Source of the DNA: Bacteroides sp.
GTDB taxonomy: Bacteria > Bacteroidota > Bacteroidia > Bacteroidales > Bacteroidaceae
Length of the DNA: 33,911 bases
Direction: 5' to 3'
Assembly (NCBI GenBank): GCA_017621035.1
Contig: JAGATY010000042.1
Coordinates: 1 to 33,911, forward strand
The notes below the pieces were generated by a model. It searched no databases. It was not told the DNA's origin and saw only the letters and a list, made by a program, of their open reading frames with translations. Position numbers and translations under genes: made by a program. Positions 1 through 33,911 of the stretch are shown here, piece after piece (the first letter of the stretch is position 1; each line of letters begins with the position of its first letter).

Positions 1-39
1 GAGATAAAATCATAAAGTGGAAGGAAACAGCTAATATTC

Positions 40-270
40 GGGATTTGGGGAAATCCCCAACTTTTTAGCCCGATTTTGGCCGGTTTTGGGGACAATTTGG
101 GGGATTTCCCGAACTTTTTTCGGAATCCTCACAAGATTCTCAGGAAATCCCAAGAATATTCTCGTTTCTTGACAGATTTATCGGGAAATACCCGAGATTT
201 TCGGGAAAAGTTGGGGAAAGGTTGGGGAAAAATCGGGTTGCAGCCTCTGAAAGGAGGAAGATTTGGATAG
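40..270. repeat. G-rich tract of recurring GGGAAA/TTTCCC motifs, non-coding
   Basis: This part of the opening 380 bp repeats short G-runs joined to A/T triplets, sometimes as small inverted repeats. Examples are GGGATTT/AAATCCC at 40-46/51-57, TTTCCCG at 105-111, and TCGGG/CCCGA at 181-185/191-195. More direct copies of GGGGAAA lie at 213-230. A 64-codon frame stays open across 76-270 but begins with TTG, has no recognisable fold, and its peptide merely reflects the repeat. I therefore do not call a gene. It may be a decayed repeat or a structured RNA region; nothing decides between them. Confidence 0.4.
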
Positions 271-296
271 TTCTGGAAGAGGGTAGGCTAGAAAAC

Positions 297-351
297 AAAT
301 GGAGGCGTGGATAAGAGGGGTGAGTAATACTCTATTTCCACGCCTCCATTT
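297..351. terminator. Inverted repeat, likely terminator of the minus-strand gene at 381-1061
   Basis: A perfect 15-bp inverted repeat (arms 297-311 and 337-351, loop 25 nt) lies 30 bp past the stop codon of the minus-strand gene. Read on the minus strand, the second arm ends in ATTT followed by GTTTTC, a weak U-rich tail. The loop is long for an intrinsic terminator, so a processed 3' end is also possible. Confidence 0.5.
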
Positions 352-380
352 TGGAGGATTTTGCCAACAATGGTTTTTGA

Positions 381-1061
381 TTACAGAAGCTCAACGAAAT
401 GCTTACGCAGACCGGCATCCATCAGGGTGCAGATTTCGCGAAATTCACTGAAAGCTTCAGCCTTGGCTTTCTTACGAGTTTGAATATCATTCAGATATTT
501 CTCTTCTTCCCACTCACGCCAAGGAAACCGACCTAAATAAGTGGGCATGTAGACATGAAGGCAGTTTTTGCTGCAACAATTGGTTTGACCATCCAGCGGA
601 AACCACTCTTGCATCAGAGCAATAAACTTGCTCTGTTGGCAACCCGTCTTTAACAGTTTCAAATCACTCAGCACACGCCAAAGGCAGAACCAATGACACT
701 TCTGCTTAATGAACGGAAGGCAATGCTTACGGACTGCATTGCGCAACAACATGAAACTGATTGGTTTGGTGTTTGGCTTGCCCGACTGTGGACATAGGCT
801 GTAACATTTCCTGAATACATTGGAACTATTACATGCCTTCTCGTCGGGCAGCTCTTGTTCCTCCTCTTCTTTCTCCTCTTCGGTAGGTTGGTTATGAACT
901 ACTTCAGAAGTGGAAGATACCCCATTGTTCTCATGTTCAGAAAGAGAAAATTCAAAATGAACTGAAAATTTCCCTCCTTTGCGGCGACTGGAGAGTAGCT
1001 TACTGAGAACATCAAAAAACTCCTGTGGAGACGGATTAGAATCCTGATTAAAAGTTTTCAT
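381..1061 (-). CDS. Unrecognised Cys-rich hypothetical protein
   Basis: This 226-residue reading frame is not one I recognise. The ATG at 1061 is preferred over an in-frame TTG two codons upstream, because it follows promoter-like boxes at 1085-1103 at a sensible distance. The protein has no signal peptide or membrane helix. It contains a strongly acidic linker at about residues 65-80 (EEEKEEEEQ), then a C-terminal half rich in Cys, Trp, Lys and Arg with a CCSKNC cluster. The cysteines are not spaced as a classical zinc finger. The coherent frame, the promoter boxes and the downstream hairpin support a real gene. It is isolated, flanked by the hairpin cluster at 1223-1459 and the G-rich tract, which suggests an accessory position. 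Function unknown. Confidence 0.65.
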   Translation of the reverse strand: MKTFNQDSNPSPQEFFDVLSKLLSSRRKGGKFSVHFEFSLSEHENNGVSSTSEVVHNQPTEEEKEEEEQELPDEKACNSSNVFRKCYSLCPQSGKPNTKPISFMLLRNAVRKHCLPFIKQKCHWFCLWRVLSDLKLLKTGCQQSKFIALMQEWFPLDGQTNCCSKNCLHVYMPTYLGRFPWREWEEEKYLNDIQTRKKAKAEAFSEFREICTLMDAGLRKHFVELL

Positions 1062-1084
1062 AAGCAAACAAACTTTTGATTAGA

Positions 1085-1103
1085 CAAAAGTAAAGCAAAA
1101 TTA
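1085..1103 (-). promoter_or_regulatory. Two candidate -7 boxes for the 381-1061 gene
   Basis: Read on the minus strand, TACTTTTG (1085-1092) and TAATTTTG (1096-1103) both fit the Bacteroides -7 consensus TAnnTTTG. They would start transcription roughly 15-30 nt before the ATG at 1061. No clear TTTG -33 element was found at the usual spacing. Confidence 0.5.
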
Positions 1104-1166
1104 AGGAAAATAAACCATACTTCCAACACCATTATTAGAAGTGCTGACCTTATTAGAAATTATTAA

Positions 1167-1214
1167 CTCAACTTTCGCAAGTAAGCTTGGGGAGATAAAG
1201 TTGAGCTTGCGAAA
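1167..1214. repeat. Inverted repeats of CTCAACTTT and TTTCGCAAG
   Basis: CTCAACTTT (1167-1175) is matched by its reverse complement AAAGTTGAG at 1197-1205. TTTCGCAAG (1173-1181) is matched by CTTGCGAAA at 1206-1214. The halves appear in swapped order, so the two hairpins are mutually exclusive. The block directly precedes the hairpin cluster at 1223-1459. Confidence 0.6.
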
Positions 1215-1222
1215 CTGAATTT

Positions 1223-1459
1223 GGCAGATGGTCTGAAAGACCAGGTGCCGTAGGCACTATAGTAGCCGCGGGCTTTTAAGCCCGTGGTAGTGATATTTTT
1301 ACACTCCTTGCGTCTGTAAAGACGCGGTCTGTAAGACTACTATAGCCTCCGGCCCCGTCTTCCAGACGGATGGATAGAAATCGAGTAGCCTATCCATGGA
1401 CTTGAAAGTCCGCGGTTATTGAAAGTGGCTTTGCCACCTGGTCTTTCAGACCATCTGCC
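1223..1459. repeat. Composite cluster of short hairpins bounded by a 25-bp inverted repeat (REP/BIME-like)
   Basis: The outer arms at 1223-1247 and 1435-1459 are perfect reverse complements over 25 bp. Inside are many small palindromes: GGTCT/AGACC at 1230-1242 and 1440-1452, GTGCC/GGCAC at 1245-1257, CGGGCTT/AAGCCCG at 1269-1284, GCGTCT/AGACGC at 1310-1325, CCGTCT/AGACGG at 1355-1369, ATGGATAG/CTATCCAT at 1370-1397, GGACTT/AAGTCC at 1398-1411 and GTGGC/GCCAC at 1425-1437. A second nested pair, CTATAGTAG (1257-1265) and CTACTATAG (1337-1345), encloses the left third. GTAGCC precedes two hairpins (1262, 1385), which recalls the GTAG-plus-hairpin layout of REP elements. No open frame of note is present. 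Confidence 0.75.
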
Positions 1460-1500
1460 GAACTGACGTTAAAATATCATGAGGGTGGGGAAGTGTGTGC

Positions 1501-1538
1501 TAAAATAAAAAGTCCGATTGCTGAGGTAGCAACCGAAC
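1501..1538 (-). terminator. Rho-independent terminator of fabD
   Basis: On the minus strand, about 30 nt after the fabD stop, an 11-bp stem (arms 1528-1538 and 1512-1522, loop 5 nt, two G-U pairs) is followed by TTTTTATTTTA (1511-1501). This is a classical intrinsic terminator. Confidence 0.8.
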
Positions 1539-1568
1539 CGGAGTTAGATTGATTGATGTGTTGTCGGA

Positions 1569-2456
1569 TTATGCGATGCCGTGTGCGTTAGCCTCTTTAT
1601 CAATCTTCTTGATGAGGCCTTGCAATACTGCACCGGGGCCACACTCGGTAAATTCGTCAGCACCGTCGGCAATCATGTTCTGAACTGTTTGTGTCCAGCG
1701 AACTGAAGCTGTAAGTTGTGCTACCAGGTTCTTCTTGATTTCTGCCGGATCGGTATGAGGCAGTGCATCAACATTCTGATAGATGGGGCACTTCGGTGTG
1801 TGGAACTCGGTAGCGTTGATTGCGGCTTCCAACTCAACTTTGGCCGGATTCATCAGCGGTGAGTGGAAAGCACCACCAACCTTCAACGGCAATGCACGTT
1901 TGGCGCCGGCAGCTTTCATCAGTTCACAGGCTTTGTTGATACCTTCGATAGAACCGGAGATTACCACCTGACCCGGGCAGTTGAAGTTAGCTGCTACACA
2001 AACTTCGCCTTCTGCTGATACTTGTTCACAAATCTCGTTAATCTTTTCATCCGACAGTGCGATGATGGCGGCCATTGTTGAGGGTTGCATTTCACATGCC
2101 TTTTGCATAGCCATAGCACGAGCATACACCAGTTTCAGACCATCTTCAAAACTCAGAGCACCGGCAGCTACCAATGCAGAGAACTCGCCCAGTGAGTGAC
2201 CGGCAGTCATCTCCGGCTTGAAGGCTTCACCCATGCAGAGGGCTGAGATTACTGAGTGGAGAAATACTGCAGGTTGTGTAACCTTGGTCTGACGGAGGTC
2301 TTCATCAGTTCCTTCAAACATAAGATCTGTGATGCGGTATCCTAGGATTTCATTGGCTTTCTCAAACAATTCTTTTGCCAAAGGAGAAGATTCGTAGAGA
2401 TCCTTACCCATGCCTACAAACTGTGCTCCTTGACCGGGAAATACAAATGCTTTCAT
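1569..2456 (-). CDS. fabD: Malonyl-CoA:ACP transacylase (FabD)
   Basis: FabD moves the malonyl group from malonyl-CoA to acyl carrier protein, providing the elongation unit for type II fatty acid synthesis in the cytoplasm. The 295-residue product has the family's usual length. The N-terminus carries FPGQGAQ (about residues 6-12), the nucleophile elbow is GHSLGE with Ser88, and the catalytic His is in the FHSP motif (His198). QPAVF at 61-65 supplies a conserved oxyanion-loop glutamine. The start at 2456 (MKAFVFPGQG) is chosen because an upstream in-frame extension to 2543 would run through the promoter and lacks homology. It stands alone on the minus strand rather than in a fab operon, with its own promoter box (2491-2498) and terminator (1501-1538). 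Confidence 0.96.
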   Translation of the reverse strand: MKAFVFPGQGAQFVGMGKDLYESSPLAKELFEKANEILGYRITDLMFEGTDEDLRQTKVTQPAVFLHSVISALCMGEAFKPEMTAGHSLGEFSALVAAGALSFEDGLKLVYARAMAMQKACEMQPSTMAAIIALSDEKINEICEQVSAEGEVCVAANFNCPGQVVISGSIEGINKACELMKAAGAKRALPLKVGGAFHSPLMNPAKVELEAAINATEFHTPKCPIYQNVDALPHTDPAEIKKNLVAQLTASVRWTQTVQNMIADGADEFTECGPGAVLQGLIKKIDKEANAHGIA

Positions 2457-2490
2457 ATCTATTCTTTTTATTGTTAGTGAATTCTGGCCG

Positions 2491-2498
2491 CAAAGGTA
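2491..2498 (-). promoter_or_regulatory. -7 box of fabD
   Basis: TACCTTTG on the minus strand matches the Bacteroides TAnnTTTG -7 consensus and would place transcription start about 28 nt before the fabD ATG. The -33 element is not obvious. Confidence 0.6.
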
Positions 2499-2551
2499 GA
2501 GCTTTTTTCTTAAAAGCAGCACATTTCTGAGGCATTTGTGCATTTTATCAA

Positions 2552-2559
2552 TACCTTTG
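2552..2559 (+). promoter_or_regulatory. -7 box of the threonine aldolase gene
   Basis: TACCTTTG on the plus strand fits TAnnTTTG and diverges from the fabD box 53 bp away. The leader behind it (2570-2602) carries repeated ATTGACAGTTGACAGTTG units of the AT-rich kind common between Bacteroides genes. Confidence 0.55.
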
Positions 2560-2616
2560 CGGGGGAGTTGGCAATTGATAATTGACAGTTGACAGTTGGT
2601 AGATTAAATTATATTG

Positions 2617-3648
2617 ATGGCTATGTTGCATTTTGATAGTGATTATATGGAGGGGGCACACCCTGAATTGATGTGTCGCCTGATGGAGACAAACCTGGAA
2701 CAAACTGTAGGATATGGTAATGATGAGTACACAGCAAGAGCTAAAGAACTGATTAAGAAGGCTTGTCTGTGCCCGGAGGCTCGTGTACATTTTCTGGTAG
2801 GAGGAACACAGACTAATGCCACCGTGATTGATGGATTATTGGCTCGGCATGAGGGGGTGATGGCTGCAGAGTCGGCTCATATCAATGTTCACGAAGCAGG
2901 AGCCATTGAAGCTTCCGGGCATAAGGTACTTACATTGCCTTCGTATGAGGGTAAGGTGCGGGCTGCTGATGTGGAGCAGTATGTTACAGACTTCTATCGT
3001 GATGAGACTTACGAGCATATGGTAGCACCCGGAATGCTTTATATCTCTCATCCTACCGAGTATGGAACTCTTTATACGTTGGAGGAGTTGCGGGAACTGA
3101 GTCGTGTTTGCCGAGTTGCACACATTCCTTTATATATGGATGGTGCCCGGTTGGGCTATGCTCTTGCTGCAGATGATACAGATGTAACCTTGCCGGAAAT
3201 AGCCCGTCTGTGTGATGTGTTCTATATCGGTGGCACTAAGGTGGGTGCGCTGTTTGGTGAGGCTGTTGTTATCAGTAATCCTACTGTACTGCCTCATTTC
3301 TTTCCGCTAGTGAAACAACATGGTGCTCTGTTGGCCAAAGGACGGTTACTGGGGGTGCAGTTTGAGACATTGTTTACCGAAGGATTGTATGAAAAGATTG
3401 CCCGCCATGCCGTCAGTTTGGCTATGCGCCTGAAGGATGCTTTCCGCGCCAAGGGATATGAGGTCTACATCGATTCCCCTACTAACCAGCAATTCTTTCG
3501 TCTGCCTAATGAAGAGATTGACAGACTGATGCGTTACGCGACATTCGAATTGTGGGGGCCTCGTGGACGAACTCACACTGTTGTACGCTTTGTTACCTCT
3601 TGGGCTACTCCTTCAGAGGCTGTGGATGAGTTGATTAGTCTCCTTTGA
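2617..3648 (+). CDS. ltaE: Low-specificity L-threonine aldolase family, PLP enzyme
   Basis: The 343-residue product belongs to the fold-type I PLP-dependent beta-eliminating lyase group. Its expected reaction is cleavage of L-threonine or L-allo-threonine to glycine and acetaldehyde. Visible marks are the N-terminal FDSDYMEGAHPEL, the cofactor-binding GGTQTNAT (62-69), the ring-stacking SAHINVHE region (86-93), MDGARLG (174-180) with the PLP-ring Asp, and the Schiff-base lysine in GGTKVGA (Lys208). The frame opens with ATG at 2617; the ATG at 2623 is an equally good start and a TTG at 2614 is unlikely. The gene is transcribed alone, divergently from fabD. The exact stereospecificity cannot be told from sequence, and other aldolase-fold lyases are a minor alternative. 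Confidence 0.88.
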   Translation: MAMLHFDSDYMEGAHPELMCRLMETNLEQTVGYGNDEYTARAKELIKKACLCPEARVHFLVGGTQTNATVIDGLLARHEGVMAAESAHINVHEAGAIEASGHKVLTLPSYEGKVRAADVEQYVTDFYRDETYEHMVAPGMLYISHPTEYGTLYTLEELRELSRVCRVAHIPLYMDGARLGYALAADDTDVTLPEIARLCDVFYIGGTKVGALFGEAVVISNPTVLPHFFPLVKQHGALLAKGRLLGVQFETLFTEGLYEKIARHAVSLAMRLKDAFRAKGYEVYIDSPTNQQFFRLPNEEIDRLMRYATFELWGPRGRTHTVVRFVTSWATPSEAVDELISLL

Positions 3649-3702
3649 TACGGATTCTATTGTTTCTTTTCTTTTACCTCTATTTGTATATGTATCGGTA
3701 TG

Positions 3703-3728
3703 CCTTTCTCTGCACTCGGAGAGGAAGG
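3703..3728 (+). other. Small hairpin downstream of the threonine aldolase gene
   Basis: CCTTTCTCT (3703-3711) pairs with AGAGGAAGG (3720-3728) over 9 bp with one U-G pair and an 8-nt loop. It lies 55 bp after the aldolase stop codon and lacks an immediate T-run, so it may be a weak terminator or a 3'-end protecting stem. Confidence 0.35.
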
Positions 3729-3832
3729 TGTTGTAATCTATTTTTGTAATCAGAAAGAGTGAGGGTAGGGCTTACTTTCTGTAAAAAAGCAAAATAGAGG
3801 GGGAATATGCTCGCTAATCTCCAACTTTTTTA

Positions 3833-3840
3833 TAATTTTG
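3833..3840 (+). promoter_or_regulatory. -7 box of ileS
   Basis: TAATTTTG fits TAnnTTTG. It implies a leader of about 80 nt that includes the palindrome GGTGCA-G-TGCACC at 3862-3874. No T-box architecture is seen. Confidence 0.55.
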
Positions 3841-3926
3841 CGCCCTTAATAAATAATAAGAGGTGCAGTGCACCGGCCGGGGAATCTCGGAGTAACTGAA
3901 GTAAAAACGATAAATCAAGTATAAGC

Positions 3927-6900
3927 ATGGGTAAGAAATTTGCCGAGTATCAGAACTTCAACCTCTCAGACATCAATAAAGAGGTGCTGAAGAAGTGGGA
4001 TGCGAACGATGTGTTCGCCAAAAGTATGACTGAACGTGAGGGCTGTCCCTCATTCGTATTTTTCGAGGGTCCCCCCTCAGCCAACGGAATGCCGGGTATT
4101 CATCACGTAATGGCTCGCTCTATCAAAGACATCTTCTGCCGTTACAAGACCATGAAAGGTTACCAAGTGAAGCGTAAAGCCGGTTGGGATACACATGGAT
4201 TGCCGGTAGAATTGGGTGTGGAGAAGGCACTGGGCATCACTAAAGAAGACATCGGTAAGACTATTTCTGTGGCTGAATACAATGCAGCATGCCGTAAGGA
4301 TGTGATGAAGTTTACCAAAGAGTGGACAGACCTGACACACAAAATGGGATATTGGGTAGATTTGGATAATCCCTATATCACATACGACAACCGTTACATT
4401 GAAACCTTGTGGTGGTTGCTTAAACAGTTGTACAAGAAGAACTTGCTCTATAAAGGTTATACTATACAGCCTTACTCTCCGGCAGCAGGTACCGGCCTTA
4501 GTTCACATGAGTTGAATCAACCGGGATGTTACCGTGACGTGAAGGATACAACTGTTGTAGGACAGTTCAAAATGAAGAATCCTAAGCCGGAGATGGCCGA
4601 ATGGGGTACTCCTTACTTCATTGCTTGGACAACCACTCCCTGGACTCTGCCTTCAAATACTGCCCTCTGTGTAGGACCAAAGATTGACTACGTGGCCGTG
4701 CAGACATATAATGGGTACACGGGTGAAAAGATTACAGTGGTATTGGCAAAGCCCTTACTTTACACTCACTTTAACAAGAAAGCAGAAGGACTTGCACTTG
4801 AAGAGTACAAACCGGGTGATAAGTTGATTCCTTTTAAGGTGGTAGGTGAGTATAAAGGCTCTGACCTTGTAGGTATGCAGTATGAACAGTTGCTTCCTTG
4901 GGTAAAGCCGGTGAGCGTGGACGAGAACGGTCATTGGCAAGATGCTTCAGAGAAAGCTTTCCGCGTTATTGCAGGTGACTATGTGACCACAGAAGATGGT
5001 ACGGGTATTGTACACATTGCTCCTACCTTTGGTGCAGACGACGCCTTTGTGGCACGGGCTGCCGGTATCCCCTCTCTGTTCATGATCAATAAGCGTGGTG
5101 AGACTCGTCCGATGGTTGACTTGACCGGTAAGTTCTATCTGATGGAGGAACTGGATGAGACCTTTGTACAAGCTTGCGTAGACGTGGAAACTTACAAAGA
5201 GTATGAAGGACGCTGGGTGAAAAATGCCTATGACCCGCAATTTACCGTGGATGGTAAGTATGACGAAAAGGCTGCACAAACGGCAGAAAACCTGGATATC
5301 TACATCTGTATGGTGATGAAAGCTGCCAATAAGGCTTTCAAGATAGAGAAGCATGTTCACAACTATCCGCACTGCTGGCGTACAGATAAACCGGTGCTCT
5401 ACTATCCGCTGGATAGCTGGTTCATTCGCTCAACAGCATGTAAAGAGCGTATGATGGAACTTAATAAGACCATCAACTGGAAGCCGGAATCGACAGGAAC
5501 CGGACGCTTCGGTAAGTGGCTGGAAAACTTGAATGACTGGAACCTCTCACGTTCACGCTATTGGGGCACTCCATTGCCTATCTGGCGTACAGAAGAGGGA
5601 GATGAGGAGATTTGCATTGAATCAGTGGAAGAACTCTATAACGAAGTAGAGAAAGCTGTTGCTGCCGGTGTGATGACAAGCAATCCTTATAAAGAACGTG
5701 GTTTTGAACCGGGTGTTTATACACAGGAAAACTATGATAAGATTGATTTGCATCGTCCTTACGTAGATGACATCATTCTGGTATCAAAAGAGGGTAAGCC
5801 CATGAAGCGTGAGACAGACCTTATTGATGTCTGGTTTGATTCCGGTGCTATGCCTTATGCACAAATCCATTATCCATTTGAAAACAAGGAGTTACTCGAC
5901 ACTCATCAGGTATATCCGGCAGACTTTATAGCCGAAGGTGTAGACCAGACACGTGGATGGTTCTTTACGTTGCATGCCATAGCAACAATGGTGTTCGACA
6001 GTGTTTCTTATAAAGCAGTTATCTCTAACGGATTGGTGCTTGACAAGAATGGAAATAAGATGTCTAAGCGTCTGGGTAATGCTGTAGATCCTTTCAGTAC
6101 GATTGAGAAGTATGGTTCAGACCCGTTGCGTTGGTATATGATAACAAACTCGTCACCGTGGGATAACTTGAAGTTTGACGTGGATGGAGTAGAAGAGGTG
6201 CGCCGTAAATTCTTTGGTACCTTATATAATACATATTCTTTCTTTGCCCTCTATGCCAATGTTGATGGTTTTGAGTATAAGGAGGCAGATGTGCCCATGA
6301 ATGAGCGTCCGGAAATTGACCGATGGATTCTTTCTGTTCTCAATACACTGGTGAAGGATGTTGACGCTTGCTACAATGATTATGAACCGACTAAGGCGGG
6401 ACGTTTGATTCAGGACTTTGTGAACGATAATCTATCTAACTGGTATGTTCGTCTGAACCGTAAACGTTTCTGGGGTGGTGGTATGACAACAGACAAACTT
6501 TCTGCTTACCAAACACTCTACACTTGCCTGGAGACTGTTGCTAAGTTGATGGCACCGATAGCTCCATTCTATGCAGATATGCTGTATGGCGACTTGATTG
6601 CTGTAACCGGACGTGATACGGTAGCTTCTGTACACTTGGCCAAGTATCCGGATTGCAATGAGGCTTGCATTGACAAGGAACTGGAGGCACGCATGAAGAT
6701 GGCACAAGACGTGACTTCTATGGTGTTGGCATTACGTCGTAAAGTGAACATTAAAGTTCGCCAACCGCTGCAGTGTATTATGGTTCCGGTAGTAGATGAG
6801 GAACAACGAAATCATATAGAGGCAGTGAAGAACTTAATCATGAACGAAGTCAACGTGAAAGAGATTAAGTTTGTAGAAGGTGCTGCCGGTGTATTGATTA

Positions 6901-7418
6901 AAAAGGTAAAATGCGACTTCAAGAAGTTGGGACCGAAGTTTGGCAAGCAGATGAAGGCTGTAGCCGCAGCGGTGTCTACATTGTCGCAAGAGGCTATTGC
7001 AGAACTGGAAAAGAATGGCTCTTACACGTTGAATCTTGATGGTGCAACTGCTGTAATTGAAACTACAGATGTGGAAATCTTCAGTGAAGATATTCCCGGC
7101 TGGTTGGTTGCTAACGAGGGCAAGCTGACTGTTGCATTGGAAGTAACGGTAACAGAGGAGTTGCGTCGTGAGGGTATTGCACGCGAATTGGTAAATCGTA
7201 TTCAGAACATCCGTAAGTCTAGTGGCTTTGAGATAACAGATAAAATTATTATTACCTTATCTAAAAATGAGCAAACAGATGATGCGGTAACAGAATATAA
7301 GGAGTATATTTGCAACCAAGTATTAGGACTTTCGTTGACATTGGCAGAGAGTGTAGAGAATGGAACAGAGTTGAACTTTGATGATTTCTCTCTTTTTGTA
7401 AATGTAGTGAAAGCCTAA
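3927..7418 (+). CDS. ileS: Isoleucyl-tRNA synthetase, type 2 (IleRS2), with a swapped HIGH signature
   Basis: This enzyme charges tRNA-Ile with isoleucine. At 1163 residues it is the long, eukaryote-like type 2 form rather than the roughly 940-residue type 1. The class I fold is clear. The ATP-binding signature lies in PPSANGMPGIHHVMAR, but it reads G57-I58-H59-H60 instead of H-x-G-H, a first-to-third residue swap. The second signature is K711-M-S-K-R. The CP1 editing domain shows TTPWTLPSNTAL (about 235-247) and GTGIVHIAPTFGADD (about 355-370). The long C-terminal part carries the anticodon-binding domain. Type 2 enzymes are generally mupirocin-tolerant, and the swapped signature has been linked to very high tolerance; that consequence is inferred here. 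The gene heads a probable unit with the downstream dksA-like gene and lspA. Confidence 0.97.
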   Translation: MGKKFAEYQNFNLSDINKEVLKKWDANDVFAKSMTEREGCPSFVFFEGPPSANGMPGIHHVMARSIKDIFCRYKTMKGYQVKRKAGWDTHGLPVELGVEKALGITKEDIGKTISVAEYNAACRKDVMKFTKEWTDLTHKMGYWVDLDNPYITYDNRYIETLWWLLKQLYKKNLLYKGYTIQPYSPAAGTGLSSHELNQPGCYRDVKDTTVVGQFKMKNPKPEMAEWGTPYFIAWTTTPWTLPSNTALCVGPKIDYVAVQTYNGYTGEKITVVLAKPLLYTHFNKKAEGLALEEYKPGDKLIPFKVVGEYKGSDLVGMQYEQLLPWVKPVSVDENGHWQDASEKAFRVIAGDYVTTEDGTGIVHIAPTFGADDAFVARAAGIPSLFMINKRGETRPMVDLTGKFYLMEELDETFVQACVDVETYKEYEGRWVKNAYDPQFTVDGKYDEKAAQTAENLDIYICMVMKAANKAFKIEKHVHNYPHCWRTDKPVLYYPLDSWFIRSTACKERMMELNKTINWKPESTGTGRFGKWLENLNDWNLSRSRYWGTPLPIWRTEEGDEEICIESVEELYNEVEKAVAAGVMTSNPYKERGFEPGVYTQENYDKIDLHRPYVDDIILVSKEGKPMKRETDLIDVWFDSGAMPYAQIHYPFENKELLDTHQVYPADFIAEGVDQTRGWFFTLHAIATMVFDSVSYKAVISNGLVLDKNGNKMSKRLGNAVDPFSTIEKYGSDPLRWYMITNSSPWDNLKFDVDGVEEVRRKFFGTLYNTYSFFALYANVDGFEYKEADVPMNERPEIDRWILSVLNTLVKDVDACYNDYEPTKAGRLIQDFVNDNLSNWYVRLNRKRFWGGGMTTDKLSAYQTLYTCLETVAKLMAPIAPFYADMLYGDLIAVTGRDTVASVHLAKYPDCNEACIDKELEARMKMAQDVTSMVLALRRKVNIKVRQPLQCIMVPVVDEEQRNHIEAVKNLIMNEVNVKEIKFVEGAAGVLIKKVKCDFKKLGPKFGKQMKAVAAAVSTLSQEAIAELEKNGSYTLNLDGATAVIETTDVEIFSEDIPGWLVANEGKLTVALEVTVTEELRREGIARELVNRIQNIRKSSGFEITDKIIITLSKNEQTDDAVTEYKEYICNQVLGLSLTLAESVENGTELNFDDFSLFVNVVKA

Positions 7419-7445
7419 TGGAAAGATAATAACTTATTAACAATC

Positions 7446-7497
7446 ATATGTTATGAGCTATAAGCATGAGAAATAATGCTTATGGCTCGTAGCATAT
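7446..7497 (+). other. 22-bp intergenic RNA hairpin between ileS and the dksA-like gene
   Basis: Arms 7446-7467 and 7476-7497 pair over all 22 positions around an 8-nt loop. The only non-Watson-Crick pairs are three U-G wobbles in the plus-strand RNA (7451/7492, 7454/7489, 7459/7484). There is no T-run after the stem, so it is not a standard terminator. It begins 28 nt after the ileS stop and ends 20 nt before the next ATG, a position suited to RNA processing, stability or translation control. Confidence 0.7.
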
Positions 7498-7517
7498 AAA
7501 ACTAAAATCTATATATT

Positions 7518-7898
7518 ATGTCAGAAAAAACAAGATATTCAGATGCTGAGTTAGAAGAGTTCCGTGCTATAATCATGGAGAAGTTGTCTGTAGCACAAAA
7601 GACATATGACCAACTGAAAGCTGCTTTGACAGGTGCCGATGGTAATGATGTGGATGATACATCTCCTACTTATAAAATATTGGAAGAGGGCGCAAACACT
7701 CTCTCCAAAGAAGAAACTACCCGTTTGGCTCAACGCCAGTTGAAGTTTATTCAGGACTTGAGAGCTGCGTTGGTACGTATTGAAAACAAAACGTATGGTG
7801 TATGTCGTGAGACCGGTAAGCTGATTCCGGCAGAGCGCCTTCGTGCTGTACCTCATGCTACTCTTAGCATCGAAGCCAAGAATAACGGTAAAAAGTAA
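7518..7898 (+). CDS. DksA/TraR-family protein with a degenerate zinc finger
   Basis: The 126-residue product has the DksA/TraR layout: a long helical coiled coil (about 8-92) and a short C-terminal finger domain. Family members bind RNA polymerase in its secondary channel and tune transcription, often with ppGpp. Aligned by eye with E. coli DksA, the finger region GVCRETGKLIPAERLRA...LSIEAK keeps only Cys96. The other three metal ligands appear as Thr99, Ser117 and Ala120. The acidic DxxDxA tip of DksA is also absent; the corresponding stretch reads EEGANTLSKEE. It is therefore a zinc-free member whose activity cannot be assumed to match DksA. It sits 3 bp upstream of lspA and behind the 7446-7497 hairpin, so it is probably cotranscribed with lspA. 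Confidence 0.85.
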   Translation: MSEKTRYSDAELEEFRAIIMEKLSVAQKTYDQLKAALTGADGNDVDDTSPTYKILEEGANTLSKEETTRLAQRQLKFIQDLRAALVRIENKTYGVCRETGKLIPAERLRAVPHATLSIEAKNNGKK

Positions 7899-7901
7899 CG
7901 A

Positions 7902-8531
7902 ATGGGAAAGTTCTTTTCAAAAGGGCGTATCGCTTTACTTATCATTTTCTCTGTATTGATTATAGACCAAGTCATAAAAGTCGTGGTAAAGACTTCTATG
8001 TATTGGCATGAAAGCATCCGAATTGCTGATTGGTTCTATATATTGTTTACAGAGAACAATGGTATGGCATTTGGCTTGGAGATAGTGGAGAAACTGTTCC
8101 TGACTTCATTCCGCATCATTGCAGTGGTCGTGATTGCCTATTATTTATATAAGGCTGTTAAGTTGAAGATGAAGACCGGTTTCTTGGTTTGTGTCTCTCT
8201 TATTTTAGCCGGGGCATTGGGTAATATTATTGATTGTGTGTTCTACGGGGTGCTGTTTAGTGAAAGTACACATGCTCAGTTGGCTACTTTTCTACCGGAA
8301 GGTGGGGGATATGCACCCTGGTTTTACGGGAAGGTGGTAGATATGTTCTATTTCCCCATTATAGATACCCATTGGCCTCAGTGGATGCCTTTTGTTGGAG
8401 GAGAGCATTTTATCTTCTTTAGTCCGATTTTTAATTTTGCTGATGCCTCCATCAGTTGTGGCGTTATAGCCATGTTCCTCTTTTACAGTAAATATCTAAG
8501 TGATTCTTATTCACTGTTGGTGAAGAAATGA
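7902..8531 (+). CDS. lspA: Lipoprotein signal peptidase (signal peptidase II)
   Basis: LspA is the inner-membrane aspartyl protease that removes signal peptides from prolipoproteins after diacylglyceryl modification of the lipobox Cys. The 209-residue product has about four membrane helices. Conserved pieces are Asp22 in LIIDQVIK, TENNGMAFG (50-58), the catalytic Asp111 in GNIIDC and the catalytic Asp181 in FNFADASI. It is about 45 residues longer than E. coli LspA because of an insertion between the two catalytic Asp motifs (about 118-172), as is usual in Bacteroidota. It overlaps the following lipoprotein gene by 4 bp (ATGA), which suggests translational coupling of a protease and one of its substrates. 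Confidence 0.96.
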   Translation: MGKFFSKGRIALLIIFSVLIIDQVIKVVVKTSMYWHESIRIADWFYILFTENNGMAFGLEIVEKLFLTSFRIIAVVVIAYYLYKAVKLKMKTGFLVCVSLILAGALGNIIDCVFYGVLFSESTHAQLATFLPEGGGYAPWFYGKVVDMFYFPIIDTHWPQWMPFVGGEHFIFFSPIFNFADASISCGVIAMFLFYSKYLSDSYSLLVKK

Positions 8532-9625
8532 AAGCAATACATCGACTTCAACTCTCTTTTCTTTGCTTGCTATCTCTTTGGTTGACTGCCTGTAGCGAGA
8601 AACGTTCTGACACCATTCTGTCTGATGACCGAATGGCGGATGTGCTATATGATTACCACATCGCTAAGGCCATGGGAGATGAACTTCCATACAATGAAGC
8701 CTATAAGAGAGTATTGTATGTTGAGTCGGTTTACAAGAAACATGGTATAACAAAGGCTGATTTTGATAGTTCCATGGTATGGTTTACCCGCCATCCTGAG
8801 GCTTTGTGTGATGTCTATTCCATAATCAATCTTCGGATGAATAGTGAGAAGAAGATGCTGGATGAGTTAGTTGCCTTGCGAGAAAATAAACCCAAAGCGA
8901 CCTTGCCGGGGGATAGTATCAATATATGGTCAGGCAAGCGATCCTATATGTTAACCGGTATGCCGCTGGATAATAAACTGACATTTGTTATTCCTTCAGA
9001 TACAAATTTTCGGGAGCGAGATACGTTGCGGTGGAATATCAGTTATCGCTATAGTCGACATCTGCCGGATTCTCTTTATGCTCCAACGATGGCTTTGCAA
9101 CTTCTTTTTGAAAACGACAGTGTATTAACTGCCTCCGAGTGTTTGGATAGCGTAGGCTGGAAGTCATTGTCACTCTCTTCCGACACTTTGGGGCTGATAA
9201 AAGAGGTTCGCGGATTTCTCTATTATCCGCAGCAAGGAGATGTTGACAGAGTCTTGTTGATAGATTCCATCGCTCTGATGCGTTACCATGCAACAGATAC
9301 TTTGCAGGTTGCGAAGAAGCAGAAAACGGAAGAACAAGAGTCTGTAGAAGAGAAAGAAGAGCCCGCTAAAGCTGTTTCTGTACTGAAAGAAGAGCCCAAG
9401 CAGGAACCGAGCGTAAGTACCAATCGTAGCAACCCCCGCATTCGTGAAGTTTCACGCCCCCGGCCGGTTCAGCAGGCCGCTACAGAAAAACCGGTTGTTC
9501 AAAGGCAGCAGACTGCACCAAAGAATCTGTCAAAAGATAGGAAGCTATTGGGGAAACCTTTGAAATCGGAAAATAGGAGAGTTCCTTTAAAGCAGAATAA
9601 CCTGCAGGTGAAGGAGAAACGCTGA
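8528..9625 (+). CDS. DUF4296-type lipoprotein
   Basis: The 365-residue product starts with a lipoprotein signal peptide whose lipobox is LTAC (Cys22), so it is probably processed by the LspA encoded just upstream. Residues about 30-120 (SDDRMADVLYDYHIAKAM onwards) resemble the DUF4296 family of Bacteroidota lipoproteins, whose function I do not know. A middle region of beta character follows. The last 90 or so residues are a low-complexity Lys/Glu/Pro/Gln tail, probably disordered in the periplasm. The start overlaps the lspA stop by 4 bp and the stop shares one base with the next ATG (TGATG), so the three genes are very likely cotranscribed and coupled. Confidence 0.8.
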   Translation: MKAIHRLQLSFLCLLSLWLTACSEKRSDTILSDDRMADVLYDYHIAKAMGDELPYNEAYKRVLYVESVYKKHGITKADFDSSMVWFTRHPEALCDVYSIINLRMNSEKKMLDELVALRENKPKATLPGDSINIWSGKRSYMLTGMPLDNKLTFVIPSDTNFRERDTLRWNISYRYSRHLPDSLYAPTMALQLLFENDSVLTASECLDSVGWKSLSLSSDTLGLIKEVRGFLYYPQQGDVDRVLLIDSIALMRYHATDTLQVAKKQKTEEQESVEEKEEPAKAVSVLKEEPKQEPSVSTNRSNPRIREVSRPRPVQQAATEKPVVQRQQTAPKNLSKDRKLLGKPLKSENRRVPLKQNNLQVKEKR

Positions 9626-9873
9626 TGAAACGTTACGCCTCCCATTATGTGTTATTTCCTGGGCAAGGATTTTTGAAACAGCATGTTGTAGAGATAGAGT
9701 CTGCCACCCAAGTTCGTGTATTCCCGTTGACAGCTGAGATAGAAGATACCGAATGGCTTCCGGGTATCCTCCATGTAGAACATACCACTTCCTGGGAAGT
9801 ATTTCATATACCTTGTTTCGATTTCAAGGCAATGAAACCTGTCGACGGAACTCTGCGCAGACGATTGCTGTAG
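9625..9873 (+). CDS. Small conserved-looking protein, possibly a stand-alone amidohydrolase beta domain
   Basis: The 82-residue frame starts on the last base of the preceding stop codon (TGATG), a strong sign of translational coupling. It contains FPGQGFLKQHVVEIE and a run ending IEDTEWLPGILHVEH. This pattern resembles the small N-terminal beta domain of amidohydrolases such as chlorohydrolase/deaminase proteins. The catalytic barrel is not present and no catalytic residue is visible, so the resemblance is only suggestive. Its last 50 bp (9824-9873) overlap the 3' end of the convergent RNA methyltransferase gene. It could be a remnant or a genuine small protein. Confidence 0.6.
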   Translation: MKRYASHYVLFPGQGFLKQHVVEIESATQVRVFPLTAEIEDTEWLPGILHVEHTTSWEVFHIPCFDFKAMKPVDGTLRRRLL

Positions 9874-10588
9874 CAATAGCCACGTTCAATGATTCTGAGG
9901 TAGGTCGTTCGCTTGGGTAGTTCGGAATGTATAACTTACGGTTTACCAGCTTTTCCACCTCTTTGCTGATGCCGTTTCCCTCATTTCCCATCACAATCAA
10001 ACCATTCTTTGAGAGTGGTTGCGAGTACATGTTTCCCCCATCTAGAAAGGTTCCATACACCGGAATCTCTTTCAGTGAGCTGATAAGTTCGGGTAATGAA
10101 GTGTAATGAACATGAACACGAGCAATGGCTCCCATACTGGCTTGTACCACTTTCGGGCTATAGACATCTACAGTATTGGGTGAGCAGAAGATGTGCTCAA
10201 TGCCAAACCAGTCTGCCAGTCGGATGATAGTACCAAGGTTTCCCGGGTCTTGTACGTCGTCCAAAGCAAGGCAAAGCGATTGATTGATAACCGAACTATC
10301 CATTTCCTCTTCACGTTGTTCAAATACGGCCAGTACCTGTTGGGGAGTTTTTTGCAGACTGGCGCGTGTCAACTCCTCTTCTGTCACCTCATAAATCTCT
10401 GTTACCGAAAAGCGATTTCTGTTTGTTGAGAGCCATTCAGCAGTAGCTGCCAGTAGTCTACAAGGCATCTCGTTCAGCAGTTCTCCTACCAGTTTATGCC
10501 CTTCGGCCAAGAAAACTTTCTCCTTTTTCCGGTTCTTCTTTAGCTCAAGTGAGTGGATATATTTGATTCGGTTCTTACTCAGTGTCAT
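9824..10588 (-). CDS. TrmH/SpoU-family RNA 2'-O-methyltransferase
   Basis: The 254-residue product is a SPOUT (trefoil-knot) methyltransferase expected to use S-adenosylmethionine to methylate a ribose 2'-OH in rRNA or tRNA. The N-terminal part (1-75) looks like the substrate-binding domain (LSKNRIKYIHSLELKKNRKK, then FLAEGHKLV). The three SpoU motifs are present in order: LDDVQDPGNLGTIIRLADW, LIVMGNEGNGIS and the C-terminal SERPTSESLNVAIATAI. The target nucleotide cannot be assigned. The gene is divergent from tamL across a 79-bp promoter region, and its 3' end overlaps the convergent small gene ending at 9873 by 50 bp. Confidence 0.9.
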   Translation of the reverse strand: MTLSKNRIKYIHSLELKKNRKKEKVFLAEGHKLVGELLNEMPCRLLAATAEWLSTNRNRFSVTEIYEVTEEELTRASLQKTPQQVLAVFEQREEEMDSSVINQSLCLALDDVQDPGNLGTIIRLADWFGIEHIFCSPNTVDVYSPKVVQASMGAIARVHVHYTSLPELISSLKEIPVYGTFLDGGNMYSQPLSKNGLIVMGNEGNGISKEVEKLVNRKLYIPNYPSERPTSESLNVAIATAIVCAEFRRQVSLP

Positions 10589-10608
10589 AAAATGTTCTTT
10601 TTATGAGG

Positions 10609-10616
10609 CAAATGTA
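10609..10616 (-). promoter_or_regulatory. -7 box of the RNA methyltransferase gene
   Basis: TACATTTG on the minus strand fits TAnnTTTG, with start of transcription expected about 14 nt before the ATG at 10588. Confidence 0.55.
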
Positions 10617-10628
10617 ATTGATTATTTT

Positions 10629-10636
10629 TACATTTG
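10629..10636 (+). promoter_or_regulatory. -7 box of tamL
   Basis: TACATTTG on the plus strand is the same octamer as the opposing box at 10609-10616, giving back-to-back promoters only 12 bp apart. The implied tamL leader is about 25 nt. Confidence 0.6.
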
Positions 10637-10667
10637 TACCGTTTATACACACATTTAATACGCAGAT

Positions 10668-12983
10668 ATGAAGAAAGGCATTTACTGTGCAATCATAACA
10701 CTCATTCTATTATTGTCGGCTTCTTGTTCTTCCACGAAATATGTTCCTGACGGTTCTTTCTTGTTGGACGATGTGAAAATACATACAGACAATAAGGCAG
10801 TAAAGCCTTCCGAACTCTCTCTCTATGTCCGTCAGAATCCGAATGCAAAGTGGTTTAGTCTGTTGAAAACACAGCTTTATGTCTATAATTGGTCGGGGAA
10901 AGACTCTACCAAATGGGTAAACCGTTTGTTCCGAAGAATGGGAGACCCGCCTGTAATCTATAGTGAGGCTGAGACTGAACGCACCTCCCAAGAGATGACT
11001 AAGGCTGTTCAGAACTTAGGTTACATGGCTGCCTCTGTAGAACCTATTCGCTCTGTTGACAAGAAGAAACTGAAACTTATCTATAAAGTCACCACTGGCA
11101 AGCCTTATAAAGTGCGTTCTCTGCGTTATGACATACCGGATGTTAAGATAGAAGAGTATCTGAAGCGTGACTCTTCATCCACCTATCTGTCGGAGGGAAT
11201 GGACTTCAATGTCAATGTTTTGGATGCTGAACGTCAGCGCATCACCAACCATTTATTGCGTAATGGTTACTATAAGTTTAATAAAGATTACATCTCCTAT
11301 ACGGCTGATACGGTGCGAAATACCCAACTGGTTGACCTGACGTTGCACGTTTCCCTATTCAAACCTCATGAGAGCAACGAGTTGCAACCGCACCGGCAGT
11401 ATGCCATCAATAAGGTTAACTTTATTACCGATTACAACGTTCTGCAATCTTCTGCACTCAGTAGTGTGGAGGTGAGCGATTCTTTGCACTATAAAGGTTT
11501 TCCCATCTACTACAAAGATAAGCTCTATCTGAGGCCGAAGGTACTGACTAACAATCTGCAAATCACTCCCGGAACGCTCTATAATGAGGATGACGTGCAG
11601 CGTACCTACTCTAATTTCGGACGTCTGCAAGCATTGAAATACACCAACATTCGCTTCTTTGAGACTCAGCAAGGCGATACTTCAAAGCTCAATGCCTATG
11701 TCATGCTGACCAAAAGTAAGCATAAATCCATCTCCTTTGAGTTGGAAGGAACCAACTCAGCCGGTGACTTGGGAGCTGCAGCTGCCGTATCTTTCCAGAA
11801 CCGGAACCTATTCCGTGGGTCGGAAAGTTTTATGTTGAAGCTTCGTGGAGCCTATGAAGCCATTTCCGGCTTGCAAAGTGGATACGATAGTAATGATAAC
11901 TATACCGAGTGGGGAGCTGAAGCAACCATCAACTTTCCCCGCTTCATGTTCCCCTTTCTTTCAACTGATTTCAAGCGAAAGATACGGGCAACCACTGAGT
12001 TTGGTTTGCAATACAACTACCAAATGCGTCCTGAGTTTACACGAATTGTTGCATCTGCGGCCTGGAGTTATCGTTGGGGCATGCAGCGACAACGTGCTCA
12101 GCATCGTATCGACTTACTGGATTTCAACTATCTTTATATGCCCTGGATAGATGCAGAGTTTGAAGAAAAGTATCTGAACAACGAGCAAAACTATATCCTG
12201 AAGTATAACTATGACAATCGTTTTATTGTACGTACCGGCTATAGCTTTACCTACAACAGTGCCGGCCAAGCACTGATGAACAACTCTTTACTTGGTAATT
12301 CCTACTCGATTCGTTTCAATTTTGAGTCTGCCGGTAATCTGCTTTATCTCATTGCCCGTGCTACCAATCTGCAAAAGAATGATGATGATGAATACACTTT
12401 ATTAAATATTCCTTTTGCTCAATATGTGAGAGCAGACCTTGATTTTGCGCAGAATATTGTCATCGATAACCGAAATTCACTAGCCATGCACTTGGGAGTG
12501 GGAGTAGTTGTTCCTTACGGTAATGCCACCATCGTCCCGTTTGAGAAGCGTTACTTTGCAGGAGGAGCTAACAGTGTGCGCGGCTGGTCGGTACGCGATC
12601 TCGGACCCGGAGCCTTCCCCGGTGATGGAAACTTCCTCAATCAGTCGGGTGATGTCAAGCTGGATGTCAGTGTAGAGTACCGTACCCGTCTGTTCTGGAA
12701 GTTTCGAGGTGCACTTTTTGTCGATGCCGGGAACATATGGACTCTGCGCGATTATAAAGACCAGCCGGGTGGAAAGTTCGACTTTAGTAAGTTCTACAAG
12801 CAGATTGCCGTTGCCTATGGTTTGGGCTTGCGCTTGGATTTAGACTTCTTTGTGCTTCGTTTCGATGGAGGTATGAAGGCGGTTAACCCTGCTGGCGTGG
12901 GGCGAAAAGGCAGATTTCCTATTGCCAACCCCGATTTTGGACGTGACTTTGCTTTCCACTTTGCCGTCGGTTATCCTTTCTAA
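10668..12983 (+). CDS. tamL: Omp85-family outer-membrane lipoprotein, TamL type
   Basis: The 771-residue product is an Omp85/BamA-superfamily protein anchored as a lipoprotein: the signal peptide ends in LSAS with Cys20. N-terminal residues 25-350 are POTRA-like repeats and the C-terminal half is a 16-strand-type surface-antigen barrel. The lid-loop signature reads VRGW at 637-640 (the usual form is VRGF/Y), and the chain ends in FHFAVGYPF with the terminal Phe of outer-membrane barrels. In Bacteroidota, TamL takes the place of TamA and pairs with TamB in outer-membrane biogenesis. No tamB-like gene follows here, because the next gene is convergent. A different Omp85 lipoprotein subtype is the main alternative. 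Confidence 0.8.
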   Translation: MKKGIYCAIITLILLLSASCSSTKYVPDGSFLLDDVKIHTDNKAVKPSELSLYVRQNPNAKWFSLLKTQLYVYNWSGKDSTKWVNRLFRRMGDPPVIYSEAETERTSQEMTKAVQNLGYMAASVEPIRSVDKKKLKLIYKVTTGKPYKVRSLRYDIPDVKIEEYLKRDSSSTYLSEGMDFNVNVLDAERQRITNHLLRNGYYKFNKDYISYTADTVRNTQLVDLTLHVSLFKPHESNELQPHRQYAINKVNFITDYNVLQSSALSSVEVSDSLHYKGFPIYYKDKLYLRPKVLTNNLQITPGTLYNEDDVQRTYSNFGRLQALKYTNIRFFETQQGDTSKLNAYVMLTKSKHKSISFELEGTNSAGDLGAAAAVSFQNRNLFRGSESFMLKLRGAYEAISGLQSGYDSNDNYTEWGAEATINFPRFMFPFLSTDFKRKIRATTEFGLQYNYQMRPEFTRIVASAAWSYRWGMQRQRAQHRIDLLDFNYLYMPWIDAEFEEKYLNNEQNYILKYNYDNRFIVRTGYSFTYNSAGQALMNNSLLGNSYSIRFNFESAGNLLYLIARATNLQKNDDDEYTLLNIPFAQYVRADLDFAQNIVIDNRNSLAMHLGVGVVVPYGNATIVPFEKRYFAGGANSVRGWSVRDLGPGAFPGDGNFLNQSGDVKLDVSVEYRTRLFWKFRGALFVDAGNIWTLRDYKDQPGGKFDFSKFYKQIAVAYGLGLRLDLDFFVLRFDGGMKAVNPAGVGRKGRFPIANPDFGRDFAFHFAVGYPF

Positions 12984-13036
12984 TCCTTTTCCAAGTTACT
13001 CTCTTTACAATCTGAAATTCTAATGATGCCAACATA

Positions 13037-13073
13037 AATATCGGCTTGTCAGTATTTCCGACAAGCCGATATT
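13037..13073. terminator. Bidirectional terminator between tamL and the DUF3332 gene
   Basis: A perfect 14-bp stem (arms 13037-13050 and 13060-13073, 9-nt loop) stands between the convergent genes. On the plus strand it is followed by CTTTTAT; on the minus strand by TTTATG. Confidence 0.75.
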
Positions 13074-13116
13074 CTTTTATATACCTATCATCTCCCTTGA
13101 GATGAATAGTTTCCTA

Positions 13117-13671
13117 TTATCTTGCTGCATAATAGCAGTTGGTCGATGCAGCCATGCGGGCGGCAACTACGCCTTTTGCGTCTAGTGTTACCGTAAGTTG
13201 TTCACCGTTCGGAAGCATCATCTGAGCTGTTTCGTCACCATTCAGTTGCAGCAACTCGGTGCTTACACCACCGGCTACTACATTCCAGGTGTTTGATTCC
13301 TGGTTATAAAGCAGTTCCATGGATGTGTTTTCACCTTCCTTAGTAATGGAGTAGCCGTTCTCAAGAGTCTCAACCAGATAGTTCCCGTTTTCGCCTTTCA
13401 CCTTTTTAATATCACCGATGCTTGCCATGGGGTTGCTTCCACTCCAGAACTCGATTGAGTTTACAACCAAGATATCTGCCAAGTAGCACACCTCATATAC
13501 AGGAACAATGTGCAAGGCTACAAAGACAATTTCATTTACAAACTTGTTCCCGATACCTTGATTCCAGGTTGTCAGCTTGCCGTGCAAACCAAATGAACCA
13601 ATACAAGAACTGAACAGAAATGCCCCACAGACTAATGTGGTGGCAACCGACTTTAAGTTTACTTTATTCAT
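13117..13671 (-). CDS. DUF3332 family lipoprotein
   Basis: The 184-residue product carries a lipoprotein signal peptide with lipobox FSSC (Cys23). It matches by eye the DUF3332 family, with the typical CIGSFGLHGKLTTWNQ opening followed by GNKFVNEIVF. A hydrophobic stretch at about 45-70 (VFVALHIVPVYEVCYLADIL) may be a membrane or interface helix. The rest is a beta-rich domain that ends without a known motif. Family function is not established. The gene is single, with a candidate minus-strand -7 box at 13734-13741 and a palindrome TCCACGTGGA (13713-13722) just inside the predicted leader. Confidence 0.85.
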   Translation of the reverse strand: MNKVNLKSVATTLVCGAFLFSSCIGSFGLHGKLTTWNQGIGNKFVNEIVFVALHIVPVYEVCYLADILVVNSIEFWSGSNPMASIGDIKKVKGENGNYLVETLENGYSITKEGENTSMELLYNQESNTWNVVAGGVSTELLQLNGDETAQMMLPNGEQLTVTLDAKGVVAARMAASTNCYYAAR

Positions 13672-13733
13672 ACCTTTTAGTTTTATAGTGTTTATTGTAA
13701 GTTTTGAGTCTCTCCACGTGGAAAACCCGTTTG

Positions 13734-13741
13734 CAAATATA
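13734..13741 (-). promoter_or_regulatory. -7 box of the DUF3332 gene
   Basis: TATATTTG on the minus strand fits TAnnTTTG and predicts a leader of about 56 nt. The 10-bp palindrome TCCACGTGGA at 13713-13722 follows it closely and could be an operator. Confidence 0.5.
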
Positions 13742-13825
13742 TCATTTTTTGGTTAAAGTCTCTGTATCTTCTGCTGATTTTGTTGCTATCTCCCTGTTGC
13801 TTTCCTGCTTTCATGTCCTTTTCGA

Positions 13826-13864
13826 GTGTCTAGTTTTTGGACACTGTTGTCTAATAATTAGACA
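13826..13864 (+). promoter_or_regulatory. Two palindromes upstream of the sigma-54 promoter, likely activator sites
   Basis: GTGTC-N9-GACAC (13826-13844, centre 13835) and the 17-bp palindrome TGTCTAATAATTAGACA (13848-13864, centre 13856) share a TGTCTA half-site. Their centres are 21 bp apart, two turns of B-DNA, so two activator dimers would sit on the same face. They lie roughly 90-110 bp before the predicted start, a typical enhancer distance. A further TGTCTAA half-site is at 13886-13892. Confidence 0.65.
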
Positions 13865-13918
13865 TCAGCTATCGGATGTTTTCTTGTCTAACATCTGATA
13901 ATCAGTATTCTATCACTT

Positions 13919-13934
13919 TGGCACACACTTTGCA
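13919..13934 (+). promoter_or_regulatory. Sigma-54 (RpoN) promoter of the ABC exporter operon
   Basis: TGGCAC-N5-TTGCA matches the sigma-54 -24/-12 consensus, with the invariant GG (13920-13921) and GC (13932-13933) separated by exactly 10 bp. Predicted transcription start is near 13945, giving a leader of about 114 nt before the permease ATG at 14059. Expression would need an NtrC-type activator, which is not encoded in this window. Confidence 0.8.
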
Positions 13935-14058
13935 TTACCAGTTGTATAGACTTTAATCATAGTTTCTTCTTTAGATGAAGAGCTATACAACGTGGAAGCT
14001 GCGTTGTGAAACGAGGCTTCCTTTTGCGAGTAAAACAACAAATTAAATAACAACAGCA

Positions 14059-16368
14059 ATGAAACAGTTTTATTATGTACTTCAGACCGTATTTCATGGC
14101 CGCTCTTCCTACCTCATAAAGGTGCTTTCGTTAGGGCTGGGGCTGACCATGACCATACTTCTCTACTGTCGAGTGGTTTTTGAGCAGAGCTTTGATACTG
14201 AGTTTAGGCAACCGGAGAACCTTTATCAGCTATGGTCTGTTTTTACCATCAACAACGAAAAACAGGAACCGCAGGAGTTGAACAACGGGCCTCTGGCCGG
14301 TGCCGTTATGGAACACTTCCCTCAAGAGGTTGAAGCCGCCACCTCTTTGAGTAAGTATTGGCTGAACGACCCTCTCTTTCTGGGCAACGCAAAGTTTGAT
14401 GATGTGAGAGTCGTGACTGCCGATTCTCTCTTTTTTCATACCATGGGTGTTGACCTGATGTGTGGAACTCCCGTTGCTGACTTACAACAAAAAGATGTCA
14501 TTTACCTAAGCGAATCATTGGCTCGTCGTATCTTTCCGGACGGTAGTAACCCTATCGGCCGTATGATTAACACGGGAAAGCAGATTGATCTAACCATCAA
14601 GGGCATTTTTCGTGACATTCCCGAGAACTCTAGCTTACGGGCAGATGCCGTTATTTCCCTACCCACGTTACTTTCAAGAGGGTATGGAAACTACTCCTGG
14701 GAGGGAGGAGATAGCTGGCATGGTTACGTTCGCCTGCACTCGGGAGTGGATGTTGAGGCCTTGAATCAACGTATTCACCAGGCCATTCAGCAAGTCTTGC
14801 CTGCGTTTGAAGGCTGGGGAATGACCGCTTACTTGCAACCCATCCGTGATACTCATCGTAATTACAAGTTGGCAAGTAACATGTGTCTTATTTTTTTCGT
14901 GCTAGCAACTTCCATTCTTTTTATTATGTCCTTGAACTATGTGCTGATTTCCATCTCCTCCCTCACACGACGAGCCAAGGCTGTTGGTGTACACAAGTGT
15001 AGCGGAGCAACCGGTGGAACCATCTTTTCCATGTTTCTTTGGGAGACGTTGGTCATTATCATCCTGGCTCTGATGTTGGGGGGAGTGCTGCTTTGGCTTT
15101 GTAGTGATTTGATTGAAGATAATATCATCCCCCTCCGTTTTCTGCTGGTTCCCCGCATGATGTGGGTTGCTTTGGGTGTTCTTTTTGCGCTCTTCCTTAT
15201 CGGAGGTGTGCTTCCCGCCCTTACCTTCTCTCGTATTCCTGTCACTCAAGTCTTTAAGAGATACACTGAAGGAAAGCGCGGATGGAAGCGCTCCTTGCTG
15301 TTTGTGGAGTTTGCAGGTGTTACTTTCATTGCCGGTTTGATGTGCATCGTGATGCTTCAGTACCACCATATACTGACCAAAGATACGGGCTACAATCCCG
15401 ACAGAATTGCTTACGGCTGGCATCCGACAGAAGATTTAGAGGCCATCGATGCGTGCAAGAAGTTCTATAGTAGCCTTCCTTACGTGGAGGAGATGACATC
15501 TGCCATAGGTACTCCTTTCAGCTACAGTGGTGAATATATGCTTGATGAGGCAGGCAAGCCACTCTTTTCTGCCCGCTATGATTATACCGAGGGAAACTAT
15601 ACGCAGGTTATGGGTATCCCTTTACTGGAAGGAAGATTGCCCAACACCCAGAGAGAGGTGGCTGTGAATCAAACCTGGGTGGAGTGGATGCACCTTCGGA
15701 AGGAGGACGTGATTGGGAGAATGATTGATACAGAAGAGGGAAAGGTGAAGATTACAGGCATCATTCGCGACTTCACCATTGGTAGTTTCTTCGACCAACC
15801 TGCACCCTTCGTGCTCCATTATAAGTGGTATTTCGGTAACATGTTACACATCCGACTGAAAGAACCCTTTGTCGAAAACTTGCAAAGACTGAATCAAGAG
15901 GCTTCCGAAGCTTTTCCTACACTCGACTTAAAGTTTATCGGCATGCAGCAAAGAATGGTTTCAGACTATCACACGGTACACCTTTTCCGCAACACATCTG
16001 TGATGGCTACGGTGGTTGTGTTGTTTATTACGCTGATGGGATTGGTAGGTTACGTAAGCGATGAAACAGCCCGGAGGTCGAAAGAGATAGCCATTCGCAA
16101 GGTCAACGGTGCAGAGTCAACCACCATTCTTGAGATGTTGTCGCGTGACGTATTGCTTCTTGCCCTGCCGGCGGTACTGTTGGGAGCCGTTCTGGCCTGG
16201 TTGGTGAGCGACCATTTGTTGCAGCTTTTCTCCACCGTCTTCGGAAGTACTACACCTTATTATATTATAGTCTCTCTGCTGGTATTGTTCATTGTCGTAG
16301 GTTGTGTACTTTGGAAGTCGTGGCGCATTGCCAACGAAAACCCGGTGAAGAGCATTCAAAGTGAGTGA
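14059..16368 (+). CDS. FtsX/MacB-type ABC transporter permease (first of two)
   Basis: The 769-residue product has the two-FtsX-domain layout. Helix 1 (about 20-40) is followed by a large extracytoplasmic domain (42-270), three helices (275-300, 325-350, 366-390) and a central helix (412-432). A second soluble domain follows, then three C-terminal helices. Each half carries the coupling-helix motif of the family: RAKAVGVHKCSGA (305-317) and RSKEIAIRKVNGA near the C-terminus. Such permeases work with a LolD/MacB-like ATPase, encoded next, and move or sense envelope substrates by mechanotransmission rather than by simple uptake. It is about 40% similar by eye to the second permease at 17368. 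The operon lies behind the sigma-54 promoter. Substrate unknown; no adaptor or TolC-like gene is in view. Confidence 0.9.
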   Translation: MKQFYYVLQTVFHGRSSYLIKVLSLGLGLTMTILLYCRVVFEQSFDTEFRQPENLYQLWSVFTINNEKQEPQELNNGPLAGAVMEHFPQEVEAATSLSKYWLNDPLFLGNAKFDDVRVVTADSLFFHTMGVDLMCGTPVADLQQKDVIYLSESLARRIFPDGSNPIGRMINTGKQIDLTIKGIFRDIPENSSLRADAVISLPTLLSRGYGNYSWEGGDSWHGYVRLHSGVDVEALNQRIHQAIQQVLPAFEGWGMTAYLQPIRDTHRNYKLASNMCLIFFVLATSILFIMSLNYVLISISSLTRRAKAVGVHKCSGATGGTIFSMFLWETLVIIILALMLGGVLLWLCSDLIEDNIIPLRFLLVPRMMWVALGVLFALFLIGGVLPALTFSRIPVTQVFKRYTEGKRGWKRSLLFVEFAGVTFIAGLMCIVMLQYHHILTKDTGYNPDRIAYGWHPTEDLEAIDACKKFYSSLPYVEEMTSAIGTPFSYSGEYMLDEAGKPLFSARYDYTEGNYTQVMGIPLLEGRLPNTQREVAVNQTWVEWMHLRKEDVIGRMIDTEEGKVKITGIIRDFTIGSFFDQPAPFVLHYKWYFGNMLHIRLKEPFVENLQRLNQEASEAFPTLDLKFIGMQQRMVSDYHTVHLFRNTSVMATVVVLFITLMGLVGYVSDETARRSKEIAIRKVNGAESTTILEMLSRDVLLLALPAVLLGAVLAWLVSDHLLQLFSTVFGSTTPYYIIVSLLVLFIVVGCVLWKSWRIANENPVKSIQSE

Positions 16369-16468
16369 AAAACCGAATAAGAAAGAATAGAAATAACCAT
16401 TTACTAATCCCCCTCATACCCCCTTCTCCCCTCGGAGTCGGGACGGGAGGGGCAAAACTTACAACGAT
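16369..16468 (+). other. C-rich/G-rich spacer between permease and ATPase genes
   Basis: This 100-bp gap contains a C-run (16409-16432) followed by a G-run ending GGGACGGGAGGGG (16440-16452), which can fold into an imperfect GC-rich hairpin just before the ATPase start codon at 16469. It may set the ratio of ATPase to permease or attenuate readthrough. No promoter box was seen. Confidence 0.4.
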
Positions 16469-17149
16469 ATGATTAAGATTGATAACATTTCAAAAGTATT
16501 CCGTACATCGGAAGTGGAGACGGTTGCGCTCAATCACGTCTCTTTGGAAGTGAAAGAAGGAGAGTTTGTTGCCATCATGGGTCCGTCGGGCTGCGGTAAA
16601 TCCACCCTCTTGAACATACTTGGTTTGCTCGATAATCCTACCGAGGGCAGTTATCAACTGTTTGGAGAAGAGGTCGCCAACCTGCGTGAACGCGAAAGAA
16701 CTCGTATGCGGAAGGGCAAACTGGGCTTTGTTTTCCAGAGTTTCAACCTGATTGACGAGCTGAATGTGGCGGACAACGTAGAGCTTCCGTTGACCTATTT
16801 GGGCATCAAGTCCGCCGAACGCAAGCAACAAGTACGTGACATCCTCAAGCGAATGGGCATCAGTCACCGTGCCAAACACCTGCCTCAGCAGCTTTCTGGT
16901 GGTCAGCAACAACGTGTGGCAATTGCACGAGCCGTCGTCACCAAGCCACGTTTGATACTGGCCGATGAGCCGACGGGTAACCTCGATTCAAAGATGGGTT
17001 CTGAAGTGATGCAACTTTTGACTGAACTCAACCGTGAGGGAACTACCATTATTATGGTAACGCACAGCAAGCACGATGCAAGTTATGCCCATCGGGTAGT
17101 GAACTTGTTCGACGGAAGTGTGGTTTCCAGTGCTGCCAACATCTTGTGA
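16469..17149 (+). CDS. ABC transporter ATP-binding protein, LolD/MacB type
   Basis: The 226-residue product is a single nucleotide-binding domain that powers the flanking FtsX-type permeases. All motifs are intact: Walker [10 protein letters not shown] (38-46), Q-loop Gln90 in FVFQSFNLI, signature LSGGQ (142-146) in [14 protein letters not shown], Walker B LILADE (162-167) and D-loop NLD, and the switch His199 in VTHS. The length and the FVFQSFNLI sequence are typical of the LolD/MacB/FtsE branch rather than importer ATPases. It is encoded between two paralogous permeases, so it may serve a heterodimer of them. Confidence 0.95.
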
Positions 17150-17199
17150 TAGAACCTGAAGATTCACCCGTAAGCCCTCCCGCATCCGACCTTTAGGAA

Positions 17200-17283
17200 G
17201 TGAAGTTGGCAACTGAAATCATCCTTTCGGAGGAGGAAGCCGTTGCAACACTCAAACTTAGCGATATTACCATACGATGGTAA
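17200..17283 (+). pseudogene. Possible short coding remnant before the second permease
   Basis: A 27-codon GTG-started frame with protein-like composition (it includes TEIILSEEEAVATLKLSD) ends at TAA 17281-17283. The same frame then stays open without interruption through 17284-17367 into the second permease. This could be a worn remnant of a gene or an old 5' extension of the permease gene. It has no recognisable family. The 218-bp gap (17150-17367) also holds a small inverted repeat, TTACCAT/ATGGTAA (17267-17283). Confidence 0.25.
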
Positions 17284-17367
17284 AATCAGCTTCTCTGCGA
17301 GTTGCCGGCAGTAAGTTTACAATTTGTTGTGGATGAGTTGCTTACAAGAAACTTTTTTCTACTGTTT

Positions 17368-19668
17368 ATGAAGACCGTTTACTATACCTTGCAGACCCTT
17401 CTGCACCGTCGGGGCGAGCCTTGCATCAAGATTCTGACCCTGACACTTGGCTTGCTGATGGCAGTCTTTCTGTTTGCACGCATGGCCTTTGAGCTGAGTT
17501 ACGACCGCTGTTTCCGCCAGTCGGAGCACCTCTATCGCCTGGAAACCTCCTGGAAGGAAGCGTCCGGAGGCCCTTCACTATGGAGTGCTTTCACGTTGAT
17601 GCCCGTTCCGGCCACTCTTTCCGAAGCCTTTCCCGAGGAGATTGAAGCGGCCACGGTGAGCTATTCACTGAGTGCCGATGACCTTTGGGTGGGCAACCGA
17701 CGCCACTCCGTTTCAGTCGTGTTGGCTGACACTTGCTACTTCCGCACCCTCGGCATTCCTCTTTTGAAGGGACACGAAGCTGACTTGGCAGCTCCCGGAG
17801 TAGTTTTTCTTTCGGAAAAGACGGCACGCAAGCTCTTCGCTGGTGAAGAGGCGGTGGGGAAAACAGTGCAATACAAGTTCTATTCCGACGTATCTTGCAC
17901 CTGCCTGGTGCGTGGCATTTATTCCGACTTATCGCTCAATAACTCCCTCGAAAAGCAACCCGAGGCCATTCTCTCTCTGCCTACGCTGGAGCTTAGTGGC
18001 ATGCGGACGGGGTGGGGGAGCGGAGGTAACTTTGAAGGATATGTGAGATTGACCCCTGAAACCAACCGAGAAAGCATGAGTGAGGAGCGACTCTCCTCCG
18101 CCTTACTCCGTTACTTGCCGGCCGATAGTGGCTTTCAAATCGGTATCAAGATGGTACTCATCCGCTCGTTGCACTTGCAGAAGAGTGGGGTGCGAACCAT
18201 GCTTTGGGTACTGTTTCTGCTGGGAACGGTGATACTTTTTGCAACGACGCTGAACTATGTACTGCTTTCTGTGGCCTCGTTGGTACGACGGGCAAAGGCA
18301 GTGGGTGTGCATAAATGCTGCGGAGCATCGGGAGGAAACATCTTCTTCCTTTTTATGACGGAGACGGTAGTAACAGTTTTGTTGGCTCTTTTGCTGATGG
18401 GAAGTTTTGTCTTTCTTTTTCGCGAGCAGGTGGAAGAGTGGGTGGACGTGCCTCTTTCTGCACTTTTTTCACCCGAAAACCTCTGGGCGCCACTGGCTGT
18501 AGTGGCTCTGCTGATAGTGGTTGGTGGCGGACTTCCGGCACTAATGTTTGCACGCATACCGGTCACGCAAGTGTTCCAACGCTACAGTTCTCACAAGAAA
18601 GGGGGCAAACGGATATTGCTTTTCGTGCAGTTTGGTTGTGCGGCGGTGGTGCTTGGTATGATGTTGACGGTGCTTTCTCAGTACCTCCACCTGACCAAGC
18701 GCGACAGAGGATGGGATGAAGAACGAGTGGCCTATCTCTTTCCGCGCGGAGTAGATGCCACTCTCTTGCAGACTTGGGTACGTCATCAGCCCATGGTGGA
18801 GGCTTCGGCAAGTAGCGAACGACCGATGTTGGGCTTTGGAGGATGGACGGCTGTACACGACAATCAGGGCAAACCGTTGTTCTATCCACGCTTCAATCGC
18901 TTTGATAAGGAGTTTCTCTCTTTTATCGGCATGCGTTTGAAGTTGGGCAGAGTGGCCGAGACGAAGCAAGAAATCATGGTCAATCAACAGACATTGGAGC
19001 AGCTCGGTTGGACGGATAGCCCGCTCGGAAAGCACGTCGAAGGGTATGGCATTGTAGTGGGCGTACTGGAAAGCTTCGCTTTGGTGAATCACCCTAACGA
19101 TTATATGCCCATCATTATTACAGGTATGGAAAAGCCGGGTACGATACACGTGCGGCTGAAAAAGCCTTTCCGCGAGAACCTGATACGGTTGAACGAGGTG
19201 CTTCATGCGGACTATCCGCAGGCGGAGTTAAACTTTCGCTCTCTGGAAGATGATATTAAAGTGGTGTATGAACCAACGAGGGTATTTCTGGATGTAACAC
19301 TTTGGGCATCGCTCTCTGTGCTTTTTATCATCTTTATGGGTATGTTCGGCTACGTGAGTGACGAGGTCAGACTACGATCCAAAGAGATTGCCATACGTAA
19401 AGTCAATGGGGCGGAGGCGTCATCCATCCTCCGAATGGTATCGGAAGATGTACTTTGGGTAGCACTTCCCTCGGTGTTGCTGGGTATTTGGGGTGCTCAC
19501 GAGGCAGGAAAGGTTTGGCTGACTCGCTTTACCGATGCGATGGAAGTGCCGGGATGGTACTATCTGTTGTTGGCCGTCGTGCTGTTGGTCTTCATCGTCG
19601 GTTGCATCATCGGCATGGCCTGGAAGGTTGCCAACGAGCCTCCGGTCAAGAGTCTGCAAAGCGAATAA
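17368..19668 (+). CDS. FtsX/MacB-type ABC transporter permease (second of two)
   Basis: The 766-residue product is a paralogue of the permease at 14059. The start at 17368 (MKTVYYTLQTLLHRRGE) is chosen because it aligns with MKQFYYVLQTVFHGRSS of the first permease; an upstream TTG at 17302 would add 22 unrelated residues. It has the same eight-helix layout with two FtsX cores marked by RAKAVGVHKCCGA and RSKEIAIRKVNGA. The second soluble domain differs more from its partner than the membrane parts, which fits heterodimers with a divided substrate face. The base composition is more GC-rich than the first copy. It probably belongs to the same sigma-54-driven transcript. No function beyond export or envelope signalling can be assigned. 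Confidence 0.88.
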   Translation: MKTVYYTLQTLLHRRGEPCIKILTLTLGLLMAVFLFARMAFELSYDRCFRQSEHLYRLETSWKEASGGPSLWSAFTLMPVPATLSEAFPEEIEAATVSYSLSADDLWVGNRRHSVSVVLADTCYFRTLGIPLLKGHEADLAAPGVVFLSEKTARKLFAGEEAVGKTVQYKFYSDVSCTCLVRGIYSDLSLNNSLEKQPEAILSLPTLELSGMRTGWGSGGNFEGYVRLTPETNRESMSEERLSSALLRYLPADSGFQIGIKMVLIRSLHLQKSGVRTMLWVLFLLGTVILFATTLNYVLLSVASLVRRAKAVGVHKCCGASGGNIFFLFMTETVVTVLLALLLMGSFVFLFREQVEEWVDVPLSALFSPENLWAPLAVVALLIVVGGGLPALMFARIPVTQVFQRYSSHKKGGKRILLFVQFGCAAVVLGMMLTVLSQYLHLTKRDRGWDEERVAYLFPRGVDATLLQTWVRHQPMVEASASSERPMLGFGGWTAVHDNQGKPLFYPRFNRFDKEFLSFIGMRLKLGRVAETKQEIMVNQQTLEQLGWTDSPLGKHVEGYGIVVGVLESFALVNHPNDYMPIIITGMEKPGTIHVRLKKPFRENLIRLNEVLHADYPQAELNFRSLEDDIKVVYEPTRVFLDVTLWASLSVLFIIFMGMFGYVSDEVRLRSKEIAIRKVNGAEASSILRMVSEDVLWVALPSVLLGIWGAHEAGKVWLTRFTDAMEVPGWYYLLLAVVLLVFIVGCIIGMAWKVANEPPVKSLQSE

Positions 19669-19674
19669 TGGATG

Positions 19675-19699
19675 GAAAGTGGGGAAAATACCCCCTTTC
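19675..19699 (+). other. Hairpin after the exporter operon
   Basis: GAAAG/CTTTC and GGGG/CCCC (arms 19675-19684 and 19691-19699, one bulged base) form a 9-bp hairpin 6 bp after the permease stop. It has no T-run, so termination is uncertain. It sits just upstream of the panB promoter box. Confidence 0.4.
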
Positions 19700-19723
19700 G
19701 GAGCGTAAACAAAGAAAAAGCAC

Positions 19724-19731
19724 TACCTTTG
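19724..19731 (+). promoter_or_regulatory. -7 box of panB
   Basis: TACCTTTG fits TAnnTTTG, giving a leader of about 27 nt before the ATG at 19765. It indicates that panB has its own promoter rather than depending on the sigma-54 operon. Confidence 0.6.
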
Positions 19732-19764
19732 TACGCGAAAACAAACATTAAAACCTTTAAGCAT

Positions 19765-20586
19765 ATGGCTGGATATATTTCAGACGACACACGTAAAGTA
19801 ACAACCCACCGCCTGATAGAAATGAAACAACGCGGTGAAAAGATAGCAATGTTGACCTCTTATGACTACACCATGGCACAGATTGTGGACGGTGCAGGCA
19901 TGGACATTATACTGGTAGGAGACTCGGCTTCCAATGTGATGGCGGGCAATGTAACCACACTTCCGATTACGTTGGACCAGATGATTTACCACGGGAAATC
20001 GGTGGTGAGAGCCGTTCGTCGCGCTATGGTCGTGGTGGACATGCCGTTCGGCTCTTATCAAGGCAACGAGCTAGAAGGCCTTGCATCGGCTATCCGCATT
20101 ATGAAGGAGAGTCATGCCGATGCCCTGAAAATGGAAGGAGGCGAGGAAATTATCGGTACCGTGAAGCGAATCATCGGTTCGGGAATACCTGTAATGGGTC
20201 ACTTGGGACTGATGCCGCAAAGCATCAACAAGTACGGCACTTATACAGTACGTGCCAAAGATGAGGCCGAAGCCGACAAATTAGTGCGTGATGCACACCT
20301 GTTGGAAGAAGCCGGATGCTTCGGTCTTGTGCTGGAAAAGATTCCTGCATCGCTCGCAACAAGGGTAGCAGCCGAACTGACTATCCCCGTTATCGGCATT
20401 GGGGCAGGAAACGGAGTGGACGGACAGGTGCTGGTGGCACAAGATATGTTGGGTATGAATAACGGATTCCGCCCCCGATTCTTGCGCAGATATGCCGATT
20501 TGCACACGATAATGACCGATGCAATCAGCACCTATGTATCGGATGTGAAGAACTTAGACTTCCCGAATGAAAAAGAACAATACTGA
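19765..20586 (+). CDS. panB: 3-methyl-2-oxobutanoate hydroxymethyltransferase (PanB)
   Basis: PanB transfers a hydroxymethyl group from 5,10-methylene-tetrahydrofolate to alpha-ketoisovalerate, giving ketopantoate, the first committed step to pantothenate and coenzyme A. The 273-residue product has the normal length and TIM-barrel motifs: [11 protein letters not shown] (29-39), the metal ligands Asp53 in LVGDS and Asp92 in VVDMPFGS (39 residues apart, as in E. coli Asp45 and Asp84), [12 protein letters not shown], and [11 protein letters not shown]. The ATG at 19765 is chosen over an in-frame one at 19672, because the promoter box lies between them. The last 20 bp overlap the start of the MFS gene. 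Confidence 0.96.
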
Positions 20587-21556
20587 TTCTCTTCTAACTA
20601 AAGACTTTGGACAGATGTGTATGGCAAATTTTTTGCTCTACACATCTGTCTATCTGTTACTACCCTTGTTGCCCCGATGTGTAACAACGGTGATGGACGG
20701 ATTGGAACATACTTGGCTGTTGCTTCCAATGTTTGGCCTCGGAATGGTGGCAGTGGGTCCCTTTCATGCTTATTTGGGCGATGCTTACAAGCGTAAATAC
20801 GTTTTCATTTATGCTACCTTGTTGTGGCTGTTGGCTACTGCCGGCTATCTCTTCTTACAACGAATGGAGTTATTTCTCTTGTTGGCCTTGTTGCAGGGAG
20901 TGGGCTTTGGACTGGCCGTTACTGCTGGAATAACAGTTGCTATTGATATCACAACGTCGGAAAGACGCACGGATGGCAACATCTGCTATGCGGTAGCTGC
21001 TCGTACCGGTATGATGGTGGGCATCCTGGCTTCCTATCTGTTGCTGGAAATGTTGGGCTGGAAAGAGCTGGTTTATACGGCATTGGCCTGCGGAACATTG
21101 TCGCTGCTGCTGGTTGCCAATGTGTATGTATCGTTCCGTGCTCCGATGGGGGTAGGGGTTTGTAATCTGGACAGGTTTCTGTTACCACGTGCTTGGCTGC
21201 CTGCTGTTAATATATTGGTGAAGATGACTGCCGTAGGTTTGCTGATTCCGATAGCAGGAGGAGTCGGCGGATATATAATGTTGTTGCTAGCTTTGCTGGT
21301 TCTTCAGAGTGCTTTCACTTCAACTAAGATGTTTGTAAACCTGTCGCAACACTGTCAAAGAGGCACAGCCAATACCACCTGCTACCTGTCAATGGATACC
21401 GGTCTGTTGCTGGGGATGGGACTTTGTTACTATGCGGGGGTGCACCTCTGTTCCATCTATACGGTGTTGCTGTTGGCGGGAGGCATCGTACTTGTTTCTC
21501 TATTGCTCTATCTCTTTGCAACCAATCCCTATTATAAGAAGTATAGGGTGAGGTAG
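20567..21556 (+). CDS. Major facilitator superfamily transporter, short form
   Basis: The 329-residue product is strongly hydrophobic, with about ten predicted membrane helices (near 17-36, 49-71, 77-97, 100-126, 144-163, 167-190, 209-231, 235-256, 272-292 and 297-318). The loop after helix 2 carries a weak MFS motif A ([12 protein letters not shown]), and [20 protein letters not shown] resembles the late helix of drug-efflux MFS proteins. Most MFS proteins have 12 helices and 380 or more residues, so the C-terminal half seems to lack two. The gene starts inside the end of panB (20-bp overlap) and converges on dgkA with a 25-bp overlap. Substrate unknown; linkage to panB hints at, but does not prove, a pantothenate-pathway link. 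Confidence 0.8.
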
Positions 21557-21903
21557 GGAGTAAAGATAATCAGGCCGATAATTGCCGCCGCAACAGCGCA
21601 AATAAGCACTGCTCCGGCGGCAATGTCTTTAACTTGACCGGCCAAAGGATGGTACTGGGGAGATACAAAGTCGACCAATTTCTCGATGGATGTGTTGACT
21701 AGTTCGGCTGCAATAACGATACCGATGCAGCCCACAATTACTATCCACTCCATGCGGGTGATACCCAAGAAAGCTCCGGATGCTATCACCACCACGCTTG
21801 CAATGAGATGAAAGCTGAGGTTCTGTTCTTTTCCGATGCAGCTTTGTATACCTTTCCAGGCATATCCGAAACTTCGAAGTTGCTTTTTGATGTCGTATTT
21901 CAT
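21532..21903 (-). CDS. dgkA: Diacylglycerol kinase / undecaprenol kinase (DgkA family)
   Basis: The 123-residue product is a small integral membrane kinase with three helices. The family phosphorylates diacylglycerol or undecaprenol at the membrane with ATP. Key pieces are the N-terminal GKEQNLSFHL (about 24-33), the active-site stretch AAELVNTSIEKLVD (65-78, with Glu67, Asn70 and Glu74) and KDIAAGAVL (92-100, with Asp93). The choice between diacylglycerol and undecaprenol as lipid cannot be made from sequence. It follows the relA-like gene on the minus strand after 27 bp, so the pair is probably cotranscribed. Its 3' end overlaps the convergent MFS gene by 25 bp. Confidence 0.93.
   Translation of the reverse strand: MKYDIKKQLRSFGYAWKGIQSCIGKEQNLSFHLIASVVVIASGAFLGITRMEWIVIVGCIGIVIAAELVNTSIEKLVDFVSPQYHPLAGQVKDIAAGAVLICAVAAAIIGLIIFTPYLTLYFL
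21581..21624 (+). other. Inverted repeat inside dgkA, possible stop signal for the MFS transcript
   Basis: ATTGCCGCCG (21581-21590) and CGGCGGCAAT (21615-21624) are perfect 10-bp arms with a 24-nt loop, beginning 25 bp after the MFS stop. They lie in Ala-rich codons of dgkA, so chance from codon composition is quite possible. The following bases, GTCTTT, make only a poor tail. Confidence 0.3.
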
Positions 21904-21930
21904 AGCGCTTGTATCTACTATTTCATTGGT

Positions 21931-24156
21931 TTAATTTCTGGAAACCTGCTTGACCCCTTTTACAGTTCTGAGCTTCTTTATTAAGGCTTCCAAACGTCCG
22001 GTATCGCCAATCATAATGGTGAGTGTGCCGGAGAAGAGCCCGTCGTGTGAGTCGATGCCTATACTTCGTAAGGTAATTCCCATCTCTTTGGATATAATAG
22101 AGGTGATGTTTGTTACGATGCCGATGTCATCATGTCCCACTACTCGCAGGGTGATGGGATATTGAGTACCTTGTGATTTACCTGCCCAACGTGCCTTTAC
22201 AATGCGATATCCGAAGCGAGAACGTAGGTCGCTGGCATTGGGACAATCGCATCTGTGAATCTTGATACCGCCGGTAACGCTGACAAAACCAAATACATCG
22301 TCTCCGTAAATGGGGTTGCAGCAGCGTGCCAGTGTGAAATCAATACCTTTCAGGTTCTGGTCAATGACCAATACATCTTCTTTGGTGGAGACAGCTTCTG
22401 CTTGAGAGGGTTGCAGGCTGTATGCTTCGGCACTGCGGTAAACTATGCCATCATGCAGGTCGTTCTCTTGTTTTTGTTGCTCCAGATATCTGTCCAGGAT
22501 GTTGTTTACATCTAACGTTCCGTCGGCAATGGCTTGATAGAAGTCTGTTACAACCTTATAGCCCATGCGCTTGATAAGCCGCATCATGATGCCGTCGTCG
22601 TAATCAAGCTTACGGTTTTTGAACTTTCTTTCCAGGGTTTCTTTCGCAAAAGCATGTTGTTTGGCTGCTATCTCCTTCAGGGCTTGTCGTATCTTGGTGC
22701 GTGCCTTCGACGTAGTAACAATGTTCAACCAATCTTGCTTGGGCGTTTGAGTATTGGAGGTCATGATTTCAACCTGGTCACCGCTTTGCAGGATTTGTTT
22801 GAGTTGCACGTTCTTTCCGTTCACTTTTGCTCCGATGCATTTGCAACCTAGCTTGCTATGGATATGGAAGGCGAAGTCGAGAACTGTGGAACCTTTGGGC
22901 AATTTGAACAAGTCTCCCTTGGGCGTGAATACAAACACTTCGTCCTCATATAAGTCCATTTTGAACTGATCCATAGCTTCGAGACCGTTGCTGTCTGAGT
23001 TTTCTAATGCTTCGCGAACGCTTGTCAACCACTCGTCCAATCCGCTTTCGCCTTTCACACCTTTATATCGCCAGTGGGCGGCAAGGCCTCGTTCGGCAAT
23101 CTCGTCCATACGTTCGGTGCGGATTTGTATTTCTACCCACTTACCTTCAGGTCCCATAACGGTGGTGTGCAACGATTCGTAACCGTTGCTTTTCGGTACG
23201 GAGAGCCAGTCGCGTAAACGTTTTGGGTTAGGCTGATACATATCTGTGACGATGGAATAGGCTTGCCAACACTCCTGTTTCTCCTTTTCCAGTTCCGACT
23301 CCAATATAATGCGGATGGCAAAAAGGTCGTACACTCCCTCAAACGGACAGCGTTGTTTCTTCATCTTCTGATAGATGGAGTGGATAGATTTTGTGCGACC
23401 TTTGATGTGAAACTTCAATCCGGCTGCCTCCAATTTCTGTTTCACAGGTGCAATAAAGGAGGCAATATAACGGTCGCGCGATGCTTTGGTTTCGTTCAGT
23501 TTATCTTTGATGTGATAGTAAACGTCATGTTCGGTGTACTTTAACGACAAGTCTTCCAGTTCTGATTTCAGTGTATAAAGGCCCAGCTTGTGGGCGAGGG
23601 GAGCATATAAATAGGCAGCTTCGTTGGCAGCTTGTCGGCGAGCTTCGTCATTCTTGGCATCTTTAATCTGCCGCATGATATTGACGCGGTCGGCAATCAT
23701 AATAAGTATGACGCGCATGTCCTCGGCGAAAGTCAGTAAAAGATTGCGGAAGTTCTCCGATTCGATGGTCGGACTCTTGGCATACAACTCTTGTACACGA
23801 ATCAAGCCTCGGATAATGCCGGCTACATCTTCTCCGAATACTTTCTCTACTTCTTCTGCTGTACAGATGCCGCAACGTACGGGGTCGTGCATCATCAGTC
23901 CCAACAGAGAGGCACGCTTCATGCCGATTTCTTCTGCCACGATAACGGCAGTCTGAATATCAGTTATAACAGGGTTCAGGCCGAAAATATCACGTTGTGC
24001 CTTGTTACTCTGTATGTAGTTAGTTATGTAACCTTTTAGTTTCTTGCAGTCTCCGGTATGAAGAGTCTCTCCGGAAAGTTGTAACAGTTTACGGTAAAGA
24101 GTATGTAACAAAGCTCTTTCCGATGCGGTGAAAAATACCTCTGTGTCCATGTTCAT
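21931..24156 (-). CDS. relA: Long RelA/SpoT homologue with degenerate hydrolase domain
   Basis: This 741-residue protein has the full RSH layout: HD domain (about 45-190), (p)ppGpp synthetase (about 240-370), TGS (about 400-465) and C-terminal ACT (about 660-741). The synthetase looks intact, with GRTKSIHSIYQKM (253-265), YDLFAIR with Asp277, RLRDWLSVPKSNGYESLHT (313-331) and VEIQIRT with Glu342. RLRD resembles the basic RxKD form. The hydrolase site looks broken. The first metal His is Thr65 in PVITDIQTA, HD is kept (His90-Asp91), but the catalytic ED pair of HDVVEDT is Arg94-Cys95. It is therefore predicted to make but not degrade (p)ppGpp. ATG at 24150 is an alternative start. It is probably cotranscribed with dgkA. 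Confidence 0.93.
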   Translation of the reverse strand: MNMDTEVFFTASERALLHTLYRKLLQLSGETLHTGDCKKLKGYITNYIQSNKAQRDIFGLNPVITDIQTAVIVAEEIGMKRASLLGLMMHDPVRCGICTAEEVEKVFGEDVAGIIRGLIRVQELYAKSPTIESENFRNLLLTFAEDMRVILIMIADRVNIMRQIKDAKNDEARRQAANEAAYLYAPLAHKLGLYTLKSELEDLSLKYTEHDVYYHIKDKLNETKASRDRYIASFIAPVKQKLEAAGLKFHIKGRTKSIHSIYQKMKKQRCPFEGVYDLFAIRIILESELEKEKQECWQAYSIVTDMYQPNPKRLRDWLSVPKSNGYESLHTTVMGPEGKWVEIQIRTERMDEIAERGLAAHWRYKGVKGESGLDEWLTSVREALENSDSNGLEAMDQFKMDLYEDEVFVFTPKGDLFKLPKGSTVLDFAFHIHSKLGCKCIGAKVNGKNVQLKQILQSGDQVEIMTSNTQTPKQDWLNIVTTSKARTKIRQALKEIAAKQHAFAKETLERKFKNRKLDYDDGIMMRLIKRMGYKVVTDFYQAIADGTLDVNNILDRYLEQQKQENDLHDGIVYRSAEAYSLQPSQAEAVSTKEDVLVIDQNLKGIDFTLARCCNPIYGDDVFGFVSVTGGIKIHRCDCPNASDLRSRFGYRIVKARWAGKSQGTQYPITLRVVGHDDIGIVTNITSIISKEMGITLRSIGIDSHDGLFSGTLTIMIGDTGRLEALIKKLRTVKGVKQVSRN

Positions 24157-24171
24157 CTATATTTTATGCCT

Positions 24172-24179
24172 CAAAGGTA
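24172..24179 (-). promoter_or_regulatory. -7 box of the relA-like gene
   Basis: TACCTTTG on the minus strand fits TAnnTTTG. It is so near the start codons (24156, 24150) that the leader is only about 9-15 nt, which favours the second ATG at 24150 if this box is used. Confidence 0.6.
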
Positions 24180-24221
24180 AGTTTTTTCTTCTTTTTCTAG
24201 GTGCGGCGTACTCTTTTTTTG

Positions 24222-24229
24222 TATTTTTG
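24222..24229 (+). promoter_or_regulatory. -7 box of the DUF4301 gene
   Basis: TATTTTTG fits TAnnTTTG and predicts a leader of about 20 nt before the ATG at 24256. It is divergent from the relA-like promoter 43 bp away. Confidence 0.5.
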
Positions 24230-24255
24230 GGCAAGAATTTATAAAACATAATATT

Positions 24256-25776
24256 ATGATAACACCTCAAGACAAAGAGTTGCTCGCCAAGAAGGGCATC
24301 TCAGAAGAACAAATCGCCGACCAATTGGCAAGTTTTGAAAAAGGTTTCCCGTTCCTGAAGCTCTCCGCAGCCGCATCCGTTGGTAATGGAATCCTGGCTC
24401 CCGACGCTGAAGCACAGAAGAAGTATCTGGATGCATGGGAGGCTTACACACAGACAGATAAGACTGTTGTTAAGTTTGTGCCCGCTTCCGGAGCAGCAAG
24501 CCGCATGTTTAAGAATCTTTTTGAGTTTTTGGGCGCCGACTACGATGTTCCGCAAACCGCTTTTGAAAAGACTTTCTTTGAGAAGATTGAGAAGTTTGCA
24601 TTCTATGCCGACTTGAACGAGGCTTGCCGGAAGAACAACGACGGTAAGGATATTCCTGCCCTGATTGCTGCGGGCAATTTCAAAGCAGTGGTTGCCGCCT
24701 TGCTGGAAGCTGCCGGATTGAATTATGGCGCACTGCCGAAAGGATTACTGAAGTTCCATAAATATGAAGACGGAAGTCGCACCCCGCTGGAAGAGCATCT
24801 TGTTGAAGGAGCTTTGTATGCTTCCAATAAGAATGGCAAGGTGAATGTGCACTTCACTGTTTCTCCCGAACATCGTGCCTTGTTCCAAGCATTGGTCGAG
24901 GCTAAAGCATCTGCTTATGCCAAGAGATACGGAGTGGAATATAACATCTCCTTCTCCGAGCAGAAACCCAGCACAGACACCGTTGCGGCCGATATGGAGA
25001 ACAAGCCTTTCCGCGACAATGGTAAGTTGCTGTTCCGTCCCGGCGGACACGGTGCGCTGATTGAAAACCTCAACGACCTGGATGCTGACATCATTTTCAT
25101 CAAAAACATCGACAACGTGGTGCCCGACAAACTGAAGGGAGACACCGTTCTCTATAAGAAACTAATCGCCGGCGTGTTGGTGGCTCTGCAACAAAAGGCT
25201 TACGCATACCTGAACCTGCTGGACAGCGGTAAGTACACGCACGACCAGCTCATGGAGATTCTTCAGTTCTTGCAGAAGAACCTCTATTGCAAGAACCCCG
25301 ACGTGAAGGATTTGGAAGACGCCGAACTCGTCATCTACATGAAGAAGAAGCTGAACCGACCCATGCGCGTCTGCGGTATGGTGAAGAATGTTGGCGAACC
25401 CGGCGGCGGCCCGTTCCTGGCATACAATAGCGACGGAACCATCTCTCTACAGATATTGGAAAGCTCGCAGATTGACATGAACGACCCCGAGAAGAAGGAG
25501 ATGTTTGAAAAAGGCACGCACTTCAACCCCGTTGACTTGGTTTGTGCCGTGAAAGACTACAAAGGCAATAAGTTCGACCTCGTGAAGTACGTCGACAAGG
25601 CCACAGGATTCATCTCCTACAAATCGAAGAACGGAAAGGACTTGAAAGCCCTCGAACTGCCCGGCCTTTGGAACGGAGCGATGAGCGACTGGAGCACCGT
25701 CTTCGTGGAAGTGCCCCTCACTACTTTCAACCCTGTAAAGACGGTGAACGACCTATTGAGAGAACAACACCAGTAA
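24256..25776 (+). CDS. DUF4301 family protein, nucleotidyltransferase-like
   Basis: The 506-residue product belongs by eye to DUF4301, a Bacteroidota family of unassigned function. It is soluble, with no signal peptide. KFVPASGAASRMFKNL (73-88) resembles the N-terminal nucleotide-binding loop of sugar-phosphate nucleotidyltransferases. RPGGHGALIENLNDLDADII, followed by IKNIDNVV at about 282-289, recalls the GHG and NxDN regions of UDP-sugar pyrophosphorylases. A nucleotidyltransferase activity is therefore a fair inference, but the substrate is unknown. CGMVKNVGEPGGGPF (about 374-388) is another likely active-site loop. It has its own promoter and precedes purT by 94 bp. Codons are GC-rich relative to the intergenic DNA, as in well-expressed genes. 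Confidence 0.85.
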   Translation: MITPQDKELLAKKGISEEQIADQLASFEKGFPFLKLSAAASVGNGILAPDAEAQKKYLDAWEAYTQTDKTVVKFVPASGAASRMFKNLFEFLGADYDVPQTAFEKTFFEKIEKFAFYADLNEACRKNNDGKDIPALIAAGNFKAVVAALLEAAGLNYGALPKGLLKFHKYEDGSRTPLEEHLVEGALYASNKNGKVNVHFTVSPEHRALFQALVEAKASAYAKRYGVEYNISFSEQKPSTDTVAADMENKPFRDNGKLLFRPGGHGALIENLNDLDADIIFIKNIDNVVPDKLKGDTVLYKKLIAGVLVALQQKAYAYLNLLDSGKYTHDQLMEILQFLQKNLYCKNPDVKDLEDAELVIYMKKKLNRPMRVCGMVKNVGEPGGGPFLAYNSDGTISLQILESSQIDMNDPEKKEMFEKGTHFNPVDLVCAVKDYKGNKFDLVKYVDKATGFISYKSKNGKDLKALELPGLWNGAMSDWSTVFVEVPLTTFNPVKTVNDLLREQHQ

Positions 25777-25870
25777 GAAGAGTGGTGAGTTGAAAGATGG
25801 AAGTTGAAAGTTTTTTGAATCAGAAATCAGCAATCAAAAAATCAGAATTCATAAATCAAAAATCAATTCG
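25777..25870 (+). repeat. AT-rich spacer with repeated AATCA and GTTGAAAG units
   Basis: The gap before purT contains GTTGAAAG twice (25792-25811) and then six ATCA(A/G) units between 25818 and 25867, ending 4 bp before the purT ATG. It resembles the AT-rich arms in the nqr operon but has no clear inverted partner. No -7 box was identified. Confidence 0.45.
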
Positions 25871-27037
25871 ATGAAGAAAATTCTATTATTAGGTTCCGGT
25901 GAATTAGGTAAAGAGTTTGTAATTGCCGCACAGCGCAAAGGGCAGTACGTTATTGCCTGCGACTCTTACGTCGGTGCGCCGGCCATGCAAGTGGCCGACG
26001 AGTGTGAGGTTTTCAGTATGCTGGACGGTGATGCCCTTGAGGCTGTGGTGCGCAAACACCAGCCCGACATCATTGTTCCCGAAATCGAAGCCATCCGCAC
26101 CGAGCGGCTTTACGACTTCGAGAAGGAAGGCATCCAAGTAGTGCCCAGCGCACGTGCCGTCAACTTCACGATGAACCGCAAGGCCATCCGCGACCTGGCA
26201 GCCAAAGAACTTGGGCTGAAGACCGCCAAATACTTCTACGCTAAGACCTTCGAAGAGCTGAAAGAAGCCTCCGAGAAGATTGGATTCCCTTGTGTGGTTA
26301 AACCTCTCATGTCCTCCTCCGGAAAGGGACAATCATTGGTAAAAAATGCCGACGAGCTGCAGCACGCTTGGGAATACGGATGCAGTGGAAGTCGTGGCGA
26401 CATTAAAGAACTCATTATCGAGGAATTTATCAACTTCGACAGCGAGATTACCCTCCTTACCGTCACGCAGAAGAATGGGCCGACGCTCTTCTGTCCGCCC
26501 ATCGGTCACGTGCAGAAGGGTGGTGACTACCGCGAAAGTTTTCAACCCGCCCACATCGACCCCGCCCATCTGAAAGAGGCACAAGAGATGGCCGACAAAG
26601 TGACGCGCGCCCTCACCGGATATGGTATCTGGGGCGTGGAGTTCTTCCTGAGCCACGAGAATGGGGTCTATTTTTCAGAACTCTCACCTCGTCCGCACGA
26701 CACTGGTATGGTGACTCTTGCCGGCACTCAGAACCTGAACGAGTTTGAGCTTCATTGCCGTGCCGTGCTTGGATTGCCCATCCCCGGCATCAAGCAAGAA
26801 CGCATGGGAGCCAGTGCCGTTATCCTTTCGCCCATCGCCAGCCAAGAGCGTCCCAACTACCGGGGCCTGGAGGAGGTGACGAAGGAGGAGGATACCTACC
26901 TGCGCATTTTCGGAAAGCCTACCACCCGACTGAATCGCCGCATGGGCGTGGTGGTGTGCTATGCGCCGAACGGAAGCGACCTCGATGCCTTGCGTACCAA
27001 GTGTAAGGACATCGCCTCTCGCGTTGAAGTCTACTGA
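25871..27037 (+). CDS. purT: Formate-dependent phosphoribosylglycinamide formyltransferase 2 (PurT)
   Basis: PurT makes formyl-GAR from GAR, formate and ATP, the folate-independent version of step three of purine synthesis. The 388-residue product has the ATP-grasp build and nearly the length of the E. coli enzyme. The N-terminal GAR-binding loop is GSGELGKE (8-15), the EIEAI region is at 71-75, the ATP-binding loop is SSSGKGQS (148-155), and the metal-binding end of the ATP-grasp domain is [27 protein letters not shown], given here as positions about 256-282. It ends at a strong terminator (27061-27103). The gene could share a transcript with the DUF4301 gene 94 bp upstream. Confidence 0.96.
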
Positions 27038-27060
27038 TGCCCTGTTGAACAACAATAAAG

Positions 27061-27103
27061 AGATTGGTAACTCCCGTCAGTGTGGAGTTGCCAATCTTTT
27101 TTT
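27061..27103 (+). terminator. Rho-independent terminator of purT
   Basis: Arms 27061-27074 and 27084-27097 pair over 14 positions (one G-U), with a 9-nt loop, followed by a run of seven T residues (27097-27103). Confidence 0.92.
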
Positions 27104-27170
27104 AGACGTGGCTTTTCTGTCTTAGTCTGTTTTGATTTTTGTTTAACAAAAAGAAGAGTAAAATCTGGTG

Positions 27171-27262
27171 TTTCTTCCACACAAGTCCCGCGTTTCTTCC
27201 ACACAAGTGCGGCATTTGTTCCACACTTGTGTCCACCACGCTCCACACTTGTGTGGAAGAAA
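27171..27262. repeat. Cluster of TTTCTTCCACACAAGT repeats in both orientations
   Basis: TTTCTTCCACACAAGT occurs at 27171-27186 and again, with an extra G, at 27193-27209. A variant TTTGTTCCACACTTGTG lies at 27215-27231. The perfect reverse complement of the second copy, CACTTGTGTGGAAGAAA, is at 27246-27262. TCCACACTTGTGT is also a direct repeat (27220-27232 and 27242-27254), and CCACACTTGTGTGG (27243-27256) is itself a palindrome. The cluster lies between the purT terminator and the nqrA promoter. Confidence 0.8.
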
Positions 27263-27338
27263 GGAGATAATCGCCATGCTATGCAATCAATACCAGAATT
27301 TGAGTAACTTTTATCATTCATCTTTTCACGGAAGTGTC

Positions 27339-27362
27339 AATTACGGAAATTTATCCGTAATT
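27339..27362. promoter_or_regulatory. Palindrome upstream of nqrA, candidate operator
   Basis: AATTACGGA (27339-27347) and TCCGTAATT (27354-27362) are perfect 9-bp arms around a 6-nt spacer. They end 37 bp before the nqrA -7 box, at about -45 to -68 from the predicted start. That is suitable for an activator, or for an upstream repressor site. Confidence 0.5.
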
Positions 27363-27399
27363 CTTCCCTCTTTCCTTTCTGTATCACAATCTTATTTCG

Positions 27400-27407
27400 T
27401 AATTTTG
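27400..27407 (+). promoter_or_regulatory. -7 box of the nqr operon
   Basis: TAATTTTG fits TAnnTTTG and implies a leader of about 30 nt before the nqrA ATG at 27446. Confidence 0.6.
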
Positions 27408-27445
27408 CCCGCAAATTATCGAAACCATTATTTAATAATAAAAGC

Positions 27446-28795
27446 ATGGCAAATGTAATTAAGTTACGCAAAGGCCTTGACATCAACCTGAAAGGCAAAG
27501 CCGCACAGGAATTCATGACGGTAAAGACACCGGGCAGCTACGCGCTGGTTCCGGACGACTTCACCGGCGTGAAACCCAAAGTGGTGGTGAAAGAACAGGA
27601 GCATGTGAAGGCGGGAGAACCCTTGTTTGTAGACAAGAATCATCCTGAAGTGAAGTTTGTTTCGCCCGTCAGTGGCGTAGTGACAAGCGTAGAGCGTGGT
27701 GAACGCCGCAAGGTGCTGAACATTGTGGTGGAGGCTGATGCCGAACAGCAGTATGCTGACTTCGGACAAAAGAATCCGCAACAGATGACCGGCGAGCAGG
27801 TGAAAGCAGCGCTGCTGGAAAGCGGACTGTTCGCCTTCGTGCGCCAACGCCCCTACGATGTAATTGCAGACCCGACAGTGGCTCCGAAGGCCATCTTCGT
27901 TTCTGCCTTCGACAGCGCCCCGCTGGCCGCCGACTTCGAGCTGGCCCTGAAGGGTGAGGAGAAAAACTTCCAGACAGGCCTCGACGCACTGGCAAAGGTG
28001 GCCAAGACCTATCTGAACATAAGTGTGAAACAGCAATCGGCCGCTCTGACAACCGCCAAGAATGTGACCGTAACCGCGTTCGACGGCCCCCATCCGGCAG
28101 GCAACGTCGGCGTGCAAATCAATCACATCGCCCCCATCTCAAAGGGTGAAACCGTGTGGACCCTCGGCGCAGAAGCCGTCCTCTTCATCGGACGACTGCT
28201 GAACACCGGTCGCGTAGACCTGACTCGCACCGTGGCCGTAACCGGCAGCGAAGTGAAGAAACCGGCCTACTGCAAACTGAAAGTGGGTGCTCAACTGACA
28301 GAACTCTTCAAAGGCAACGTAACCGCCGACAAGAATCTGCGCTACATTAGCGGCAATCCGCTCACCGGTAAAAAGGTGGCTGCCGACGGATATCTGGGCG
28401 CATTCCACAACCAGGTAACAGTAATCCCCGAAGGCGACGACGTACACGAGATGTTGGGATGGATTATGCCGCGCTGCAACCAGTACAGCACCAGTCGTAG
28501 CTACTTCAGCTGGCTGTGTGGCAAGAAAGAGTACGCATTTGATGCCCGCATCAAGGGCGGCGAGCGCCATATGATAATGTCCGGCGAATACGACAGCGTC
28601 TTCCCCATGGACATCTTCCCCGAACAACTGGTGAAGGCCATCATAGCCGGCGACATCGACCGCATGGAAGCTCTGGGCATCTACGAAGTGGCTCCGGAAG
28701 ACTTCGCACTGTGTGAATTCGTTTGCTCATCAAAAGTTGAAGTACAACGCATCGTGCGCGCCGGCCTCGACATGCTCCGTGCAGAAATGGCGTAA
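27446..28795 (+). CDS. nqrA: Na+-translocating NADH:quinone reductase subunit A
   Basis: NqrA is the soluble, cytoplasm-facing subunit of the Na+-NQR complex, which couples electron flow from NADH to quinone with Na+ export. The 449-residue product has the expected length and opening (MANVIKLRKGLDINLKGKA). It lacks membrane helices and carries no redox centre of its own in the family; it takes part in quinone binding. Stretches typical of the family include SPVSGVVTSVERGERR, resembling a biotinyl/lipoyl-like fold (about 73-88), and HPAGNVGVQINHIAPI (about 215-230). It is the first gene of nqrABCDEF. The gap to nqrB is 108 bp, mostly taken up by an inverted-repeat element, unlike the tight spacing of most other pairs in the operon. 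Confidence 0.96.
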   Translation: MANVIKLRKGLDINLKGKAAQEFMTVKTPGSYALVPDDFTGVKPKVVVKEQEHVKAGEPLFVDKNHPEVKFVSPVSGVVTSVERGERRKVLNIVVEADAEQQYADFGQKNPQQMTGEQVKAALLESGLFAFVRQRPYDVIADPTVAPKAIFVSAFDSAPLAADFELALKGEEKNFQTGLDALAKVAKTYLNISVKQQSAALTTAKNVTVTAFDGPHPAGNVGVQINHIAPISKGETVWTLGAEAVLFIGRLLNTGRVDLTRTVAVTGSEVKKPAYCKLKVGAQLTELFKGNVTADKNLRYISGNPLTGKKVAADGYLGAFHNQVTVIPEGDDVHEMLGWIMPRCNQYSTSRSYFSWLCGKKEYAFDARIKGGERHMIMSGEYDSVFPMDIFPEQLVKAIIAGDIDRMEALGIYEVAPEDFALCEFVCSSKVEVQRIVRAGLDMLRAEMA

Positions 28796-28799
28796 TCTA

Positions 28800-28897
28800 A
28801 ATTATGAATTAGGAATTATGAATGATGAATGGCTCAACAGAAACGGTTCAGAACTCATGAGGAATAATTCAAAATTCAAAATTTAAAATTCAAAATT
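28800..28897. repeat. AT-rich inverted-repeat element without a gene, between nqrA and nqrB
   Basis: Left arm 28800-28830 and right arm 28867-28897 pair at 25 of 31 positions (one G-T), around a 36-bp centre (28831-28866) that is less AT-rich and has no ORF. The left end begins AATTATGAATT and the right end, reverse-complemented, begins AATTTTGAATT. These are exactly the termini of the four-helix-bundle cassette at 31471-31895, and the A-A mismatches at arm positions 5 and 19 are shared. No clear target duplication was found. It looks like an ORF-less relative of that cassette. Confidence 0.7.
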
Positions 28898-28903
28898 AAA
28901 TAA

Positions 28904-30073
28904 ATGAAAGCGTTAAGAAATTATCTCGACAAGATAAAGCCGAACTTTGAAGAGGGCGGCAAACTCCACGCATTTCGCTCAGTGTTCGACGGCTTCGAAA
29001 CATTCTTGTTCGTGCCCAACGAAACCGCGAAATCGGGAACGCACATTCACGACGCCATTGACAGCAAACGCATCATGTCGATGGTGGTCATTGCGTTAGT
29101 GCCGGCACTGTTGTTCGGTATGTATAACGTAGGCTATCAGCACTTCATCGCCACCGGCGCAGAAGGCAGCTTCTGGGAAATGTTCGCCTACGGCTTCTTG
29201 GCAGTGTTGCCTAAAATCATTGTATCTTATGTAGTAGGTCTCGGTATCGAGTTCGTTGTGGCTCAATGGAAGAAGGAAGAGATTCAGGAAGGTTTCCTCG
29301 TATCAGGTATGCTGATTCCGATGATTGTTCCGGTAGATTGTCCGTTGTGGATTCTGGCTGTTGCTACTGCCTTCTCTGTAATCTTTGCAAAGGAAGTGTT
29401 CGGTGGTACAGGTATGAATGTATTCAACGTGGCTCTGATTACCCGTGCATTCCTGTTCTTTGCCTATCCGACGAAAATGTCCGGTGATGCCGTTTGGGTA
29501 TCGGGCGACTCCATCCTGGGACTGGGTCAGCAGGTTGACGGCTTGACAGTAGCTACTCCGTTGGGCGAAGCTGCTACATCGGGCGCTGTTCCCCAGTTCT
29601 CTATGGATATGGTGTACGGTTTGATTCCCGGATCCATCGGTGAAACAAGTGTTATTGCCATTGCTCTGGGCGCCATCCTGCTGTTGTGGACAGGTATTGC
29701 AAGCTGGAAGACCATGCTCTCAGTATTTGTGGGCGGTGCAGTGATGGGTTGGATATTCAACACCATCGGTCCCGACACTCCGATGGCACAGATGCCTTGG
29801 TGGCAACACCTGATGCTGGGCGGTTTCTGCTTCGGTGCCGTGTTTATGGCTACCGACCCTGTGACATCTGCTCGTACCGAAACAGGTAAGTACATCTTCG
29901 GCTTCCTCATCGGTGCCATGGCCATCATCATCCGCGTGCTGAACCCCGGTTATCCCGAAGGTATGATGCTTGCCATCTTGCTGATGAACATCTTTGCTCC
30001 GCTGATTGACTACTGTGTGGTACAGAACAACATCAGCCGTCGTGCGAAACGTGCAATCAAGTCTAACAATTAA
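28904..30073 (+). CDS. nqrB: Na+-translocating NADH:quinone reductase subunit B
   Basis: NqrB is the large integral membrane subunit of Na+-NQR. It binds riboflavin and a covalently attached FMN and contains part of the Na+ path. The 389-residue product has about ten membrane helices after a soluble N-terminal stretch (KALRNYLDKIKPNFE). The covalent FMN site in relatives is a Thr in an SGAT-like motif. Here the matching region reads DGLTVATPLGEA (212-223), making Thr218 the likely attachment residue although the preceding residues differ from SGA. The start at 28904 is 6 bp after the inverted-repeat element at 28800-28897. nqrC follows after 15 bp. Confidence 0.96.
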   Translation: MKALRNYLDKIKPNFEEGGKLHAFRSVFDGFETFLFVPNETAKSGTHIHDAIDSKRIMSMVVIALVPALLFGMYNVGYQHFIATGAEGSFWEMFAYGFLAVLPKIIVSYVVGLGIEFVVAQWKKEEIQEGFLVSGMLIPMIVPVDCPLWILAVATAFSVIFAKEVFGGTGMNVFNVALITRAFLFFAYPTKMSGDAVWVSGDSILGLGQQVDGLTVATPLGEAATSGAVPQFSMDMVYGLIPGSIGETSVIAIALGAILLLWTGIASWKTMLSVFVGGAVMGWIFNTIGPDTPMAQMPWWQHLMLGGFCFGAVFMATDPVTSARTETGKYIFGFLIGAMAIIIRVLNPGYPEGMMLAILLMNIFAPLIDYCVVQNNISRRAKRAIKSNN

Positions 30074-30088
30074 AATACCGAATAGAAT

Positions 30089-30829
30089 ATGAATACCAAT
30101 AGTAACAGTTATACTATTATATATGCTTCGGTAATGGTTGTTATCGTTGCATTCCTGCTGGCATTTGTGAACTCATCTTTGAGAGAGACACAAAATAAGA
30201 ATGTTGAGCTGGATACGAAGAAGCAAATTCTCTCTGCTCTGAACGTGAAGAACGTAGCAGATGCAGAAGCAGAATTCAAAAATCTTCAGATTAAAGACAT
30301 GCTGATGAACGAAGACGGAACACTGGCTGAATACACCGGCGCCTTTGCAACTGCTTATGAAAAAGAAGCTAAAGAGGCTAACCGCTTCCATGTGTTTGTT
30401 GCCAATGTAGACGGACAGACTAAGTATGTGTTCCCCGTTTACGGTGCAGGTCTTTGGGGCGCTATCTGGGGCTATGTAGCTCTGGATGCCGACAAGAATA
30501 CCGTGTATGGCGTTTACTTCTCTCATGCCAGTGAAACTCCGGGTCTGGGTGCCGAAATTGCAAGTGATGCTTTCCAAGCACAGTTCGCCGGTAAGAAGAC
30601 CATGCAAGAAGGAGAAGTTGCGCTGACAGTTGCCAAGAACGGAAAGGTAACCGATGCTACAGTAGAAGTGGACGGCATCTCCGGTGGTACCATCACTTCA
30701 AACGGTGTGGATGCCATGCTGAAAGCCTGTCTGGGTAACTACAAAGCATTCTTGCAAGCAAACGAAGCTGCTGCAGAAGTGGAAGAGAACGTAGAAGAAG
30801 TTGTTAACGAAAATAATGAAGAGGAATAA
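30089..30829 (+). CDS. nqrC: Na+-translocating NADH:quinone reductase subunit C
   Basis: NqrC is anchored by one N-terminal membrane helix (about 8-26) and carries a covalent FMN on its extracytoplasmic domain, relaying electrons inside the complex. The 246-residue product shows the flavinylation region [16 protein letters not shown], with the acceptor Thr at position 201 in SGGT (the usual form is SGAT). [13 protein letters not shown] and [13 protein letters not shown] are also family hallmarks. The last 25 or so residues form a very acidic tail ([11 protein letters not shown]) that is probably disordered. nqrD begins 4 bp after the stop, implying translational coupling. FMN attachment would need an ApbE-type transferase, which is not encoded in this window. 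Confidence 0.96.
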
Positions 30830-30833
30830 GAAT

Positions 30834-31469
30834 ATGGGACAGTTGTTTTCTAAAAAGAATAAGGAAGTATTCTCTACTCCGCTTGGTTTGAACAACCCCG
30901 TAACCGTTCAGGTATTGGGTATCTGTTCTGCACTGGCTGTAACTTCAAAGCTGGAACCGGCCATCGTAATGGGTCTTTCAGTAACAGTGATTACAGCTTT
31001 CTCTAACGTGGTAATCTCTTTGATTCGTAAAACCATTCCCAATCGCATCCGTATCATCGTTCAGCTGGTAGTGGTTGCTGCTTTGGTAACAGTGGTAAGT
31101 GAAATTCTGAAAGCATTTGCTTACGACGTGAGTGTTCAGCTCTCTGTTTACATCGGTTTGATTATTACCAATTGTATCTTGATGGGACGTCTGGAAGCTT
31201 TCGCCATGATGAATGGCCCTTGGGAATCGTTCCTCGATGGTATCGGTAACGGATTGGGCTATGCCAAGATTCTGATTATCGTAGCATTCATCCGCGAGTT
31301 GCTCGGTTCAGGTACATTGTTTGGTTTCAATATCTTGAACTATGATTGCATCAAGGAACTGGGCTATGTAAACAATGGTTTGATGATGATGCCGCCGATG
31401 GCTCTGATTATCGTTGCCTGCATCATCTGGTATCAACGTGCACGTAACAAAGAATTGCAAGAAAAATAG
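30834..31469 (+). CDS. nqrD: Na+-translocating NADH:quinone reductase subunit D
   Basis: NqrD is a six-helix membrane subunit that pairs with NqrE in an inverted fashion. The pair holds an intramembrane Fe-S centre between them. The 211-residue product retains the two expected half-site cysteines, Cys31 in LGICSALAV and Cys114 in ITNCILMG. The start at 30834 ([11 protein letters not shown]) is chosen 4 bp after nqrC; an upstream in-frame TTG at 30801 would overlap nqrC and adds no conserved sequence. The stop codon TAG lies inside the left copy of the AAATAGT direct repeat (31464-31470) flanking the four-helix-bundle cassette, so the insertion falls immediately after this gene. Confidence 0.96.
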
Positions 31470-31902
31470 TGATTTAATTATGAATTATAAATTATAAATT
31501 TTGAATGAAGGAAAATGTCGTTTATAATAAGGCTGTAGACTTCTCTGTCAGGATTGTTGGTTTGTATAAGTTTCTTGTGGAAAACAAATCTGAATATGTT
31601 ATGAGTAAACAACTCTTAAGATGCGGGACTTCCATTGGAGCAAATATCAGCGAATCAATATCGGCAGAGTCAACATCAGACTTTATTCATAAATTGGCAA
31701 TCTCTCAAAAAGAGGCTGAAGAAACATTATATTGGCTATTGCTATTGTTCAGAACAGATTATCTAACAGAAACGCAATATACATCAATGTATAACGATTG
31801 TATTGAAATAAAGAAACTACTTTCTTCTATTGCTCTAACAATCAAGCAACAGCCTAAACAAAATTCATAATTCAAAATTCATAATTCAAAATTAGAAATA
31901 GT
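31464..31902. mobile_element. Four-helix-bundle cassette inserted between nqrD and nqrE, with inverted arms and a 7-bp direct repeat
   Basis: AAATAGT stands at 31464-31470 and 31896-31902, flanking 31471-31895. Inside, arms 31475-31506 and 31863-31894 are reverse complements at 27 of 32 positions. The arms exactly enclose the gene: its ATG (31505-31507) overlaps the left arm and its TAA (31868-31870) lies in the right arm. If the 425-bp insert and one repeat copy are removed, nqrD's TAG is followed by a single T and then the nqrE ATG, a normal tight junction. No transposase is encoded, so mobility would need a helper or an unknown mechanism. The same arms occur at 28800-28897. Confidence 0.7.
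31505..31870 (+). CDS. Four-helix-bundle protein (23S rRNA intervening-sequence / S23 family)
   Basis: The 121-residue product matches the four-helix-bundle family first known from intervening sequences in 23S rRNA genes and distantly related to the Avd accessory proteins of diversity-generating retroelements. The typical core is LLRCGTSIGANISESISAES (about 37-56), followed by DFIHKLAISQKEAEETLYWL. The predicted fold is all-helical, soluble and basic enough to bind nucleic acid; the biochemical role of the family is unsettled. The gene is notably more AT-rich in codon choice than the nqr genes around it, which suggests transfer. It is read in the same direction as the operon, and its start codon is buried in the predicted stem formed by the flanking arms, so its translation may be repressed by that structure. 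Confidence 0.9.
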   Translation: MKENVVYNKAVDFSVRIVGLYKFLVENKSEYVMSKQLLRCGTSIGANISESISAESTSDFIHKLAISQKEAEETLYWLLLLFRTDYLTETQYTSMYNDCIEIKKLLSSIALTIKQQPKQNS

Positions 31903-32511
31903 ATGGAACATTTTATTAGTTTATTCGTCCGCTCTATTTTTGTGGACAACATGATATTCGCATTCTTCTTGGGTATGTGCTCTTACTTGGCTGTATCAAA
32001 GAATGTGAAGACTGCTTTGGGACTGGGTGTTGCCGTAACATTTGTGTTGGTGGTGACGTTGCCGGTCAACTATCTGTTGCAGACACAAGTTCTCGATCCA
32101 TTGGGACTTAGCTTCCTGAGCTTCATCCTCTTTATTGCCGTGATTGCCGGTATTGTTCAGTTGGTAGAGATGGTTGTTGAGCGTTTCAGCCCTTCGCTTT
32201 ACGCTTCGCTTGGTATCTTCCTTCCGCTGATTGCCGTAAACTGTGCTATCATGGGTGCTTCGCTCTTCATGCAGCAGCGTATCACCTTGGGTGAGAGTGA
32301 CCCGAAAGCCATTACCGATGTTTGGGATTCTATCTCTTACGCCCTTGGTTCCGGTATCGGTTGGTTGCTTGCCATCGTAGGTCTGGCTGCCATTCGTGAG
32401 AAGATGGCTTACTCTGATGTTCCCGCTCCGTTGAAGGGATTGGGTATCACATTCATCACTGTAGGCTTGATGGCTATGGCATTTATGTGTTTCTCTGGTT
32501 TGGACATTTAA
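31903..32511 (+). CDS. nqrE: Na+-translocating NADH:quinone reductase subunit E
   Basis: NqrE is the six-helix partner of NqrD in the membrane core of Na+-NQR. The 202-residue product retains the expected Fe-S half-site cysteines, Cys26 in LGMCSYLAV and Cys114 in [10 protein letters not shown]. Its ATG follows directly on the right copy of the AAATAGT direct repeat that borders the four-helix-bundle cassette. Upstream sequences that would normally hold its ribosome-binding region now come from the cassette's right arm. Distance to nqrF is 18 bp. Confidence 0.96.
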
Positions 32512-32529
32512 TAAAGAAAGGAATATACA

Positions 32530-33798
32530 ATGGAAATAAGTTTTATATTGAATAGTATCGTAGTATTCCTTGCGGTTATTCTTCTGTTGGTAATCATCCT
32601 TTTGGTTGCTAAAAAGTTCTTGGTTCCTTCGGGCAACGTAAACATTACTATCAATGGCAAGGACACTGTGTCTGTAGCACAAGGTGGAAGCTTGTTGACT
32701 ACTTTGTCAGAGCAAGGCATCTACCTCTCTTCTGCTTGTGGTGGTAAGGGTTCTTGCGGACAATGCAAGTGCCAGGTTGTTGAAGGCGGTGGTGAAATTC
32801 TCGACTCAGAGAAGGGACACTTCACTCGCAAACAAATCAAAGATAACTGGCGTTTGGCTTGTCAATGCAAAGTGAAAGGTGATTTGGGTATCCAAATCGA
32901 CGAGTCTATCATGGGTGTGAAGGAGTACGAGTGTACAGTTATCAGCAACAGCAACGTGGCTACCTTCATCAAAGAGTTTAAGGTGCAGTTGCCTGAGGGT
33001 GCTCACATGGACTTTATCCCCGGTTCATATGCTCAGATTAAGATTCCTGCATTCAATATCGATTATGACAAGGATTTCGATAAGAGTCTGATTGGTGACG
33101 AATATCTGCCTGCATGGGAAAAGTTTGGTTTGTTCCCGCTGAAGTGCGTCAACACCGAACCTACCATCCGTGCCTACTCTATGGCTAACTATCCGGCAGA
33201 AGGAAATGTGTTTATGTTGACTGTACGTATTGCCACTCCGCCGTTCAAGGCAGACCGCAGCGGCTTTATGGATGTTAACCCGGGTATTGCTTCATCATAC
33301 ATCTTCTCGCTCAAACCGGGTGATAAGGTATTGATGAGTGGTCCTTACGGAGATTTCCACCCGCACTTCGATTCTAAGAAAGAGATGATTTGGGTTGGTG
33401 GTGGTGCCGGTATGGCTCCGCTCCGTGCACAGATTATGCACATGACCAAGACACTGAAGACTACCGACCGCGAAATGCACTACTTCTACGGTGCTCGTGC
33501 ATTGAACGAAGTATTCTATCTGGAAGACTTCCTCGGTATCGAAAAAGAATTCCCCAACTTCCACTTCCACCTTGCACTCGACCGTCCCGACCCTGCAGCC
33601 GATGCAGCGGGCGTGAAGTACACCGCAGGCTTTGTTCACCAAGTAATGTTGAACACTTACCTGAAGGATCACGAAGCTCCGGAAGATATCGAATACTACA
33701 TGTGCGGCCCCGGCCCGATGTCAAAGGCGGTAGTAGCCATGCTTACCGACCTCGGCGTAGAAGAAAGTTCTATCATGTACGACAACTTTGGTGGATAA
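32530..33798 (+). CDS. nqrF: Na+-translocating NADH:quinone reductase subunit F
   Basis: NqrF is the NADH-oxidising entry subunit, made of a single N-terminal membrane helix (about 8-28), a ferredoxin-like 2Fe-2S domain and a ferredoxin-NADP reductase-like FAD/NADH domain. All are visible in the 422-residue product. The cluster ligands are Cys70, Cys76, Cys79 and Cys111 in the pattern C-x5-C-x2-C-x31-C. The FAD motif is RAYSMANYP beginning at Arg214, the nucleotide-binding loop is GGGAGMAP starting at 290, and the C-terminal YMCGPGPMSKAV contributes the NADH-site Cys. It is the last gene of the operon, followed after 22 bp by a terminator. Confidence 0.97.
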   Translation: MEISFILNSIVVFLAVILLLVIILLVAKKFLVPSGNVNITINGKDTVSVAQGGSLLTTLSEQGIYLSSACGGKGSCGQCKCQVVEGGGEILDSEKGHFTRKQIKDNWRLACQCKVKGDLGIQIDESIMGVKEYECTVISNSNVATFIKEFKVQLPEGAHMDFIPGSYAQIKIPAFNIDYDKDFDKSLIGDEYLPAWEKFGLFPLKCVNTEPTIRAYSMANYPAEGNVFMLTVRIATPPFKADRSGFMDVNPGIASSYIFSLKPGDKVLMSGPYGDFHPHFDSKKEMIWVGGGAGMAPLRAQIMHMTKTLKTTDREMHYFYGARALNEVFYLEDFLGIEKEFPNFHFHLALDRPDPAADAAGVKYTAGFVHQVMLNTYLKDHEAPEDIEYYMCGPGPMSKAVVAMLTDLGVEESSIMYDNFGG

Positions 33799-33820
33799 TC
33801 TTCTCCACTACTCAAAAAAG

Positions 33821-33857
33821 AAAGAGGGCGTGTCAAAAATCGGCGCGCCCTCTTTTT
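33821..33857 (+). terminator. Rho-independent terminator of the nqr operon
   Basis: AAAGAGGGCG (33821-33830) pairs with CGCCCTCTTT (33846-33855), 10 bp with a 15-nt loop, followed by TTATTT. It closes the nqrABCDEF unit. The remaining bases to 33911 show no gene. Confidence 0.9.
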
Positions 33858-33911
33858 ATTTCATCGTTCTTCCTTTCTATGGTCATGCCGCGATTTTGAG
33901 TCTGCCGTTCC

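Follow-up and report, generated by a model that had tools for sequence, protein, structure and literature searches.

Hairpin elements with tandem-heptamer arms around IVP-family genes at bacterial operon junctions, described from an nqrD–nqrE locus of Bacteroides sp.

The closest described counterparts of the element reported here are the intervening sequences (IVSs) of 23S rRNA. The Coxiella 23S rRNA IVS is 428 nt long with a 28-bp stem, S23p has a pentameric structure, and earlier ideas held IVSs to be transposition remnants or mobile elements (PMC4990558, excerpt). Genes of the IVP family are annotated as "four helix bundle protein" or "23S rRNA-intervening sequence protein". An established function of IVP proteins was not found. 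A figure legend that deals with CRISPR adaptation modules names a 23S rRNA IVP (PMC10910872, excerpt), and GxxExxY, a second protein family considered below, is mentioned once in the excerpted text of PMC8934634. Tandem heptamers are described as direct repeats of TAACTGA in Beggiatoaceae, Cyanobacteria, and five Bacteroidetes (PMC4679880, excerpt). Heptamer arms around IVP genes outside rRNA did not appear in a literature search of titles and abstracts, which excluded subscription papers and preprints.

The nqrD–nqrE element

The window is the whole stretch of DNA analysed, 33,911 nt of a Bacteroides sp. contig (JAGATY010000042.1, assembly GCA_017621035.1). Between the nqrD stop codon and the nqrE start (31903) it carries a 433-nt stretch with an IVP ORF between inverted arms, and the features are as follows:

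30834..31469, + strand: nqrD, upstream operon gene (TIGR01939, E 1.3e-90)
31467–31469: nqrD stop codon TAG, 3 nt ahead of the 5' arm
31464..31470, + strand: left AAATAGT, the nqrD end plus one base; proposed target duplication, unsupported
31473..31506, + strand: 5' arm of AATTATG-type tandem 7-nt units (shuffle test; closing stem in the predicted RNA fold)
31505..31870, + strand: IVP/S23 four-helix-bundle ORF, 121 aa (PF05635, E 5.4e-30; TIGR02436, E 1.5e-30)
31859..31894, + strand: 3' arm of complementary 7-nt units, with the IVP stop codon inside
31895..31902, + strand: probable native nqrE leader with the right AAATAGT (by-eye likeness to the empty relative G052)
31903..32511, + strand: nqrE, downstream operon gene (TIGR01940, E 4.8e-81)

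The ORF is a member of the IVP/S23 family PF05635/TIGR02436, scoring 104.2 bits against a curated cut-off of 33.8 for PF05635 and 105.6 against 24 for TIGR02436; it is the single ORF of at least 60 aa inside the element, and its product has no net positive charge (14 K+R, 14 D+E). A sequence-only reading of this DNA had placed an S23/IVP-type ORF inside nqrDE, between 32-nt arms pairing at 27 positions and copies of AAATAGT at 31464–31470 and 31896–31902. The profile matches of the ORF and of both flanking genes bear this out, both AAATAGT copies are present, and the arm pair 31475–31506/31863–31894 is complementary at 27 of 32 positions (84%). The arms had also been said to enclose the ORF exactly; this holds only loosely, since the 5' arm runs at its inner end into the IVP start codon and the 3' arm contains the stop codon. 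The longest ungapped arm pair (31473–31503/31859–31889) covers 31 nt at 87% (27/31), and the arm score of 42 was reached by none of 2000 dinucleotide shuffles of both flanks, the best of which scored 36. The arms form the closing stem of the predicted RNA fold of the region (−98.7 kcal/mol, z −4.5 against 100 shuffles). With a cut-off of E 1, Rfam had no match in positions 31300–32100, and no viral-contig homologue of the IVP was found.

Arms and heptamer period across the IVP family

The arms proposed for the window recur around other members of the family. When species genomes were scanned with the window protein, 273 relatives were obtained; the best 80 were used, and 79 were measured after one locus running off its contig (L167) was left out. 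Arms with a local score of at least 30 were found at 72 of these 79 IVP genes. Mismatched arm pairs reached that score in 63 of 790 cases, and of 372 other ORFs (100–400 aa, any frame) in the same loci, 3 did. The median arm is 32 nt and the median element 472 nt long. An earlier, broader IVP set (61 genomes and 84 hits, reduced to 79 by removing 4 near contig ends and 1 duplicate; 200-nt windows) had arms at the same score in 49/79; the best lag was 7 or 14 for 35 of these genes and 8 for another 8. Record titles of the scan relatives include Bacteroidota, Clostridia, and an alphaproteobacterial MAG, many of the records being MAGs in which contamination is possible; B. clarus is among the Bacteroides with an IVP cassette. 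Three conserved 23S words, with at most 1 mismatch allowed, were absent from the other IVP loci scanned.

The arms are built of 7-nt units. The best lag in the 72 arms was 7 (50 arms), 14 (21), or 9 (1), so that 71/72 fall at 7 or 14. Base identity was above expectation by 0.43 for lag 7 and by 0.41 for lag 14; all other lags between 2 and 13 gave negative values. Taken from 71 arms, the 5' unit consensus is NNN followed by A (94%), R (A 60%, G 26%), T (88%), and K (T 71%, G 24%), or ARTKNNN, in which NNN varies by locus; ARTK occupies at least half of the units in 56/72 arms vs 81/1440 shuffled arms. Homologues of the IVP were found in 27 plasmid records, and in the 8 that were fetched the best lag was 7 or 14 in seven (Bernardetia, Treponema, Euhalothece, two Nostoc, Dolichospermum, and Planktothrix), which span Bacteroidota, Cyanobacteria, and a spirochaete. 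The period is more widely shared than the letters, since just 3 of these 7 plasmid arms have ARTK in half or more of their units. The 7-nt arm units, the ARTKNNN consensus, and their spread over phyla are new here and had no place in the sequence-only reading. Among individual loci, L187 and L212 each have both arms with an additional hairpin-like stretch (GATTTCGTCTTCAACGAAATC in L187), and the eighth plasmid fetched, from Monoglobus (L341:2001–2342), carries an unannotated IVP-like stretch with no clear reading frame between hsdS and hsdR.

The two arms of an element stay matched as the unit changes. Of 124 comparisons at shared junctions, 102 had an element's own 5' and 3' arms pairing better than arms taken from different species (medians 45 and 34), and in 22 the foreign arm paired as well or better; the arm limits had been set from each element's own pairing, so that the comparisons lean towards "own", and they include near-identical pairs and some junctions with unlike IVPs. 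The heptamer unit varies between species at these junctions with pairing retained. All five IVP genes of the window genome (G000) have arms, three of them measured and two near contig ends read by eye, and by eye the unit differs in each; the unit therefore belongs to the element and not to the genome. IVP copies within one genome are rarely similar in sequence, the best pair being 14–66% identical in 17 of the 18 genomes with two or more IVPs. The sole near-copy pair among the 18 genomes compared is that of G058 (L106 and L108), where two IVPs 92% alike lie on different contigs and have like arm units (AAGGCTC/AAGGCGC).

The 72 arm-bearing elements represent 48 independent junctions. The IVP gene is in sense orientation in 35 of the 36 junctions with co-directional neighbours (9 further junctions are mixed and 3 without data). 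Other ORFs in the same loci are oriented 81 sense to 5 antisense, and the IVP sense bias can therefore be put down to plain operon membership; as proof of insertion at the RNA level it was rejected, since those ORFs are equally biased. Antisense copies were seen in 2 of the 8 fetched plasmids, both cyanobacterial. One antisense IVP gene, on a Nostoc plasmid (L346:1989–2345), lies between cas2 and cas1 inside period-7 arms. The 5' arm lies a median of 2 nt from the end of the predicted left-hand gene, a figure that uses left-side distances and directly read junctions, the 3'-arm-to-start distances being distorted by flank cutting. Ten neighbours at eight junctions were named from best NCBIfam matches of proteins cut to at most 330 aa. 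Those above cut-off were AraD, glucose-6-phosphate isomerase, 5-dehydro-4-deoxyglucuronate isomerase, a succinate dehydrogenase/fumarate reductase iron-sulfur subunit, SerC, and GlpK, and those below it were phosphoglycerate dehydrogenase, AraA, a succinate dehydrogenase/fumarate reductase flavoprotein subunit, and a RarA-like ATPase; the labels sdh-type, RarA-type, and some others thus rest on cut proteins, several of them sub-cut-off. At three junctions the IVPs of different genomes are unlike, with about 24, 37, and 42% amino acid identity.

A comparable arrangement surrounds genes of the GxxExxY family (TIGR04256). Inverted arms were present at 28 of the 54 such genes that could be located (59 loci, 150-nt windows; L231–L260 and L349–L377) and at 17 of 24 measured in another set (30 loci, 200-nt windows). 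These arms have a CACAGAG-like core by eye and no single period, the best lag being 8–12 in 16/28 and longer in the rest, with a mean excess of at most 0.08. They thus differ from the IVP elements in protein, in arm core, and in lacking the 7-nt period, and GxxExxY genes are possibly a parallel class of cassette. Arm type tracks protein family, which suggests that the protein may recognise the arms.

Gain, loss, and selection at shared junctions

Presence at the nqrD–nqrE junction is patchy. The same-genus search covered 149 genomes, with nqrD/nqrE flanks found in 134, and 45 junctions were read from fetched loci, which were mostly the better matches. Of these, 29 are empty (some with weaker short hairpins), 13 hold gene-less hairpins (an arm score of at least 22, with no period demanded), 2 hold an IVP gene (G000 and G050), and 1 holds a decayed IVP (G018). 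In a tree built on nqrD+nqrE, the window genome is nested in a clade of 10 (support 88/85) whose other nine members are empty; they include its sister G095 (support 100/100 for the pair, 97/94 for the inner clade of four). Empty alleles in related genomes, on which the idea of an insertion depended, therefore exist. Because the nine other clade members are empty, the window element looks like a lineage-specific insertion, and a recent gain in the G000 lineage would be the simplest history on this tree. G050 falls elsewhere in the tree, where the genomes around it have hairpins built on another unit; among the matches listed by the genome scan, the G050 IVP is the best one to the window IVP (82% aa). 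The two IVPs differ by dN 0.11 and dS 2.28, a value near saturation, and the dS values of nqrD (0.96) and nqrE (0.94) between the same genomes are both below it. Two separate entries of related elements into the junction would account for this, or the history may be more tangled.

The AAATAGT pair had been taken for a target duplication. On paper, deletion of the insert does leave a 1-nt nqrD–nqrE junction, as had been read, but the nearest three empty sites consist of a stop codon, 10–11 nt, and ATG (G095, TAAGAAGTAAATT; G052, TAAATTAGAATTGT; G131, TAAATTAGAATAAT). The right copy looks native to the nqrE leader, because the right flank of the window, ATTAGAAATAGT, resembles by eye the sequence ATTAGAATTGT of the empty G052 intergenic region. 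For the 72 IVP genes with arms, the longest word that left and right flanks have in common averages 3.86 nt in own pairs vs 3.77 nt in mismatched pairs, and shared words of at least 7 nt occur in 4/72 own vs 10/858 mismatched pairs, so that a few real target duplications among the 72 are possible. Target-site duplication was rejected on the 10–11-nt empty junctions and on the lack of excess flanking repeats, and the window pair is best read as chance; a 1-nt junction (TGA-T-ATG) in a more distant relative, G019 (L017), speaks against the rejection. At another site, the empty RarA-type junction of G155 (L286) consists of 7 nt including the stop (TAGCGAT), a word that recurs in the arm of the element of the related G143; it is possibly an excision footprint or chance.

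Hairpins without the gene are found at the nqr, RarA-type, and sdh-type junctions and elsewhere in G000 too, and in the loci read, IVP elements, gene-less hairpins, and empty sites coexist at the RarA-type and sdh-type junctions of the genus. One of those in G000 (L410:12401–12494) is a period-7 hairpin with a 30-nt loop right ahead of an ORF, which we take to be purE. Hairpins without an IVP gene are also complementary, and the IVP protein is therefore seemingly dispensable for arm likeness. The decayed copy in G018 consists of arms around a short remnant, whose interior was matched as well to the window IVP by 1 of 1000 shuffles and to the G050 IVP by 0 of 1000. Judged from codon substitutions, same-site IVP pairs show purifying selection on the protein: dN/dS values are 0.08/0.57, 0.11/0.77, and 0.04/0.43, with the weakest at 0.07/0.21; of the further pairs, one is identical and three have saturated dS.

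Explanations and comparison with known systems

The reading preferred here, which we hold to be probable though well short of certain, is that of an operon-borne class of IVS element in which pairing of the stem would loop out the insert from the mRNA. The element would be a hairpin of roughly 420 nt with one IVP gene in the loop and tandem-heptamer arms, ARTKNNN in the 5' arm and its complement in the 3' arm. It would sit in sense directly after a stop codon in a polycistronic transcript, and the host mRNA would carry and express the IVP. Pairing of the arms in the RNA would loop out the IVP gene and bring the upstream stop and the downstream start together at the base of one stem, so that the operon would be disturbed little. 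The arm duplex could also be a substrate for RNase III, as in 23S rRNA IVSs, and with the IVP start codon at the inner end of the 5' arm, the stem might hide the ORF start, as the sequence-only reading had suggested. Template-switch or slippage correction, selection for pairing, or both may keep the arms alike within an element as the unit drifts between elements. The IVP protein would most likely recognise the heptamer stem and aid the spread or maintenance of the element, and loss of the gene could leave a short heptamer hairpin. Any specific route of mobility is held with much lower confidence. The sequences themselves show the arms, their period and consensus, the matched drift of the two arms, sense placement at operon junctions, presence confined to certain lineages, purifying selection on the IVP, one decayed copy, and hairpins lacking the gene; arm pairing in vivo, cutting, coupling, protein–arm binding, and the mobility route are inferences. 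Weighing against the preferred reading are the equal sense bias of other ORFs, the antisense plasmid copies, the complementarity of gene-less hairpins, the 22 comparisons in which a foreign arm did as well or better, the lack of net positive charge on the window IVP, the dissimilarity of copies within a genome, the lower arm count of the broader set, the sparser ARTK of plasmid arms, and the negative search for viral-contig homologues. A wider proposal, which we regard as doubtful, is that IVP–heptamer cassettes are new minimal autonomous mobile elements of operons, in which one small protein would read the ARTK motif every 7 nt along a self-complementary stem and would spread the hairpin between stop–start junctions without a transposase or reverse transcriptase; 23S rRNA IVSs would then be a special case and GxxExxY cassettes a parallel class with arms of their own.

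Other explanations were weighed against looping-out from the mRNA. Inverted ends, presence and absence at one site, and the 7-bp direct repeat of the window copy would also fit a non-autonomous, MITE-like DNA transposon with terminal inverted repeats, mobilised by a transposase in trans and carrying the IVP as cargo. We think this unlikely, as the 72 elements have no clear direct-repeat excess over mismatched flanks, the arm sequence varies between elements even at shared junctions, and the gene is in sense at 35 of 36 independent co-directional junctions. It is very unlikely that the arms represent ordinary heptamer repeats of intergenic DNA, produced by slippage and common in these genomes, with IVP genes merely inside them: gene-less heptamer hairpins do occur at the nqr, RarA-type, and sdh-type junctions and elsewhere in G000, but the background of period-7 arm pairs is low (1 in 400 kb of G085 and 4 in 379 kb of G000, where several contigs had been picked for holding arm hits), arms were found at 72/79 IVP genes vs 3/372 other ORFs, and period 7 is found in other phyla too.

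The hairpin might instead serve the host by attenuating the operon or stabilising its mRNA, and so set the ratio of subunits (nqrD/nqrE or sdhA/sdhB type), with the IVP as its regulator. Repeated occupation of the same metabolic-operon junctions, purifying selection on the IVP, and the existence of hairpins without it are what such a module would lead one to expect; its patchiness, with most relatives read being empty (29/45), and the very unlike IVPs (24–42% aa) at the same junctions make it improbable. The earlier proposal of an IVS-like, IVP-encoding hairpin element in an mRNA operon is supported. Because many IVP relatives carry such repeat hairpins too, the findings suggest that bacterial operons host a kind of small mobile element that is little known. 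The IVP family would gain a shared anatomy, with nearly all its close members measured (72/79 among the best 80 of 273 relatives) placed, mostly at operon junctions, within hairpins made of 7-nt units. This anatomy predicts that the IVP recognises the stem, a role open to direct assay; it also brings the long-standing question of IVS movement in rRNA within reach of testing and could account for some of the intergenic heptamer hairpins in these genomes.

In a comparison with DNA transposons and MITEs, target-site duplication is unsupported for the elements, as judged from the nearest empty sites and the flank words of the 72 elements, and they have no conserved termini, the arms differing by locus with the ARTK part alone in common. 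TAACTGA repeats are likewise intergenic 7-nt tandem units, and once reverse-complemented and read cyclically (AGTTATC), TAACTGA fits ARTKNNN; unlike the window arms, they are direct repeats, mostly close upstream of start codons, and are not paired around a gene (PMC4679880, excerpt). Among proteins, the accessory protein Avd of DGRs (bAvd, PF22296) is reported to be similar to PF05635 in sequence and structure (PMC10053308, excerpt). Of 20 PF22296 loci, 12 could not be framed and 8 were measured, and the PF22296 matches include IVP-like genes, because 4 of these 8 have arms. A profile of 38 relatives matches the solved IVP members 2rld (E 7e-50) and 2gsc (E 7e-27), both deposited as uncharacterized. 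The name of PF05635/TIGR02436 refers to the rRNA setting. The window element lies in an mRNA operon, between nqrD and nqrE and not within a 23S rRNA gene. Its tandem-heptamer arms may be a further difference from 23S rRNA IVSs. In other respects the window element is like the IVSs of the Coxiella and Leptospira type, with a size of about 420 nt here and 428 nt there, an inverted-repeat stem of about 31 bp here and 28 bp there, an S23/IVP ORF inside, and a sporadic distribution (PMC4990558, excerpt), and as in those IVSs, its complementary ends form a predicted stem with the IVP ORF in the loop.
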